Source of the DNA: Selenomonas sp. oral taxon 126
GTDB lineage: Bacteria; Bacillota; Negativicutes; Selenomonadales; Selenomonadaceae
NCBI RefSeq assembly: GCF_001683335.1
Contig: NZ_CP016201.1
Span: forward strand, 1,319,528-1,383,527
Direction of reading: 5' to 3'
Length of the DNA stretch: 64,000 nt
This document shows, piece after piece, positions 1 through 64,000 of the stretch. A program made the translations under genes and the position numbers. The number at the start of each line of letters is the position of its first letter. Within the stretch, counting starts at the first letter, position 1. The notes beneath the pieces are model-generated. The model was not told the DNA's origin. It searched no databases and saw only the letters and a program-made list of their open reading frames with translations.

Positions 1-155
1 TCGCCGAACTGCTCGTGAAATTCGGCGTGCAGAATGCGATCAATCTCGACGGCGGCGGATCCTCTGCGCTTTACGTCAAAAATGAGGTTGTAAACGCCCC
101 CTCGGACGGGACGGAGCGCGCGGTTGGCAGCGCGCTGATTTTGCAGAAAAGATGA
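1..155 (+). CDS. Phosphodiester glycosidase family protein, C-terminal fragment
   Basis: The open frame (phase starting at base 3) runs in from the left edge and stops at TGA 153-155, giving 50 residues. It contains NLDGGGSSAL, the hallmark of the NAGPA-type phosphodiester glycosidase domain, followed by a short tail that ends the domain (AVGSALILQKR). Family members are usually exported and act on phosphodiester-linked sugars or exopolysaccharide. The N-terminal part, including any signal peptide, lies outside the window, so substrate and localisation cannot be judged. Confidence 0.8.
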   Translation, partial: AELLVKFGVQNAINLDGGGSSALYVKNEVVNAPSDGTERAVGSALILQKR

Positions 156-188
156 TTTTCCCGCAGATGAGAGAGCAATGAAATAATT

Positions 189-217
189 TTGACGGTCTGG
201 GCGCAATATGATAGAAT
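189..217 (+). promoter_or_regulatory. Sigma-70-type promoter for the polyprenyl synthase/tat operon
   Basis: TTGACG (189-194), 17-bp spacer, TAGAAT (212-217). The predicted start of transcription near 224 lies 3' of the longest possible open frame, which supports the downstream translation start at 288. Confidence 0.7.
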
Positions 218-287
218 GTGTGAAGGTTTACGTGATCGAAGAAAGAGGACGGCGCTCTTCCATGCGCCCAATGTAGGTGATACGACG

Positions 288-1265
288 TTGAAGAACGACA
301 TGTTTGATGTCATACAGGCGGATCTCGAGGAATTTGAACCTGCGCTTGCAGAATCCATTATCTCTGAGACCGATCTCATAACAGATGTGGGGGCACATCT
401 CGTCTCCTCGGGGGGGAAGCGTCTGCGTCCCGCCCTTTTCCTGCTTGCGGCGCGCGGCGGTGCGGCGTTTGATCGCATGCGTGCGATGCCCGTTGCCGTT
501 GCGCTCGAGCTGATTCACACGGCATCTCTCGTGCACGATGATGTCATCGACGAGGCGGGTACGCGGCGCGGGGCGGCGACGACGAATGCCAAATGGGGCA
601 ATCAGGTCGCCATTTTGAGCGGGGATTATCTCTTTGCACGTGCATTCAAGCTCGTTGCGGAGGCAGGCTATGACTCTGCGGTCTATGTCAAACTGGCGCA
701 GCTCGTCTGTACGCTGAGCGAGGGCGAGATCCTGCAGGATCACACAGCCTATCAGGTGCCCGCGAGCGAGGATGCCTATTACGAGCGCATCCGCAAGAAG
801 ACGGCGGACTTCCTTGAGATCTGCTGCGAACTCGGTGGCGTGATCGGCGGCATGCGTGCGGCGGATACGGAACGCATGGCGCTCTACGGGCACGCCATCG
901 GCATGGCGTTCCAGATTACGGACGACCTGCTCGACTATCGGCAGACCTCGGAGGATATCGGAAAGCCCGCAGGGCATGACCTCGCGCAGGGCTTTGTAAC
1001 CCTGCCCGTCATCCGTGCTCTCGAAGTGCTGGACGAGGTAGGGCGCAGAGAACTCACGGCGCTCATCACAAACCCGAAAATGACAGAAGCGGAGGTTGCG
1101 CGTGCGCTCGAAATCGTCCGCACGACGGACGGCCTCGACTATGCGCAGGAGAAGGCGGATGCCTATCTCGCGCGCGCAAAGGATGCGCTGCCGGAGTCGC
1201 TTGACGAGCGTATTCGCGAGACCTGCCTGATGGCGGCGGACTTTATCGGACGCAGAGAGTTCTAG
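288..1265 (+). CDS. Polyprenyl diphosphate synthase (trans-isoprenyl type)
   Basis: Condenses isopentenyl diphosphate onto allylic diphosphates to build the long prenyl tail, most likely for menaquinone. Visible landmarks are GKRLRP, the first Asp-rich motif in VHDDVIDEAGTRRG and the second in FQITDDLLDY. I start at TTG 288 (325 aa, normal for the family) because AGGTGA sits 8 nt upstream; a GTG-type start at 189 would overlap the promoter -35. ATG 300 is an alternative. The downstream UbiD and UbiA genes in the same run fit a quinone role. Chain length cannot be read with certainty. Confidence 0.9.
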   Translation: MKNDMFDVIQADLEEFEPALAESIISETDLITDVGAHLVSSGGKRLRPALFLLAARGGAAFDRMRAMPVAVALELIHTASLVHDDVIDEAGTRRGAATTNAKWGNQVAILSGDYLFARAFKLVAEAGYDSAVYVKLAQLVCTLSEGEILQDHTAYQVPASEDAYYERIRKKTADFLEICCELGGVIGGMRAADTERMALYGHAIGMAFQITDDLLDYRQTSEDIGKPAGHDLAQGFVTLPVIRALEVLDEVGRRELTALITNPKMTEAEVARALEIVRTTDGLDYAQEKADAYLARAKDALPESLDERIRETCLMAADFIGRREF

Positions 1266-1323
1266 TTTCGTGTTGAAAAATATTTTAGGAGAGAACATGG
1301 CGCAGCCATGAGAAGGAGTCAGC

Positions 1324-1677
1324 ATGTTTGGCATTGGCGTACCTGAACTGATCTTGATACTGGTCGTGGGACTCGTCGTCTTTGGTCCCGGCAAGCTCCC
1401 CGAGATGGGGCGCTCGCTTGGCAAGGGCATCCGCGAGTTCCGCAAGGCGTCGAACGCACTGACGGCGGCAATCAACGCACCCGACCCGCCGCCCGCCGCG
1501 CCCGCACCGGCACAGCCTGCGGTGCAGCCCGCAGCACAGCCGGTTGCCGCCCCGACTGAGGCACAGGCAGCACCCGCCGCACCGACGGCAACGCCAACGG
1601 CAGAAACCGCTGCGGCGGCAGTCGCGGCGCACACGGCGGCGCAGAGTGCACCTGTGACGGAGAATAAAGCACAGTAA
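1324..1677 (+). CDS. tatA: Sec-independent translocase TatA/TatB-type protein (long tail)
   Basis: N-terminal single membrane helix ([20 protein letters not shown]) followed by an amphipathic helix ([15 protein letters not shown]) is the TatA/B/E signature. The tail from about residue 55 is almost pure Ala/Pro with Thr/Gln, much longer than in the second copy next door. It forms the pore or receptor layer with TatC for folded, twin-arginine substrates. GGAG lies 8 nt upstream of the ATG. Tandem tatA-like genes can divide TatA and TatB roles; which copy does what is not visible. Confidence 0.92.
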
Positions 1678-1704
1678 ATACCATTTATATTTTAGGAGGT
1701 TCTT

Positions 1705-1926
1705 ATGTTTGGTCTGGGAGTTCCCGAACTCGTACTCATCCTCATCATCGGCCTTGTGATCTTCGGCCCCGGCCGCCTGCCCGACATCGGCAAGGCGCTC
1801 GGCAAGAGCATCAAGGAATTCAAATCGGCAAACAACGAGCCGTCGCAGGATGCTCGCGCGGAGATCAACGTCACCGAGGAGGCAAAGCAGCTTGAGGGCG
1901 GCGAGAAAAAAGAGGCGAAGAGCTGA
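1705..1926 (+). CDS. tatA: Sec-independent translocase protein TatA
   Basis: 73 residues: membrane helix PELVLILIIGLVIFGPGRLP, hinge, amphipathic helix IGKALGKSIKEFKSA, acidic/basic tail. A strong RBS (AGGAGG) lies 7 nt upstream. Clearly paralogous to the protein encoded immediately upstream and followed 3 bp later by tatC, so the three are co-expressed. Works as oligomeric pore subunit with TatC. Confidence 0.95.
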   Translation: MFGLGVPELVLILIIGLVIFGPGRLPDIGKALGKSIKEFKSANNEPSQDARAEINVTEEAKQLEGGEKKEAKS

Positions 1927-1929
1927 TCC

Positions 1930-2775
1930 ATGGCGGAGGAATCGAAAACCCCTGCGTCGGAGCAGGACGGGGGCGCGCACGGGGAGCAGACCGCTTCCGC
2001 GCCCGCTGGCAATCCGCCCGTGACACAGCCCGCCTCGCAGACGGAAGCTCCGCGCACGGAAGATGGAGCAAACGCAGTCGACGATGGCAGCATGACACTG
2101 ATTGCGCATCTGACGGAGCTGCGGTCACGCCTCATCAAATGCCTGCTCGCCGTCGCTGTCGGCTCGGGTGTCGGCTACTACTTCATCGAAGACATCATGC
2201 ACTATCTGACCGTCCCGGTCGGAAAACTCTACTATATGCAGCCCGCAGAGGCGTTCTTCACCTACATCAAGATCGCTGTCGTCGTGGGCTTTCTTCTCGC
2301 ATTGCCCATCATCTTCTATCACGTCTGGCGGTTCTTCCTGCCCGCGCTCACAGCGACAGAGCGACTGGTGCTCGGCATCATCGTGCCCGTCTCGGTCATC
2401 CTCTTCTTCCTCGGGCTCGCGTTCTCGTTCTTCCTCGTTTTCCCCGCGGCAATCATGTTCTTCAAGGGGTTTGGAAACGAGGAACTCGAGGCTCTCTTCT
2501 CTGTGAACCGCTACTTCGAGTTTGTCATCATGTTTGTCCTGCCGTTCGGCTTCGTCTTTGAGCTGCCGCTCGTCATCACGATCCTCGGCAAACTGGGCTT
2601 TATCACGTCCGTATTCCTGCGGAAATATGCCCGCATTGTCATCTTCCTCTCGTTCGTCATCGCTGCCATCATCTCGCCGACACCCGACGTGTTTACGCAG
2701 TCGATGATCGCCCTGCCCATGATTGCACTCTACGGCGTGGGCTACCTGATCGTGAGATTTATACTGAGAAAATAA
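1930..2775 (+). CDS. tatC: Twin-arginine translocase subunit TatC
   Basis: 281 residues. A hydrophilic Glu/Ala-rich N-terminal extension of about 55 residues precedes the conserved block MTLIAHLTELRSRLIK, then six predicted membrane segments (for example YIKIAVVVGFLLALPIIFYH and ISPTPDVFTQ, the usual SPTPD motif before the last helices). TatC recognises the twin-arginine signal peptide and recruits TatA. The extension is longer than in most TatC proteins; an internal start at the Met near residue 55 (nt 2092) is possible but lacks a better RBS. Confidence 0.95.
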   Translation: MAEESKTPASEQDGGAHGEQTASAPAGNPPVTQPASQTEAPRTEDGANAVDDGSMTLIAHLTELRSRLIKCLLAVAVGSGVGYYFIEDIMHYLTVPVGKLYYMQPAEAFFTYIKIAVVVGFLLALPIIFYHVWRFFLPALTATERLVLGIIVPVSVILFFLGLAFSFFLVFPAAIMFFKGFGNEELEALFSVNRYFEFVIMFVLPFGFVFELPLVITILGKLGFITSVFLRKYARIVIFLSFVIAAIISPTPDVFTQSMIALPMIALYGVGYLIVRFILRK

Positions 2776-2791
2776 TCTAGGAGGGAAAATC

Positions 2792-4252
2792 TTGGCATTT
2801 AAGGATCTGCGCGAGTACATCGCCGCGCTCGAGGAGCGCGGACTCCTCAAACGCATCACGGCGGAGGTCGATCCCGAGCTCGAAATCACGGAGATTACCG
2901 ACCGTATCTCGAAACTGGAGGGCGAGAAGAACGTCGCGCTTCTCTTTGAGAACGTCAAGGGCTCGAAGATGCCCGTGCTCATGAACGCGTTCGGCAGCTA
3001 CGAGCGCATGGCGCTCGCCTTCGGCGTGGAAAAGCTCGACGATGTTGCGGACGAACTCACGGAGATTCTGAAGATCCCACACATCTCCCTCCAGAACAAG
3101 ATGAACCTCATGACCCTCATCCCGATGGCGCGCAAGGCAATCAACTTCCCGAAATACGTCAAGAATGCGCCCTGTCAGGAGGTCATCGAGACGGAGAATC
3201 CGAGCCTCGACGAGATCCCCATTCTGAAATGCTGGCCGGATGACGGCGGCCCGTTCGTGACCCTGCCGCTCGTCTTTACGAAGAACCCCGCGACGGGCAA
3301 ACGCAACGTCGGCATGTACCGTCTGCAGAAATACGACAGCCGCACGACGGGGATGCACTGGCACATCCACAAGAACGGCGCGGAGAACTTCCGCGACATG
3401 AAGGCACGCGGCGGTGAGCGCATCGAGGCGGCGGTCGCGATCGGCACCGACCCCGTTGTCACCTATGCAGCGACGGCGCCGCTCCCGCGCGACATAGACG
3501 AGATGGTCTTCGCGGGCTTCCTGCGCCACAAATCCGTCGAGATGGTCAAGTGCATCACTGTCGATCTCGAAGTGCCCGCGACGGCGGAGATCATCCTTGA
3601 GGGATATGTTGACACGAACGAGATGCGCCGCGAGGGGCCGTTTGGCGACCACACGGGCTACTATTCGCTCGCGGACGACTATCCCGTCTTTCACATCACG
3701 GCGATTACGCATCGCAAGAACCCCATCTACTCTGCGACGGTCGTCGGCAAGCCGCCGATGGAGGACTGCTTCCTCGCCAAGGCGACGGAGCGCATCTTCT
3801 TGCCGCTCCTCAAGCAGATGCTGCCCGAGGTTGTGGATGTGAATATGCCGCTTGAGGGCGTATTCCACGACTGCATCGTTGTCTCCATCAAGAAGCAGTT
3901 CCCGATGCACGCGCGCAAGGTCATGCATGCGCTCTGGGGCATGGGGCAGATGATGAACGTGAAGATGATCATCGTCGTGGATGCGCACGTCAATGTGCAG
4001 GACATGAAGGAAGTCTGGTGGCGCGTCTTCAATAATATCGACGCGAAATACGACATCGAGATCGTGCAGGGTCCCCTCGACGTGCTCGACCACTCCTCAC
4101 CGATGGCGAAGTGGGGCTCGAAGCTCGGCATCGACGCGACCAAAACTTGGCCGGAGGAGGGGCACGCGCGCGAGTGGCCCGATGAGATCGCGATGTCCGA
4201 GGAGATTGTAAAGCGCGTTGACGCGCGGTGGAAGGAGTTCGGTCTGGATTGA
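2792..4252 (+). CDS. UbiD-family prenylated-FMN decarboxylase (quinone biosynthesis)
   Basis: 486 residues beginning at TTG 2792 behind AGGAGGG. The motifs RNVGMYRLQ, GMHWHIHKNG and REGPFGDHTGYYS are those of the UbiD fold that binds prenylated FMN and decarboxylates prenylated aromatic acids. It overlaps the prenyltransferase gene that follows by four bases, so the two enzymes of tail attachment and ring decarboxylation are translationally coupled. In anaerobic Firmicutes such a pair can be the MqnL/MqnP step of the futalosine menaquinone route; the alternative is a 4-hydroxybenzoate-type pathway. I cannot separate these from sequence alone. Confidence 0.88.
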   Translation: MAFKDLREYIAALEERGLLKRITAEVDPELEITEITDRISKLEGEKNVALLFENVKGSKMPVLMNAFGSYERMALAFGVEKLDDVADELTEILKIPHISLQNKMNLMTLIPMARKAINFPKYVKNAPCQEVIETENPSLDEIPILKCWPDDGGPFVTLPLVFTKNPATGKRNVGMYRLQKYDSRTTGMHWHIHKNGAENFRDMKARGGERIEAAVAIGTDPVVTYAATAPLPRDIDEMVFAGFLRHKSVEMVKCITVDLEVPATAEIILEGYVDTNEMRREGPFGDHTGYYSLADDYPVFHITAITHRKNPIYSATVVGKPPMEDCFLAKATERIFLPLLKQMLPEVVDVNMPLEGVFHDCIVVSIKKQFPMHARKVMHALWGMGQMMNVKMIIVVDAHVNVQDMKEVWWRVFNNIDAKYDIEIVQGPLDVLDHSSPMAKWGSKLGIDATKTWPEEGHAREWPDEIAMSEEIVKRVDARWKEFGLD

Positions 4253-5109
4253 GTTGGTGGATGGAGCGCCTGCGGGCGCACATGAACAATACCGCCTTTC
4301 ACCATACGGTGTTCTCCCTGCCGTTCGCCCTGATGGGGGCGCTGCTCGCGGCAGGGGGCAATCCCCCGCTCGGCGACCTCGGCTGGATCGTGCTCGCCAT
4401 CACGGCGGCGCGCTCGGCGGCGCTCGCCCTCGATAACCTTGCCGATCTGAAATACGATGTGCAGCAGCCCCGCCTCGCCTACCGCGCGATGGTGCAGGGG
4501 CGTGTGACAAAGAAGGAGGCGCTCGTCTTTATAGGCGTGTGCCTCCTTGTGCTTGTATTTGCGGTCTTGCAGCTGAACCCCGTCTGCATCCGCCTCCTGC
4601 CGTTTGCCGCCGTGCCCTTCCTCATCTATCCGTACATGAAGCGCGTGACGGGATGGGTGCACCTCTTCCTCGGCGTTGCCATCGGCATGGCGCCGGCGGG
4701 CGGCTGGGTTGCAATCAGCGGGAAAATCGAGCTGCCCATGCTTCTCCTCTTCATTGCAGTTGCGCTCTGGATTGCGGCGTTCGACGCGATGTACGGCGCG
4801 CAGGATGAGGAGTTCGACCGCAGTCAGGGACTCCACTCCCTCGCGGTCACCTTCGGGGCGCATGGGGCATTTCAGCTTGCACGCGCCATGCATGTATTCT
4901 CCATCCTTCTATTCCTCCTGCTCGGCGCGATCATGCACCTTGCATGGCCGTACTTCATCGGCGTCGGCATTGCGGCGGGGACGCTCGTCTATCAGCACCG
5001 CATTGCGAGCCCGACGGATTTTTCGCGCGTCACGCAGATGTATTTCATGCGGAACGGCATTGTGTCGATTGCGATTTTTGTATTCACATGGATCAGTTAT
5101 TTGGTATAA
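4249..5109 (+). CDS. UbiA-family aromatic prenyltransferase
   Basis: Integral membrane enzyme that joins the polyprenyl chain to an aromatic acid. The first Asp-rich region is ALDNLADLKYD and the second is AFDAMYGAQDEEFD, both typical of UbiA proteins, with seven to nine hydrophobic helices. I chose TTG 4249 (286 aa) because AAGGAG lies 11 nt upstream and the start overlaps the ubiD stop as TTGA; ATG 4261 is an alternative. Substrate chain comes from the synthase encoded at 288-1265. Confidence 0.88.
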   Translation: MSWWMERLRAHMNNTAFHHTVFSLPFALMGALLAAGGNPPLGDLGWIVLAITAARSAALALDNLADLKYDVQQPRLAYRAMVQGRVTKKEALVFIGVCLLVLVFAVLQLNPVCIRLLPFAAVPFLIYPYMKRVTGWVHLFLGVAIGMAPAGGWVAISGKIELPMLLLFIAVALWIAAFDAMYGAQDEEFDRSQGLHSLAVTFGAHGAFQLARAMHVFSILLFLLLGAIMHLAWPYFIGVGIAAGTLVYQHRIASPTDFSRVTQMYFMRNGIVSIAIFVFTWISYLV

Positions 5110-5119
5110 AGGAGAGCAT

Positions 5120-5974
5120 ATGGCACGCATTTTATACGGGAAAGAGTTTGCCGCGCGGATCAAGGCGAGCGCCGAGCATGGCGCGCTCCTGCTGCGCGAG
5201 CGCGGCGTCCATCCGCGCCTTGCGGTCATCATTGTGGGGAATGACCCTGCATCCGAGGTCTATGTCCGCAACAAGCAGAAAACCTGTGCGGAACTGGATA
5301 TTCTCTCGGATCATATTGCCCTGCCCGCAGAGACGACGCGGGAGGAACTGCTCGCGCGCATCGATGCGCTGAACGCGGATGCATCAGTGCACGGCATTCT
5401 CGTGCAGCTGCCCCTGCCCGCCGCGCTCGCAGCGCACGAGGATGAGATCCTCAGTCGCATCGATCCGCGCAAGGATGTGGACGGATTCCATCCGATGAAC
5501 GTCGGGCATCTCTCGATTGGTGCGCCGGGGCTGCGTCCCTGCACGCCTGCGGGCTGTATCCGCATGCTCGAGTATGCGGGCATTCCCATCGAGGGGAAGC
5601 ACGCCGTCATTATCGGGCGCAGCAATATCGTCGGCAAGCCGATGGGGATGCTCCTGTTGGAGCGTCACGCAACTGTTACACTGTGCCACTCGCATACGGA
5701 AAACCTCGCCGAGCTTGCGCGTGAGGCGGATATCCTCGTTGCAGCGGTCGGACAGCCGCATTTCGTCACGGCGGATATGGTGAAGCCGGGCGCGACGGTG
5801 ATCGACGTCGGCATCAACCGCATTGCGCCAAAGAAACTGGTCGGCGATGTTGACTTCGAGGCAGTGGAAAAAGTTGCGGGCGCGATCACACCCGTGCCGG
5901 GCGGTGTGGGACTCCTGACGGTTGCAATGCTGATGGAGAATGTCGTGCAGGCGGCAGCGGCGCAGACGGCATAG
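5120..5974 (+). CDS. folD: Methylene-THF dehydrogenase / methenyl-THF cyclohydrolase
   Basis: 284 residues from ATG 5120 (GGAGAG 5 nt upstream). Characteristic strings include [30 protein letters not shown] and [10 protein letters not shown]. The enzyme interconverts 5,10-methylene-, methenyl- and 10-formyl-THF in the cytosol. It is followed 11 bp later by formate-THF ligase, so the pair covers formate entry into the folate pool for purine, fMet and serine/glycine metabolism. Confidence 0.97.
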
Positions 5975-5985
5975 GGGAGGAGAGC

Positions 5986-7653
5986 ATGATGAAATCGGAT
6001 GTAGAGATCGCACGCGCGGCCGAGCTGCGCCCCATCGCTGAGATTGCGAAGACGCTCGGCATTGCCGAGGAACATATTGAGCCGTATGGCCGCTATAAGG
6101 CGAAGCTGACACCTGCGGCGCTCGCAGGTGCAGAGGGGAAGAACGGGAAGCTCATCCTCGTTACGGCGATCAACCCCACCCCTGCGGGCGAAGGCAAGAC
6201 GACGACGAGCGTCGGGCTCGCCGATGCGCTTCATCGTCAGGGGAAGAAAACAGTCGTCGCCCTGCGTGAGCCGTCGCTCGGCCCGTGCTTCGGCATGAAG
6301 GGCGGCGCGGCAGGCGGCGGCTATGCGCAGGTCGTGCCGATGGAGGACATCAACCTCCACTTTACGGGGGACTTCCACGCCATTACAACGGCGCACAATC
6401 TCCTTGCGGCACTGATTGACAACCACATCTTTCAGGGCAACGCGCTCGACCTCGACGTGAACCGCATTGTGTGGAAGCGCGTCCTCGACATCAACGACCG
6501 CGCGCTGCGCCACGTCGTCACGGGGCTCGGCGGACGTGTGCACGGTATCCCGCGTGAGTCGGGCTTTGACATCACGGTCGCCTCGGAGATGATGGCAATC
6601 CTCTGCCTTGCGGACGGACTGGCGGACATGAAGCGCCGCCTCGGGCGCATCCTCATCGGCTACACGCGCGGCGGTCGTCCCGTCCACGCGGAGGAACTGG
6701 GCGCGACAGGTGCGCTCACGCTCCTCTTCAAGGACGCGATCAAGCCGAATCTCGTGCAGACCATTGAGGGTACGCCCGCATTTATTCACGGCGGTCCCTT
6801 TGCGAACATCGCGCACGGCTGCAGCAGCGTCATGGCGACGAAGTACGCGCTCCAATGCGCCGACTACGTTGTCACCGAGGCGGGCTTCGGCGCAGATCTC
6901 GGCGCGGAGAAATTCTTTGACATCAAATGCCGCCTCGCGGGGCTTACCCCCGATGCAGTCGTCATTGTCGCCACTGTGCGGGCACTCAAGATGAACGGCG
7001 GCGCGGCAAAGGACGAACTCGGTACCGAGAATCTCGATGCCCTCAAAAAGGGCGCGGCGAATCTCGAAAAGCACATCGAGAACATTGGCAAGTTCGGGTT
7101 GCCCGCCGTCGTCGCCGTCAACGTGTTCCCAACGGATACCGAGGCGGAGCTCCTCCTGCTCGAAGACCTCTGTGCACGGCTCGGTGCGCAGTGTGCACGC
7201 TCCGAAGTCTGGGCAAAGGGCGGCGCGGGCGGCCTTGCTCTTGCCGATGCGGTGGAGGACGCGCTCGGGAAAAAAGCGGACTTCCACCCGATTTACGATG
7301 AGAAGAAGAGCCTCGCGGAGAAGATCGAGACGATTGCGCGTGAGATCTACGGCGCGGACGGCGTGGACTTCACGCCCGAGGCGAGAAAGCAGATGGTGGA
7401 GATGGAGGCACTCGGCATGACAGAGACGCCCGTCTGCATGGCAAAGACGCAGTATTCCTTCTCGGACAATCCCGCCCTCCTCGGACGCCCGACGGGCTTC
7501 CGTATCACCGTGCGCGAGCTGCGCGCCTCCTGTGGTGCGGGCTTCGTCGTTGCGCTGACGGGCAACGTGCTCACCATGCCGGGGCTGCCGAAGGTGCCCG
7601 CCGCGATGGGCATGGACATCACCGAGGACGGTGTGATTACGGGACTGTTCTGA
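5986..7653 (+). CDS. fhs: Formate-tetrahydrofolate ligase
   Basis: 555 residues, the normal family length. The ATP loop [14 protein letters not shown] is at about residues 62-75; [19 protein letters not shown] and [15 protein letters not shown] are other family blocks. Catalyses ATP-dependent formation of 10-formyl-THF. A second in-frame ATG follows directly (5989). Part of the folD operon. Confidence 0.97.
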
Positions 7654-7678
7654 GGAAAACTTGAGCAGGGAGAGGGAA

Positions 7679-10057
7679 ATGGACGAACAGTATACCGAGG
7701 GCGTGCGCGAACTGATGGCGGCGTACAACGAGAGCGCCGATGATGAAATCTACCGCGCGCTCCATGGGCTTTCGTATGCGCCGAACGAGGCAGCTCTGCG
7801 GGAGAACTATGCAGCGAATGCAACCGCCTATGCGGCGCGCTACGAGGCACCCGTGCTTCCGTCCTACGATGAACTGCCCGTTCTCCTCTTTCCCGTGACA
7901 AACGAATACAGTGTCCTCTACGACAGGGAAGAACGCCGTTTTCTCCTCAATGGGAGCACAGGGCTGTCTGTACTCCTGCATGTTCTTCTCTTTAGAGAAG
8001 AGGCGGAGATTCCCACAGCGGCAGAGCGTTTTCAGCGGGATTTGAACGATGCGCGTGCACACGCATTGGAGCAGGAGCTCATTGCGGCAATTTCTGCGAA
8101 GGACTTCAGTGCAGCGGCGCAGAGTGCGGCGGAGGAGTATCACGGGCTGTGTCCGCACGGGGAACTCTATGAGCTTTTCTTTGCGGAGGCGGCTCTTTCG
8201 CGTGCAGATATTGAGAATGCGATTCGTTATGGAACGGCGGCGTATGAGAAGCGCAAGATGAGCGCGGCGGTATGGGATTTCCTCCATCGTGCCTATCGTG
8301 CGGCGGGACAGACCGCGCGTGCCGCGCTCTTTGGTGCACTCGCCGGAACGCATTCGGAGGAGGACTTGCCGGACGATCCTGCCGCACGTGCCGCCTGTCT
8401 CGACGCACTCAGTCTCGCCGAGACGAATATGCAGTTCGCACCGCTCCAAATGAAGGTGTCGCTGAAGGAGCATGCAATCGACAAGAAGTGGCACATTGGC
8501 CTCTGTGAGGCGCTGCCGCGCTTCTCAGAGGCGCTGCCCGCCTATCGTACGGGCGTCTACAATCCCTATGGGCTTGTGCATGTGAAGGGCTATGAGGTCA
8601 GCCTTATCAATGCGGTGACGGAGCGCCCCGACTACCCCTTTTTCAACGATGCAGTCTTTGATGTGATGAAGGCGGGGGAGACGCGTGCAACCCGTATCGT
8701 TACGGATGGTAGTCCCGTACTTCTTCCACTTGCAACGAAGGAAGAGATGCAGCCCGTCACCTTTCAGATGACGGATGCGGAGCGCACCGTGACACTTGGA
8801 TGCGGAGAATTCAATTTTTACCGCATCGAGGAGGCGGTGACGATTCATGCCGATGCGCCGTTTCTCGTTGGCGCGCCGATTGTGCTCCGGCATTCTCCGC
8901 AGCGCAGGAAAATCGTGCTGAACATCCTCGCAGACGGGCTGAGCTGGAAAGGGATATGCACGGATGCAGCTGCGTTCGTGCCGCGTATCTTGAAGTTCTT
9001 TTCCAAAGGTGTCATTTTTGACAACAGTTTTTCCACAGCGGAGTACACCTATCCTGCTCTTGCGAGCATCGAGACAGGGCTCTATCAGCACAGGACGCAG
9101 ATTGCCGCGCCGGGTACGGCATTCGCGCTCGATCCTTCCTATGTGACGCTCTCCGAGCGGATGAAACATCTCGGCTACTACTGCACGAACACACAGGGAG
9201 ACGGACAGGGGATCTACAACGGTGCGACGCGCGGCTACGACCGGTTGATCGTGAACCGTTGGATGCTGCGTGCGGCGGAGGGTGTGGAGCGGACCATCCG
9301 CCATTTGCAGACATTTGACGAATGCGATAACTTCATCTTCATGCACTTCATTGACACGCATCCGTACAACTCGAATGTCAACGTGCCCGCCTATGCGACG
9401 GCGCATCTGCCTCTTGCACAGACCCTGCGGGAGGCGGATATGTCTGCATCTGTGTTTCTAAAGCCGAATCCGCTGAATCAATATATCAACCGTGCGGGGA
9501 TCCGCGCGATGGATCGGCAGCTGGGCTATCTCTTTGACTATCTCACGACACACTACGAAGAGGATGAGTACATCGTCCTGCTCTACTCCGATCACGGTGC
9601 ATCCGTGTATGCGCACAGCCCCTATCTCCTCAGTGAGGAGCAGACGGGGGCGGCGCTGATGGTGCGCGGTGCGGGCGTGCCTGCACGCGGGCGCGTGGAT
9701 GAGCTGACGAGTTCCGTGGACATCTATAAGATTCTCGGCAAACTCGCGGGCTATCCGATTGATGCGGAGTATCTCGACGGCAATCTGCCGGAGGCATTCG
9801 GCGGCGAGCGGCGGGAGTATACGGTCAGCAACTCAATCTATCCGGGGCAGACGTATAAAATCTGTGTGCGCACAGAGCAATATGCATTCCATTTGGAAAC
9901 GGCGGAGTTCACGCGCGAGGACGGGACGATCTCGCTTGACCGCTATACCTACCACATACACGAGCGTAGCGAAAGCTATCGCGAGGTGTTTGACGATGCG
10001 CTCGCGCGATACTTCCTCGATGTTGTGTGGCAGTATACGGAGAGCTTTCGGCGGTAA
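7679..10057 (+). CDS. Soluble sulfatase/alkaline-phosphatase-fold protein with unknown N-terminal domain
   Basis: 792 residues. The C-terminal half (about 410-690) has the alkaline-phosphatase-superfamily pattern: LNILADGLSWKG, a putative Thr/Ser nucleophile region FSTAEYTYPALASIETG, FMHFIDTHPYNS and LLYSDHGASVYAHSPY. The N-terminal 400 residues contain helical, Ala-rich repeat-like sequence but no family I recognise. No signal peptide and no membrane helix are visible, unlike LtaS- or EptA-type relatives. I chose ATG 7679 behind AGGGAGAGG; TTG 7661 behind GAGGA is an alternative. It may modify a cytosolic sugar or lipid-linked precursor; the function is unassigned. Confidence 0.7.
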   Translation: MDEQYTEGVRELMAAYNESADDEIYRALHGLSYAPNEAALRENYAANATAYAARYEAPVLPSYDELPVLLFPVTNEYSVLYDREERRFLLNGSTGLSVLLHVLLFREEAEIPTAAERFQRDLNDARAHALEQELIAAISAKDFSAAAQSAAEEYHGLCPHGELYELFFAEAALSRADIENAIRYGTAAYEKRKMSAAVWDFLHRAYRAAGQTARAALFGALAGTHSEEDLPDDPAARAACLDALSLAETNMQFAPLQMKVSLKEHAIDKKWHIGLCEALPRFSEALPAYRTGVYNPYGLVHVKGYEVSLINAVTERPDYPFFNDAVFDVMKAGETRATRIVTDGSPVLLPLATKEEMQPVTFQMTDAERTVTLGCGEFNFYRIEEAVTIHADAPFLVGAPIVLRHSPQRRKIVLNILADGLSWKGICTDAAAFVPRILKFFSKGVIFDNSFSTAEYTYPALASIETGLYQHRTQIAAPGTAFALDPSYVTLSERMKHLGYYCTNTQGDGQGIYNGATRGYDRLIVNRWMLRAAEGVERTIRHLQTFDECDNFIFMHFIDTHPYNSNVNVPAYATAHLPLAQTLREADMSASVFLKPNPLNQYINRAGIRAMDRQLGYLFDYLTTHYEEDEYIVLLYSDHGASVYAHSPYLLSEEQTGAALMVRGAGVPARGRVDELTSSVDIYKILGKLAGYPIDAEYLDGNLPEAFGGERREYTVSNSIYPGQTYKICVRTEQYAFHLETAEFTREDGTISLDRYTYHIHERSESYREVFDDALARYFLDVVWQYTESFRR

Positions 10058-10073
10058 AAGGGATAAATCAGTC

Positions 10074-10101
10074 TTGAAAAATTGTACAGATATGTTATAC
10101 T
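10074..10101 (+). promoter_or_regulatory. Promoter of the candidate antitoxin RNA
   Basis: TTGAAA (10074-10079), 16-bp spacer, TATACT (10096-10101). It has no open frame downstream, only a 70-nt terminated transcript. Confidence 0.7.
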
Positions 10102-10107
10102 AAAGCC

Positions 10108-10174
10108 GTATCTGAGAGTGACATCGCGATACCAAAGAGGACGCCTGCAGGAGTGATGACCTGCAGGCGTTTTC
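10108..10174 (+). ncRNA. Candidate antisense antitoxin RNA (RNA II of an Fst/par-like locus)
   Basis: About 67 nt from the promoter at 10074-10101 to the terminator at 10141-10174. Bases 10111-10133 match bases 10335-10357 at 20 of 23 positions, so the RNA is complementary to the toxin mRNA across its ribosome binding site and start codon; two of the three differences become G-U pairs. The terminator loop (10152-10159) holds GTGATGA, complementary to TCATCAC in a hairpin loop of the toxin 3' UTR. This two-contact design (start-site repeat plus loop-loop) is the logic known for enterococcal par/Fst. The RNA itself is inferred. Confidence 0.72.
10141..10174 (+). terminator. Intrinsic terminator of the antitoxin RNA
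   Basis: Perfect 11-bp stem ACGCCTGCAGG / CCTGCAGGCGT with an 8-nt loop, followed by TTTCTG. Confidence 0.75.
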
Positions 10175-10177
10175 TGC

Positions 10178-10207
10178 AAAAAAAGTCCTCCCGACAAGCG
10201 AGAGGAC
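10178..10207 (-). terminator. Intrinsic terminator of the Fst-like toxin mRNA
   Basis: On the minus strand, GTCCTC / GAGGAC stem (extended by an inner CG pair) followed by seven T. It stands back to back with the plus-strand terminator at 10141-10174. Confidence 0.8.
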
Positions 10208-10208
10208 T

Positions 10209-10229
10209 GCACGGGTGATGAATCCGTGC
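10209..10229 (-). other. Putative kissing hairpin in toxin mRNA 3' UTR
   Basis: On the minus strand, stem GCACGG / CCGTGC with a 9-nt loop ATTCATCAC. Seven loop bases are exactly complementary to the terminator loop of the plus-strand RNA, which would seed pairing of the two RNAs. Confidence 0.6.
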
Positions 10230-10258
10230 CTCGTTGGGTGCCACAGCGTGGTTGGTCT

Positions 10259-10348
10259 CTACCACCCCAACATCTGCACAATCAGTGTTCCGAGTATACT
10301 CCCGGCAATGCTGATGAGCAGCGCGACCATGATTTCTGTGAGTGACAT
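10259..10348 (-). CDS. Fst/Ldr-like hydrophobic type I toxin peptide
   Basis: 29 residues, too short for ordinary gene finding: start MSLTEIMVALL, a single hydrophobic helix, and a C-terminal QMLGW. ATG (complement of 10346-10348) is preceded by GGGAGGGAGG, a very strong RBS. The product resembles membrane-depolarising Fst/TxpA/Ldr-type toxins in size and layout, though it lacks the usual charged C-terminal tail. It is flanked by its own terminator and an antisense-type RNA gene, which is the reason to call it a toxin. A longer in-frame extension to 10495 is excluded by the -10 box near 10402-10407. Confidence 0.72.
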   Translation of the reverse strand: MSLTEIMVALLISIAGSILGTLIVQMLGW

Positions 10349-10401
10349 CACAATACCTCCCTCCCTTGCCTGATTCGCTTGATGAGGGCTGCGGCAGGAA
10401 A

Positions 10402-10429
10402 AGTATAACATGATTACTGTGTTGAAAAA
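10402..10429 (-). promoter_or_regulatory. Promoter of the Fst-like toxin mRNA
   Basis: Minus-strand -10 TATACT (complement of 10402-10407), identical to the -10 of the antitoxin RNA. The -35 is poor (TTTTTC at 16-bp spacing). Confidence 0.5.
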
Positions 10430-10450
10430 GAGCTGCTTTCGGTATAAATC

Positions 10451-10479
10451 TTGCAAAAGTGCGCGTTTTATGCTAATCT
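10451..10479 (+). promoter_or_regulatory. Candidate valS promoter
   Basis: TTGCAA (10451-10456), 17-bp spacer, TAATCT (10474-10479). The resulting leader of about 265 nt holds repeat R1 and a long hairpin; no T-box consensus is present. Confidence 0.45.
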
Positions 10480-10537
10480 TATCGTTGCAATTCATATACG
10501 AAAGTATTGACGAGGTGCGGACGGGGTTGCTCTCGGG

Positions 10538-10670
10538 GCGCCCCTATCGGCTCACTGCGTTCGCCACTTCCCCCGCTCTGGCGGGGGAAGCTAATATGCC
10601 GTAATGCAAAGCCTCCCCCGCGACACGGGGGAGGGGGACCGCGTGAGCGGTGGAAGGGGCGCCTTGAGCG
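10538..10670 (+). repeat. Dispersed palindromic repeat R1 (full length)
   Basis: About 130 bp bounded by GGCGCCCCT and AGGGGCGCC (9-bp terminal inverted repeat). Inside are two C5G/CG5 hairpins separated by an AT-richer stretch (CTAATATGCCGTAATGC). Homologous copies: R2 32465-32528 (right half), R3 53182-53310 (full, inverted), R4 58921-58992 (diverged right half), R5 61886-62142 (full, with insert). No coding capacity; MITE/REP-like. Confidence 0.85.
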
Positions 10671-10683
10671 TCAACACGAGCAT

Positions 10684-10725
10684 GGGGCTGCTGCACGAAG
10701 TCGTTTCGACTCGTGCAGCAGCCCC
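10684..10725 (+). promoter_or_regulatory. Long hairpin in the valS leader (possible attenuator)
   Basis: GGGGCTGCTGCACG pairs with CGTGCAGCAGCCCC; after one bulged A the inner arm AGTCG/CGACT closes on a TTT loop, about 19 bp in all. It is followed by ATTTCTTTC, a weak T-tract, and 24 nt later the valS start. Sister hairpins with the same GGGCTG(C/T)TGCAC arm sit next to R2 and R3, so it probably belongs to the repeat unit. Confidence 0.6.
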
Positions 10726-10749
10726 ATTTCTTTCGGGAGGAACAGATCT

Positions 10750-13413
10750 ATGTGTCAGGAATCCGGTGCGAATATTCCAAAGACGTACGATCCGCAGAGC
10801 TTTGAGCGGAAATGGTACAGCTATTGGGAAGAACATAAACTTTTCCACGACGAGGCAGATGAGTCACGTGAGCCCTACAGCGTGGTGATTCCGCCGCCGA
10901 ATGTGACGGGGCAGCTCCATATGGGGCACGCGCTCGATGAAACCTTGCAGGACATCCTTGTGCGCTATCAGCGTATGCGCGGCAAGAACGTCGTCTGGGT
11001 GCCGGGCTGTGACCATGCGGGCATTGCGACGCAGGCAAAGGTCGAGGAGAGTCTGCGTGCGGAGGGCACGAACCGCTTCGAGCTCGGGCGCGAGAAATTC
11101 CTCGAACGCGTCTGGGACTGGAAGCAGCAGTACGGCGACCGCATCATGTATCAGCTGCGCATGCTCGGCTCGTCCTGCGACTGGGAGCGCGAGCGCTTCA
11201 CGATGGACGAGGGCTGTTCGCGCGCCGTGCGCGAGGTGTTCGTCAGTCTCTATGAGCAGGGGCTGATCTATCAGGGGACGCGCATTACGAATTGGTGCCC
11301 GCACTGCACGACGGCAATCTCGGATATCGAGGTCGAGCACGAGACGGAGGAGGGGCATCTCTGGCATCTCCGCTATCAGATCGAGGGTGCGGACGAGTAC
11401 GTTGAGATTGCAACGACGCGCCCCGAGACGATGTTCGGCGATACGGGCGTCGCGGTGCATCCCGACGATGAGCGCTACAAGGCACTCGTCGGCAAGACGC
11501 TGATCCTGCCCGTTGTGGGGCGGCGCATTCCGCTCTTTGCGGATTCCTACGTCGACCCTGCATTCGGCACGGGCGCGGTCAAGGTGACGCCTGCGCACGA
11601 TCCGAATGACTTCGAGATGGGTCAGCGCCACAACCTCGAGCAGGTGGTCGTCATCAATGCGGACGGAACGATGGGCGAGGGTGCGGGTAAATACGCGGGA
11701 CTTGACCGTTATGAATGTCGCAAGGCACTCGTCAAGGAGCTCGAGGAGATCGGCGCACTCGTCGGCACGGAGAAGCACGAGCACGCCGTCGGACACTGCT
11801 CGCGCTGCAAGACGACGATTGAGCCGCTCGTGTCGAAGCAGTGGTTCGTCCGCATGGAGGATCTTGCGAAACCCGCGACTCAGGCCGTGAAGGATGGGCG
11901 CATCCGCTTCGTCCCCGAGCGCTTTACAAAGATATACGAAAACTGGCTTGAGAATATCCGCGACTGGTGCATCTCGCGTCAGCTCTGGTGGGGGCACCGC
12001 ATTCCCGCGTGGCACTGCGCGGACTGCGGCGAGACCTCTGTTTCGCGTGAGGACATCACGGCGTGCATGCACTGCGGCAGCACGCACATCCATCAGGATG
12101 AGGACGTGCTCGATACGTGGTTCAGCTCCGCACTCTGGCCGTTCGAGACGATGGGCTGGCCGGAGGACACGGCAGACCTGCGGCATTTCTACCCGACGGC
12201 GACGCTCGTCACGGGCTATGACATCATCTTCTTCTGGGTTGCGCGCATGGTCATGATGGGGCTGCGCTTTGGAGGCGATGTGCCGTTCCGCGATGTGTTC
12301 ATCCACGGCCTCGTGCGCGACAGCGAGGGGCGCAAGATGTCGAAGTCGCTCGGCAACGGCATCGACCCCGTGGAGGTCATTGACAAATACGGCGCGGACA
12401 CGCTGCGCTTCATGCTCATCACGGGCAATACGCCGGGCAACGATATGCGCTTCTACTGGGAGCGCGTCGAGGCGGCGCGCAATTTTGCCAATAAGATCTG
12501 GAATGCCTCGCGCTATATGCTGATGAATCTTGAGGGTGCGGACGACAGCTTTGTGCCCGCGGAGAGCGACTATACGCTCGCTGACCGCTGGATTCTCTCG
12601 CGTGCGGCGGCGACGGCACGCGATGTCACGGCGAATCTCGAGCGCTACGAGCTCGGCGAAGCGGGGCGCATGATCTACGAGTTCCTGTGGAGCGAGTTCT
12701 GCGACTGGTACATCGAGCTGACAAAGGCGCGCCTCTATGACAAGGAGAATGTGCGTGCAAAGAACACGGCGCTCTACGTCCTGCGCACGGTGCTCGAGCG
12801 CACGATGCGCCTCCTGCATCCTTTCATGCCCTTCCTCACGGAGGAGATCTGGCAGAAGCTGCCGCATGAGGGCGAGAGCATTATGCGCGCGCCGTGGCCC
12901 GAGGTCGGTGACAATGACATCGACAGCGAGGCGGAGACGGAGATGACCGCAATCATGGAGGTCATTAAAGTCACGCGCAATCTGCGTGCGGAACTCGGCA
13001 CGCCGCCGGGCAAAAAGAGTGCGCTCATCCTGCGCGTGCGCGACGCGGCGCTTGCAGATACATTTGCGGCGCACGTGGACTATTTCCATGCGCTTGCATC
13101 CGCCTCCGAGGTCACGTTCCTTGCGGCGGATGCGCCTGACCCCGAGAACGTCGTTACGGGCGCGCTCGCAGGGGCGGCGGTCTACCTGCCGCTCGCAGGG
13201 CTCATCGATGTGGAGAAGGAGACGGCGCGCCTGACGAAGGAGCGCGACAATCTCGATAAGGAGATTGGACGCCTCACGGGCAAGCTCGCGAACGCGGGCT
13301 TTACATCGAAGGCGCCTGCCGCCGTCGTGGCGGCGGAACGCGAGAAGCTGGCGGGTTATGAGGAGAAGGTCGCCCTCATCCGGACGCGTCTTGCGGATCT
13401 GGCGAAGCTCTGA
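10750..13413 (+). CDS. valS: Valine-tRNA ligase
   Basis: 887 residues from ATG 10750 (GGGAGG upstream). Class I signatures are PPNVTGQLHMGHALD (HIGH) and GRKMSKSLGN (KMSKS). A four-cysteine zinc ribbon (CADC...CMHC) at about residues 422-442 precedes DTWFSSALWP. The C-terminal coiled-coil tRNA-binding arm (KERDNLDKEIGRLTGKLANAGF) is intact. The gene starts the valS-folC-ligase-rex run. Confidence 0.98.
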   Translation: MCQESGANIPKTYDPQSFERKWYSYWEEHKLFHDEADESREPYSVVIPPPNVTGQLHMGHALDETLQDILVRYQRMRGKNVVWVPGCDHAGIATQAKVEESLRAEGTNRFELGREKFLERVWDWKQQYGDRIMYQLRMLGSSCDWERERFTMDEGCSRAVREVFVSLYEQGLIYQGTRITNWCPHCTTAISDIEVEHETEEGHLWHLRYQIEGADEYVEIATTRPETMFGDTGVAVHPDDERYKALVGKTLILPVVGRRIPLFADSYVDPAFGTGAVKVTPAHDPNDFEMGQRHNLEQVVVINADGTMGEGAGKYAGLDRYECRKALVKELEEIGALVGTEKHEHAVGHCSRCKTTIEPLVSKQWFVRMEDLAKPATQAVKDGRIRFVPERFTKIYENWLENIRDWCISRQLWWGHRIPAWHCADCGETSVSREDITACMHCGSTHIHQDEDVLDTWFSSALWPFETMGWPEDTADLRHFYPTATLVTGYDIIFFWVARMVMMGLRFGGDVPFRDVFIHGLVRDSEGRKMSKSLGNGIDPVEVIDKYGADTLRFMLITGNTPGNDMRFYWERVEAARNFANKIWNASRYMLMNLEGADDSFVPAESDYTLADRWILSRAAATARDVTANLERYELGEAGRMIYEFLWSEFCDWYIELTKARLYDKENVRAKNTALYVLRTVLERTMRLLHPFMPFLTEEIWQKLPHEGESIMRAPWPEVGDNDIDSEAETEMTAIMEVIKVTRNLRAELGTPPGKKSALILRVRDAALADTFAAHVDYFHALASASEVTFLAADAPDPENVVTGALAGAAVYLPLAGLIDVEKETARLTKERDNLDKEIGRLTGKLANAGFTSKAPAAVVAAEREKLAGYEEKVALIRTRLADLAKL

Positions 13414-13422
13414 GGTGCTCCG

Positions 13423-14724
13423 ATGAACTATGCGGAGTCGCTTCACTATCTTGAGGAACTGAATACATTCGGCGTTCGATTGGGTCTTGCGCGCATGGAG
13501 GAGCTCTGCGCGCGCCTCGGAAACCCTGAGCGCGCCTATGCGGTGATCCACATCGCGGGGACAAACGGCAAGGGCTCTGTCACGCAGATGATGGACGCCG
13601 TCTTCCACGCGGCGGGCATCCGATCAGGGCGTTATCTCTCGCCGCATCTCATTTCCTATACGGAGCGCATGAGCGTGGACGGGCACGATATCCCAGAGGC
13701 GCGCTTTGCAGAGCTCCTCACGCGCGTGCGCTCGGCTGCAGATGAGATGGTTGCGGCGGGACACGAGCACCCGACGCAGTTCGAGGCACTGACGGCACTT
13801 GCCTTCCTCTACTTTGCAGAGGAGCAGGTCGAAGTCGCCGTCATCGAGACGGGGCTCGGCGGCCTCCTCGACTCGACGAATGTCGTCGAGCCAATCCTTA
13901 CGATCATTACAAATGTGGCGATGGATCATGCCGACCGCTGCGGCGGAACGCTTGCGGGTATTGCAGAGCACAAGGCCGGCATCATCAAGGAGGGCGTGCC
14001 CGTCATCACAGCGGCGACGGGAGAGCCGCTTGAGATCATCGAGCGGCGTGCTGAGGAACTGGGCGCGGATGTCTTCGTCTGCGGCGAGGACTTCTCGGCG
14101 CAGCTCTTCTTCCCAAACGGCGGCGGACAGCGCGTTGCGTTCCACTCCGTCGTCTGCCGCGAGCCGGAACCATTCGAGCTCGCGCTTGCGGGCGTCTATC
14201 AGGCGGAGAATGCGGCGCTCGTTATCATGGCGGCAAAGCTGCTCGAGCGCGAGGACGCGCGTGTGACGGAGAAGGCTGTGCGTGTAGCGCTGCGCAGTGT
14301 GCGCCATCCCGCGCGCTTTGAGATCCTCTCGTACGAGGGCGTGCCTGTCGTTGTCGACGGCGCGCACAATCCTGCGGGCATGCGGGCACTGCGCGCGGGG
14401 CTCGACCGCTACTTCACGGATGCGCCACGCGTCTTTCTGCTCGGCATTCTCAAGGATAAAGATATTGACGGTATGCTCGCCGCGCTTCTGCGCACGGGCG
14501 ATCAGGTTGTCACTGTGCGCCCGAACTCCGAGCGCGCGGCGGCGGCGGATGTCGTGGCGGGGATTGCCGCAGGCATGGGACTTGATACCCGCGCATGCGG
14601 CGACGCAGAGACGGCACTCTCCGAGGCTGCTGCGCGCGCACGTGCGGGCAATGCGCTCCTCGTCGCCGCCGGCTCGCTCTATCTCGTGGGCGGCATCCGC
14701 GCCCTCCTCACGGCGGGGAGGTGA
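13423..14724 (+). CDS. folC: Folylpolyglutamate synthase / dihydrofolate synthase
   Basis: 433 residues. P-loop HIAGTNGKGSVTQMM near residue 50, YLSPHLISYTERM, the catalytic-lysine region GIAEHKAGIIKEGVPV, and VVDGAHNPAGM at the Mur-ligase C-terminal domain. Adds glutamate to folates in the cytosol. Starts 10 bp after valS, an arrangement common in Firmicutes. Confidence 0.97.
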   Translation: MNYAESLHYLEELNTFGVRLGLARMEELCARLGNPERAYAVIHIAGTNGKGSVTQMMDAVFHAAGIRSGRYLSPHLISYTERMSVDGHDIPEARFAELLTRVRSAADEMVAAGHEHPTQFEALTALAFLYFAEEQVEVAVIETGLGGLLDSTNVVEPILTIITNVAMDHADRCGGTLAGIAEHKAGIIKEGVPVITAATGEPLEIIERRAEELGADVFVCGEDFSAQLFFPNGGGQRVAFHSVVCREPEPFELALAGVYQAENAALVIMAAKLLEREDARVTEKAVRVALRSVRHPARFEILSYEGVPVVVDGAHNPAGMRALRAGLDRYFTDAPRVFLLGILKDKDIDGMLAALLRTGDQVVTVRPNSERAAAADVVAGIAAGMGLDTRACGDAETALSEAAARARAGNALLVAAGSLYLVGGIRALLTAGR

Positions 14725-14728
14725 CGGC

Positions 14729-16075
14729 GTGGCAGAGGACTACTTTCAGGAACGTCGGCGTACACTGCGTCGACGCCGCTGGGGCGCGCGCATGGCGCGC
14801 GCGATGATGTATGCCGTCATTGCCGAGGCTTTCCTCATCCCAATCGCACCTCTGGCGGCGATGGTCGTGCTGCTCATCGGCTGCGGGGCAATGCTCCTGC
14901 GGCTGCGGATCGATCGGAACTTTCATCTGCGCCGTCTGCCCTATGATGCGCCGGCACTGCTCTTCGTCATCATCGGGTTTCTGTCCGTGGCGGTTGCGCC
15001 GGATAAGGCGTTCAGTTTTTACAATTTCTACCATCTCGTGCCAATCTACGCCTTGACCTATCTGCTCGCCGGGCAGACCCTACGCACGGCGCACGAACTC
15101 CGGCGCGTTGTCATTGCAATGGCGGCGGCGGCAGCGCTCGTCATCCTCTATGGATTCTATCAGTTTATCTTCGGAATCGACATCTCTACGATGAAATGGG
15201 TGGACGGGGAGTCCTTCCCCGAACTCTCGAAGCGGGTCTTCTCGACGTGGGAGAATCCGAACATCCTCGCGGGCTACCTCGATATTGTTGCCTGTCTTGC
15301 AGTGGGACTCCTCACGGCACTCACGCGCACATGGCGTACACTTGCACTCGTCCTCCTTGTGGCGGCGCTGGCGTGCCTCGGGATGACCTATGCACGCGGC
15401 GCATGCCTCGTCGTTGCCGTCGTGCTCGCGGGCTACGGCGCCGTGCGCGACTGGCGCGTCCTCCTTGGGATCGTTGTCGTCGGTGCGGGCGCGCTCCTCG
15501 TCGACCCCGTGCTCGCGGATCGTCTGCTCTCCGTCTTTACGCGTATAGATACGTCGTCGGAGATGCGGCTTGCGTTCTGGGAGAGCACGATTGCAATGGT
15601 GATGGATCATCCCTTCCTCGGCATCGGCTGGGGCATGTACTTCATGGTCTACCCCGAGTATGACTTCTACTTACAGGGCGCGCCCGTGCAGATCGTGCAC
15701 GCCCACAATATGTATCTGAACTATGCAGCGGAGATCGGTGTGCCGGGCGCACTCTCCTTCCTCTGGTTCTTCTTCGGCTCGCTCGTGCTCGCGTTTCGTC
15801 TGCCGAAGCGCACGCCTCCGTGGGAGGCGGTGCTCGTCGCGCATGAGCACGAGTGGAAGACCGTCGCCGATGTGCGTGCCGCGCTCTCGCGCTGGCGCAG
15901 GCGCCGTTTTGTCGAGGGACTGTCGCTCGGCCTCGGACTCGCGTTCATCTCCGTTGCGCTCAACGGCATCACGGATCATCTGCTCTTTAATATACCGTCC
16001 TCCATGCTGCTCTGGATGCTCGCCGCTATGACGGCGGCGGTGCATGCGATTGCGGGGGAGATGAAGGAAGGATGA
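14729..16075 (+). CDS. O-antigen ligase-like (Wzy_C) polytopic membrane protein
   Basis: 448 residues with about eleven hydrophobic segments and the large periplasmic loop (KRVFSTWENPNILAGYL; GIGWGMYFMVYPEYDFYLQG; IVHAHNMYLNYAAEIG) typical of the O-antigen ligase / Wzy polymerase superfamily, including the HxHN-type motif HAHNMYL. GTG 14729 is chosen because GGGAGG lies 9 nt upstream, five bases after the folC stop. Likely transfers a sugar chain to lipid A core or another lipid-linked acceptor. The rex start codon overlaps its stop. Confidence 0.82.
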   Translation: MAEDYFQERRRTLRRRRWGARMARAMMYAVIAEAFLIPIAPLAAMVVLLIGCGAMLLRLRIDRNFHLRRLPYDAPALLFVIIGFLSVAVAPDKAFSFYNFYHLVPIYALTYLLAGQTLRTAHELRRVVIAMAAAAALVILYGFYQFIFGIDISTMKWVDGESFPELSKRVFSTWENPNILAGYLDIVACLAVGLLTALTRTWRTLALVLLVAALACLGMTYARGACLVVAVVLAGYGAVRDWRVLLGIVVVGAGALLVDPVLADRLLSVFTRIDTSSEMRLAFWESTIAMVMDHPFLGIGWGMYFMVYPEYDFYLQGAPVQIVHAHNMYLNYAAEIGVPGALSFLWFFFGSLVLAFRLPKRTPPWEAVLVAHEHEWKTVADVRAALSRWRRRRFVEGLSLGLGLAFISVALNGITDHLLFNIPSSMLLWMLAAMTAAVHAIAGEMKEG

Positions 16076-16749
16076 CTATGCAGGAACATCTATCGATATC
16101 CAAGGCGACCGTCGACCGGCTGCCACGTTACTATCGCTGTCTGCGCCAGCTGACGGACGAGGGCGTGGAGATCGCCTCCTCGGAGGAACTCGGCCGCCGC
16201 CTTGCCATCAATCCCGAACAAATTCGTAAAGATTTGGCGTTCTTCGGACAATTCGGCAAGAAGGGCGTCGGCTACTATGTCGCGGAGCTCAAGGAGAGCA
16301 TCGGCGGCATATTGGGGCTCGACAATCACTGGAATGTTGCGATCATCGGCATGGGACACCTCGGTGCGGCGCTTGCAAACTATCAGGGAATTGCGCGCCT
16401 CGGCTTCCGACTTGCTGCGATTTTCGATGCGAATCCCATCGTGATCGGAACGCGCGTCGGCGAGCGCCGCGTCGAGGACATCGCCTATCTCGCGGAGATC
16501 ATCGCCGAGCGCGACATTCAGATCGGCGTTATTGCCGTGCCTGCCGCACACGCGCAGGAGGTTGCCGATCAGCTTGTTGCGGCGGGCATTCGCGGGATTT
16601 GGAACTTCGCGCCCGTGAAGCTGAAAGTGCCGCCGAGCATCCCATTTGTCAGCGAAGATCTGTCCGTTGGACTCAGTGCGCTCTCGTATTATCTGGCGCA
16701 CACGAGTGCGGAAGACGGGGAGTTATCAGACAAAAATTTAGGCAATTAA
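16072..16749 (+). CDS. rex: Redox-sensing transcriptional repressor Rex
   Basis: 225 residues: N-terminal winged helix (TVDRLPRYYRCLRQL...LAINPEQIRKDLAFFG, the DNA-recognition segment) and C-terminal NAD(H)-binding Rossmann domain (VAIIGMGHLGAALANY) ending in the domain-swapped helix SYYLAHTS. Rex senses the NADH/NAD+ ratio and represses fermentation genes. Overlaps the upstream stop by ATGA; ATG 16078 is an equally good start. It is directly upstream of the propionate operon, but no canonical Rex operator was seen there. Confidence 0.95.
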   Translation: MTMQEHLSISKATVDRLPRYYRCLRQLTDEGVEIASSEELGRRLAINPEQIRKDLAFFGQFGKKGVGYYVAELKESIGGILGLDNHWNVAIIGMGHLGAALANYQGIARLGFRLAAIFDANPIVIGTRVGERRVEDIAYLAEIIAERDIQIGVIAVPAAHAQEVADQLVAAGIRGIWNFAPVKLKVPPSIPFVSEDLSVGLSALSYYLAHTSAEDGELSDKNLGN

Positions 16750-16784
16750 AACTTACTTGCCCCTTTTTTCACAAATCACAGAAA

Positions 16785-16819
16785 ATGCCGTCAATGTAAT
16801 CTTGACGGCATTTTTTTTT
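16785..16819 (+). terminator. Intrinsic terminator after rex
   Basis: Perfect 10-bp stem ATGCCGTCAA / TTGACGGCAT with a 7-nt loop and a run of nine T. Confidence 0.92.
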
Positions 16820-17008
16820 CGTGATATCCTATGGAAAGATATAATTGACTTATGCAGCTACGATAACTTGCAGTTATTCAGAACATTCCTACCATGAATA
16901 ATTTACAAGAGGAAATGAGAATTTCTGCAAGTTGTTTCCTGCGTAGGTCATAGGAGCAATGGACGACGGCGGCACTTGCTGTCCGGCGTATCAGAGGGAG
17001 GTTTTTCT
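16820..17008 (+). promoter_or_regulatory. Regulatory gap upstream of the propionate operon
   Basis: 190 bp without a gene. A consensus -10 TATAAT is at 16840-16845 with only a weak -35 (TTTCGT, 16817). A second candidate is TTGCAG (16869-16874)-16-TACCAT (16891-16896). A palindrome ATAACT-TGC-AGTTAT at 16863-16877 overlaps the second -35 and follows the first -10, a plausible operator. No B12 riboswitch core was found. Confidence 0.4.
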
Positions 17009-18505
17009 ATGATCGATATTTCCGATCGCATACCCAAGTCCCTTGCGGACAAAGTTGTGAGCGCGGAGACGGCGGCAGAGTACTTTGCCGACGGCATGAC
17101 CATCGGTGCGAGCGGTTTTACGCCGTCCGGCTATCCGAAGGCGGTCACGCTTGCCATCGCCGAGCGCATGAAGAAGAATCCGTTCAAGGTGAACATCTGG
17201 ACGGGTGCTTCGACGGGACCCGAGCTCGACGGTGCGCTCGCCGAGGCGGGCGGCATCCTGCAGCGTCTGCCCTATCAGACGAACACGCCGCTGCGCAACG
17301 CGATCAACTCCGGCCTCGTCAACTACATCGACATGCACCTCTCCGAGGTGGCGCAGCAGTCGCGCGAGGGCTTCCTCGGCAAGATCGACGTCGCACTCGT
17401 TGAGGCGGTTGCCATCACTGAGGAGGGCATCATCCCCTCTACCTCGGTTGGCAATACGCCGTCGTTCATCCAGAGTGCGGACGTGGTCATCGTCGAGGTG
17501 AACACGAGCCAGCCGATGGAGCTGGTCGGCATGCACGACATCTACATCCCCCTCGATCCGCCGAACCGTCTGCCGATTCCCATCACGAAGGCGGGCGACC
17601 GCATCGGTACGACTTTCATGCCCTGCCCGCTGGAGAAGATCAAGTACGTCGTCCCCTGCGACATCACGGACAAGACACGTCCGCTCGCGCCGCTCGATGA
17701 TGCGGCGCGCAAGATGGGCGCGTTCACGGTCGAACTCCTCAAGAAGGAGATCGCCGAGGGGCGTATGCCGAAGGGGCTCCTCCCCCTGCAGTCGGGCGTC
17801 GGCAATGTTGCAAACGCGGTTATCGCGGGCTTTGTGAACTCCGACTTCACGGATCTCGAGGTCTACACCGAGGTCATTCAGGACGGCATGTTCGACCTTG
17901 CCGATGCGGGCAAGCTGAAGTTTGCGTCGGGCACGGCGTTCTCGCCCTCGCCTGATGGACTCCAGCGCTTCTACAAGGACATCGATAAGTACAAGAAGAT
18001 CATGATGCTCCGTCCGCAGGAGATCTCGAATAACCCCGAGGTTGTCCGCCGTCTTGGCGTCATCGCGATGAACACGGCGATCGAGGTCGACATCTACGGC
18101 AACGTCAACTCTACCCATGTCACGGGCACGAAGATGATGAACGGCATCGGCGGTAGCGGCGACTTCGCGCGCAACGCCTACCTCACGATCTTCTACACGC
18201 AGTCCGAGGCAAAGGGCGGCAAGATCTCGTCCATCGTTCCGTTCTGCTCGCACATCGACCACGGTGCGCATGATGTCGACATCGTCATCACGGAGCAGGG
18301 CGTTGCAGATCTGCGCGGCAAATCCCCGCGTGAGCGCGCGCTCGAGATCATCAACAACTGCGCGCATCCGGACTTCCGTCCGATCCTGCTCGACTACTAC
18401 GAGCGTGCACTTGCAGCGACCAAGGGCGCACAGACGCCGCACCTGCTCGACGAGGCGCTTTCCTTCCATCAGCGCTTCCTCGCAACGGGGTCGATGCAGA
18501 AATAA
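17009..18505 (+). CDS. Succinate/acetyl CoA-transferase (acetyl-CoA hydrolase/transferase family)
   Basis: 498 residues, the size of Cat1/ScpC/AarC-type enzymes. Blocks include GMTIGASGFTPSGYPKA near the N terminus, ALVEAVAITEEGIIPSTSVG with the catalytic-glutamate region, MNGIGGSGDFARNAYLTIF and DIVITEQGVADLRG. It moves CoA between propionyl- or acetyl-CoA and succinate and so feeds succinyl-CoA to the mutase encoded next. Start ATG 17009 follows GAGGGAGG. First gene of an eight-gene plus-strand run. Confidence 0.9.
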   Translation: MIDISDRIPKSLADKVVSAETAAEYFADGMTIGASGFTPSGYPKAVTLAIAERMKKNPFKVNIWTGASTGPELDGALAEAGGILQRLPYQTNTPLRNAINSGLVNYIDMHLSEVAQQSREGFLGKIDVALVEAVAITEEGIIPSTSVGNTPSFIQSADVVIVEVNTSQPMELVGMHDIYIPLDPPNRLPIPITKAGDRIGTTFMPCPLEKIKYVVPCDITDKTRPLAPLDDAARKMGAFTVELLKKEIAEGRMPKGLLPLQSGVGNVANAVIAGFVNSDFTDLEVYTEVIQDGMFDLADAGKLKFASGTAFSPSPDGLQRFYKDIDKYKKIMMLRPQEISNNPEVVRRLGVIAMNTAIEVDIYGNVNSTHVTGTKMMNGIGGSGDFARNAYLTIFYTQSEAKGGKISSIVPFCSHIDHGAHDVDIVITEQGVADLRGKSPRERALEIINNCAHPDFRPILLDYYERALAATKGAQTPHLLDEALSFHQRFLATGSMQK

Positions 18506-18514
18506 CACAGATAA

Positions 18515-18548
18515 AAAAGGCGTAAAGCCTTTTAGGGTCAAAGAACCC
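18515..18548 (+). other. Intercistronic double hairpin
   Basis: AAAAGGC-gtaaa-GCCTTTT (18515-18533) directly followed by GGGT/ACCC (18535-18548). The T-tract is short, so this could be a leaky terminator or an mRNA 3'-end stabiliser between the CoA transferase and mutase genes. Confidence 0.6.
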
Positions 18549-18583
18549 AAAAGAGAAATGAAAAGGTAAAGGAGAATACTTTC

Positions 18584-20230
18584 ATGAGCAATGAAAAGAT
18601 CCAGGCGGGGCTTGACAAGTACAATGCTACCGTCGAAAAGGCAACGGCGAAGTTCCCGGCGCGTCCCCACATCCCTGAGCAGGGGCTCTACACCCCGCTC
18701 GACATCGCGGACACGGACTATGCAGAGGACATCGGCTTCCCCGGTGTCTACCCCTATACCCGTGGCGTTCAGCCGACCATGTACCGCGGGCGCTTCTGGA
18801 CGATGCGTATGTACGCAGGTTTCTCCACGGCGGAGGAGTCCAACAAGCGTTACCGTTACCTCATCGAGAGCGGCGCAACGGGACTTTCCTGTGCGTTTGA
18901 CCTCCCGACGCAGATTGGCTACGACTCCACGGATGCCATCGCTGAGGGCGAGGTCGGCAAGGTCGGCGTTGCGATCGACTCCCTCGCCGACATGGAGATC
19001 CTCTTCGATCAGATCGACCTCGGCAAGGTCTCCACGTCCATGACGATCAACGCTCCGGCCTCCGTCCTCCTCGCGATGTATATCGCAGTGGCGGAGAAGC
19101 AGGGCGTCTCGGCGGACAAGCTCAAGGGCACGATCCAGAACGACATCCTGAAGGAATATGCGGCACGCGGCACGTACATCTTCCCGCCGCGTCCGTCCAT
19201 GCGCCTCATCACGAACATCTTTGAATATTGCTCCAAGAACGTCCCGAACTGGAATACCATTTCCATCTCGGGCTACCACATCCGCGAGGCCGGTTCCACG
19301 GCATCGCAGGAGATTGCATTCACCATTGCGGACGGCATTGCCTACGTCGAGGCTGCCATCAAGGCAGGTCTGAGCGTCGACGACTTCGCGGGACGCCTCT
19401 CCTTCTTCTGGAACGCACACAACAACGTGCTCGAAGAGGTTGCGAAGTTCCGTGCGTCCCGCCGCATCTGGGCAAAGGTCATGAAGGACCGCTTCAAGGC
19501 GGAGAAGCCGAAGTCCATGATGCTCCGCGTCCACACGCAGACAGCAGGCTCCATGCTGACCGCACAGCAGCCGAACAACAACATCGTCCGCGTTGCACTC
19601 CAGACCGCAGCAGCGGTTATGGGCGGCACGCAGTCGCTCCACACGAACTCCCGCGACGAGGCGCTCGCGCTTCCGACCGAGGACTCGGTCATGGTCGCAC
19701 TCCGCACGCAGCAGATCGTTGCGTACGAGAGCGGACTTGCCGATGTGATTGACCCGCTCGCAGGCTCCTACTACGTCGAGGCGATGACGAACCGCATCGA
19801 GGCAGAGGCTTGGGAGTACATCAAGAAGATTGACGATCTCGGCGGCGCTGTTGCGGCGATCGAGAAGGGCTACATCCAGAAGGAGATTCAGGACAGCGCC
19901 TACAAGTGGCAGATGGACGTCGAGTCCGGTGCCCGCGTCATCGTCGGTGTCAACAAGTTCCAGGTGGAGGAAGAGGCGCCGAAGAACCTGCTCCGCGTCG
20001 ACGCATCTGTCGGCGAGAAGCAGAAGGCAAAGGTCGAGGCGATGAAGGCGAAGCGCGACAATGCAGCAGTGCAGGCTGCGCTCGCAGACCTCAAGGCGGC
20101 GTGCGGCGATGAGAACGAAAACCTCATGCCGCACATCCTCGCGGCGGTCAAGACCTATGCAACGCTCGGAGAGATCTGCGGCGTCATGCGCGAGGTCTTC
20201 GGCGAGTACGAGGCACACGTCAACCTGTAA
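18584..20230 (+). CDS. Methylmalonyl-CoA mutase, catalytic (large) chain without B12 domain
   Basis: 548 residues covering the TIM-barrel mutase domain: [70 protein letters not shown]. It lacks the C-terminal cobalamin domain, which is encoded separately 88 bp downstream, an arrangement found in archaeal-type and ICM-like mutases as well as some Negativicutes. Rearranges succinyl-CoA to (R)-methylmalonyl-CoA. The Tyr-Arg context ([14 protein letters not shown]) is that of methylmalonyl-CoA rather than isobutyryl-CoA mutases, consistent with the neighbours. Confidence 0.93.
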
Positions 20231-20269
20231 GAATCGGATGCTGCAAACAAATAGGTGAATGCAATGGGG

Positions 20270-20298
20270 GCGTGCCGCAGGGCGAACTGCGGCAGCTC
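20270..20298 (+). other. Intercistronic GC hairpin
   Basis: TGCCGCAG pairs with CTGCGGCA around GGCGAA, between the two mutase genes; no T-tract. Likely affects relative expression or mRNA ends. Confidence 0.6.
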
Positions 20299-20318
20299 CG
20301 TTCAGGAGGAATATCAAA

Positions 20319-20711
20319 ATGGCAGAGAAAATCAGAGTGCTCGTTGCAAAGCCGGGTCTGGATGGTCATGATCGCGGCGCGAAGGTTGTTGCCCGCGCAC
20401 TGCGCGACGCAGGCTTCGAGGTTGTCTACACGGGTCTGCGTCAGACCCCCGAGGAGATCGCCGAGGCGGCTCTGCAGGAGGACGTGAACGTCGTTGCGAT
20501 GAGCATTCTCTCGGGTGCGCATCCGCATCTCTTCCCGAAGGTTGTGAATCTCCTGCGTGAGAAGGGCATGGACGACGTGCTCGTCATCGGCGGCGGCGTC
20601 ATCCCCGAGGGCGACATTCCCGCACTCAAGGATGCGGGCGTTGCCGCAGTATTTACCCCCGGCACACCGACCGGCGAAGTAGTTGACTTCATCAAGGAAC
20701 ATGTGGCGTAA
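20319..20711 (+). CDS. Cobalamin-binding subunit of methylmalonyl-CoA mutase
   Basis: 130 residues forming a complete B12-binding domain: [20 protein letters not shown] contains the DxHxxG motif supplying the lower-axial His, then [11 protein letters not shown] and [11 protein letters not shown]. Partners with the large chain encoded upstream. ATG 20319 follows CAGGAGGA. Normal length for a stand-alone domain. Confidence 0.95.
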
Positions 20712-20727
20712 AACGCCGTTTTGAAAG

Positions 20728-20764
20728 GATGGATGACAGGCAGAGGGACTTCCGTCTGTCGTCC
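20728..20764 (+). other. Intercistronic hairpin before meaB
   Basis: GGATGACAG and CTGTCGTCC form an imperfect stem with inner pairing across AGGGACTTCCGT. No T-tract. One of five hairpins spaced through the operon. Confidence 0.55.
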
Positions 20765-20809
20765 ATTCGTTTGTTTCCTGTGGAGCGACTGCGCGAAGGA
20801 GGTGGGCGC

Positions 20810-21748
20810 ATGGATATTGCAGCCGAAGTGCTGAAGGGCAACCGCCTCGCGCTCTCGCGCGCCATCACGGCGATCGAGAACGAGCGGGCGAATGCAACCG
20901 ACATCATGAAAGCGCTCTATCCGCATACGGGACATGCCTATGTTCTCGGCATTACCGGCCCTCCGGGTGCGGGCAAAAGCACCATGACGGACAAGATTGC
21001 CAAGGAATACCGCAAGCGCGGGAAAACCGTCGGCATCATCGCCGTCGACCCCACAAGCCCTTTTTCCGGCGGTGCGATCCTCGGCGATCGCATCCGCATG
21101 AATGACCTGACCCTCGACGAGGGCGTCTTTATCCGCAGCATGGGAACGCGTGGCAGCCTCGGCGGCCTCTCGCACAAGACTGCGGACGCAGTAAAGGTCA
21201 TGGATGCGTTCGGCAAGGACATCATCTTTGTCGAGACCGTCGGCGTCGGGCAGTCCGAGGTGGATATCGTGCGGGCGGCGGACACTACCATGGTTGTACT
21301 GATTCCGGGCATGGGCGATGACATCCAGGCAATCAAGGCGGGCATCTTGGAGATCGGCGACGTGTTCGCCATCAACAAGTCCGATCTTGACGGCGCGGAT
21401 AAGCTCGTCCGTGAGATCAATATGATGCTGGATCTGGACGATCATATGTCGGACTGGCGGCCGCCGATCCGCAAGGTCGTCGCAAATCGCGGCGAAGGGA
21501 TCGCGGAGCTGGTTGACACCATCGAGGAACACCGTGCCCACATTGAAGGCAATGGCGTCCTCACAGAGCGGCGCACACGCCGCACGTGCGATGAGATGAT
21601 GGATATCCTGCACGCAGGCGTCCGCCGTCACATCGAGCACCGCATTGTCGATACGGGCAGGCTCGACGACTATGTGGCGCAGATCAAGGCGCATGAGACC
21701 GACCCCTACACCGTAGTGGGCGATGTCATGGCCGAAATGTTATCGTAA
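20810..21748 (+). CDS. meaB: Methylmalonyl-CoA mutase-associated GTPase MeaB
   Basis: 312 residues, G3E-family P-loop GTPase: Walker A GPPGAGKST, VDPTSPFSGGAILGDRIRM, ETVGVGQSEVDI (Walker B/switch region) and base-recognition NKSD. MeaB gates B12 loading and protects the mutase from inactivation. ATG 20810 follows GAAGGAGG; an upstream in-frame start would run through the intercistronic hairpin. Position between B12 subunit and epimerase fits. Confidence 0.95.
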   Translation: MDIAAEVLKGNRLALSRAITAIENERANATDIMKALYPHTGHAYVLGITGPPGAGKSTMTDKIAKEYRKRGKTVGIIAVDPTSPFSGGAILGDRIRMNDLTLDEGVFIRSMGTRGSLGGLSHKTADAVKVMDAFGKDIIFVETVGVGQSEVDIVRAADTTMVVLIPGMGDDIQAIKAGILEIGDVFAINKSDLDGADKLVREINMMLDLDDHMSDWRPPIRKVVANRGEGIAELVDTIEEHRAHIEGNGVLTERRTRRTCDEMMDILHAGVRRHIEHRIVDTGRLDDYVAQIKAHETDPYTVVGDVMAEMLS

Positions 21749-21750
21749 CG

Positions 21751-21777
21751 TGGGAATCTGCCGCGCGGCGATTCCCC
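21751..21777 (+). other. Intercistronic hairpin before the epimerase
   Basis: GGGAATC / GATTCCC closing a GCC-GCGC-GGC inner stem, followed directly by the AAGGAGG ribosome binding site of the epimerase. Confidence 0.6.
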
Positions 21778-21792
21778 AAGGAGGAAGTACCT

Positions 21793-22209
21793 ATGTTCAA
21801 GGTTCTGGCAGTGGATCACATCGGCGTTGCCGTGAAAGATCTCGAAGAGGGGAAGAATTTCTGGTCGGATATCATCGGAATCCCCTGCACGAATCAGGAG
21901 ACCGTCGCGGAGCAGAAGGTCACGACGACGTTCCATCCGACGCCGAACGGCAGCGAGATTGAGCTGCTGATCGGCACGGCGGACGACAGCCCGATCACGA
22001 AATACATTGAGAAGAAGGGCGAGGGCATCCAGCACATCGCTCTGCGTGTTGACAACATCGAGAACGCAATCGCCGACCTCATGGCGAAGGGCGTCAAGAT
22101 GATCGACGAGAAGCCGCGCATTGGTGCGGGCGGTGCGAAGATTGCGTTCCTCCATCCGAAATCGACGAAGGGCGTTCTCCTCGAGATCTGTGAGCACGAG
22201 GATCGCTAA
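21793..22209 (+). CDS. mce: Methylmalonyl-CoA epimerase
   Basis: 138 residues of the vicinal-oxygen-chelate fold: VDHIGVAVKDLEEGKNFW supplies the first metal His, GEGIQHIALRVDNI the second, and LLEICEHEDR the C-terminal Glu. Converts (R)- to (S)-methylmalonyl-CoA. Length is standard. Sits between meaB and the carboxyl-transferring subunit. Confidence 0.96.
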   Translation: MFKVLAVDHIGVAVKDLEEGKNFWSDIIGIPCTNQETVAEQKVTTTFHPTPNGSEIELLIGTADDSPITKYIEKKGEGIQHIALRVDNIENAIADLMAKGVKMIDEKPRIGAGGAKIAFLHPKSTKGVLLEICEHEDR

Positions 22210-22235
22210 GAGTCCTCTTCTTTCAACAAAACCAC

Positions 22236-22261
22236 AGGGCGCTTCATTCCGGCGCCCTGAG
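22236..22261 (+). other. Intercistronic hairpin before mmdA
   Basis: CAGGGCGC / GCGCCCTG (with one bulge) around TTCATTCCG; followed by a strong AGGAGGG RBS. No T-tract. Confidence 0.6.
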
Positions 22262-22284
22262 GGTAAATATACAGGAGGGATATG

Positions 22285-23814
22285 ATGTCCACAGTCCAGG
22301 AAAAAATTGAGCTCATGCTGGAGAAGAAAGAGCATCTCATGCAGGGCGGCGGCGCAAAGAGCATCGAGAAGCAGCACAGCAAGGGCAAGCTCACCGCGCG
22401 TGAGCGCCTGAACCTGCTCTTCGATGAGGACAGCTTCGTCGAGCTGGATATGTTCGTTCGCCATCGCTGCACGAACTTCGGGCAGGATAAGAAGGAGCTG
22501 CCCGGCGAGGGCGTTGTGACGGGCTACGGCACGGTGAACGGCCGTCTCGTCTACGCATTCGCGCAGGACTTCACGGTCGAGGGCGGCTCGCTCGGCGAGA
22601 AGCACGCACACAAGATCTGGAAGGTCATGGATCTCGCGATGAAGATGGGCGCACCCTGCATCGGCATCAACGATTCGGGCGGCGCGCGCATCCAGGAGGC
22701 GGTTGACGCACTATCGGGCTACGGCGGCATCTTCTACCGCAACACGAAGTCCTCGGGTGTCATTCCGCAGATCTCCGTCATCATGGGACCTTGCGCGGGC
22801 GGTGCGGTCTACAGCCCTGCGCTCACGGACTTCATCTTCATGGTGAAGAACACGAGCCAGATGTTCATCACAGGCCCTGCGGTTATCAAGTCCGTTACGG
22901 CGGAGGAGGTCACGGCGGAGGCACTCGGTGGTGCGATGACGCACAACAGCCGTTCCGGCGTTGCACACTTCGCGGCGGAGAACGATGAGGACTGCATCGA
23001 CCAGATCCGCTATCTGCTCTCCTTCCTCCCGAGCAACAACATGGAGGAGGTTCCGCACGTCGAGACGGGCGACGACCCGAACCGTCAGGACGAGAGCCTC
23101 AACACGCTCATCCCCGACAACCCGAATGCACCGTACGACATGAAGGATGTCATCCGCAGCCTCGTCGACAACGGCGAGTTCTACGAGGTGCACCAGCATT
23201 TCGCGACGAATATCATCTGCTGCTTCGCACGTTTTGACGGCCGCACGGTCGGCATCATCGCGAACGAGCCGAACGTCATGGCAGGCTGCCTCGATGTCGA
23301 TGCGTCCAACAAGTCGGCGCGCTTCATCCGCTTCTGCGATGCGTTCAACATTCCGCTCGTCAACCTCGTCGACGTGCCGGGCTTCCTGCCGGGCGTCGAT
23401 CAGGAGTACAGCGGCATCATCCGCCACGGCGCAAAGATGCTCTATGCATACAGCGAGGCGACTGTGCCGAAGGTCACGGTCATCACGCGCAAGGCGTACG
23501 GCGGCTCCTACATCGCAATGTGCAACCGCGAGCTCGGTGCAGATCAGGTCATGGCATGGCCGACGTCCGAGATCGCTGTCATGGGACCTGCGGGTGCTGC
23601 CAACATCATCTTCCGCAAGGATCCGGACAAGGATGCGCGCACGGCAGAGTACATCGAGGAGTTCGCAACCCCGTACAAGGCGGCAGAGCGCGGCTACATC
23701 GACATGGTTATCACGCCGAGCGAGACGCGCCCGTACATCATCACGGCGCTCAACGCACTCTCGAGCAAGCGTGAGGACAATCCCGCGAAGAAGCACGGGA
23801 ACATTCCTCTCTAA
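22285..23814 (+). CDS. mmdA: Methylmalonyl-CoA decarboxylase/carboxyltransferase alpha subunit
   Basis: 509 residues, carboxyltransferase (crotonase-type) fold: GVVTGYGTVNGRLVYAFAQD, INDSGGARIQEAVDALSGYG, IMGPCAGGAVYSPALTDF, DVPGFLPGVDQEY. Removes the carboxyl from (S)-methylmalonyl-CoA and passes it to the biotin protein encoded two genes later. ATG 22285 has better spacing (5-6 nt) to AGGAGGG than ATG 22282. The same family includes propionyl-CoA carboxylase beta and the 12S transcarboxylase; the small-subunit neighbour argues for the decarboxylase type. Confidence 0.92.
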   Translation: MSTVQEKIELMLEKKEHLMQGGGAKSIEKQHSKGKLTARERLNLLFDEDSFVELDMFVRHRCTNFGQDKKELPGEGVVTGYGTVNGRLVYAFAQDFTVEGGSLGEKHAHKIWKVMDLAMKMGAPCIGINDSGGARIQEAVDALSGYGGIFYRNTKSSGVIPQISVIMGPCAGGAVYSPALTDFIFMVKNTSQMFITGPAVIKSVTAEEVTAEALGGAMTHNSRSGVAHFAAENDEDCIDQIRYLLSFLPSNNMEEVPHVETGDDPNRQDESLNTLIPDNPNAPYDMKDVIRSLVDNGEFYEVHQHFATNIICCFARFDGRTVGIIANEPNVMAGCLDVDASNKSARFIRFCDAFNIPLVNLVDVPGFLPGVDQEYSGIIRHGAKMLYAYSEATVPKVTVITRKAYGGSYIAMCNRELGADQVMAWPTSEIAVMGPAGAANIIFRKDPDKDARTAEYIEEFATPYKAAERGYIDMVITPSETRPYIITALNALSSKREDNPAKKHGNIPL

Positions 23815-23829
23815 AGCAGGAGGCAAAAT

Positions 23830-23967
23830 ATGGCTACAAATACCGTGGCGCCGGAGATCGTCGCCGCCATCACCGCCGCCGTTCAGTCGGCAATGGGCAG
23901 CAAGGTCGTCGCTGTGCGCATCAAGCCCGCAGAGGTCTGGACGCTTGCCAACCGCAGCAATATTTGA
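23830..23967 (+). CDS. MmdE/OadG-tail-like 45-residue subunit
   Basis: Short gene between mmdA and the biotin carrier, with GCAGGAGG upstream. The product reads VAPEIVAAITAAVQSAMG, then VVAVRIKPAEVWTLANR. The ending resembles the IR-x(n)-W-x-x-AGR close of Na+-pumping decarboxylase gamma/delta chains and of Veillonella MmdE, which is a small copy of the delta tail without a membrane helix. No transmembrane segment is visible here. Inferred role: a stabilising subunit that docks alpha to its partners. Confidence 0.7.
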   Translation: MATNTVAPEIVAAITAAVQSAMGSKVVAVRIKPAEVWTLANRSNI

Positions 23968-23973
23968 GGAATC

Positions 23974-23990
23974 CCTGCACTTGCAGGAAT
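23974..23990 (+). other. Intercistronic hairpin before the biotin carrier
   Basis: CCTGCA / TGCAGG small stem inside a wider GGAATCC / GGAATCC context between the 45-residue gene and the biotin carrier gene. Confidence 0.45.
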
Positions 23991-24028
23991 CCTGTCATTA
24001 GGGAATATAAATGTTGGAGGAATAACAC

Positions 24029-24418
24029 ATGAAGAAGTTCAACATCACTGTCAACGGCACTGCTTACGAGGTTGAGGTCGAGGAGGTACGCGCAGCCGGC
24101 GCTGCTGCACCGCGCGCTGCGGCTCCGGCTCCTGCACCTGCTGCGGCTCCTGCACCGGCAGCTCCCGCAGCACCGGCAGCTCCTGCTGCAACGGCGGGCG
24201 CCGGCGAGCAGTCCGTCGACGCTCCGATGCCCGGCAAGATCATCGAGGTCAAGGTTGCGGTCGGCCAGGCAGTCAAGGCCGGCGACACGCTCCTCATCCT
24301 CGAGGCGATGAAGATGCAGAACGAGATCGCTGCGCCTGCCGACGGCACGGTCAAGGCGGTCAACGTCTCCGCAGGCCAGTCGGTCAAGGTGCGCGAGTCC
24401 ATGGTCATCCTCGGCTAA
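24029..24418 (+). CDS. mmdC: Biotin carrier subunit of methylmalonyl-CoA decarboxylase
   Basis: 129 residues in three parts: a short N-terminal beta region (KKFNITVNGTAYEVEVEEV), an Ala/Pro hinge (about residues 26-62), and a biotinyl domain with the biotinylation motif LEAMKMQNEI. Carries the carboxyl group between the alpha subunit and its acceptor (a membrane beta subunit in decarboxylases, a 5S subunit in transcarboxylases). It is the last gene of the run; a terminator follows 20 bp on. Confidence 0.94.
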   Translation: MKKFNITVNGTAYEVEVEEVRAAGAAAPRAAAPAPAPAAAPAPAAPAAPAAPAATAGAGEQSVDAPMPGKIIEVKVAVGQAVKAGDTLLILEAMKMQNEIAAPADGTVKAVNVSAGQSVKVRESMVILG

Positions 24419-24437
24419 TCCACCGCGATATTACGTG

Positions 24438-24468
24438 GGGAGTCCCGTTCGGGACTCCTTTTTCTTTT
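24438..24468 (+). terminator. Terminator of the propionate operon
   Basis: GGAGTCCC-gttc-GGGACTCC followed by TTTTTCTTTT. Confidence 0.93.
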
Positions 24469-24496
24469 GTCTCGACACGCTGATGATTTCTTTTAA

Positions 24497-24525
24497 TTGC
24501 GCCGAAAATCGTTCTTTGTTATAAT
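24497..24525 (+). promoter_or_regulatory. Promoter of the HAD/PHP phosphatase genes
   Basis: TTGCGC (24497-24502), 17-bp spacer, TATAAT (24520-24525), 43 bp before the start codon. Confidence 0.65.
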
Positions 24526-24567
24526 GATAGCATTGTATACAGCGGCACTGGAAAGCAAGGTGACGGA

Positions 24568-25371
24568 ATGATACGGCTGATCTTTTCGGATATGGATGGG
24601 ACGCTGCTCGACGAGGACGGCAATCTGCCCCGCGCATTCGGCGTGATGTACGCGCGTCTGAAGGAGCGCGGCACCCGTTTCGCACCCGCCTCGGGACGGC
24701 AGTATGCCTCGCTCGTGGAGACCTTTGCACCGTGGCAGGACGAGCTGATCTTCGTTGCGGAGAACGGCACGCTCGTGATGGAGCGGGGGCAGGAGCTCTT
24801 TTCAACGCCCGTCGACCGCACGCTTGCGCTGCGCGTCATGGAGGCGGGTGAGGGAATCGCGGGTGTGCACGCCGTCTTCTGCGGAAAGCGCTATGGCTAC
24901 CTGCACGAGGGGGACAATACGCCCGACTTTCGCACGGAACTTGCGAAATACGTTTCGAAGTCGATGGTGGTGGAGGACTTTGCCGCTGTGGACGATGTGC
25001 CGATCAAGATGGCATTCTGCGACCCGTCGGGGCGCGCCGAGACGAGCATCCTGCCCGTCATGCAGGCGTTTTTGGATCACCTGCAGGTCACGCTTTCGAG
25101 CGCGGAGTGGGTGGATGTCTACAGTCAGGGTGTGAGCAAGGGCGTCGCTGCACGGCAGATACAGGAGCGTCTGGGACTCACGCCCGATGAGTGTGCTGCC
25201 TTCGGTGACTACGGGAACGATCTCGAGCTGATGGATGCCGTGACGCACAGCTTCGCGATGGAGAACGCCATCCCCGCAGTGAAGGAGCGCGCGCATCATC
25301 GGGCTCCGAGCAATCGCGAGAATGGCGTCATGACGGTCTGTGAGCGCATCCTCGCAGGCGAATTTGACTGA
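24568..25371 (+). CDS. Cof-type HAD-IIB hydrolase
   Basis: 267 residues: nucleophile motif LIFSDMDGTLLDEDG at the N terminus and the acidic close AFGDYGNDLELM near residue 215, with an IIB cap between. Family members dephosphorylate sugar phosphates, FMN or PLP in the cytosol; the substrate cannot be named. Followed 8 bp later by a PHP-domain phosphatase. Confidence 0.9.
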   Translation: MIRLIFSDMDGTLLDEDGNLPRAFGVMYARLKERGTRFAPASGRQYASLVETFAPWQDELIFVAENGTLVMERGQELFSTPVDRTLALRVMEAGEGIAGVHAVFCGKRYGYLHEGDNTPDFRTELAKYVSKSMVVEDFAAVDDVPIKMAFCDPSGRAETSILPVMQAFLDHLQVTLSSAEWVDVYSQGVSKGVAARQIQERLGLTPDECAAFGDYGNDLELMDAVTHSFAMENAIPAVKERAHHRAPSNRENGVMTVCERILAGEFD

Positions 25372-25379
25372 GGTGTGCC

Positions 25380-26231
25380 ATGCGTTTTGACTATCATATG
25401 CATCTGGAATACGGTTCCTATGACGAGGACTACGCCGAGGGATTCTTTCGCGCGGCGGAGGAGCGCGGCGTCCATGAGATTGGCTTCTCCGAGCACTCGC
25501 ATACCTTCCCGGAGTTCGAGCAGCTCTACTACGATGACCTCATCCTCGACGATTCGTTTGTGGGCAGCTTTCAGCGCAAATGGCTGAAATCGAACAAATT
25601 CAAGTATACGCTCGACGAATACTTTGCGTTCATCGAGAAGCTGCGGAAAAAGCACAAGGTGCTTGCGGGGATCGAAGTCTGCAACTTTCAAAATCAGGAG
25701 GCGGTCGGAGAGATCCTCCGCGCCTATCCGTTTGACTATGTGATTGGCTCCGTGCACTTTTTGCGCGGCTGGGCGTACGATACGGGGGCGATCAAAGCGG
25801 AGTGGGACAATCATCCGCTCACGGATATCTACGAATGGTATACCGAGGAAGTGGAAAAACTCGCGGCGTCGAGACTCTACGATGCCCTCGGACATCCGTT
25901 CAACATCCGTCTCTACCGACATTTCCCCGATTTCGACGTGACTCCGTATCTGGAACGCGTCGCGCAGGCGATGAAGGCGGCGGATATGATCGTCGACCTC
26001 AACACGGGGACGTACTACCGCTACCCCGTGGAGGAGTTCTCGCCGTATCCGGACTTTATGCGCATGGCGCGGGAATACGAGCTGCCGATCATCACAACCT
26101 CGGACGCGCATAAGCCCGAGGACTGTGCACGCTACAACGAGGAGGCGGTGCAGTACGCACGCTCCTTTGCCTTTACAGAACAGATACGATTCACGGGCGG
26201 CCGCGCACGGGAACGTGTCGCATTGGTCTGA
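25380..26231 (+). CDS. PHP-domain phosphatase, histidinol-phosphatase (HisJ/HisK) type
   Basis: 283 residues with metal-binding motifs of the PHP domain: DYHMHLEYGS, GFSEHSHTFPEF, IGSVHFLRGW, and C-terminal TTSDAHKPEDC. This layout matches HisJ-type histidinol-phosphate phosphatases, the usual histidine-pathway enzyme of Firmicutes. No other his gene is in the window, so the assignment rests on motifs alone. Confidence 0.82.
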   Translation: MRFDYHMHLEYGSYDEDYAEGFFRAAEERGVHEIGFSEHSHTFPEFEQLYYDDLILDDSFVGSFQRKWLKSNKFKYTLDEYFAFIEKLRKKHKVLAGIEVCNFQNQEAVGEILRAYPFDYVIGSVHFLRGWAYDTGAIKAEWDNHPLTDIYEWYTEEVEKLAASRLYDALGHPFNIRLYRHFPDFDVTPYLERVAQAMKAADMIVDLNTGTYYRYPVEEFSPYPDFMRMAREYELPIITTSDAHKPEDCARYNEEAVQYARSFAFTEQIRFTGGRARERVALV

Positions 26232-26252
26232 GACCTGAGAGGAGAGCATGAG

Positions 26253-27143
26253 ATGAGTGCAATGATGAGATATGGAGCAGGCATATTCGTATCACTGTTT
26301 TTCCTGCTCGTGCTGTGCCCCGTTGCCCTTGCGGCAGAGAAGGTCACATGGACGTGGCTGAGCTCGGGCGAGAAGTATTCCAAATTCTACGCGCCCGCTT
26401 CCGTGCACGTCACGCAGCGTGTCACGCCGCCGGGACAGACCGCTCCCGTGGCGACGGAGATCACGGCTCAGATCAAGACCTCGTTCAGCTACGAGGGGGC
26501 GGAGGAGACGATCCGCAACTACAAGATTGGTCACGTCATCCCCAACCCCGCGCAGCTTTCCTACGCTGTCGCACAGGTGCGCGTCGTCCCGCAGAGCCGC
26601 CTCGTGCAGTACATCAGCGAGACGTTCTACGATGCAGCTGGCAATGTCCTCTGGTCGAAGGGCGAGGGCAAGGAGAAGGAAATGAACTCCCAGCAGTTCG
26701 ACGAGGAGTTCTACGCCGCGATTATCGACACGGTCTACCATCAGGGCGAGATGGCACGACTGCGTGCGGATGACCGTTGGATCGTGCTTTGGTCAGACGA
26801 AAGCCCCACAGGGGTAAAGACGCAGGTCACGGCAGATACGACGACCATGCGCCGCGTCGGAGACAACATCGTCTTCTGGGCGTGGACGGAGGTGCGCGAT
26901 GCACAGGGCAAGGCGGTCGAGATCAAATTCGACAAGCGCGCGGTGAACCTCCCACAGGGAACGGAGCGCATCATCACGGGGCAATACTGGTCGCCTGCAG
27001 GTGGATGGCAGCCGCTCGATGACGGCTATGAGGGCGCCTATCGCATGATTACGCGTGAGGCACCCGAGGAACGCGGGCTCATCCGCCTGCGCGCCTTTGC
27101 AGACGGCTACAGCACATGGGTCAACCGCTATCGGATTCAGTGA
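26253..27143 (+). CDS. Secreted protein of unknown function
   Basis: 296 residues. A signal peptide (Arg near the N terminus, then GIFVSLFFLLVLCPVALA, cleavage before AEK) targets it to the periplasm. The mature part is beta-rich with several Trp (KVTWTWLSSG, DRWIVLWSDE, FWAWTEVRD) and ends SRWV-like TWVNRYRIQ. I recognise no family. GGAGAG precedes the ATG. It lies between metabolic genes without obvious functional link. Confidence 0.75.
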   Translation: MSAMMRYGAGIFVSLFFLLVLCPVALAAEKVTWTWLSSGEKYSKFYAPASVHVTQRVTPPGQTAPVATEITAQIKTSFSYEGAEETIRNYKIGHVIPNPAQLSYAVAQVRVVPQSRLVQYISETFYDAAGNVLWSKGEGKEKEMNSQQFDEEFYAAIIDTVYHQGEMARLRADDRWIVLWSDESPTGVKTQVTADTTTMRRVGDNIVFWAWTEVRDAQGKAVEIKFDKRAVNLPQGTERIITGQYWSPAGGWQPLDDGYEGAYRMITREAPEERGLIRLRAFADGYSTWVNRYRIQ

Positions 27144-27196
27144 CTTTGCGTATGCGGAGTGGCGCCGCGCCTTCATAGGAAAGGGAACGGGGAACA

Positions 27197-28144
27197 ATGC
27201 CGATCAAGATACCAAATAATCTGCCCGCGACGAACGTCCTTGAGGGGGAGAACGTCTTCGTCATGAATGCGGCGCGCGCGTACGGTCAGGACATCCGTCC
27301 GCTACGCATCCTCATTCTGAACCTCATGCCTATCAAGGACGTGACCGAGACGCAGCTCCTGCGTCTCCTCGGCAACACGCCCCTGCAGGTGGAGGTGGAC
27401 TTCATCTACACCGAGTCCTATATTCCGACGCATACCTCGCGCGACTACCTCACGGAGTTCTACGGTACATTCGCCGAGGTGCGGCACAAAAAATATGACG
27501 GCTTCATCATCACGGGCGCGCCCGTGGAGCAGCTGCCGTTCGAGCGCGTCGCGTACTGGGACGAGGTTGCCGAGATCATGCAGTGGAGCCGCAAACATGC
27601 CTACTCCACCTTTCATATCTGCTGGGGGGCACAGGCGGGGCTCTATTATCACTACGGCATCCCGAAGTACTGGACGGAGAAGAAGATTTTCGGTGTCTTC
27701 GAGCATCGCCTCTCTGTACAGCATGAGCCGCTTCTGCGTGGCTTTGACGACGTGTTCTATGTGCCGCACTCGCGGCATACGGAGACACAGCGCGCCGATA
27801 TTGAGCGTGTACCCGAGCTGACCATCCTCTCCGAGGGCGATGCAGGCGTCTACATCATTGCGAATCTGCGCCGCCGCCAGTTCTTCATCACGGGACACGC
27901 GGAGTACGACCCCATGACGCTCAAGGCAGAGTACGACCGCGATCTCGCGGCGGGACTCGACCCCGACATTCCGTGCAACTACTACCCCGAGGACGACCCG
28001 AACCGCGCGCCCGTTGTGCGCTGGCGCAGCGTCGCCCACCTCCTCTTTGCGAACTGGCTGAACTACTACGTCTACCAAGGCACGCCGTACGTGCTGGACA
28101 GCCTCGACAATGCGGACGACTGGGAGTACCACTCCGGACTTTGA
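27197..28144 (+). CDS. metAA: Homoserine O-acetyltransferase, MetA type
   Basis: 315 residues of the MetA family, catalytic Cys142 in [12 protein letters not shown] and conserved His in [10 protein letters not shown]. Residue 111, counted from the ATG, is Glu in [10 protein letters not shown]; in this family Glu111 marks acetyl-CoA use whereas Gly marks succinyl-CoA use. I therefore prefer O-acetyltransferase over the common succinyltransferase label. First committed step of methionine synthesis. Stands alone; no SAM riboswitch was found in the 53-bp gap upstream. Confidence 0.92.
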
Positions 28145-28243
28145 GCCTGATCTTTGAGCTTCGTCCATGTTCAGTAAAAATTCATTTTTTTGGTCTAGCA
28201 TAGAGAGGAACTGATAACTTTTATTTGATGGGAGCGATGATAG

Positions 28244-28891
28244 GTGCAAAAAAAATGGGGGGCGGCGCTCCTTCTCTGCGGCGTCCTGCTGATGGGCGCG
28301 CGCCCGACCTCTGCCGCTGAGGAGATCCCGAAGCATATCTATGAATGGGTACAGTCCACGGCGCGCCAGGGCTATTATTTCAACAAGGAACAGATCCACT
28401 ATGCGACGGATGCGCACGGCTACATCGACCTCACGAAGATCGTCGTGCCGACGCTCCGGATCTACGACGACATCCAGATACAGGACGTTGTGTCCAAGCG
28501 GCGCTGGCGCATGCTGCCGCTCGACGGCTACAGTGATCTCGCGGGTGCGGCGGAGTACCTGATGATCGACCTCAGTGCGGGCGTTGTACACGTCACCGTG
28601 CATGAGGATCTGGACAGCATGTGGGGCACGCTCTCACGCCAGGAGAACGCGAAGGAGATCGCACTCGCCGACCTCTCTGACAAGGACGTGGAGAAGAAAT
28701 TCTTCGATGCGATCATCAGCTACGCAACTGCGCATCAGGAGGAAATGATCAAACGATCGCGCGGTATACTTAGCGACGCAGACCGTGCAGCGTTGGAGGC
28801 AAAGAAGGAAAAGCTCGCAGAACCTGCCGACAATGCCCCTGAAAAGCCCGCGAAGAAGGATAAGAAGGAAAAAAAGAAGAAGAATAAATAG
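28244..28891 (+). CDS. Secreted protein of unknown function with Lys-rich tail
   Basis: 215 residues from GTG 28244. Signal peptide WGAALLLCGVLLMGARPTSA, then a domain of about 140 residues (HIYEWVQSTARQGYYFNKEQ near its start) and a charged C-terminal tail that ends in about 20 mostly Lys/Glu residues. Likely periplasmic. No recognised family. The 99-bp gap upstream has a T-rich stretch but no clear promoter. Confidence 0.72.
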   Translation: MQKKWGAALLLCGVLLMGARPTSAAEEIPKHIYEWVQSTARQGYYFNKEQIHYATDAHGYIDLTKIVVPTLRIYDDIQIQDVVSKRRWRMLPLDGYSDLAGAAEYLMIDLSAGVVHVTVHEDLDSMWGTLSRQENAKEIALADLSDKDVEKKFFDAIISYATAHQEEMIKRSRGILSDADRAALEAKKEKLAEPADNAPEKPAKKDKKEKKKKNK

Positions 28892-28897
28892 TAAAAG

Positions 28898-28936
28898 GAA
28901 CTGCTGCCGCAAAGCGCGCGTCGGCAGTTCTTTTTT
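28898..28936 (+). terminator. Intrinsic terminator
   Basis: GAACTGC(T)GCCG and CGGCAGTTC form the stem, followed by six T, right at the edge of a MITE-like element. Confidence 0.8.
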
Positions 28937-28940
28937 CTGG

Positions 28941-29101
28941 GGAAGCACTGATAAATTCAGCACCGCCATCTTGGCGCATCTTTTTCGCCCTCTCTGCGTC
29001 GACAAATCCTCCACATAGCTTTTGCTATGCGTCCGGTTTGTCTTCTTGACAGGACAAAAAATCTGCACCAATCTGACGGTCTTCATTTTATCAGCGATTC
29101 C
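28941..29101 (+). mobile_element. MITE-like element, copy 1 (161 bp)
   Basis: Bounded by GGAAGCACTGATAAA and the inverted TTTATCAGCGATTCC (13 of 15 matching). A near-identical 159-bp copy is at 43104-43262. Inner hairpin CATAGC/GCTATG. No open frame; needs a transposase in trans. Confidence 0.75.
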
Positions 29102-29167
29102 CTAGCTTTTTCCCGAAAAACAAGGTATAATGGTACTAGGAACTACCAGCAAAGGAAGGGACACCGC

Positions 29168-30073
29168 ATGACAGATAAGGAATGGATGCAGCTTGAACTG
29201 AACCGCATGGTAAAGGCTGAGGGGGGCAAGGTCAGCGTCGAGCGCATGACCGAGATCGTATCGGAGCTCAATGAGCGACTGCGTGAGAATCCGAATCTGC
29301 CGCGTGAGGTGAATACGCTCACAGCGGACGAACTGATCGCACGCGCACGCAAGAAGAAGGGGGAGGAGCGCTACCGCATCATCAAGCGCGTCCTGCGCAT
29401 GGAGCCGGACAACATCACGGCGGCATCTATGCAGATCGAGTATCTCGCGAAGAATGCCGATGACCGCGTCCACCACTACGAGGATCTGACGCGCAAGGCG
29501 ACCGCACGTCTTGAGGAGCAGGGGATGTTCTCCGAGGAGAACATCGGAAAGTTCTGGTCGATGCCCGCGACGAAGCCCTATATGTTCCTGCGGCTCTCCT
29601 ATCTCGAGGCACTCCTGAAGGCGCGCAAGCTGCGGCTTGCGGCAAAGGAGTGTGAGGAGATGCTCCGCCTCTCGGAGCACGACGCGCTCGGACGCCGCTA
29701 CCAGCTCATGTTCATCTATGCGGAGATCGAGGATGGGGATGCGGCGATCAAGCTGTATCAGCGCTACGAAGAGGGCGTGGCGATGATGTATCTGCCGCTT
29801 GCAATGCTCTTCTACCGTCTCGGCAAAATGAAGATGGCGCGCAACTTCCTCAAGGAACTCGTTGCCGTCAACAACGATACGAAGGCATTCTTCGAGCGTG
29901 CAGTGCGGGGGGATCTTCCCACGCGTGCACCCGGACGCTATGCCGGCTCTTTTGCTATCGGCACGATGGAGGAGTTCGGCGAGGCGGTGACGGACAACAG
30001 ATTCGCCTTCCTCGGCATGGATGCCTTCTTCGCATGGGGGCTCGGCGAGCTCAGCGGGGAGCAGGGTGCCTGA
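29168..30073 (+). CDS. TPR-like helical repeat protein
   Basis: 301 residues, all helical, with no signal peptide. The middle shows paired amphipathic helices of tetratricopeptide type (YMFLRLSYLEALLKARKLRL; LPLAMLFYRLGKMKMARNFL). The C terminus (AFLGMDAFFAWGLGELSG) is distinct. Probably a cytosolic scaffold; no partner can be named. A TATAAT at 29126-29131, just right of the MITE end, may serve as -10. The next gene overlaps its stop by 8 bp. Confidence 0.75.
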   Translation: MTDKEWMQLELNRMVKAEGGKVSVERMTEIVSELNERLRENPNLPREVNTLTADELIARARKKKGEERYRIIKRVLRMEPDNITAASMQIEYLAKNADDRVHHYEDLTRKATARLEEQGMFSEENIGKFWSMPATKPYMFLRLSYLEALLKARKLRLAAKECEEMLRLSEHDALGRRYQLMFIYAEIEDGDAAIKLYQRYEEGVAMMYLPLAMLFYRLGKMKMARNFLKELVAVNNDTKAFFERAVRGDLPTRAPGRYAGSFAIGTMEEFGEAVTDNRFAFLGMDAFFAWGLGELSGEQGA

Positions 30074-31373
30074 ATACGCTGTAGGACGTCTGTGCACGGG
30101 CATCGGAGCAGGGCTTCTCTTCCTCTTCATGGTTGTTCCTGCACATGCGGCACTGCCCGTTCAGGGAGCGGAAGCGACTGCCGCATACTGGGTGCGTGCG
30201 GATGGCAATGTGCCACTCCTCTCTGTGGAGGAGGCACAGGAGCATCGGCAGGCGAGCATTGATGCGGGGCTGCTGTACGATCTCGCCAATGCACCGCACC
30301 GACGCAACGGGCGCGACCTGCGCGCGGTAATCCGTCAGGCGGCGCAGGGGCTTGACCGGGGGCTGCCCGAACTCTATGCGGGGAGGGATCCCCTCACGCA
30401 GGAGACGTGGGATCGCGTTCTGGAGAATCGTGCCATCGGGGGGATTGGCGCACGTGTCACAGCGCATCCTGCCGTCACCATTCGCCGTGCAGATGTACGA
30501 CTCCTGCCGACCGACGAGGGGTGGTATGAGGAGCCGGACGATGAGGACTACGACGAGTTGCAGGGGACGGTACTCGATCCCGGGGAGGCAGTCCTCATCC
30601 TGCACGAGGCGCAGGATGGTCGATTCGCCTTTGTCGAGACACGCGACTATCACGGCTGGGTCGACGCACGTGCGCTCGCTGATACGGACTGGAAGACGTG
30701 GCGCGGCTTCGCTGCGCCGGAGGAGTTCTTCACCGTGACAGCGGCGTTCCTGCGCATGGACGACGAGGGCTTACACTATCAGCTTGGGGCGAAGATCCCG
30801 GGCAGACGGGCAGAGGACGGGTCATTTCGTCTCCTCCTGCCACGGCGGGATGCCGGGGGGCATCTCGCCGTGCGGGAGATGCAGGTGCCCGATGATGGGT
30901 GTCTCACAGAGGGACGGCTGCCGCTTACCCGGAACAATCTCGTGCGTCTCGCATTCACGCCGCTCTATACGGAGTACGGCTGGGGCGGGGCAAATGAGGG
31001 GATGGACTGCTCATCCTACGTACAGAACATCTATCGCGCGATGGGGCTCGATCTGCCGCGCGATGCGGATATGCAGGAGCGTGCCTGTTCGCTTCTGCCT
31101 CTTGCCGGAAAAACTGCGGCGGAGCGCTATGCGCTCCTTGCAGATGTGCCGCCGGGCGCACTCCTCTTTCGTCCCGGTCATGTCATGCTCTATCTCGGGC
31201 GGGATGCGGGGGGCAGACCGCTCGTGATTCATGACATCAGCAGCTACTACGAAGACGGCGAAAAGCAATATATCAGACAGGTCGTCGTCTCAACGCTCGA
31301 ATTTCAAAATGCACGCGGCACTGCTGCAATCGATACGCTTGATGCGATCGGTTTCATTGCTCCGGCGCCATAG
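30066..31373 (+). CDS. SH3-domain NlpC/P60 peptidoglycan hydrolase
   Basis: 435 residues from GTG 30066 (GGGGAG upstream, overlap with the previous gene). Order: signal segment (GIGAGLLFLFMVVPAHA), an N-terminal helical region, SH3-type beta domain (HPAVTIRRADVRLLPTDEGW), then NlpC/P60 catalytic domain with Cys in GMDCSSYVQNIYRAMGLDLP and His in RPGHVMLYLG, then a third polar site near VIHDIS. Predicted periplasmic gamma-D-glutamyl endopeptidase acting on stem peptides. Confidence 0.9.
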   Translation: MPEYAVGRLCTGIGAGLLFLFMVVPAHAALPVQGAEATAAYWVRADGNVPLLSVEEAQEHRQASIDAGLLYDLANAPHRRNGRDLRAVIRQAAQGLDRGLPELYAGRDPLTQETWDRVLENRAIGGIGARVTAHPAVTIRRADVRLLPTDEGWYEEPDDEDYDELQGTVLDPGEAVLILHEAQDGRFAFVETRDYHGWVDARALADTDWKTWRGFAAPEEFFTVTAAFLRMDDEGLHYQLGAKIPGRRAEDGSFRLLLPRRDAGGHLAVREMQVPDDGCLTEGRLPLTRNNLVRLAFTPLYTEYGWGGANEGMDCSSYVQNIYRAMGLDLPRDADMQERACSLLPLAGKTAAERYALLADVPPGALLFRPGHVMLYLGRDAGGRPLVIHDISSYYEDGEKQYIRQVVVSTLEFQNARGTAAIDTLDAIGFIAPAP

Positions 31374-31425
31374 GAATGGGGACATATGCCCTGCGGTCTG
31401 AGCAGGGCAGATATGGAGGGGACAA

Positions 31426-31953
31426 ATGGGACTCTTTGACGGATTCAAAGGCGGTGAAAAGACCGCCGTAATGGGAATCAAGGATGCGATCAAGGAAGAG
31501 CTGGATCGCAACGACTGGAACTATGAGATCAGTGATGAGAGTGAGGAAGACCGTCAGGAAACATATTTCTACATGAGGAACGAACTCGAGAACGACGAAG
31601 CGATCACGGTGGTCATCGTCGTGCGCGAGTTGTACGATCAAGTCGATGATGCCGACGGTTTCATCAAGATCAAACTCTACGACATCGCCTATCTGGAGGA
31701 GTCTGACCTGCGCGCCGAGCTCCTCGCGAAGATCAATGCGTGGAATAGTGAATTCCGCTACGTGAAATTCTGCCTTGACCGCGACGAGGACGTTGTCCTC
31801 GATATCGACCTGCCGCTTGACCTCCACAGGGGAAAATTCCAGCCGGACAGCGTCATGGCAATGATGGCGGTCGGCATGCATGTCGTAGAGAAGGTCTTTG
31901 ACGATCTGATGGAGCTGTGCACGCGCGGACACAAGCCTCGTCCGCAGGAATAA
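31426..31953 (+). CDS. YbjN-like domain protein, first tandem copy
   Basis: 175 residues beginning MGLFDGFKGG. The fold looks like the YbjN / type III secretion chaperone-like family: acidic alpha/beta with NAWNSEFRYVKFCLDRDEDV, VLDIDLPLDLH and a final helix. No signal peptide. The neighbouring gene (31977-32462) is a clear paralogue with the same MGLFDGF start. The function is unknown. Confidence 0.7.
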   Translation: MGLFDGFKGGEKTAVMGIKDAIKEELDRNDWNYEISDESEEDRQETYFYMRNELENDEAITVVIVVRELYDQVDDADGFIKIKLYDIAYLEESDLRAELLAKINAWNSEFRYVKFCLDRDEDVVLDIDLPLDLHRGKFQPDSVMAMMAVGMHVVEKVFDDLMELCTRGHKPRPQE

Positions 31954-31976
31954 CGCAAGTTGAACGGAGGAACTCT

Positions 31977-32462
31977 ATGGGACTGTTTGACGGCTTCAGC
32001 GGAAGCGACGAAGGGCTCAAGAACAGCGCATTTGAAGCGATTAAGGCGGAACTTGACAAGCAGGATATGAAATACGGCGAGGACGTGACGGAGGACGGCG
32101 AGGATCAGATCATCCGTATGCGTCAGCAGCTCGACAATGGCAGTGTTGTCAGCATCGCCATTGTCGTCACGGAGAAAGGCGATACGAACGATTTCATCAA
32201 GATCAAGTACTTCGGGCTTGTGCGTTTGGAAGAGGGCAGCGATCCCAAGGTGTTCCACGAGAAGCTCAACGAGTGGAACAGCCAGTATCGCTACGTGAAA
32301 TTCGTTGTTGACGATGAGCGCGATGTTGTCATTGACATCGATCTGCCGCTCGATCTGCACGTCGGCGTGTTTCAGGCGGATAGCTTCATGGCGATGGTTG
32401 GTGTCGGTCTGCAGGTGCTCGAGGAGATCTACCCCGAGCTGATGAAGCTGCGCTGGGCATAA
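31977..32462 (+). CDS. YbjN-like domain protein, second tandem copy
   Basis: 161 residues, MGLFDGFSGS start, then NEWNSQYRYVKFVVDDERDV and IDIDLPLDLHVGVFQADSFMAM, matching the upstream copy across its length. CGGAGG lies 7 nt before the ATG. The pair is probably co-transcribed and may form a heterodimer. Terminated by repeat R2 plus hairpin. Confidence 0.7.
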   Translation: MGLFDGFSGSDEGLKNSAFEAIKAELDKQDMKYGEDVTEDGEDQIIRMRQQLDNGSVVSIAIVVTEKGDTNDFIKIKYFGLVRLEEGSDPKVFHEKLNEWNSQYRYVKFVVDDERDVVIDIDLPLDLHVGVFQADSFMAMVGVGLQVLEEIYPELMKLRWA

Positions 32463-32464
32463 AA

Positions 32465-32528
32465 AGCCTCCCCCGTCGCTACGGGGGAGGGGGATCGCGA
32501 AGCGGTGGAAGGGGCGCCTTGAACGTCT
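32465..32528 (+). repeat. Dispersed repeat R2 (right half only)
   Basis: Starts at the second CCTCCCCCG/CGGGGGAGG hairpin and runs to GGTGGAAGGGGCGCCTTGA, matching R1's right half. The left half is missing. Confidence 0.8.
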
Positions 32529-32544
32529 AGGCAAGATCAACAAA

Positions 32545-32582
32545 GGGCTGCTGCACATTCATTTTGTGCAACAGCCCCTTTT
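32545..32582. terminator. Terminator hairpin beside R2, probably bidirectional
   Basis: GGGCTG(C)TGCACA / TGTGCA(A)CAGCCC with a short loop, then CTTTT on the plus strand and a matching A/T-rich edge on the other side. Serves the YbjN-like pair and possibly the convergent PilZ gene. Confidence 0.85.
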
Positions 32583-32588
32583 CATGTA

Positions 32589-33317
32589 TCAGCTCCGCTT
32601 CGTATGATCGATCTGCGGCACCTTCAGCCCCTTGCGGAGATAGCTCTGCTGGAGCTGATAGATGCTCTGGACGAGCCGCTCCCGCTCCCGGTTCGAGAGT
32701 GCATCGCCGAAGGCAATGCCAATGTGGTACGTCATGCCGAGGTTCGTCTCAATCGGGGTCGCCCTGCGGATTGTCCCCTGCGTCTCCAGCGTCCCGATGT
32801 GCGGCAGATCGGGTACCCGCACGGCGAGCGCTGCGTCCATAATCAGCGGCTCGTCGTGCACGAAGCACAGCCCGCCGCCGCTGATGTCGATGAGGGCGAC
32901 CTCGCGGTAGTCCTTCAGACTGCCGTGATCGCCCGGCAGTTTCACATCGATGGACATCGGAATCGGCACGCGGACGAAATCACGCAGTTGGATGCGCTCC
33001 GCGCTCGTGGGGAGATCGAGATACCAGACCGTATCGGGCAGCGGTGCGGCAGAGCGATAGGGAACGGCGAAATGATAGACGCAGCCCGCCCCCGTCAGAT
33101 GGCATTGAAAGACTTGACCGACCTCGGGCGTGTTGACATACTTCCCGATGGGGATATCCAGACGTACTGCAAGCGCCCCCGCCGGCCTGCCCGCCGCCTG
33201 CTCCTCCTCGCTGAGCTCGAGCGTACCGTAGTAGTCGATCTCAATATCCTTTTCGATAATGTGGATGGCGGAACCGTGCCGCAGAAGCGCGGTGAGTTTG
33301 TCCCCCTCAAGCGTCAT
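32589..33317 (-). CDS. PilZ-domain c-di-GMP receptor (YcgR-like)
   Basis: 242 residues: an N-terminal YcgR-type beta domain followed by a PilZ domain. The c-di-GMP signature is complete: RDFVRVPIP carries the RxxxR motif and VALIDISGGGLCFV the DxSxxG motif. YcgR proteins brake flagella on binding c-di-GMP, and Selenomonas is flagellate, but no motility gene is nearby. Transcribed alone from its own promoter at 33360-33388. Confidence 0.9.
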   Translation of the reverse strand: MTLEGDKLTALLRHGSAIHIIEKDIEIDYYGTLELSEEEQAAGRPAGALAVRLDIPIGKYVNTPEVGQVFQCHLTGAGCVYHFAVPYRSAAPLPDTVWYLDLPTSAERIQLRDFVRVPIPMSIDVKLPGDHGSLKDYREVALIDISGGGLCFVHDEPLIMDAALAVRVPDLPHIGTLETQGTIRRATPIETNLGMTYHIGIAFGDALSNRERERLVQSIYQLQQSYLRKGLKVPQIDHTKRS

Positions 33318-33359
33318 GACATCATACCTTTCTTTCTGTTTGCTGTTTTTCTAAAAATA

Positions 33360-33388
33360 AGGATAACAAAGTATGGTGATAAAGTCAA
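33360..33388 (-). promoter_or_regulatory. Promoter of the PilZ gene
   Basis: Minus strand TTGACT (complement of 33383-33388), 17-bp spacer, TATCCT (complement of 33360-33365). Confidence 0.75.
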
Positions 33389-33408
33389 TTTATCCGCGCT
33401 GCGCGGCT

Positions 33409-33437
33409 TTGACTTTGTTCCTCGTTCGGGCTATAAT
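33409..33437 (+). promoter_or_regulatory. Promoter of yaaR-holB-ricT-trmN6
   Basis: TTGACT (33409-33414), 17-bp spacer, TATAAT (33432-33437), 47 bp before the GTG start. Divergent from the PilZ promoter. Confidence 0.85.
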
Positions 33438-33483
33438 GAACAATGGGCAAATTGACTCATCTTGAATATAGGAAAAGGGATCG

Positions 33484-33948
33484 GTGGACGCGATGGCGAT
33501 GAAGATAGACAGCAGCATTGCACGGAGCACGTCGCTTGCGATGCCGCGCGCAGAGACGGAGGTGGGCGTGCGCGGCGCGGCGACGGACTTTAGTATGGAA
33601 CTGGCAGATCAGGAGTCCGCGATGTCGCGTGAGGCGATGGATCGCCTGCTCGAGCAGATCGACGAGCAGGGGGCGCGCCTCTCGAAGTCGCCGACCTTTG
33701 ACGAACTGCGCTCCTATCGCTCGCTCATTCAGAACTTCATCGGTGAGGCGGTCGGCACGATGTATGAGTTGCGCACACAGGCGGGCTGGGATCGCCTTGG
33801 TCGGCAGAAGGTCTATACCTCCGTCCGCAAGATCGACAAGAAGCTCGAGGAGATGACAGAGAAAATCCGCCTCGGACAGGCGGATCAGCTCGACATCATC
33901 GCGAGCCATGACGCCATCCGCGGACTCCTCGTCGACCTCTATATGTAA
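33484..33948 (+). CDS. YaaR family (DUF327) protein
   Basis: 154 residues from GTG 33484. Shows the YaaR pattern: FDELRSYRSLIQNFIGEAVG near residue 80 and KVYTSVRKIDKKLEEMTEKI near 110. In Bacillus subtilis yaaR lies just before holB, as here, with holB beginning on the last base of the stop. Biochemical role unknown; mostly helical cytosolic protein. Confidence 0.85.
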   Translation: MDAMAMKIDSSIARSTSLAMPRAETEVGVRGAATDFSMELADQESAMSREAMDRLLEQIDEQGARLSKSPTFDELRSYRSLIQNFIGEAVGTMYELRTQAGWDRLGRQKVYTSVRKIDKKLEEMTEKIRLGQADQLDIIASHDAIRGLLVDLYM

Positions 33949-35000
33949 TGGCGCGGGCGAAAAAATCTGTGTCCGCAGCGCCATCTGAGGCTGTGCGCGA
34001 GGACTTCCCCGAGGGCTGGGCGGACATCCGCGGACACGGGGAGATCATTCGTCGTCTGCGCGCGCTCGCGGTGACGCGGCGTCTGCCGCATGCGCTGTTG
34101 TTCTGCGGTACGGAGGGCGTCGGCAAGCGGCGCACGGCGCGCGTCCTCGCGCGGACACTGCTCTGTGCGGCTGGCGGGGATGCGCCCTGCGGGCAATGCG
34201 ACTCCTGCCGCACAATGGCGACGGGCGTGCATCCCGACTACTTTGAAGTCGCACCCGAGGCACGCGGCAAGAGTGCAGCGATGATCCGCACGGACGCCGT
34301 GCGCGACATCCTCATTGCTGCGTCAGGTGCACCCATCGCCGCCGAGCGGCGGATCATCCTCATCGACGGCGCGGACCGCATGAACGAGGCGGCGGCGAAC
34401 CGCCTCCTCAAGACTCTCGAGGAGCCGCCGGGCGCGGTACTCTTCATTCTCGTGACGAACGCCTATGACGCGATCCTCCCGACCATCCGCTCCCGCGCCG
34501 TGCGCATTGCGTTCGGCGCACTGCCGCGCACGGAGATCACGGCGGCACTCGCGGCACGCGGCAGCGAGCATGCGGCGGCGATTGCCTCACTTGCGGATGG
34601 CAGCCTCGGGCGCGCCTATGCGCTCACCGAGGAGGGGCTTGCCCTGCGCGACGACGCGCTCGACCTCCTCGCGCAGCTGCCCAACCTCGGCGTTGAGGAT
34701 ATATGGGCGCGCGCGGAGGCACTCGGCGCACGCCCGCACGCGGAGCGCACGGCGTGGATTTCCTATGTGCAGATGGCGCTACGCGACCTCCTCCTCCTGC
34801 GTGAGGACGGCGGGAGCGACGCGCTCTGCCACATCGACCGACGTGAGACGCTCACAGCACTCCTTGCATACATGGCGGACAGCGATATCTTTGCCCTCAT
34901 GGATGGAGCACGGGAATTTTCGCGCCGCTTTGCAGCGAACGTGAACCCTGCCTTGCAGGCGGAGGCGTTTTTACTGCGTGCGCGCAAACAATTCATTTGA
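33948..35000 (+). CDS. holB: DNA polymerase III delta-prime subunit
   Basis: 350 residues, clamp-loader AAA+ fold. P-loop region FCGTEGVGKRRTARVLART, zinc-binding Cys cluster (CAAGGDAPCGQCDSC), IILIDGADRMNEAAANRLLK (Walker B variant, DGAD) and the sensor stretch LPTIRSRAVRIAFG. Works in the clamp-loader complex. Overlaps yaaR by one base and is followed by ricT as in B. subtilis. Confidence 0.92.
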   Translation: MARAKKSVSAAPSEAVREDFPEGWADIRGHGEIIRRLRALAVTRRLPHALLFCGTEGVGKRRTARVLARTLLCAAGGDAPCGQCDSCRTMATGVHPDYFEVAPEARGKSAAMIRTDAVRDILIAASGAPIAAERRIILIDGADRMNEAAANRLLKTLEEPPGAVLFILVTNAYDAILPTIRSRAVRIAFGALPRTEITAALAARGSEHAAAIASLADGSLGRAYALTEEGLALRDDALDLLAQLPNLGVEDIWARAEALGARPHAERTAWISYVQMALRDLLLLREDGGSDALCHIDRRETLTALLAYMADSDIFALMDGAREFSRRFAANVNPALQAEAFLLRARKQFI

Positions 35001-35037
35001 ATTGTTTTATATATAGATATAGATTCCGGAGGAAGTT

Positions 35038-36138
35038 TTGCAAACGATTGTAGGTGTCCGCTTCAAGGCGGCGGGCAAGATATACTCATTCGGACAGGGA
35101 CAGCTCACGATTACCGAGGGCGATCATGTCATCGTCGAGACCACGCGCGGCATGGAGTGCGGCAAGGTCGTCATCGCGCCGCGCGAGGTGCCCGACGAAT
35201 CCGTCCCGACGAATCTGCGCGTCGTGCACCGCATCGCCGACGCTTCCGACCTCGCACGCATCGAGGAGAACCACGCGCGCGAGAAGGAAGCGCGCAGGGT
35301 CTGCGAGGAGAAGATACGCGAACTCGGGCTGAAGATGAAGCTCGTCGATGTCGAGCTGACCTTTGACCTCTCCAAGATGCTCTTCTACTTCACGGCAGAC
35401 GGGCGCGTCGACTTCCGCCAGCTCGTGCGCGAGCTCGCGGGTGTCTTCCGCACGCGTATCGAGCTGCGCCAGATCGGCGTGCGCGACGAGGCAAAGATGA
35501 TGGGCGGCATGGGCTGCTGCGGGCGTCCGCTCTGCTGTGCGACATTCCTCGGCGATTTCGTGCCTGTCTCCATCCGCATGGCAAAGGAGCAGAACCTCTC
35601 GCTCAACCCAACGAAGATCTCGGGCATCTGCGGGCGCCTCATGTGCTGCCTGAAATACGAGAGCGATGGCTATGGCTGCGGCGGTTGTATGCGCGCGAAA
35701 AAGGCGGAGTACACCCCTGCGGTAAGCGACCGCGTGATCGCCGAAGATGCCGAGGGGCGCATTGTCGCCGTCAACGAGCAGCGCCGCACGGCGACCATCC
35801 TCATGGACGATGGAAAGACCGTTGTCGCCGCGTGGGAGGACATCGCGCGTGTGGAGGGCGAGGACGGTGAGCCGCGCTCGCATATACCGCACGAGGGTCG
35901 ACTGCGCCCGCCGCGTGAGCGTATGCCGCGCGACCGTGCCCCGCGTGAAGGGCGTGAGCGGCGCGAGCGTCCCGCAGGAGCAAAGACGCGCGAGCGTGGG
36001 GAACGTGGCGAGCGGAGAGAGCAGGGCGAGCGCACGGAGCGCGCTGCAAAGAATGCGGGTGAGCGCCGCCGTTCGCAGGGCAGACGGCGGCAGAACCGCA
36101 CACCGCGCCCGCAGCAGGGCGAGGCATCCGATGAGTGA
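35038..36138 (+). CDS. ricT: RicT/YaaT (PSP1-domain) protein
   Basis: 366 residues from TTG 35038 (GGAGG upstream). The PSP1 core holds the cysteine clusters MGCCGRPLCCATF, GICGRLMCCLKYE and GYGCGGC that ligate Fe-S in the RicAFT complex, which guides RNase Y cleavage of polycistronic mRNA. The C-terminal 95 residues are an Arg/Glu/Gly-rich low-complexity tail (for example RERMPRDRAPREGRER), longer than in Bacillus and possibly RNA-binding. Confidence 0.92.
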   Translation: MQTIVGVRFKAAGKIYSFGQGQLTITEGDHVIVETTRGMECGKVVIAPREVPDESVPTNLRVVHRIADASDLARIEENHAREKEARRVCEEKIRELGLKMKLVDVELTFDLSKMLFYFTADGRVDFRQLVRELAGVFRTRIELRQIGVRDEAKMMGGMGCCGRPLCCATFLGDFVPVSIRMAKEQNLSLNPTKISGICGRLMCCLKYESDGYGCGGCMRAKKAEYTPAVSDRVIAEDAEGRIVAVNEQRRTATILMDDGKTVVAAWEDIARVEGEDGEPRSHIPHEGRLRPPRERMPRDRAPREGRERRERPAGAKTRERGERGERREQGERTERAAKNAGERRRSQGRRRQNRTPRPQQGEASDE

Positions 36139-36874
36139 ACAGGCAGCTCTGCATCCGAACGAGCGGGTCGACGACCTCTCGTTGGGCGGGCGGCAGATCA
36201 CCCAGCGTACGGATGAATTCTGCTTCTCCATGGATGCCGTGCTCCTCGCGCATTTTCCGCAGCTCACGGGGCGCGAGCGCGTGCTCGACCTCGGCACGGG
36301 GACGGGCGTGATCCCACTCCTCGTCGCAGACCACGCAGCGCATATTACGGCGGTTGAGCTGAATTCCGTACAGGCGGAGCTGGCTGCGCGGAACGTACGG
36401 CTGAACCATCTCACAGACAAAATAACCGTGCGGGAGGGCGACTATCGCGACCCTCCCGCTCTTTTTGCGTGCGGAGCATATGACCTCGTATTCAGCAATC
36501 CGCCGTACCGCCCCGTGACAAGCGGAGCTCTCAGCATGGGCGCACGCGCAGCGGCACGGCACGAGCTGACGGCGACCCTTGCCGACACCGTACACGCCGC
36601 ATCGTACGCACTCCGTCACGGCGGACGGCTCGCTATGGTGCATCTGCCCGAACGCCTCGGCGAGATCGTCCTCGCCCTCCATGCGGAGCATTTTGCCGTC
36701 AAGCGCCTGCGCATGGTACAGCCGCGTGCGGACAAAGCGCCGAACCTCATGCTCATCGAGGCGGTCAAGGGCGCGGCACTCACGGGAATGCGCCACGAGC
36801 CCGCCCTCATCGTGCGCGATGCGGAGGGGAACTATACGGATGAGATCCGCCGCATCTACGGTCAGGAGATGTGA
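36131..36874 (+). CDS. tRNA1(Val) A37 N6-methyltransferase-like enzyme
   Basis: 247 residues. SAM-binding motif VLDLGTGTGVIPLLVADH and catalytic NPPY in DLVFSNPPYRPV, the layout of TrmN6/YfiC and Bacillus YabB. Overlaps the ricT stop by 8 bp; the gene order holB-ricT-yabB is conserved in Firmicutes. Modifies adenine in tRNA or rRNA. Confidence 0.88.
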   Translation: MSEQAALHPNERVDDLSLGGRQITQRTDEFCFSMDAVLLAHFPQLTGRERVLDLGTGTGVIPLLVADHAAHITAVELNSVQAELAARNVRLNHLTDKITVREGDYRDPPALFACGAYDLVFSNPPYRPVTSGALSMGARAAARHELTATLADTVHAASYALRHGGRLAMVHLPERLGEIVLALHAEHFAVKRLRMVQPRADKAPNLMLIEAVKGAALTGMRHEPALIVRDAEGNYTDEIRRIYGQEM

Positions 36875-36882
36875 ACTTATGA

Positions 36883-36911
36883 TTGACGTTTGTAGACGTG
36901 CGTCATATAAT
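36883..36911 (+). promoter_or_regulatory. Promoter of autotransporter 1
   Basis: TTGACG (36883-36888), 17-bp spacer, TATAAT (36906-36911). Transcription from about 36918 gives a 70-nt leader and excludes starts upstream of 36987. Confidence 0.88.
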
Positions 36912-36986
36912 AGAAAGATGAGAAAATGTGGCGTGCAGCGCTGCAAGGATGGATTCTTTCCAACATATTGTGAAGGGGAGAGAGTA

Positions 36987-39900
36987 ATGCTCAAAGGAAT
37001 GAAAGCAAAGCGGCAGCTAGCCGCATTCGTAGCGATTGCCCTCGGCGGCACGTTTGCCGTTGCGCCTACGGCGTATGCGGCGAGTGCAACGGTCACAACG
37101 GGCGACCGCATCAACGGTCACACGGGGACATCGAATGATCCCTATACCGACATTGAGGGCAGTACACACCTGATGAGCCCTTCTGTGACGGACAATATGC
37201 TTACAATCAATGCAAACAGCGTAGGCGTTGCTCCTATTGTCAACGGAGATATCTCCGCAGGCGGAACGACCTCGACCACAAACGCTGTGACGGGCAACAC
37301 GCTCGTCATTAACAGCATAAAACTCACGGGCAATGCGTACGGCGGCATCGGTCTCAATATAGCTCAGGTTTCGGGTGCGGCGCAGACAAATCCGAACACG
37401 GTCAAGATGAATGACGGAATTGTCACAGGATCTGTCATTGGTGTGCGCTCGACTGCGGGCGGCGTGGCGAACGGTGGGGTGGAACTCGCGGGCGGTACGC
37501 TGACTGCAAGGACCGGCACCGGGACCGCAATGGATGGAATTGCGATTGCGGGCGGCATGGGAAAGACCTCTGCCATCAACAACACAGTTACGATAGCAAA
37601 TGGAACGGTCGTGGGCAAGGTCTACGGCGGCTATGCTGAGAATGCGGCCGGCGGAACGACGGGCAACCGCGTTATCCTCGGCGATGTGAACGGGAGTGCC
37701 ACACCGAACCTCACCAATGCGTCCCTCTACGGAGGCAGCAACTCCACGGGCGTTTCGGGCGGCAGCCTCGATGCCATTCGGAACAACCACCTGATTGTGC
37801 AGACCAAGGGCATTACGGCAAACTCCGCGCAAAACTTCCACACGTACGAATTCCATCTGAACACAGGTGTTGCAGTGGGCAACACCATGCTCACGCTCAC
37901 CCACAACAACGACGCATTCGGGCGCGCGGTTGCGTGGGAGGACATCAAAGTCGACGCGACAGGTTGGAGCGGCAAGGGGGTCAATGCACAGGGAAAGAGT
38001 GTGCAGGACTACTTTGGCGATGTCGGCACGGTCACGCTGATGGCTGACGGCAACACAGCGACCAATCGCACATCGAATCTGAGATTTTCCAACTATACAT
38101 CGCCCGGTACGACGGATTGGAGCGGCGACTACGAGTACCGCATCAAGCTGCGCACGCAGACGGATACGGCAACCTCGACGACGCGCAACTACGTTGACGC
38201 AGAGCTCCATCGTTACCAGAACGCGAACCATACGCATACGGGCGCACTCAGCGGACGGAATACAATCTATGGAGGTTATTCCATCTGGGAAAACCTCGGC
38301 GGACAGACCGGCAATAAAAAGGTCGTCCAGGACAATACCCTCGTACTCAACAACGCGACGGGCCTCGTTTCGGGCTACGGCGGCTACACCTCCACGGGTG
38401 CGGATGCCGTGCGGAACAAGCTGACGCTGAACTCCGGCACGATCGAGAACCTCTTTGGCGGTGTTGCAACGGGGACGGGACTGGTCGATCGCAATGAGGT
38501 CACAGTCGCGGATGGTACGGTGACGGGCGATATCTTCGGCGGCAAATCGGACAATTTGACCTCGGGCAATGGCGTTGCCTACAGCGGCACGGGGACGGTC
38601 ACGAACAACAGCGTCACCGTCAACAAGGGAACGGTCAATCGCATCACGGGCGGCTACGGTACAACCACGGTCAGCTCGAACAGTGTTGCGATTAACGGCG
38701 GAGCAAATGCCTCGCGTACCACGGTCTATCCCGTTGTGCATGGAGAGGTCAAGGGCGGCGCGATTCGCGGCGATAACAGCGTGGACCGCAAAGCTGAGCA
38801 GAACACGGTCACGATCACCGAGGGTGACATTCAGGCCACCGTCTACGGTGTATTCGGTGAGCTCTTCGGCGCGGGCAGCTCCACCAACGCACATGTTCAG
38901 CTGGTCAACGACAACCATGTCAAGATCAGCGGCGGCTCCGCGCACAAGATCTACGGTGCATATCTGACGGGCTACGGCACTGCGGCGGGCACCGGCACGG
39001 CGACGAATAACACCGTCGAGATCTCGGGTACCGCAAAGGTCTCTGAAACGGCATACGGCGCAGCGGCAAATGGCAATGCGAGCCTTACCGCGAACAGCGT
39101 CACCGTTAAGGGCGGTGCTGTGCATGATGTCTACGGCGCGACGGCGAACGGCACGGGGGCTGTGAAGGACAATAGCGTCACCATCGAGAACGGCAGGGTG
39201 GATGACAACGTCGTCGGCGGTGAGAACACTTCAACGAGCACGAAGGCGGGCTCCGTTACGAACAATATGGTCACGGTCAAGGGCGGCGAAATCGTCGGCG
39301 ACATCTATGGCGGCGTGACCTATGCAGCGCAACCCTCCGGCTCGGGCGGCACTGGAACTACGACGACCTCCGGCGGCAATACCGTCACCATTACGGGCGG
39401 TACGCTCACGGGCGGTACGCGTCCCGACGGCACGCTGCGCGGCAATGTGTACGGCGGCTACGCGCGTGGGACGGATACATCGGTCGAGCAGAATAATGTG
39501 GTCAACCTCGGGGCAGACGACGGCAGCTACGCGGCGGACCTTACACGAGCGACCATCTACGGTGGGCGCAGCACAGCGGCGGGCAACACGCTGAACGTCA
39601 AGGGGCAGGACATTACCGTCAAGGGTGTTCACAACTTCACGAACTATAACTTCTACCTCACGGACAAGATCGACAAGAACGCGACGATGCTGAAGGTGAC
39701 TGATCACAACGGCTTTGAGAACCAGTATTCGGGAACCACGCCCGTGAACTTCTCGAATGTCAAGATCAACCTTCAGAATATGTCCGCAAAGCAGATTGCA
39801 GGGCGTGTTACCCTCCTTGAGGGCAATGACGACAACGCGCTGAAATTCCAAAACTACACACCGACAGCGGCGTGGCTGATCTCCCCGACACACAGCGACT

Positions 39901-42900
39901 ACGAGTACGCACTGCGCCTCGTGCGTTCCGACGGCACCGAGGCTTCCATGGGCACGACGACGGGCAGACGCGTTCTGTTGGACTACAACCGTTTCCAGAA
40001 CGGTAACGTCGCATACGATACGACGAGCGACGATACAGATTGGTTCGCGGGGCGCTCCTACGGGGGACACACGACCGAGCACAACCTCCTCACGATTGAC
40101 AAACCACTCAGCCGCGATATCATGGCATACGGCGCGAAGACGATGGGAGCGTCCGGCGGTTCCGGCGGTACGCGGGGGAATACACTCGAGATCAAGTCGA
40201 CGGGCAGCAATGCCTACCAGGTGACAGCGGGCTACGGCGGCTATATCCACGAGGCTGCCAACAACGACAAGGTGGAGAACAACGTCCTGCGCATGTCGGG
40301 CGGCAAGGTGGGCACGCTCTACGGCGGCTACTCAGCGGGCACGGGCGAGGTCAGCGGCAACAACGTCTACGTCACGGGCGGCAGAGTGTCGGGCAATATC
40401 TATGCGGGCTATGCTGCGACCGCAGGACAGGCGAAGGGCAATACGCTCACGCTTGGTGCGGACGACGGCAGCTACGGTGCGACCATCGCAGGAAATATCT
40501 ATGGTGCGAACGATAGCGGCGCGGGCAAGGGCAACACGCTCGTCGTACAGGCGGGCAATGTCTCCGTACAGCAGGTGAAAAACTTCGACACCTTCAAATT
40601 CGTCCTTCACAACGATACGCTCATCGACCATACCATGCTCAAGATTGAGCAGACGGGCGGTCTTGGCGGTACGGTTGACATGGCGAATATCACGGAGGAT
40701 GTCAGCAAATTCCACCTGAACCCGACGTGGACGGGCTCGCATTCCGTAAAGCTCATCGAGAGCAACGGACAGATGACATTCTCGAACTATGCGAAGAACC
40801 AGGATCGTACGTCAAAGTACGCGAATACGAACTATGAGGTCTACCTGCATACGGAGAACGATCAGACGCAGGGCTCCGACCTCCTGCTGACCTTCAACCG
40901 TCTGCGCGACGGTGACCGCAGCTATGACAGCACAAACGCTTCAGCGGCAGACAGCAGGGTGTTCACGGGCATCTCCGCAATGAATCACGATGTGGAGAAC
41001 AACAAGCTCCATATTACGGGCGTACACGCAAGCGGCATTGACAACTACGCCGCAGCGGGTGTCACCACGGGCACATCCGGAAGCCTGAAGAACAATATGC
41101 TCACGATTGACAGTGCAAATGCACTCAATATCCGCGATGTCTACGGTGCATACGCAGCGAACACGAGCACCTCGAGCAGCTCGGGCAGTTCGGGCGGCAG
41201 CGGCTCGGGCAGCAGTGGATCCGGCGGCGGATCGAGTACAATGAGCGGCAACGGGGTTATCCTCACGCGCGGTGCGCTGACCGGCAACATCTACGGTGCC
41301 AAGAGCGAGAGCAAGGTAAAGGCGGACAGCAACTATGTCACCGTGTCGGGCGGCTCGGTCTCGGGCTCTGTCTATGGTGGCTGGTCGACAAGTGACGATG
41401 CACAGAATAACAATGTCAGCCTCTCCTCTGTCCATATTGGCGGTGATGTCGTCGGCGGCTATGGCAAGAGTGCCAAGAACAACAGCATCACGCTGCGCGG
41501 TACCGAGGTTGCGGGTAGCGTCTATGGCGGAAAACTTACGACGGGTGTATCGGCATCTGCCAAGGACGGCAATACACTGAACGTCTATGACATGGGGGCA
41601 AAGGTCGGGTATTTTGAGGATTTCCAGAGCCTCAACTTCTACCTCTCCCCGCGTGCTGACCTCTCGAAGTCCATGCTGACCACGACACAGGCAAAGAACA
41701 AGGACATCAGCGGCAGCACGATCACCATGGAGCTCGACGGCGGATACGCGCCGATCGGCATGGGCGATGACATCAGCCTCGTCAGACTGCCCGACGCTCA
41801 GAACATTGTGACGGCAAACAACCTCTCGGGCACGACTTATCAGACGACGAAGGGCGTTACCCTCGACTATGAGTACACACTGAATACGCGTGGTACGGCA
41901 TCGACGGGCACGAAAAACGAGCTCTTTGCACACGTCACGAATATCAAGGTGAAGGACGAGACGAAATCCCTTGTCGAGACACAGGCAGCTGCGATTGCCT
42001 TCCTTGCGAGCGGCTCCGATCTCCTCACCGATGTCGGTATCCCCGCAGCCGAGGCGGCGGCGACCCAGATCGCGAACATTGTGGACACCCCGTATGCCGG
42101 CAGCGAGAAGAACTCTGCTGCTGCCTCCGCTCCACTCTCCACCCTCGGCAGCTATCAGCTGTTTGCGGCGCAGAGCTTCGGCAGTATGCGCCTCAAGTCC
42201 GGCTCCTACGTCGACACGAAGGGCTGGAATCTCAACGTCGGCTATGCACGCCGCAACGAACTTCTGGACAGATCGCTCACCTTTGGGCCGTTCATCGAGT
42301 ACGGCAGGGGCAACTACGACTCCTACCTCGACGACGGCACGCACGGCAGTGGCAAGACCGACTATCTCGGTATCGGTGTCATGGCAAAGACGGAGAGCGA
42401 GAGCGGCATCTATCTTGAGGGCAGTCTGCGCATTGGTCGTGCAAAGAGCGATTACAGCGGCATCATCGGCGCGAAGGGCACCGGCTACGATCTGTCGAGC
42501 AGCTACTTCGCCGGTCACATTGGGGTCGGACAGAAGCGCGAACTCATCAATGGCAATAAGATCGATACCTATGCCAAGTATTTCTACGCGCATCAGGCGG
42601 GCGCGAGCGCAACCCTTTCGACCGGCGAGCCGTATGACTTCGGCGCATCCACCTCGAGCCGTATCCGCTTCGGCACGCGTTACACGTTCAAGAACGATCT
42701 GGACGGCGAATTCTACGCAGGTCTCGCGTGGGAGTATGAATTCGACGGCAAGGGCACGGCGAGCTATCAGGGCTACAACCTGCCGAGCACGAGCCTCAAG
42801 GGCAGCACCACGCTCCTCGAACTCGGGTATCGCTACGCTCCCGTGGACAGCACCGTCAGCTACGGTCTGAACCTCACGGGCTTCAAGGGCAAGCGCAAGG

Positions 42901-42938
42901 GTATTACGGGCGGATTCAACATCGCCTGGGCGTTCTGA
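36987..42938 (+). CDS. Giant type V autotransporter 1
   Basis: 1983 residues. Signal peptide: KAKRQ then a hydrophobic core, cleavage near APTAYA (residue 31). The passenger (about 32-1700) is built from short Gly/Asn/Thr repeats such as GNTVTI-x-GGxVxGxVYGGY, the pattern of a right-handed beta-helix, broken by long inserts (NFxxYxFxL...TMLxL, then an NRFQNG-type joint) at about nt 38210, 39988 and 40900. A Ser/Gly linker lies near residues 1393-1422. The last 265 residues form a beta-barrel ending in WAF, the C-terminal Phe needed by the BAM machinery. ATG 36987 follows AGGGGAG. Adhesion is likely but unproven. Confidence 0.9.
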   Translation: MLKGMKAKRQLAAFVAIALGGTFAVAPTAYAASATVTTGDRINGHTGTSNDPYTDIEGSTHLMSPSVTDNMLTINANSVGVAPIVNGDISAGGTTSTTNAVTGNTLVINSIKLTGNAYGGIGLNIAQVSGAAQTNPNTVKMNDGIVTGSVIGVRSTAGGVANGGVELAGGTLTARTGTGTAMDGIAIAGGMGKTSAINNTVTIANGTVVGKVYGGYAENAAGGTTGNRVILGDVNGSATPNLTNASLYGGSNSTGVSGGSLDAIRNNHLIVQTKGITANSAQNFHTYEFHLNTGVAVGNTMLTLTHNNDAFGRAVAWEDIKVDATGWSGKGVNAQGKSVQDYFGDVGTVTLMADGNTATNRTSNLRFSNYTSPGTTDWSGDYEYRIKLRTQTDTATSTTRNYVDAELHRYQNANHTHTGALSGRNTIYGGYSIWENLGGQTGNKKVVQDNTLVLNNATGLVSGYGGYTSTGADAVRNKLTLNSGTIENLFGGVATGTGLVDRNEVTVADGTVTGDIFGGKSDNLTSGNGVAYSGTGTVTNNSVTVNKGTVNRITGGYGTTTVSSNSVAINGGANASRTTVYPVVHGEVKGGAIRGDNSVDRKAEQNTVTITEGDIQATVYGVFGELFGAGSSTNAHVQLVNDNHVKISGGSAHKIYGAYLTGYGTAAGTGTATNNTVEISGTAKVSETAYGAAANGNASLTANSVTVKGGAVHDVYGATANGTGAVKDNSVTIENGRVDDNVVGGENTSTSTKAGSVTNNMVTVKGGEIVGDIYGGVTYAAQPSGSGGTGTTTTSGGNTVTITGGTLTGGTRPDGTLRGNVYGGYARGTDTSVEQNNVVNLGADDGSYAADLTRATIYGGRSTAAGNTLNVKGQDITVKGVHNFTNYNFYLTDKIDKNATMLKVTDHNGFENQYSGTTPVNFSNVKINLQNMSAKQIAGRVTLLEGNDDNALKFQNYTPTAAWLISPTHSDYEYALRLVRSDGTEASMGTTTGRRVLLDYNRFQNGNVAYDTTSDDTDWFAGRSYGGHTTEHNLLTIDKPLSRDIMAYGAKTMGASGGSGGTRGNTLEIKSTGSNAYQVTAGYGGYIHEAANNDKVENNVLRMSGGKVGTLYGGYSAGTGEVSGNNVYVTGGRVSGNIYAGYAATAGQAKGNTLTLGADDGSYGATIAGNIYGANDSGAGKGNTLVVQAGNVSVQQVKNFDTFKFVLHNDTLIDHTMLKIEQTGGLGGTVDMANITEDVSKFHLNPTWTGSHSVKLIESNGQMTFSNYAKNQDRTSKYANTNYEVYLHTENDQTQGSDLLLTFNRLRDGDRSYDSTNASAADSRVFTGISAMNHDVENNKLHITGVHASGIDNYAAAGVTTGTSGSLKNNMLTIDSANALNIRDVYGAYAANTSTSSSSGSSGGSGSGSSGSGGGSSTMSGNGVILTRGALTGNIYGAKSESKVKADSNYVTVSGGSVSGSVYGGWSTSDDAQNNNVSLSSVHIGGDVVGGYGKSAKNNSITLRGTEVAGSVYGGKLTTGVSASAKDGNTLNVYDMGAKVGYFEDFQSLNFYLSPRADLSKSMLTTTQAKNKDISGSTITMELDGGYAPIGMGDDISLVRLPDAQNIVTANNLSGTTYQTTKGVTLDYEYTLNTRGTASTGTKNELFAHVTNIKVKDETKSLVETQAAAIAFLASGSDLLTDVGIPAAEAAATQIANIVDTPYAGSEKNSAAASAPLSTLGSYQLFAAQSFGSMRLKSGSYVDTKGWNLNVGYARRNELLDRSLTFGPFIEYGRGNYDSYLDDGTHGSGKTDYLGIGVMAKTESESGIYLEGSLRIGRAKSDYSGIIGAKGTGYDLSSSYFAGHIGVGQKRELINGNKIDTYAKYFYAHQAGASATLSTGEPYDFGASTSSRIRFGTRYTFKNDLDGEFYAGLAWEYEFDGKGTASYQGYNLPSTSLKGSTTLLELGYRYAPVDSTVSYGLNLTGFKGKRKGITGGFNIAWAF

Positions 42939-42960
42939 GCATACATTTGAAAATCACATA

Positions 42961-43011
42961 AAAACGCAGGAGAGCGGCACAATTGCGTGCTGCTCTCCTG
43001 CGTTTTTTTAC
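42961..43011 (+). terminator. Terminator of autotransporter 1
   Basis: AACGCAGGAGAGC(G)GCAC / GTGC(T)GCTCTCCTGCGTT, about 19 bp, followed by a T run. Confidence 0.93.
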
Positions 43012-43103
43012 CTTGTGTCAGCGCTTTTCCCCTGCCTTTGCTGCGTGGGATGTGCGTGGTGCGGCTTCGCGTCGATAGGGGACATGGAGCTCCACTGATT
43101 ATA

Positions 43104-43262
43104 GGAAGCACTGATAAATTCAGCCGCGCCATCTTAGCGCATCTTTTTTGCCCGCTTTTCGTTAGCAAATCCTCCACATAGCTTTGGCTATGCGTCCGGT
43201 TTGCCTCCTCGTTCGGACGAAAAATCTACGCCAATCTGCAGGTCTATTTTATCAGCGATTCC
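43104..43262 (+). mobile_element. MITE-like element, copy 2 (159 bp)
   Basis: Same termini as copy 1 (GGAAGCACTGATAAA ... TTTATCAGCGATTCC) in the same orientation. TATA flanks both sides, a possible 4-bp (or TA) target duplication. Lies between the autotransporter terminator and the XRE antitoxin gene. Confidence 0.78.
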
Positions 43263-43274
43263 TATAGATGTGGC

Positions 43275-43556
43275 TTACAGTGGAACAATGGCGAGTTTTT
43301 TGCCGAGGGGCGCGAGGAGTTTTGTGACCGTGGCGATACTCGGGCTTGCTGTTCCGCGCTCGAGACGTGCAATCATGGGGCGTGTGACGCCGCTCATCTC
43401 CTCGAGCTGCTCCTGCGTAATGCCGCGCTCTTCACGGGCGCGGATGAGTTCGCCAATCAGCGCGACACGCAGATCGCTCGCGGCAATTTCTTCGGGGCTC
43501 AAAAGCGAATCAATGTAGGCGAGAGCATTGTCACTGCTTGTTTTATTCGGACTCAT
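43275..43556 (-). CDS. XRE-family antitoxin (HigA-like), module 1
   Basis: 93 residues, starting at ATG 43556 behind AAGGGGAG. Helix-turn-helix: [20 protein letters not shown] then [16 protein letters not shown]. Overlaps the 3' end of the toxin gene by 14 bp, typical of toxin-first higBA-like operons. Neutralises the toxin and represses the operon. Confidence 0.88.
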
Positions 43557-43911
43557 ATGTAACTCCCCTTTCGATGAGGTCGGCAAGATTTTTCTGAGCA
43601 CGTTCAATTTCTCGGGCAGGCGTTTTCTGCGTTTTCTTTATAAACTGATGGAGCAGGACAAAGCCGCCCTGATACCATGCGGCAAAGAGGATTCGGTCAC
43701 GAAGAGGACGAAGTTCCCATATATCACCGTTGAGATGCTTAATATAAGGTTCTCCTACGCGCGTCCCGTATTCGCTTAATGCTTTGATATAGTCACGAAT
43801 CTTGTTTAATTTGATGCGACTGTCTTTATCTTTTTTTGCAGTAAGTTCTGCAATGTATGCCGCAATGGGGCGGTTTCCATCCTTATCCCGATAAAAGTAT
43901 ATTGGGTGCAT
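43543..43911 (-). CDS. RelE/HigB-like (Gp49 family) toxin, module 1
   Basis: 122 residues. Motifs: [20 protein letters not shown], then [26 protein letters not shown], the Gp49/HigB ribonuclease pattern. Its sequence is a clear paralogue of the toxin at 55899-56264. ATG 43911 lies only 4 bp after the thioesterase stop, so it is probably read on the same transcript. The ribosome-dependent mRNase role is inferred from family. Confidence 0.88.
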
Positions 43912-43915
43912 CGCA

Positions 43916-44323
43916 TCACTCCGGTTGCCGCTTCCCCTCCGCCTTCGCCATAAATTTATCCACGGCGACGGCAAAGCGCGTGTGCGTGCCCGCACCGATC
44001 TCCTCGCGCTCGTCGTACGCCGTGACATTGAGCGTGACTGCGCGTCCGTCTACGCCCGTTACCTTTGCGACAGCGCGTACCGTGAGACCGACAGGCGTCG
44101 CCGCGCGGTGCGTGATGTTCAGTGACGTGCCGACCGTCGTCCAGCCCTCGGGGCACTCCCTCTGACACAGCTCTGCCGCCGCGCGCTCCATCAGTGCCGC
44201 CATCGCGGGCGTCGCATACACGGCGAGCGAGCCGCTGCCGACCGTCACCGCCGTATTTGCATCCGTCACCGTGTCCACCGCCTCATGTGTCATGCCGACG
44301 GTGATATTGCTCTTGAAATCCAT
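43916..44323 (-). CDS. Hot-dog thioesterase (FlK-like)
   Basis: 135 residues. Reads [40 protein letters not shown] and [16 protein letters not shown], the single-domain hot-dog layout of the fluoroacetyl-CoA thioesterase-like family with the His near GTHTR. Cleaves an acyl-CoA; substrate unknown. It is embedded between a HicAB pair (34 bp upstream) and a RelE/XRE pair (4 bp downstream) on one strand. Confidence 0.85.
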
Positions 44324-44358
44324 ATGATTGCTCCTTTATATGTGTTTGATACGAAGCA

Positions 44359-44775
44359 CTATACTGCCGCTTCTTTTTCGTAAAGCTCCGTCAGAGCATC
44401 CTGAAGCACCTTGGAGACGTTCAGACGTTTTTTCTCGGCGAAGGTGTTCAGCCATGCGGGGATGGTGAGATTCTTGCGGATGGATTTGCTGCCGTATTTC
44501 GCGGCGTAGGTATCCATATCAAGGGAGAGGAGACTGACAAAGCCCTCGCCCATCTCCGGATCGGGGTGAATGTCCTCGATGCGGCTTGCGGGCGGTGCAG
44601 TCCGCCCGTCCTCGAGTTCTCCGAGTACCCAGCCGGACGCAGCATCCACGCCCATTGCAATCGCCTCAGGGAGGGATGCGCCTTCGCTGACACAACCGGG
44701 GAGATCGGGCACGACCACGCAGAATTTGGGATTAACTTCACAGGGATAAAAAATTGCAGGATAGACCAGATTCAT
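44359..44775 (-). CDS. hicB: HicB antitoxin
   Basis: 138 residues. N-terminal HicB fold (YPAIFYP, VVVPDLPGCVSEGASLPEAI) that docks on HicA; C-terminal ribbon-helix-helix DNA-binding part (KNLTIPAWLNTFAEKKRLNV, SKVLQDALTELYE). Lies 23 bp downstream of hicA. Confidence 0.93.
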   Translation of the reverse strand: MNLVYPAIFYPCEVNPKFCVVVPDLPGCVSEGASLPEAIAMGVDAASGWVLGELEDGRTAPPASRIEDIHPDPEMGEGFVSLLSLDMDTYAAKYGSKSIRKNLTIPAWLNTFAEKKRLNVSKVLQDALTELYEKEAAV

Positions 44776-44798
44776 ATCAATACCTCCTAGGTTTGAAA

Positions 44799-44981
44799 TT
44801 ACTTCAAGCCTGCTGTACGTAAAACCGATTTAACCGTCTTTGGATCAAGATCACCGGGATGGTTCGGAATTGTAATCTTGCCGGGCTTATCATTGTGGAC
44901 ATAGTGCATATGTGAGCCGTTCGAGTTTTTGAGATACCAACCGTTCTTTTTGATTAAGCGATCCAACTCAATAAATCTCAT
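44799..44981 (-). CDS. hicA: HicA mRNA interferase toxin
   Basis: 60 residues from ATG 44981: dsRNA-binding-like fold with catalytic His in NGSHMHYVH and the family string ITIPNHPG. Full length for HicA. A longer in-frame start (45074) is excluded because the promoter -10 (45000-45005) lies inside it. Confidence 0.93.
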   Translation of the reverse strand: MRFIELDRLIKKNGWYLKNSNGSHMHYVHNDKPGKITIPNHPGDLDPKTVKSVLRTAGLK

Positions 44982-44999
44982 CTCACCACATTCATCTAT

Positions 45000-45028
45000 A
45001 TTATAAACACAATGCGCATGGCTGTCTA
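45000..45028 (-). promoter_or_regulatory. Promoter of the hicAB-thioesterase-TA block
   Basis: Minus strand TAGACA (complement of 45023-45028), 17-bp spacer, TATAAT (complement of 45000-45005). Transcription starts about 12 bp before the hicA ATG. Confidence 0.75.
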
Positions 45029-45040
45029 GGAGGACGAAGG

Positions 45041-45056
45041 TGCGAGAATTGTCGCA
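45041..45056. promoter_or_regulatory. Candidate HicB operator
   Basis: Palindrome TGCGA-GAATTG-TCGCA, 12 bp upstream of the hicA -35. Another inverted repeat TTCAC-GTTTT-GTGAA lies at 45122-45136. Confidence 0.4.
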
Positions 45057-45175
45057 AATTGTTGCAGCGTGCACAAATATGAAAGGTGATCTATATATTT
45101 AAGAAAAATATCATGATTTCATTCACGTTTTGTGAAATTTTATTCAAAAAGAGGAATAATAAATTAGAAATATAG

Positions 45176-45205
45176 TTGACAACGAGAATAACCTTCATGT
45201 ATCAT
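45176..45205 (+). promoter_or_regulatory. Promoter of autotransporter 2
   Basis: TTGACA (45176-45181), 18-bp spacer, TATCAT (45200-45205), with an AT-rich stretch upstream that could act as an UP element. About 95 nt leader. Divergent from hicA. Confidence 0.75.
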
Positions 45206-45304
45206 AGGCGAGTATATAATGAGTCTCAGTCTGTGGTTGAGACCGGCGGAAGAATCTCGGTGATAAAGTAAATGTTCTTCGCGAGCACATTGGAGGAGGA
45301 GCAC

Positions 45305-48300
45305 ATGTTGAGTGGATTGAAAGCACAGCGTCGCTTGGCTGTCTATGTTGCATTGGGGCTGTCTACTGGGGGGGGACTGTTGTTCTCCGCACCGTCGGCG
45401 TATGCGGCGGATACGCATGACTACACAGAAACGGCTGCAAGCATCAACGGCCTTGAGGGTACGGACAAGACCGGCTTCATGAGCGACAACAAGATCACGC
45501 TCGGAACGGAAGGCGGTCCGACGAATAAGCCGTTCAGTACCTATGGTACGATTTCTGGCGGCGGAAAAAAGACTGCTACAGAGGATGTCAGCAATAATAC
45601 GCTGACGATTCACGGGCTGCAGGTCAGCAATGGCAGCGGACAGAGCATCATTTACGGCGGCATCAGCGGTACGGGTGCAGTTACGAACAATCGCGTGTTC
45701 TTCAACAACGGTCTGTCGAAAGATCCCATCTACGGCGGCTTCAACGGCGCGTCCGCCACGAAGGAGGTCAAGGGCAACTCCGTCACCGTTGCAGGCGGCA
45801 CCGTGGAAGGTGACGTCCAAGGCGGCGGCACGGAAGGCACGGGCGCTGTCACGGGCAATTCCGTCACGCTCAAGGGCGGCACGTTCGGCGATGAAGCGAT
45901 GGGCGGCATTATACGCAACGCATCGAGCAGTGCCGATGTTACAGGCAATACGGTGACGATTTCAGGCGGAAAATTCACGAAGAACAATACTTTCATCTAT
46001 GGCGGCTATACGCAGGGTACAGGCAAAACGACGGGCAACACCGTTAACCTCGGCGATGGTGAGAATGCCATGGCGGCGGGAACGGATCTGACAAAGGTCA
46101 ATCTTGTCGGCGGCAACAAGTTCGATGTCACGGGCAATAGGCTCAATGTCAACGCCTCAGGCATCATTGCACGCACGGCGCAGAATTTTGAGAAGTACAA
46201 TTTCAACCTCACGAAGGGCGTTACGGTCGGAACGGATAATGCATCGATACTGAATAATACCATGCTCAAACTGACCGAAAATAATGTGCTTGGCAGCAGC
46301 AATCAGGTTCAGTGGAAGAATATCACGCTGAACGCAGAAAAGTGGCATGACGATAAGACTCGCTACGGCAAAGTCGGCACGGTGCAGATGCTCTGGGGAG
46401 CGTCCGGCAGCACGCTGAAGGTCTTCCACGATGCGAAGATGGATCGCAAAGCGACAAGCGGCGATTTTGAATACCGTATGTATGCGGATGTCACGAATGC
46501 TCCGATATTTGGCGGCTACAATCTCTTGACCTATATCCGCGCTGACATCAATCGTTTCCAGAACGCCGATGCGACGGCGAACAACGTCACAGGCACAGCT
46601 GTCTATGGCGGCTATTCGAGTCTCGGCAATACGACGACGGAAAACAAGATCAAGATCACGAATACGAACAATACGAATCTGAATGTCTACGGCGGCTATA
46701 CAGCGGGCGCGGGTGATTCGACGAAGAATACGGTCACGATAGCGGGCACGAGCAAGGTCAAAAACGTCTATGGCGGCTATGTGACGGCGGCGAACGCCAA
46801 GGCGGATGGCAATACCGTCAATATTGAGTCGGGCGGCACGGTCAGCGGTCATATTTATGGTGGATATGCCAATGGCAACGGTACGACGACGAACAATACG
46901 GTCAATCTCGGCGATGCCGACCATACGGATTTCGCGGGCACGACGCTCACGAACAGCGAAATCCACGGTGGGAATAAGGCGGCGACGGGCAATACCCTCA
47001 ACGTCAACGCGAAAAACATCACGGTGAAGTCCGTCAACCACTTTGAAAACTACAAGTTCAAACTAAGCAGCGCGACCACGTTCGGCGATACGATGCTGAC
47101 CGTGACGGATGCGGGCGACTTCAGCGGGACGGGGGTTGACTTTGACAAGATCACCGTGGATCGGGCGGGGCTTTCAGAGGCTTCGAACACGCACGGCATC
47201 CAGAGGCTAACCCTGCTCAAACGAAATGGGATGCTGAAGTTCAACAACTATGTGGCGCGCGAGCTTGGCAGTGCAACCGATACGCATGAATTCGGTCTTG
47301 TGACCGATACGGGCACAAAAACGGCGCATGCCCTCATGCTGGAGGCGAGCCGATTCAAGGGCAGCAATGTCACCTATGACGGCACAACACCGACGTTCGG
47401 CGGTGAGGTCTATGGCGGATTCTCCCGCTTTGGTCATACGACGACGGGTAATACGCTGACAGTGACGGGGAAGCCCACATCGGGAACGCCGCTCTCATAT
47501 GCCTACGGCGGCAAGAACGAGGGCGCAGCAGGCGCGGTCACGGGCAATACGGCGACGCTCAATCTCCCGAACAACAATACCGCGATCAAGGATGTCTACG
47601 GCGGTAAAATCACGAACGCAGCCAATGCGGGCGAGGTCTCGGGCAATATCGTCAATATGAAGCAGGGCACGGTGGAGTATGCGGTCGGCGGGCAGACCAA
47701 CGGTACAGGTGCGGCGAAGAACAATACGGTCAATCTCACGGGCGGCACGGTGACGAGGGAGATCTATGGCGGTCTCAGCGAGAAGGGGGCGGCGACGGGC
47801 AACACAGTCACGATCTCGGGCGGCACGGTTGGCAGTTATACTCCTGCCGATGTCTACGGCGGCAAAAAGCTGGTGCTGAATGCCGGCAGCAGCACGTCGA
47901 ACAATACGGTGAATCTCGGGGCGGAGGACGGCAGCTATACGGCAGACCTCACCAAAGCAAATATTCACGGCGACAACTCCACGGACGGTGCGGTGAACAA
48001 CAATACGCTGAACGTCCGCGGCAAGAATATCACGGTCAACAGCGTGGATAATTTTGACAAGTATAAGTTCACGCTGAACAACAACATCAAAGATGGCGAT
48101 ACGATGTTGACGCTGAAGAACGGCGGCTTTGGCAGGGAGATCGACTTCGCGAACAATTTCGGTCTGGATACGTCGAAGCTGACGGGAAAACCAACCGGCC
48201 TTATTACTCTTGTCAAGAGTGCGACGGGGACGCTGAAGTTCAAGTCAGGTTACGTGCCGCGTGATCTCGGCAGCACGGACAATGTCGAGTACTTCGTCGG

Positions 48301-51300
48301 CACCGACACAGGGGAACGTGAAGGCTTCTCCGTCATCATGGGGTACAATATCTTCAAGGGAAATACGTGGACGTACGACGGCACGAATCCGCCGAATGCG
48401 AAGGAACTGTTCGGTGGTGTCTCCTACAACAACCACACGACGGAGAGCAATACGCTCACGATCACGAACACCTCCACGACGGAATGGGTTGGCAAGACCT
48501 ATGGAGGCAAGACGGCAGGACGCACGGGCGGTGCCAAGAACAACCGCGTCGTCGTTGAGAATACGGGAGCCGGCAGAGGTATCACCAACGTCTACGGCGG
48601 TGCGGTCACGAATGAGAAGAACGCTACGGGCACGGTGACAGGCAACAGTGTCACGCTGAAAAATGGTCGTACTAGCACGGTCTACGGCGGCTATACGCGA
48701 GGCAAGGGCGCGGTCGGCGGCAGTGCGAACGGCGAGGGCAATGCGGTGACGCTTGAGAATGGCGTAGCGGGCGATGTCTACGGCGGTGCCATCGACAATT
48801 CGGACAGCACGGCCGCTGTCACGGGCAACAAGGTCACGATCCAAAACGGTACATACAACCGGCTCTATGGCGGTCATACCAAGGGCAAGGGTGCGGCGCA
48901 GAACAATGAGGTCACGATCTCGGGCGGCACGAGCAGCGATGATGTCCACGGCGGCTACACGCATGACGGCGGCGCAGCGACGGGCAACGGCGTGACGCTT
49001 ACGGGCGGCACGGTCACGGGGACGATCTACGGCGGCTATACAAATAACGGCGGCGATGCCACGGGCAACACAGTGACGCTCACGGGCGGCAAGGTGACGG
49101 ATAAGGTCTACGCCGGATACGCGGACGGTGGCGGTGCGACCACGGGCAACACGGTAAATCTCGGCAATGGAACAGGTTTCTCTGAGGGTGCCGATTTTTC
49201 GGGTACCTCCATCTATGGCGGCAACAAAGCTGACGTGACGGGCAACACGCTGAACGTCAAGGGCAAGAACATGACCGTCAAGACGGCGGGCAAATTCGAG
49301 AACTATACTTTCTATTTGGGGAATGATGTAAAGGACGGCGATACGCTGTTGACGTTCGCGCAGGCGGGCGGATTTGACGGTGATGCCGCAGACTGGTCGA
49401 AGATCACGCTCGATGCGGATAAACTCCATGCGTGGAGCGCGGGCAAGCAGCGCACGAATACCATCACGCTGCTCAATGCTGCAGGTATGACGTTCACGGG
49501 TGCGGCAAATCAGCGTCTCCTCAGCGTTCATGACGGCATGGAGTACGGTGTGCGGACGGATAACGTCGGCTCTGCGACGGCGAGCAAGATCTTCCTTGAG
49601 GCGAATCGTTTCAAGAACGGCGTGGTTGACTTTACCGCCGCGACAACGGGCGAGGCGCTCGGCGGCATTTCTCATTTCGGCAATACGACGGAGCACAATA
49701 CGCTGACGGTCAAGAGTCTCGCCGCAGGTGCGCACAGTGCCTACGGCGGCAAGACGATGGGCGCGGCGGGCGGCTCAATCAAGAATACAGTCACGGTTAC
49801 AGGGACGGGCGCAGGTACGCTGACGAACATCTATGGCGGCTATGTTGATAAGGCTGCGAACAGCGGTGATGTGACGGGCAACCGTGTGACGCTCACGGGC
49901 GGCACTGTCACGGGTGCGGTCTACGGCGGCTACACGAAGGGCAGCGGTGCGACCACGGGCAATACGGTCAACATCGGTGCGGACCCGACGACGCTGAAAC
50001 AGGGCGATACCTCGACGCTCGCGGCGGGCACGAACCTCACGAATGCGGAGCTTTACGGCGGCAACAAGGGCGCGGCGGGCAATACGCTGAACGTCACTGT
50101 GAAGGATGCTGCGGCGAAGAAGGCGCAGAACTTCGAGAAGTATACGTTCTACCTGACGAACTCCGTTGCGGCGGACAAGCCCAAGAGCGGCAAGATCGAG
50201 GATGCGTTCACCAAGACGCGCGGCACGATGCTGTCCCTTGCGGACGGGTTCGACGGGCAGACGGTGGACTGGAACAACGTCACGGTCGATACGTCGAAGC
50301 TCTCCGCCGACAAGACGCTCGGCGCGATCACACTGATGAAGAGTGGGACTGCGGGCAAGCTGAAGTTCTCGAACTACGCCGTGAAAAATCACGCAGTGAG
50401 CGGCGACTATGAGGTTGTTCAGCGCACGGATACGACGGATACGGGGACGACAGTCAACGCGACGACGGTACTCATTGACGTGAACCGCTTCCGTAACGGT
50501 GAGGTCGTTTATGACGGGGTCAATCCGAACGCCAAGACGTACAGCGGCGTTTCCTACGGCGGCAATACGGCGGAGAAGAATACGCTCACGATCACGGGCA
50601 TTGCCTCCGGCAAGACGGTCAAGTACCTCTCGGGTGGACGCTCGGAGGGGGCTGCGGGTGGTGCGGTAAACAACACCGTAAATCTCGTCGGCACGGGCGC
50701 GGGTACGCTGGAAGAGGTGTACGGCGGCTATATCGGCAAGACAACGAACTCTGCGAATGCGACCGGCAACACGGTCAACATCGCGGGCGGCACAGTTGCA
50801 AAAAATATCTATGCGGGCTACACGAACGGCACGGGCAAGACCACGGGCAACACCGTCAACATCGGTTATACAGACGAGAAGAAGGTGTTCCATGCGGTTG
50901 CTGACGGCACGAAGGTCATAGGAACCATCTACGGCGGCAACAAGTCTGCCGAGGGCAATGTGCTGAATGTGCGCGGCGCGATTACGGCGGGGCAGATTGC
51001 GAACTTTGAGCGTCTGAACTTCACCGTGAACAAGGATACGGTGGGCAAGACGCTGCTGACACTCAATGGCGGCGCTGCAACGAGCGGACTTGACTGGAAG
51101 AAACTCACGGCACAGGTCGGCACGACCGATCTGCCGACGAAGAGCTATGCCGCGACACGCGTCACGCTGATGGCGAATGAGCAGGGCATTGAGTTTACGA
51201 ACTACGACAAGGCAAAGGAGCTTGTCGCGGGCGAGGCCTATGAGTTCTCTGTTGACAGGGCGTCCGACGGCAAGTCTGTCTATGCGGACGGCTATCGGTT

Positions 51301-53098
51301 CAAGGACAACAAGACGGCGTCCTATGCGGCGTCGGACGGCACGCATGACCTTGCATGGGGCGGACGCTCGGAGCAGGGACATGCGGCGGAGGGGAACGTG
51401 CTCACCGTCACGGGCGGCACGATCACGGATACGGCGTACGGCGGCACCTCGCGCAAGGGGGCGGCGAAGCAGAACCGGCTCGTCATGCGCGGCGGTACGG
51501 CACAGAACCTCGTCGGCGGCTTTGGTGCGTCGGCGTCGGATAACGCGGTGGACATCTTCGGCGGCAGCGTCGGCGGTGATGTCTACGGCGGACGTGCGAC
51601 CGGGGGTGTGGCATCCGGCAACACGGTGAATCTCTACGGAGGGGTCAAGATTGGCGGCGTGATCCACGGCGGCGCAGGCAATGCGAACAGCACGAACAAT
51701 ACGCTTGCGGTGCGCTCGTTCGGCACGACGGCGAAGGATTTTGACGGTGTGCAGAATCTGCATTTCTACCTGCCTGCGGGAACGACACCTGCAGAGACGC
51801 GGACGATGCTCACGCTCACGAATACGGGCGAAAAGAACATCCGGGGGTTGCATCTCGGCGTCGGCATTGCGGGCGATGCGAAGGCGTTCCGTCCCGGCGA
51901 TGCGGTCAGCCTGCTCAAGGTGGGCGGTACGCTGACGACGGATGATGCACTGAAAAACGTCGGCAAGGATACGATGAAGGCGTCGCAGGGCTCTGTTCTC
52001 GACTATACACTCAGCCTCGCAAAGCGCGGGGAGAATGAGCTCATTGCAACGGTTGAGAAGGTTGAGATGAATGCGCGCAGTAAGTCGCCGGTCGAGACGC
52101 GCGTGGCGGCGAGCGCACTGCTGAACGCAGGTGCAGACCTCCTCTCGCATGTCGGGTATACAGCTGCGGCTGAGGCGGCTGCTGTGATCTCGGCGGGGAC
52201 TGCTCCCGCTCCTTCCTCCGTCGAGGGCGTGCGGAACACGAATGCAGGACTTGCGGCTGCGGGTACTGCGGCATCTGCCGGTGCAAATGCGTCGGCGGCA
52301 GGCAGCGGTGCATTCCAGCTGTGGGCGGCGCAGGGCGGCTCGAATATACGGGTGCATTCCGGCTCCCATGTGGATGCAAAGGGCTGGAACCTCAACGTCG
52401 GCTTTGCACGCGCAAACAAGATGGGCGATGCAACGCTGACCTACGGACCCTTTGTCGAGTATGGGCGCGGCACATATGACTCCTATCTGGACGACGGCAC
52501 GCACGGCAGCGGCAAGATGAGCTATATCGGCGGCGGCATGATGGCGAAGCTGACGCACGAAAACGGACGCTATGTTGAGGGCAGCGTGCACGCGGGGCGT
52601 GTGCGGAGCGACTACACGGGCAGCGGCGACGCTGCGGCGCTGAGCTATGACAACTCGAACACGTACTGCGCCGGACACGTTGGTTTCGGTCAGGAATGGA
52701 AGCTCGCGGGCGGTGACCGCATCGAGGGCTATGCAAAGTATTTCTACTCCCATCAGGGCGGCAGTACGACGAAGCTGCGCTCGGGCGCAGAGTTCGACTT
52801 CGGCGGTGTGGACTCGCACCGTCTGCGCGTCGGCGCACGCTATACGCACGCGGACAGCGCAAACAGCGAGGTCTACGCGGGGCTTGCGTACGAGTATGAG
52901 TTCAACGGAGATGCAACGGCGATCTATCAGGGCTACAGTACACCGAGCCCGTCGCTCGGCGGCGGCACGGGCATCCTCGAGCTTGGTTATCGCTTCGCAC
53001 CGAAGGACGGCCGCGTCAGCTACGGCGTGAACCTCATGGGCATGACCGGTCAGCGCGAGGGTATCGCGGGCGGTGCACAGGTAACGTGGGCGTTCTAA
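45305..53098 (+). CDS. Giant type V autotransporter 2
   Basis: 2597 residues. Signal peptide with KAQRR and cleavage near APSAYA (residue 34). The passenger alternates beta-helix repeats (GNTVTL-x-GGxVxGxxYGGYT) with a long insert module (NFxxYxFxL ... DTMLTL ... NRFxNGxVxYDG) whose joints fall at about nt 46550, 47350, 48350, 49605, 50485 and 51292, giving six supermodules of roughly 270-420 residues against three in autotransporter 1. The C-terminal 265 residues (from GWNLNVGFAR context) form a barrel ending WAF, closely matching autotransporter 1. ATG 45305 follows GGAGGAGGA. Probably exported to the cell surface. Confidence 0.9.
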   Translation: MLSGLKAQRRLAVYVALGLSTGGGLLFSAPSAYAADTHDYTETAASINGLEGTDKTGFMSDNKITLGTEGGPTNKPFSTYGTISGGGKKTATEDVSNNTLTIHGLQVSNGSGQSIIYGGISGTGAVTNNRVFFNNGLSKDPIYGGFNGASATKEVKGNSVTVAGGTVEGDVQGGGTEGTGAVTGNSVTLKGGTFGDEAMGGIIRNASSSADVTGNTVTISGGKFTKNNTFIYGGYTQGTGKTTGNTVNLGDGENAMAAGTDLTKVNLVGGNKFDVTGNRLNVNASGIIARTAQNFEKYNFNLTKGVTVGTDNASILNNTMLKLTENNVLGSSNQVQWKNITLNAEKWHDDKTRYGKVGTVQMLWGASGSTLKVFHDAKMDRKATSGDFEYRMYADVTNAPIFGGYNLLTYIRADINRFQNADATANNVTGTAVYGGYSSLGNTTTENKIKITNTNNTNLNVYGGYTAGAGDSTKNTVTIAGTSKVKNVYGGYVTAANAKADGNTVNIESGGTVSGHIYGGYANGNGTTTNNTVNLGDADHTDFAGTTLTNSEIHGGNKAATGNTLNVNAKNITVKSVNHFENYKFKLSSATTFGDTMLTVTDAGDFSGTGVDFDKITVDRAGLSEASNTHGIQRLTLLKRNGMLKFNNYVARELGSATDTHEFGLVTDTGTKTAHALMLEASRFKGSNVTYDGTTPTFGGEVYGGFSRFGHTTTGNTLTVTGKPTSGTPLSYAYGGKNEGAAGAVTGNTATLNLPNNNTAIKDVYGGKITNAANAGEVSGNIVNMKQGTVEYAVGGQTNGTGAAKNNTVNLTGGTVTREIYGGLSEKGAATGNTVTISGGTVGSYTPADVYGGKKLVLNAGSSTSNNTVNLGAEDGSYTADLTKANIHGDNSTDGAVNNNTLNVRGKNITVNSVDNFDKYKFTLNNNIKDGDTMLTLKNGGFGREIDFANNFGLDTSKLTGKPTGLITLVKSATGTLKFKSGYVPRDLGSTDNVEYFVGTDTGEREGFSVIMGYNIFKGNTWTYDGTNPPNAKELFGGVSYNNHTTESNTLTITNTSTTEWVGKTYGGKTAGRTGGAKNNRVVVENTGAGRGITNVYGGAVTNEKNATGTVTGNSVTLKNGRTSTVYGGYTRGKGAVGGSANGEGNAVTLENGVAGDVYGGAIDNSDSTAAVTGNKVTIQNGTYNRLYGGHTKGKGAAQNNEVTISGGTSSDDVHGGYTHDGGAATGNGVTLTGGTVTGTIYGGYTNNGGDATGNTVTLTGGKVTDKVYAGYADGGGATTGNTVNLGNGTGFSEGADFSGTSIYGGNKADVTGNTLNVKGKNMTVKTAGKFENYTFYLGNDVKDGDTLLTFAQAGGFDGDAADWSKITLDADKLHAWSAGKQRTNTITLLNAAGMTFTGAANQRLLSVHDGMEYGVRTDNVGSATASKIFLEANRFKNGVVDFTAATTGEALGGISHFGNTTEHNTLTVKSLAAGAHSAYGGKTMGAAGGSIKNTVTVTGTGAGTLTNIYGGYVDKAANSGDVTGNRVTLTGGTVTGAVYGGYTKGSGATTGNTVNIGADPTTLKQGDTSTLAAGTNLTNAELYGGNKGAAGNTLNVTVKDAAAKKAQNFEKYTFYLTNSVAADKPKSGKIEDAFTKTRGTMLSLADGFDGQTVDWNNVTVDTSKLSADKTLGAITLMKSGTAGKLKFSNYAVKNHAVSGDYEVVQRTDTTDTGTTVNATTVLIDVNRFRNGEVVYDGVNPNAKTYSGVSYGGNTAEKNTLTITGIASGKTVKYLSGGRSEGAAGGAVNNTVNLVGTGAGTLEEVYGGYIGKTTNSANATGNTVNIAGGTVAKNIYAGYTNGTGKTTGNTVNIGYTDEKKVFHAVADGTKVIGTIYGGNKSAEGNVLNVRGAITAGQIANFERLNFTVNKDTVGKTLLTLNGGAATSGLDWKKLTAQVGTTDLPTKSYAATRVTLMANEQGIEFTNYDKAKELVAGEAYEFSVDRASDGKSVYADGYRFKDNKTASYAASDGTHDLAWGGRSEQGHAAEGNVLTVTGGTITDTAYGGTSRKGAAKQNRLVMRGGTAQNLVGGFGASASDNAVDIFGGSVGGDVYGGRATGGVASGNTVNLYGGVKIGGVIHGGAGNANSTNNTLAVRSFGTTAKDFDGVQNLHFYLPAGTTPAETRTMLTLTNTGEKNIRGLHLGVGIAGDAKAFRPGDAVSLLKVGGTLTTDDALKNVGKDTMKASQGSVLDYTLSLAKRGENELIATVEKVEMNARSKSPVETRVAASALLNAGADLLSHVGYTAAAEAAAVISAGTAPAPSSVEGVRNTNAGLAAAGTAASAGANASAAGSGAFQLWAAQGGSNIRVHSGSHVDAKGWNLNVGFARANKMGDATLTYGPFVEYGRGTYDSYLDDGTHGSGKMSYIGGGMMAKLTHENGRYVEGSVHAGRVRSDYTGSGDAAALSYDNSNTYCAGHVGFGQEWKLAGGDRIEGYAKYFYSHQGGSTTKLRSGAEFDFGGVDSHRLRVGARYTHADSANSEVYAGLAYEYEFNGDATAIYQGYSTPSPSLGGGTGILELGYRFAPKDGRVSYGVNLMGMTGQREGIAGGAQVTWAF

Positions 53099-53120
53099 GG
53101 GGATATTGATTTTTGGGAGA

Positions 53121-53162
53121 GGGCTGTTGCACGAAGTCATTTTGACTCCGCATAACAGCCCT
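53121..53162. terminator. Terminator hairpin of autotransporter 2 (beside R3)
   Basis: GGGCTGTT ... AACAGCCC with inner AGTC/GACT arm; the arm GGGCTGTTGCACGAAGTC is homologous to the hairpin beside R1. Confidence 0.75.
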
Positions 53163-53181
53163 TGTTCGTATGAGCGTTCAA

Positions 53182-53310
53182 AGCGCCCCTTCCACCGCTT
53201 CGCGGTCCCCCTCCCCCGTACCGCACGGGGGAGGCTTTGCATTACGGCATATTAGCTTCCCCCGTCGAAACGGGGGAAGTGGCGAGTGAAACGAGCCGAT
53301 AGGGGCGCTC
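53182..53310 (-). repeat. Dispersed repeat R3 (full length, inverted)
   Basis: Reads in reverse AGCGCCCCTATCGGCTCG through to AAGGGGCGCTTTGA; both internal C/G hairpins are present. Orientation opposite to R1. Confidence 0.85.
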
Positions 53311-53355
53311 TTGCAACAGCTCCTTTCTGTATACAGAATTATTTTCATTGGGCGG

Positions 53356-53384
53356 TTGCGTGTCCGGTGGAATCGTTCTATAAT
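53356..53384 (+). promoter_or_regulatory. Promoter of the small unknown gene and ddh
   Basis: TTGCGT (53356-53361), 17-bp spacer, TATAAT (53379-53384). Confidence 0.65.
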
Positions 53385-53426
53385 AAGTAACGCCCGTGAG
53401 GGCAGTAGATAAAAGAGGTGATACGA

Positions 53427-53741
53427 GTGAGTGATACGTACAGTGTCGCCATCAGCTATGGCGACGTTCTCGGCTGGATTGACTACGATGCGTCCGTGCG
53501 ATCTGCAACGGTGAACCTTGCGGATGAGAAGGGACGCGCGGCTGCGGAGGCTTTCCTCGCGACCGATCATGAGGTCGAGGTGCCGCATAAGACGCTGATG
53601 GACTTTACAAAGGAGACCGTTACGCCGCTCGCGGACTGCGAGAGTTTCAAATTGGCTCTTACGCGCCTGTGGAATGAGACGAACGTCCAGGTGGACTGGT
53701 CGCGGCCGGTTGACTATGTGAAGGCACACCCGCACTACTGA
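53427..53741 (+). CDS. Small protein of unknown function
   Basis: 104 residues from GTG 53427 (AGAGGTGAT upstream; GTG 53418 possible). Reads like a compact cytosolic alpha/beta domain (SVAISYGDVLGWIDYDASVR) with a C-terminal helix (CESFKLALTRLWNETNVQVD). No signal peptide, membrane segment or recognised motif. Probably co-transcribed with ddh, 68 bp downstream. Confidence 0.65.
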   Translation: MSDTYSVAISYGDVLGWIDYDASVRSATVNLADEKGRAAAEAFLATDHEVEVPHKTLMDFTKETVTPLADCESFKLALTRLWNETNVQVDWSRPVDYVKAHPHY

Positions 53742-53809
53742 GGAAAGTGTATTTGGCATTTTCTGCGATTGATTTACGCCGTCCGGGGGGGATGGTGGGA
53801 GGAGTTTTT

Positions 53810-54790
53810 ATGATTCGTATTGGTATTCTTGGCTATGGCAATCTTGGACGCGGCGTGGAGTACGCCGTTGAGGCAAATGCAGATATGGAACTCGTCGCGA
53901 TCTTCACGCGGCGCGACCCCGCGTCGGTGCAGCCGCGCACGAATGTGCCGGTTGTCCATGCGGACAAGGCGGCAGAGTGGAAGGACAAGGTTGATGTTCT
54001 CATCCTCTGCGGCGGTTCTGCGACCGATCTGCCCGCGCAGACGCCCGCGTTTGCAAAGCTGTTCAACGTGGTGGACAGCTTTGACACGCACGCAAAGATT
54101 CCCGCGCATTTCGCGGCGGTGGATGCGGCGGCAAAGGCGGCGGGGCATGTCGGCGTGATCTCGGTCGGCTGGGATCCGGGCATGTTCTCCCTCACGCGCT
54201 CCTATGCGAATGCCGTTCTCACGAACGGTGCGGACTATACGTTCTGGGGGCGCGGCGTGAGTCAGGGGCACTCGGATGCGATCCGCCGCATTCCGGGCGT
54301 GAGGGATGCCAAGCAATACACCGTTCCCGTACCCGCCGCGCTCGAGGCTGTGCGCAGCGGCTCGAACCCGACGCTCACGACGCGTGAGAAGCATACGCGC
54401 GAGTGCTATGTCGTGCTTGAGGAGGGCGCGGATGCAGCGGCGGTCGAGAAGGCGATCGTGACGATGCCGAACTACTTCTCGGACTACGATACGACCGTGC
54501 ATTTCATCAGCGAGGAAGAACTCCTGCGCGATCATGCGGGTCTGCCGCACGCGGGCTTTGTCCTCCGCTCCGGCGCGACAGGGGCAAATGGGGAGAACAA
54601 GCACATCATCGAGTTCAGCCTGAAGCTCGACTCGAACCCCGAGTTCACGGCGTGCGTCCTCGCCGCCTATGCGCGTGCGGCGCATCGCCTCGCCTCTGAG
54701 GGTGTGACGGGCTGCAAGACCGTCCTCGACATCGCCCCCGCCTATCTCTCGGCGAAGAGCGGCGACGAGCTGCGTGCCTCGCTGCTGTAA
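53810..54790 (+). CDS. ddh: meso-Diaminopimelate dehydrogenase
   Basis: 326 residues. NADP-binding start IRIGILGYGNLGRGVEYAV, DSFDTHAKIPAHF, VGWDPGMFSLTRSYANAVL, FWGRGVSQGHSDAIRRIPGV and the C-terminal NPEFTACVLAAYARAA are hallmarks of the Ddh family. Catalyses one-step reductive amination of tetrahydrodipicolinate to meso-DAP for cell wall and lysine. Starts at ATG 53810 behind GGAGG. Confidence 0.96.
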   Translation: MIRIGILGYGNLGRGVEYAVEANADMELVAIFTRRDPASVQPRTNVPVVHADKAAEWKDKVDVLILCGGSATDLPAQTPAFAKLFNVVDSFDTHAKIPAHFAAVDAAAKAAGHVGVISVGWDPGMFSLTRSYANAVLTNGADYTFWGRGVSQGHSDAIRRIPGVRDAKQYTVPVPAALEAVRSGSNPTLTTREKHTRECYVVLEEGADAAAVEKAIVTMPNYFSDYDTTVHFISEEELLRDHAGLPHAGFVLRSGATGANGENKHIIEFSLKLDSNPEFTACVLAAYARAAHRLASEGVTGCKTVLDIAPAYLSAKSGDELRASLL

Positions 54791-54810
54791 TATCATAGTG
54801 TGTGTTTTCA

Positions 54811-54845
54811 AAGTGCCTTGCGCATCGTGCGCGAGGTACTTTTTA
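54811..54845 (+). terminator. Terminator after ddh
   Basis: AAGTGCCTTGCGCA / TGCGCGAGGTACTT (two G-T pairs) then TTTT. Confidence 0.85.
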
Positions 54846-54885
54846 ACAGAAAAAATTTTGTTGTTTTCAGAAAGGAGGGGCGGTC

Positions 54886-55512
54886 ATGGGACTGCTTCGC
54901 AAATTTTTTAGTAATTGCGGGAAACCGCAGGGACGAATGGGCCGGGTCGTCGTTGCGATGATGAATCGTGGTCATGCGGGCACTGCGGCGTGGGGCTTTT
55001 CGCATCTCGACCTGCAAGGGAATGAGGAGGTGCTTGACTGCGGCTGCGGCGGCGGGGCGAACATCGCCGTGTTCCTGCGGATGGTGGACGAGGGACATGT
55101 GACGGGGCTGGACTATTCAACGGTCTCCGTAGCGAAGTCGCGTGAGGTGAATCGTGCGGCGATTGATGCGGGACGCTGTGAAATCGTTCAGGGGAATGTG
55201 CGGGAGCTGCCGTTTGATGATGCTCGGTTCGATGTCGTGACGGCGTTTGAAACGGTGTATTTCTGGCCGGAGATTGCGCGCTGCTTTACCGAAATTCATC
55301 GTGTGCTGAAAGCGGGCGGCGTGTTCATGATTACGAACGAGACGAGCGGAAAGACGGGCGCACATGAAAAGTGGCAGAAACTCGTTGATGGACTGTCTGT
55401 CTATACGGGTGAGGAACTTGAGGCACTGCTCACGGGCGCGGGATTTGCACGCGTGGAGATTGATGAGGATTTGAAGGCAGACCGCCTGAACGTTCGGGCG
55501 TATAAAGCGTAG
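54886..55512 (+). CDS. Class I SAM-dependent methyltransferase
   Basis: 208 residues. Motif I VLDCGCGGGANIAVFLR, motif II-like GLDYSTVSVAKSREVN, then FDVVTAFETVYFWPEIARCF and LKAGGVFMITNETSG. UbiE/Methyltransf_11 type fold; acceptor unknown. GAAAGGAGG precedes the ATG. Flanked by terminators, so it is a single-gene unit. Confidence 0.85.
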   Translation: MGLLRKFFSNCGKPQGRMGRVVVAMMNRGHAGTAAWGFSHLDLQGNEEVLDCGCGGGANIAVFLRMVDEGHVTGLDYSTVSVAKSREVNRAAIDAGRCEIVQGNVRELPFDDARFDVVTAFETVYFWPEIARCFTEIHRVLKAGGVFMITNETSGKTGAHEKWQKLVDGLSVYTGEELEALLTGAGFARVEIDEDLKADRLNVRAYKA

Positions 55513-55530
55513 CAGTCTTTTTGATACGAT

Positions 55531-55561
55531 AAAAGCGTCCCGCAACTGACGGGACGCTTTT
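55531..55561. terminator. Bidirectional terminator
   Basis: AAAAGCGTCCCG-caactga-CGGGACGCTTTT lies between convergent methyltransferase and XRE antitoxin genes; A and T tracts on both sides allow function on both strands. Confidence 0.92.
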
Positions 55562-55587
55562 ATACTTTCATCTGAGCCGTTTTTTTG

Positions 55588-55902
55588 CTATGATAGATTC
55601 GGTTCGGGCTTCATCGGCGTGATGGAGAGTGTGTAGCCCAGCGGCGTGAGGACTTTGAACAGGGTATCCAGTTGGGGGCTGCCCTTCATGCGTTCAAGAC
55701 GTGCAATCTGCGGTTGCTTTATGCCGCTGAGCTCTGCAAGACCGCGCTGTGAAAGACCTTTTTCTTCGCGTGTTTCGATCAGCTTTCCAATCAGATCGGC
55801 TTCGAATTCAATGCGGTTTCGTTCAGCAGCACTTACTTTGCGTTCGTCATTCATATAGTCGGAAAAGGTACGGTATGTTTCGCCATTGATTTCTACGCTC
55901 AT
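55588..55902 (-). CDS. XRE-family antitoxin (HigA-like), module 2
   Basis: 104 residues; helix-turn-helix REEKGLSQRGLAELSGIKQP then QIARLERMKG. N-terminal extension of about 40 residues relative to the HTH. Overlaps the toxin gene by 4 bp. Same arrangement as module 1 at 43275-43911. Confidence 0.9.
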   Translation of the reverse strand: MSVEINGETYRTFSDYMNDERKVSAAERNRIEFEADLIGKLIETREEKGLSQRGLAELSGIKQPQIARLERMKGSPQLDTLFKVLTPLGYTLSITPMKPEPNLS

Positions 55903-56264
55903 GATTTTTCGCTCCGTTCTAAAAAGTCCTTGAGTTTTAACTTTGCCTGTTGGATTTCCTTTGCAGGTGTTTTCTGGGATTTCTTTATGAAGTGGTGCAG
56001 GAGAACAAATCTATTGTCTTTCCAATAAAAGAAAAAGATGCGGTTACTCAGAGGCCGAAGCTCCCAGAGATCCCCACCAATGTGTTTGACAAATGGCATT
56101 CCGAGTCTTGTTCCGTAGAGGGATAGTGCTTTCATATAGGCGAGGATTTTCTCGCGATTGATGCGACTGGTCTTGCTTGTTTGCGCTTCTTTGGCAAGTG
56201 CATCGAGATGAGCTTCGATCTCTGATTGTCCGTTTCGGGCGTGATAGAAGATCAGTTCATACAT
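55899..56264 (-). CDS. RelE/HigB-like (Gp49 family) toxin, module 2
   Basis: 121 residues: LYGTRLGMPFVKHIGGDLWE, LRPLSNRIFFFYWKDNRFVL and HHFIKKSQKTPAKEIQQAK align block for block with module 1's toxin. Toxin-first order; likely ribosome-associated mRNase by family. Confidence 0.9.
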   Translation of the reverse strand: MYELIFYHARNGQSEIEAHLDALAKEAQTSKTSRINREKILAYMKALSLYGTRLGMPFVKHIGGDLWELRPLSNRIFFFYWKDNRFVLLHHFIKKSQKTPAKEIQQAKLKLKDFLERSEKS

Positions 56265-56282
56265 GAAAATCCCTCCACCTGC

Positions 56283-56311
56283 ATGATAACAAATTCGTTA
56301 TTAAAAGTCAA
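56283..56311 (-). promoter_or_regulatory. Promoter/operator of RelE-XRE module 2
   Basis: Minus strand TTGACT, 17-bp spacer, TATCAT. An inverted repeat ATAAC-AAATTC-GTTAT (56286-56301) fills the spacer and -10, an ideal place for autorepression by the antitoxin. Confidence 0.8.
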
Positions 56312-56335
56312 TCGATATGAGAAAGGAGTGCTGCT

Positions 56336-57277
56336 ATGGCGATTACCCCACCGACACCGCCGACACCCCCGTCGCCGCCGAAGATCACGCTCGGCGATGC
56401 GGCGCGCGACGCGCAGGCGAATACGACGCATACGACGGGCGATGCACAGGCGGAGCAGCAGGCGCGTGACTCTGTGGCGCAGGGCAATGGTGCGCTCTCG
56501 AAGACGACGACGGGTGCGCCAAAGGCAGGCGACACGGCGGAGCGTCCGAATGCTGCCGCGCGCACGGACGCGGCGAAGGGTGATGCCGTGAGCACATCTG
56601 CCGCGAAGGTGGACCGCGGGACAACGGTCGAGGGGCAGAAGGGCGCGGATGTGGCAAAGGGGCTCGATCTCGCACAGGAGAATGCGGCGCTGAAGCAGCA
56701 GCTGGCAAATACCGAGCAGAAGCCGCCCGAGGCACCGACCTCCTACACGGCGACGAGCGGTCTCTATTGGGTGGGCATGATCGGCGTGGCACTCGTCGTG
56801 GGCATTGTCGCCTTTCGCCGATTCTTTCAGAAGAAGGAGCAGACGGATGTGGAGACGGAGCCGTCGCTCGGCGAACGTATCCTTGCGCGTGAGCGCGCCG
56901 AGGAACAGGGGGCGACGTCGACGGACGCACAGGAGAAGCCGCGCACGACATCGGAGCGCGGCGCGCACGATGATCTCCTTGCGGCGGCGGAGCGCACGCG
57001 GCGTGCACGTGATACGCGCAGCGAGATCCTGCCTGAGTTCACGGGGCTGACGGCGGGCGAGGCACTCGCGCGTCTGATGGAGGAGGAGCGTGCGGATGTG
57101 CGTCCCGCCGAACGGCAGTCGGCATCGCCAAAGGCGGCACAGACGCAGCAGAGAGCCCCCGCCGCTCCTCCTCCATCTCCTGTGGTATCTGCAACGCCGC
57201 CCCCGTCGCAGCCCGTCAAGCGCATCGCGCCGCAGGAAAGCGAGGAGGAGAAGCCGCGCTTCGAGGTGCGGGTATAG
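56336..57277 (+). CDS. Proline/Ala-rich single-span membrane protein, unknown
   Basis: 313 residues. Starts with a run of Pro-Thr-Pro, then about 120 residues of low-complexity Ala/Thr/Asp sequence, a short coiled-coil (ALKQQLANTEQK), one membrane helix (GLYWVGMIGVALVVGIVAF) near residue 150 and a charged cytosolic or periplasmic tail with Pro-rich end. No signal peptide in front, so the N-terminal part may be exported as a type III/Ib topology. GAAAGGAG precedes the ATG. Function not recognised. Confidence 0.68.
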   Translation: MAITPPTPPTPPSPPKITLGDAARDAQANTTHTTGDAQAEQQARDSVAQGNGALSKTTTGAPKAGDTAERPNAAARTDAAKGDAVSTSAAKVDRGTTVEGQKGADVAKGLDLAQENAALKQQLANTEQKPPEAPTSYTATSGLYWVGMIGVALVVGIVAFRRFFQKKEQTDVETEPSLGERILARERAEEQGATSTDAQEKPRTTSERGAHDDLLAAAERTRRARDTRSEILPEFTGLTAGEALARLMEEERADVRPAERQSASPKAAQTQQRAPAAPPPSPVVSATPPPSQPVKRIAPQESEEEKPRFEVRV

Positions 57278-57315
57278 ACATATACACGTATACACGCGGC
57301 GTCATCTAAAACTTA

Positions 57316-57344
57316 TTGACAAATGCTCATGTGTGGGTGATAAT
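57316..57344 (+). promoter_or_regulatory. Promoter of ilvN-ilvC
   Basis: TTGACA (57316-57321), 17-bp spacer, GATAAT (57339-57344). The leader is about 40 nt with no leader peptide. Confidence 0.85.
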
Positions 57345-57391
57345 GAAGGGCACGAAATCACCTGCGGCGCGGCGGAGAGGAGTTTGTTATC

Positions 57392-57922
57392 ATGAAACAT
57401 GTGCTGTCCGTCTTTGTTGAGAACCAGACGGGGGTTCTGGTGCGCGTCGTGAGTATGTTTTCGCGGCGCGAGTTCAACATCGACAGCCTGTCTGTCGGCG
57501 TGACGGAGTCGCCGGATTTCTCGCGCATCACGGTCGTGATGCAGGGGGATGGGAATCTCGTCGAGCAGATGATTAAGCAGCTGGAAAAGATGCCCGTCGT
57601 GCGGGCGGTTCAGCGGCTGGACGAAAAGAGCGCAGCGTGCCGCGGCATGACGCTCATCAAGGTGCGGGCGGACGATGCGAATCGTCTCGACGTGCTCAAG
57701 ATGGGCGAGCTGTTCCGGGCGCACGTCGTCGATGTGGAGTCCTCCTCGATCATCTTTGAGATCACGGGCAGCGATGACAAGGTGACGGCATTCCTCAAGG
57801 TAATCAAACCATATGGGATCGTCGAGGTCATCCGCACGGGGCTCATTGCGCTCGAGCGGGGGGAACACACAATTTATGAACATTGTGAGGAGCGGGAGTA
57901 CTATGGCAAAAACTTACTATGA
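57392..57922 (+). CDS. ilvN: Acetolactate synthase small (regulatory) subunit
   Basis: 176 residues. N-terminal ACT domain ([35 protein letters not shown]) that binds valine, followed by the C-terminal activation domain ([21 protein letters not shown]). The last 20 bases overlap ilvC. The catalytic subunit ilvB is not upstream, contrary to the usual ilvBNC order, so it must be elsewhere. Confidence 0.93.
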
Positions 57923-58919
57923 TCAGGATGTCAACTGGAGCGTGCTCGAGGGCAAGACGGTCGCGGTCATCGGCTACGGCAGTCAGGGGCATGCACACGC
58001 GCTGAACCTCAAGGACAGCGGAATCAATGTCGTCATTGGGCTCTATGCGGGCTCGAAATCGGCGAAGCTCGCCGAGGAAGACGGGCTGAAGGTTCTCCCC
58101 GTGGCAGAGGCGGTAAAGCAGGCAGATGTCACGATGATCCTCATTCCGGACGAGAAGCAGGCGGCGCTCTACAAGAGCGAGATTGCGCCGAACCTTAGAC
58201 CTAACAGTGCACTCGCGTTCGCACACGGCTTCAACATCCATTTCAACCAGATCGTCCCCGCCGATGACATCGACGTGTTCATGGTTGCACCGAAGGGTCC
58301 CGGTCACCTCGTCCGCCGTACGTTCCGCGAGGGCGGCGGCGTTCCCGATGTGTTCGCGGTCGGACAGGATGCGACGGGCACATGCTTTGACCTCGCGCTG
58401 GCGTACGCACGCGGCATCGGCGGCACGCGCGCGGGCGTCATTCAGACGACGTTCCAGGAGGAGACGGAGACCGATCTCTTCGGTGAGCAGGTCGTTCTTT
58501 GCGGCGGCGTGACCCACCTCATCCAGAACGGCTTTGAGACGCTGATTGAGGCGGGCTATCAGCCGGAGATCGCATACTTTGAGTGCTTCCACGAGATGAA
58601 GCTCATCGTCGATCTCATGTATGAGGGCGGTATGGCGAAGATGCGCAAGTCCATCTCCGACACGGCGGAGTACGGCGACTATACGCGCGGCCCGCGCATC
58701 ATCACGGATGAGACGAAGGCGGAGATGAAGAAGATCCTCGGTGAGATTCAGGACGGCACGTTTGCGCGTCAGTGGCTCACGGAGAACAATGCGGCAGGGC
58801 GCGCGAACTTCCTCGCGGAGCGCCGCATCCACGCAGAGCATCCGATCGAGGAGGTCGGAAAGGAGCTGCGCGGCATGATGTCGTGGCTCAAGGACGGCGC
58901 GGATCTGCGTAAGGACTAA
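57903..58919 (+). CDS. ilvC: Ketol-acid reductoisomerase (class I)
   Basis: 338 residues. Nucleotide-binding [17 protein letters not shown] with loop [16 protein letters not shown] (Ser residues where the NADPH phosphate binds), then [19 protein letters not shown]-type [12 protein letters not shown], and the Mg-binding E-rich C-terminal domain ([33 protein letters not shown]). Second and third steps of Val/Leu/Ile synthesis. ATG 57903 is inside the ilvN end. Confidence 0.97.
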
Positions 58920-58920
58920 C

Positions 58921-58992
58921 TCACCGCTCCCTTGCCTGCCCCGCCGCAGCGGGGAAGGGGGACCATGCGCAGCGTGGTGGAAGGAGCGCTTT
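58921..58992 (+). repeat. Dispersed repeat R4 (diverged right half)
   Basis: CCCCGCCGCAGCGGGG core with GGGGGACCATGCGCAG and GGTGGAAGGAGCGCTTTA, recognisably R1's right half. It starts one base after the ilvC stop. Confidence 0.75.
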
Positions 58993-59007
58993 ATCAAGGG
59001 CACAACA

Positions 59008-59030
59008 AAGGGGCTGCATAGCCCCTTTTT
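59008..59030 (+). terminator. Terminator-like hairpin between ilvC and leuC
   Basis: AAGGGGCT-gcat-AGCCCCTTTTT. It lies only 24 bp before the leuC start; no promoter fits in between, so it may act as a leaky or regulated terminator. Confidence 0.8.
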
Positions 59031-59053
59031 CTGTATATTTTGGAGGGCTATGA

Positions 59054-60316
59054 ATGGGCATGAATATGAGCGAGAAGATTCTCGCACGCCATGCGGGACT
59101 GGAGCACGTTGAGCCGGGGCAGCTCGTCACGTGCCGTCTCGACATGGTGCTCGCAAACGATGTGACGGGGCCGCCGTCGATCAAGGAGTTTGAAAAGACG
59201 GGATGCCCTGTCTTCGACCGTACGAAGATCGCGCTGATTCCCGATCATTTCCAGCCCGCGAAGGACATCAAGTCCTCCGAGCTGGCAAAGATCATGCGCG
59301 ACTTTGCACGAAAGCATGACATTTTGCACTACTACGAGCAGGGGCGCGTCGGCATCGAGCACGTCATCCTGCCCGAGAAGGGCATCGTTGGGCCGGGCAT
59401 GCTGACCATCGGCGCGGACTCGCATACCTGCACCTACGGCGCGGTGAACGGCTTCTCGACGGGTGTCGGCACGACCGATCTCGCAGTCGGCATGGCGACG
59501 GGCGAAGCGTGGTTCAAAGTGCCCGAGGCGATCAACGTGCATCTGACGGGCAAAAAGCCCTCGGGCATCAGCGGCAAGGATGTGATCCTGACGCTCATCG
59601 GCATGATCGGCGTGGACGGCGCGCTCTATCAGAGCCTTGAGTTCACGGGCGAGGGCGTTGCCGACCTCTCTATGACCGACCGCCTGACGATTGCGAACAT
59701 GGCGATCGAGGCGGGCGGCAAGAACGGCATTTTCCCGTACGATGATGTGTGCAGGGAATACGTCGAGGGGCGCATGACCGCGCCGTTTGAGCCGGTGCAC
59801 GCCGACCCCGACGCACAGTACGCGCGCACGGTGGAGATCAACCTCAGCGAGCTGCGCCCCGTCGTCTCGTTCCCGCATCTGCCGGAGAATACGAAGCGCG
59901 TCATGGACATCGCGGAGCCGATTGCAATCGATCAGGTCGTCATCGGTTCGTGTACGAACGGGCGGCTTGAGGATATGGCGATTGCGGCGGAGATTTTGAA
60001 GGGACATACGGTGCACGAGCGCGTGCGCTGCATCATCATCCCCGGATCGCCGTGGGTCTATCATGAGTCGATGCGGCGTGGCTATCTCGATATATTCATG
60101 GACGCGGGCGCGGCGATCTCGACACCGACCTGCGGGCCGTGTCTCGGCGGCTACATGGGCATCCTCGCGGCAGGCGAGCGGTGTGTCTCGACGACGAACC
60201 GCAATTTCCGCGGGCGCATGGGACACGTCGACAGCGAGGTCTATCTCGCAGGTCCGCACGTCGCGGCGGCAAGTGCAATACTGGGGCGGATTGCAGCCCC
60301 CGAGGAGGTGGCGTGA
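59054..60316 (+). CDS. leuC: 3-isopropylmalate dehydratase large subunit
   Basis: 420 residues, aconitase superfamily. [34 protein letters not shown] and [19 protein letters not shown] hold the three Fe-S cysteines. Isomerises 2- to 3-isopropylmalate with LeuD. Length matches the bacterial/archaeal-type LeuC of Clostridia. TGA overlaps the leuD ATG by one base. Confidence 0.96.
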
Positions 60317-60819
60317 TGTTCGAGGGAAAGGTCTGGCGGTACGGCGACAACATCGACACGGACGTAATCATCCCCGCGCGGTATCTGAATACGTTCGAGC
60401 CGAAGGCGCTCGCGGCGCACTGCATGGAGGACATCGACACGACGTTCGCCGGAAATGTGGCGGAGGGCGACATCATGGTCGGTGGGCGCAACTTCGGCTG
60501 CGGTTCCTCGCGTGAGCACGCGCCGATTGCGATTGCAGCATCGGGCGTGCCCGTCGTGATTGCGGCGAGCTTTGCGCGCATCTTCTATCGCAACGGCATC
60601 AACATCGGTCTGCCGCTCCTTGAGATCGGCGATGCCGTGGAGCGGATCAGCGCGGGCGACCGTCTGCGCGTGGACACGGCAACGGGGGCGATTGAGAATC
60701 TGACGACGGGCGATACGTTCCATGCACATCCCCTGCCGGGCTTCGTGCAGGACATCGCGCGTGCGGGCGGACTCTTAAGCTACATCCGCGAGAATGGAGG
60801 ATTCCGTCATGGCGTATAA
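60316..60819 (+). CDS. leuD: 3-isopropylmalate dehydratase small subunit
   Basis: 167 residues with VWRYGDNIDTDVIIPARYLN and GGRNFGCGSSREHAPIAI (swivel-domain SSREH substrate-binding loop). Overlaps leuC by one base and leuB by 11 bases, giving a tightly coupled leuCDB set. Confidence 0.96.
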   Translation: MFEGKVWRYGDNIDTDVIIPARYLNTFEPKALAAHCMEDIDTTFAGNVAEGDIMVGGRNFGCGSSREHAPIAIAASGVPVVIAASFARIFYRNGINIGLPLLEIGDAVERISAGDRLRVDTATGAIENLTTGDTFHAHPLPGFVQDIARAGGLLSYIRENGGFRHGV

Positions 60820-61882
60820 GATAGCAGTCGTCCCCGGCGACGGCATCGGACAGGAGATCACGACGGAAGCCGTGCGCGTCCTCAAAGCCGTCGATGCGAA
60901 ATTCTCACTCGGGCTGACGTATGAGACACGCGACGCGGGCGGTACGGCATACGATAAATTCGGCACGCCGCTGCCCGAGGACACCCTCGCGGTCTGTAAA
61001 GCGTCGGACGGCGTGCTCTTCGGTGCGGTCGGCGGGACGAAGTGGGATGCGGTCGAGCCGGCGCTTCGTCCCGAGCGTGCGATTTTGGGCCTCCGCAAGG
61101 GTCTTGGGCTGTATGCGAACCTGCGCCCCGTAAAGGTCGCGGACGCACTGATCGAGCATTCGCCGCTGAAGCCTGAACTCGTGCGCGGCGTCGATCTCGT
61201 CATCGTGCGCGAGCTGATCGGCGGCATCTACTTCGGTGAGAAATGCGAGTCGGAGCAGGTGGACGGCAGTGAGCGCGCGTGGGATATGGAGAACTACTCC
61301 GTCCCCGAGGTGGAGCGCATTGCACGGCTTGCGTTCGAGACGGCACGCCTGCGCCGCTCGAAGGTCACATCCGTGGACAAGGCAAATGTCCTTGCAACCT
61401 CGCGTCTCTGGCGGCGCACAGTGACGGCGCTTGCCGAGGAGTACGCGGATGTCGCGCTCGATCATCTCTACGTCGACAACTGCGCCATGCAGCTTGCCGT
61501 GCGTCCGACGCAGTTCGATGTGATCGTGACGGGCAACCTCTTCGGCGACATTCTCTCGGATGAGGCAGCGGTCATCGGCGGCTCGATCGGGCTGATGCCG
61601 TCCGCGTCCATCGGCACGGGCACGAGCCTCTTCGAGCCGATTCACGGCAGTGCGCCTGACATTGCGGGGCAGGGGATTGCAAACCCGCTCGGGACGATTC
61701 TCTCGGCGGCAATGCTCTTGCGCTACGCGCTTCACGAGGAGGCGGCGGCGAACGCCGTCGAGGCGGCAGTGGACGCGGCGCTCGCCGAGGGCAAGCGCAC
61801 GGCGGACATCTACATCGCAGACACGGGCTGCACAAAGGTCGGCACGCGCGAGATGGCGGACGCTGTGCTCGCGCATCTGTAA
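60809..61882 (+). CDS. leuB: 3-isopropylmalate dehydrogenase
   Basis: 357 residues. NAD-dependent beta-decarboxylating dehydrogenase motifs: VVPGDGIGQEI, VRELIGGIYFGEK, VTSVDKANVLATSRLWR, NLFGDILSDEAAVIGGSIGL, EPIHGSAPDIAGQGIANP. ATG 60809 follows GGAGG with 7-nt spacing; it is preferred over 60794. Confidence 0.97.
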   Translation: MAYKIAVVPGDGIGQEITTEAVRVLKAVDAKFSLGLTYETRDAGGTAYDKFGTPLPEDTLAVCKASDGVLFGAVGGTKWDAVEPALRPERAILGLRKGLGLYANLRPVKVADALIEHSPLKPELVRGVDLVIVRELIGGIYFGEKCESEQVDGSERAWDMENYSVPEVERIARLAFETARLRRSKVTSVDKANVLATSRLWRRTVTALAEEYADVALDHLYVDNCAMQLAVRPTQFDVIVTGNLFGDILSDEAAVIGGSIGLMPSASIGTGTSLFEPIHGSAPDIAGQGIANPLGTILSAAMLLRYALHEEAAANAVEAAVDAALAEGKRTADIYIADTGCTKVGTREMADAVLAHL

Positions 61883-61885
61883 GGA

Positions 61886-62142
61886 GCGCCCCTATCGGCT
61901 CGTTTCACTCGCCACTTACTGACCTGTCCGAGAAGCAAGCCCGAAGGGTGCAGCTGAGCGGGTAACAGGTCGTATGGGAAAACCTCCCAAGAACACAAGC
62001 CGAAAGGCGCAGTGTGATTGGAAGAGGTTGACCGCTCCCCCGCTTCGGCGGGGGAAGCTAATATACCGTACTCCAACAGCCTCCCCCGTCGAAACGGGGG
62101 AGGGGGACCATGCGCAGCATGGTGGAAGGGGCGCCTTGAGCG
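61886..62142 (+). repeat. Dispersed repeat R5 (full length, interrupted)
   Basis: GCGCCCCTATCGGCTCG ... CCACTT, then a 119-bp insert, then the rest of the repeat (CCCCCGC to GGTGGAAGGGGCGCC). Removing the insert restores an R1-like copy. Confidence 0.85.
61918..62036. other. 119-nt structured insert inside R5 (possible RNA element)
   Basis: Two adjacent long stem-loops. Stem 1 (61921-61971): GACCTGT/ACAGGTC, CCG/CGG, an AGA/GAG purine internal loop, AGC/GCT, then GCCC-GAA-GGG. Stem 2 (61981-62029): AACCTC/GAGGTT, CCAA/TTGG, GA/GA internal loop, ACAC/GTGT, GCC-GAAA-GGC. GNRA tetraloop and tandem G-A mismatches are typical of folded RNA. I do not recognise the family. Confidence 0.55.
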
Positions 62143-62150
62143 CGCCAACG

Positions 62151-62193
62151 AAAAATGCGGTACGAAGTCAAAACAGCTTCGTACCGCATTTTT
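62151..62193. terminator. Bidirectional terminator between leuB and the MFS gene
   Basis: AAAAATGCGGTACGAAG ... CTTCGTACCGCATTTTT, 17 bp perfect stem around TCAAAACAG. Confidence 0.93.
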
Positions 62194-63385
62194 ATATTTC
62201 TGCGCCTCTCTTGTGTATATATCTCCACCAGACAAACAGTGCGAGTATGAGGAGAATCGACCCTGCCGTCGGAAAGAGGAAGTGCATACCGAGGTAGGTT
62301 GCGACGACGCCGCCGAGGAGCGGCCCCGTGAACCCGCCCACCTGCTGCGCGGCGAAGAGCATGCCGAAGACGCTCCCTTTTAGCTGCGCGGGCGTGTGCT
62401 GTGCAATCACGGCGTTCAGTGAGGGCTGAACCCCCGCGAGGAAGAGCCCGACGCCGAACTGCATCGCGGCGAACGGGAGCAGTGTCTCGGGGATTCCCTG
62501 CAAGGCGAGGATCATCCCTGCGCAGGACATCGCGAGGCACATGGCGACGAAGTAGCTGCGCCGTGTGCCGAAGATGCCCCAGAGCGGCGCGGACATCGCA
62601 CCCGCAATGCCGCCGAGCGAGAACACAACGCCCGCGACAAGCACGATATTCTCCATGTCTCCCGCGAGGTATTTGATGTAAGTTGTGATGACGGGCATAA
62701 GGATGAACGTCACCATCTGCGCGAGCGTGCTCACGATCATCATTGTGCGCAGGATGGGAATGCGCCAGAGATGCCACGGATTTTGCTCCTCCGCTGTGAG
62801 CGGCGCGCTCTCCTGCGGCATCGGAGGCTCCTTGATGATGAAGGTGAACGCAAGGAAGTTGATGAAGAGCGCGATACCGCCGATGTAGAAGCTCGCGCGC
62901 ATGCCGAACGCCTCCGCGAGCACGCCGCCGAGCAGCGGCCCCACGACCCCGCCCGCCGTCAGCGTTCCCTGCATGATGCCGAGTGAGAAGCCGAGCCGCT
63001 CGCGCGGCGCATAGAGCGTCATGATTGCAAGATCCATCGGCCAGAGCCCCGCCGCAAATCCCTGAAAGATGCGTACCAATACGAGCTGCTCGGGCGAGGT
63101 GACAATGCCGCCGAGGAAATAGCTCAGCGAGATGAGGAGGCTCGCACGCATTGCCATGAGGCGTTTCCCCTTGCGGTCGGCAATGCGCCCCCAGATCGGC
63201 GCCATGACCGCCGAGACGAGGAAGGTCACGGAGAACGCCACGCCCGACCAGAGATTCACCGTCGTATCGTCAACGCCAAGCTCATTCGTCAGATACATCG
63301 GCAGGAACGGAATAATCATCGTATAGCTCGCGGACATGAAGAGCACATTGCACGTCAGCAGCACGAGGACAACTTTCCAATTCAT
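62192..63385 (-). CDS. MFS drug-efflux-type transporter
   Basis: 397 residues, twelve predicted membrane helices in two halves. The loop 2-3 signature GRIADRKGKRLMAMR and motif C-like GGVVGPLLGGVLAEAFG in helix 5 mark the DHA1 family of proton antiporters. ATG 63385 (complement) follows AAAAGGGAG. A longer in-frame start to 63514 would add a hydrophilic His-rich leader without RBS. Substrate unknown. Confidence 0.88.
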   Translation of the reverse strand: MNWKVVLVLLTCNVLFMSASYTMIIPFLPMYLTNELGVDDTTVNLWSGVAFSVTFLVSAVMAPIWGRIADRKGKRLMAMRASLLISLSYFLGGIVTSPEQLVLVRIFQGFAAGLWPMDLAIMTLYAPRERLGFSLGIMQGTLTAGGVVGPLLGGVLAEAFGMRASFYIGGIALFINFLAFTFIIKEPPMPQESAPLTAEEQNPWHLWRIPILRTMMIVSTLAQMVTFILMPVITTYIKYLAGDMENIVLVAGVVFSLGGIAGAMSAPLWGIFGTRRSYFVAMCLAMSCAGMILALQGIPETLLPFAAMQFGVGLFLAGVQPSLNAVIAQHTPAQLKGSVFGMLFAAQQVGGFTGPLLGGVVATYLGMHFLFPTAGSILLILALFVWWRYIHKRGAEI

Positions 63386-63478
63386 GAGCAGACTCCCTTT
63401 TCCTATACTATCCTCTCTGTATTCTACCATGTTTTTGGGAAAATGAAACAGGTGAAGATGGGACGAATTGCCCATGCG

Positions 63479-63507
63479 TTGATTTTCTGAAAATATTGTG
63501 CTATAGT
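63479..63507 (+). promoter_or_regulatory. Promoter of the leader/exonuclease unit
   Basis: TTGATT (63479-63484), 17-bp spacer, TATAGT (63502-63507). Confidence 0.78.
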
Positions 63508-63579
63508 AATACAAACACGAAACATTTCATGCAGAAAACGCGCGTCAACTGAGCCGTGCCACAAAATACCGCAACACCG

Positions 63580-63610
63580 TCTGCCGTGCGTCATTTGCGG
63601 CAGATTTTTT
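63580..63610 (+). terminator. Intrinsic terminator/attenuator in the exonuclease leader
   Basis: TCTGCCG / CGGCAGA stem followed by six T, between the promoter at 63479 and the start codon at 63629. Transcripts ending here would be about 97 nt with no coding capacity. Confidence 0.8.
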
Positions 63611-63628
63611 CGAAAGTAAGGATTGCTC

Positions 63629-64000
63629 ATGAAACACATCGTCGTAGACCTTGAGATGAACCCTGTCTCGAAGGAACACAGGGAAGTACGCAGAAAACTC
63701 AACGGGGAGATCATCGAGATCGGTGCCGTCCGCCTGAATGAGAACTTCGAGCAGGAGGACGAATTCCAGTGCTATGTCTGCCCCGAGTACGGGATGGTGA
63801 AGAAGCACATCACCGAGCTCACGGGCATCACGCAGGAGCAGGTCGCAGGACGCCCTGCATTCTCCGAGAGCTTTCACGCGTTCGTCGCATGGATTGGCGA
63901 GGCGGAGACGAAGATTTATTCGTGGAGCATGTCCGACATCAAGCAGCTGCGCAAGGAGTGCCGCCTGAAGCTGCCCGCGTTCGATGTGGGCTGGCTTGAT
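63629..64000 (+). CDS. DnaQ-like 3'-5' exonuclease, N-terminal part (runs off the window)
   Basis: 124 residues are visible. IVVDLEMNPVSK carries the DxE of exonuclease motif I, GEIIEIGAVRL follows, and the YSWSMSDIKQL region fits motif II. Similar to stand-alone 3'-5' exonucleases (KapD-like) that act on DNA or RNA. Start ATG 63629; the RBS AAGTAAGG is moderate. The rest of the gene is beyond base 64000. Confidence 0.85.
   Translation, partial: MKHIVVDLEMNPVSKEHREVRRKLNGEIIEIGAVRLNENFEQEDEFQCYVCPEYGMVKKHITELTGITQEQVAGRPAFSESFHAFVAWIGEAETKIYSWSMSDIKQLRKECRLKLPAFDVGWLD

Follow-up and report, generated by a model that had tools for sequence, protein, structure and literature searches.

The insert and the repeat that it interrupts

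At the leuB locus of Selenomonas sp. oral taxon 126, a dispersed repeat is interrupted by a short structured segment, and the question raised by this locus is what that segment is and how it spreads. A preliminary description of the window (the whole 64,000-nt stretch of DNA that was analysed) had proposed that a 119-nt insert with two long stem-loops cleanly splits the repeat after CCACTT, and that the insert is a structured RNA that could be a mobile non-coding element. The results bear out both the insert and the split. The insert can be placed equally well at 61918-62036 or at 61917-62035, since the flank has a T at either end; the latter placement is favoured because the feet of the two hairpins covary. 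The segment 61918-62036 folds with -50.2 kcal/mol (z -4.8), a value that 0 of 200 shuffles reached, and its complementary strand folds more weakly (z -3.3). The insert breaks the host repeat right after CCACTT, and an empty form of the same repeat lies inside the window (53330-53140, minus strand), where the 34-nt left flank is identical and the junction reads GAGCGCCCCTATCGGCTCGTTTCACTCGCCACTT joined directly to CCCCCG. The genome carries the host repeat more than 40 times, with dozens of empty copies outside the window, and the segment is thus not a part of every repeat copy. The features of the locus are as follows.

61917..62035, plus strand: mobile twin-hairpin element, as supported by 24 genome copies, empty sites, and covarying feet (TRC/GYA and GCG/CGC)
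61884..61916, plus strand: left part of the interrupted GGCGCCCC-type four-hairpin host repeat (100% match to the minus strand of 53277-53310)
62036..62155, plus strand: right part of the interrupted host repeat (inverted match to 53159-53277)
53159..53310, minus strand: uninterrupted paralogue of the host repeat (empty site)

Within the window, this four-hairpin repeat (GGCGCCCC...GGGGCGCC) occurs at 61884-62155, 53159-53310, 10538-10686, 32462-32525, and 58930-58962. The nested repeat and insert at the leuB locus are shared with one other genome (G005), and most other species have neither. The host repeat is probably mobile too, because it is abundant and is missing at the orthologous leuB site in most relatives. 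Elsewhere in the window, positions 37274-51450 hold long coding stretches of degenerate ~80-nt repeats (GGCGGCTAT.., GGCAATACGGTC..), probably encoding repetitive surface proteins.

Architecture and covariation

Members of the family are 80-125 nt long and consist of two abutting irregular hairpins, H1 and H2, which follow one design and stand in direct orientation. Each hairpin comprises, from base to tip, a foot, stem 1, a 3' bulge, stem 2 (CCAA/TTGG), a tandem GA/GA, stem 3, an AA/GNA loop, stem 4, and a small loop. In the window copy, fold and covariation together define the two hairpins.

61917..61974, plus strand: hairpin H1 (foot TAC/GTA, stem GACCTGT/ACAGGTC, 3' bulge, stem 2, purine loop, stem 3, AA/GNA loop, stem 4, loop)
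61976..62035, plus strand: hairpin H2 (foot GGG/CGC, stem AACCTC/GAGGTT, CCAA/TTGG, GA/GA, ACAC/GTGT, AA/GCA, GCC/GGC, GAAA loop)

The preliminary description is correct on the purine internal loops (GA/GA; AA/GNA) and on the GAAA loop. The GA/GA is retained in 76 of 95 family members, with purine on one strand only, and both the pairing and the purine internal loops are preserved while the sequence drifts.

Covarying stem pairs, for which the preliminary description had proposed a search, are found throughout the structure. Over 130 distinct copies, 95.1% of cells are paired, 33 of the 34 modelled pairs show two-sided changes, and double-change cells number 1088, as against 275 in shuffles and 66-181 in slid controls, counts that lean towards the model because the alignment was fitted to it. 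Sliding the partner by 1-3 columns reduces pairing to 22-39%, and 84 family copies give a similar result. The foot pairs lay outside the model to which the alignment was fitted, and their covariation (TRC/GYA for H1, in the variants TAC/GTA and TGC/GCA; GCG/CGC for H2) was reached by 0 of 2000 shuffles, with nothing at a neighbouring control position. Bases 5' of H2 pair, as a foot, with bases 3' of H2, reading GCG/CGC, GTG/CAC, GCC/GGC, or GTC/GAC in other copies; in the window copy (GGG/CGC) the middle pair is broken. The linker reads GTAT, GCAT, CCAT, GAAT, or GTAC and covaries with the H1 foot. Because the feet covary, the consensus of the element is 5'-TRC[H1]GYA-T-GCG-AA[H2]GAC-CGC-3', and its ends are without terminal inverted repeats. 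Covariation in DNA palindromes can partly stem from template-switch correction rather than from selection. We conclude that the covariation is strong enough to fix the structure to the base pair.

Copy number and distribution

The source genome (2.89 Mb, one contig) contains 24 copies with 78-100% identity, a number that excludes a chance origin. A plain DNA search found the element in 14 of 14 same-genus genomes (records of oral Selenomonas and Centipeda) but not in any genome sampled from another genus; oral Selenomonas genomes carry tens of copies each. The covariance-model search of related genomes that the preliminary description had suggested extends this range. A model built from the 24 copies detects the element in 58 of 151 family genomes, representing 15 of 30 genera, and a second model, built from 95 family copies, gives matches in 63 of 300 genomes sampled from the class Negativicutes (about one-fifth), spanning 22 of 97 genera and five families. 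One genome of another family (G242) has at least 128 matches, partial ones included, with twin hairpins throughout in the stretches read. Outside the class, weaker matches occur in seven members of the phylum Bacillota (best E 3e-17, the E-values from both models being rough). Head-to-tail arrays of the element also occur.

Comparison of the window with Rfam at gathering and relaxed thresholds yielded no gathering-threshold match, and the sub-threshold matches look like chance. Phage and plasmid records searched by blastn gave no match, nor did viral contigs searched by pattern, and we found no description of this family in the literature searched. The twin-hairpin repeat is apparently an undescribed short mobile DNA element.

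Two sets of related sequences were seen in other genomes. At six loci from several outlying families (L298, L300, L301, L356, L358, L359), a RumA/RlmD-like methyltransferase gene carries the match at its 3' end, with H1 spanning its last codons; in some of these cases the flank repeats that sequence downstream. Tandem related units that start with the same EAVVLL-type coding-end sequence occur away from any rumA gene in L295 (G296) and L292 (G287). Separately, L203 and L204 (G083, G119) and L184 1328-1414 contain different elements with a common upper hairpin, CCAAGA..CAAG..CGCAG..GATTGG, which is the first of two unlike hairpins.

Insertion sites and empty sites

According to one alternative hypothesis, the insert cannot move by itself: it would be a variable part of the GGCGCCCC host repeat and would owe its spread to recombination and to that repeat's own movement. 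Most source-genome copies do sit in the host repeat, at several places in it, and identical junctions recur at site types A, C, and D. An element inside a repeat is indeed also multiplied along with that host repeat, and many copies of one site type reflect spread by the host repeat, not fresh insertion. However, source-genome copies also lie in a second repeat family, and copies in relatives lie after the 3' ends of 23S, 16S, and 5S rRNA, after the CCA end of tRNA, after terminators, and in other repeat families, including those of other genera. One copy lies within an apparent cobalamin riboswitch, recognised by eye (L215 1501-1601, G062). Another lies in frame and stop-free inside a DEAD/DEAH-box helicase gene of type III restriction-like character (L202 1501-1600, G015), adding about 34 residues: relative to plasmid homologues, 266 query residues align to 230 without the insert. 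Such intragenic copies are exceptional. As the copies at these places show, the element reshapes essential loci (rRNA and tRNA ends, the riboswitch, the coding gene) without destroying them.

Empty sites, which the preliminary description had proposed to look for, were found in three settings. Clean empty sites are present among host-repeat paralogues. In the 23S-5S spacers of S. infelix, one operon is filled (L144) and another has GGCTTGACTTAAGTAG intact (L114). In the orthologous miaB-mutS spacer, the element is present in four genomes (G006, G007, G009, G010), and the site is empty, with the same flanks, in two (G008, G011), a gain or loss outside the GGCGCCCC repeat. The miaB-mutS and 23S-5S empty sites already largely refute the notion of an immobile host-repeat module, which we regard as highly unlikely.

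Across 68 site clusters, a T precedes the element in 42 and follows it in 49, such that insertion occurs mostly between two Ts. No fixed 4-5 nt target was found over these clusters, T^T being the only preference, and no target duplication was seen at empty sites. The proposal that the structure inserts into a repeat therefore holds for the window copy, which splits this one, but not as a general description, given the many other sites. Several candidate rules were rejected. Insertion into hairpin loops as a general rule was not significant (30/68 vs. 46/136, P 0.17); a fixed T target 5' of the element was dropped, that T being paired within the H1 foot; an IS110-type CT core was dropped because empty sites lack it; and a longer element between an inverted pair in G078 was rejected, the intervening genes being ordinary. 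The proposal of a mobile non-coding element stands. Copies occupy many sites in either orientation, paralogues and orthologues alike offer clean empty counterparts, and covariation is strong; the mobility of the family, as read from sequence, is therefore well supported.

Strand relative to genes and stem composition

The preliminary description had taken the structured molecule to be an RNA, and a corresponding alternative is that the element is a functional structured RNA that also spreads (e.g., an RNase III or mRNA-stability signal, or an rRNA-processing element). Consistent with this alternative, the structure is strong on one strand, copies in several genera lie precisely at the 3' end of 23S or close to the ends of 16S, 5S, and tRNAs, and genus g16 has mostly one sense copy, kept after 23S. 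However, the strand is random relative to genes. By our own codon-usage gene calls, the source-genome copies comprise 10 that are sense to both neighbours, 9 antisense to both, 4 between convergent genes, and 1 between divergent genes; copies in rRNA operons occur in both sense and antisense; and, in relatives, antisense copies precede 5S and tRNAs. The in-frame copy inside the helicase gene likewise argues against an RNA function. Furthermore, G-U pairs are scarce in the stems, where G-T and A-C are close to symmetric (1.5% vs. 0.8% of stem cells, 63 vs. 35), unlike the tRNA stems of the same loci (8.7% and 0.1%). The excess of G-T over A-C (63 to 35), like the G-T wobble in the foot of H1, is compatible with an RNA and with a single DNA strand alike.

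Random strand relative to genes, G-U-poor stems, and the retained GA/GA with purines on one strand only are what a non-autonomous DNA element that acts as a single folded strand would show, and they favour it over an RNA. The RNA part of the preliminary description is thus not supported: the structured molecule is more likely to be single-stranded DNA, an RNA role of the element is less likely, and we consider the functional-RNA hypothesis as a whole unlikely. We conclude that the window insert probably belongs to a family of non-autonomous mobile DNA elements with two direct hairpins, spread as folded single-stranded DNA.

The mobilising enzyme and comparison with known systems

Movement of the element as single-stranded DNA, which we infer, would involve a protein. 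In the mechanism that we envisage, a putative protein acting in trans would read the internal loops on one folded strand and would cut at the hairpin feet, and the element would then be joined into single-stranded DNA at TT; by these steps it would spread as folded single-stranded DNA in the manner of REP/REPIN or IS200/IS605-derived elements, with a different enzyme. The two conserved internal loops offer a direct handle for fishing out the protein. Clustering of open reading frames in the flanks of 156 loci revealed no linked transposase gene, only host-repeat artefacts, shared neighbours, and orthologous loci.

A further alternative is that the element is a REP/REPIN moved by RAYT (TnpA_REP), or an IS200/IS605 remnant, with the transposase lost from many genomes. 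The E. coli enzyme TnpA_REP reads single-stranded hairpins that carry a GTAG tag and a conserved AA-GC mismatch, the latter being required, and cleaves at CT (PMC8266576). The strand-specific irregular hairpins with a kept AA/GNA mismatch recall this AA-GC mismatch, no target duplication was seen, and the H2 foot bases pair across the hairpin like guide and cleavage sequences. However, a GTAG tag is absent, the linker being variable (GTAT, GCAT, CCAT, GAAT); a fixed 4-5 nt target is absent; and the Y1 transposase (PF01797) is absent from the source genome (G000) and from most tested high-copy genomes (G242, G083, G078, G086, G163, G094, G079, G030, G269). The Y1 loci of the genus, searched with model R2, have no convincing element copy at their ends, with one marginal match (L153, 16 bits, E 0.0085). 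A Y1 transposase as mobiliser is rejected, being absent where copies are most numerous, and more than 100 matches in genomes without it imply another mobilising enzyme. Descent from a REP/REPIN or IS200/IS605 system with a lost transposase is accordingly doubtful. The reading of a folded single-stranded DNA element is preferred, and a broader version of it can be offered tentatively: the family may represent a type of mobile element that occurs across the class, perhaps across the phylum, and consists entirely of two direct irregular hairpins. It would move as folded single-stranded DNA (or as reverse-transcribed RNA), and the enzyme responsible would be neither a Y1 transposase nor any known partner.

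Among known systems, classical MITEs (DDE) differ in having terminal inverted repeats and target-site duplications. Rickettsia palindromic elements are likewise palindromic and can enter genes in frame, as in the helicase gene, but differ in sequence and architecture, and intragenic copies of the present element are exceptional. The repeat bcr1, not known outside the Bacillus cereus group, spans ~150 bp, is non-coding, has a conserved secondary structure, behaves as a mobile element, and generates target duplications. Both bcr1 and the element are non-coding structured mobile repeats, but the sequences differ and no target duplication is seen with the element; bcr1 is listed in PMC2267715 and PMC6542083. 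Short elements derived from IS200/IS605 share subterminal irregular hairpins, the lack of target duplication, and guide-like pairing at the hairpin foot; the present element differs in that it lacks a fixed 4-5 nt target and a Y1 transposase, linked or shared, that its ends have no convincing counterpart at the Y1 loci of the genus, and that H1 starts at the very end. CGTC-tagged REPs, known without a transposase (PMC3733652), are likewise palindromic repeats without a dedicated transposase, but have 8-9 bp perfect stems and an unpaired CGTC tag, whereas the CGTC present in some copies of the H2 stem is paired and variable.

The nearest known system is REP/BIME/REPIN with RAYT (TnpA_REP) (PMC3733652, PMC8266576, PMC3116915). 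Like REP/REPIN, the element is a short, non-autonomous, intergenic palindrome, dispersed in tens to hundreds of copies as irregular hairpins with a kept mismatch, strand-specific, sometimes intragenic, and commonly dimeric. Unlike REP/REPIN, it has two long hairpins always in direct order, paired feet, and two conserved purine internal loops per hairpin. It is not filed under GTAG REPs because both the GTAG tag directly 5' of the hairpin and a RAYT (Y1) gene in the genome were tested and are lacking. The element nevertheless may work like a REP, and with it the short list of palindromic mobile repeats in bacteria gains a widespread family.
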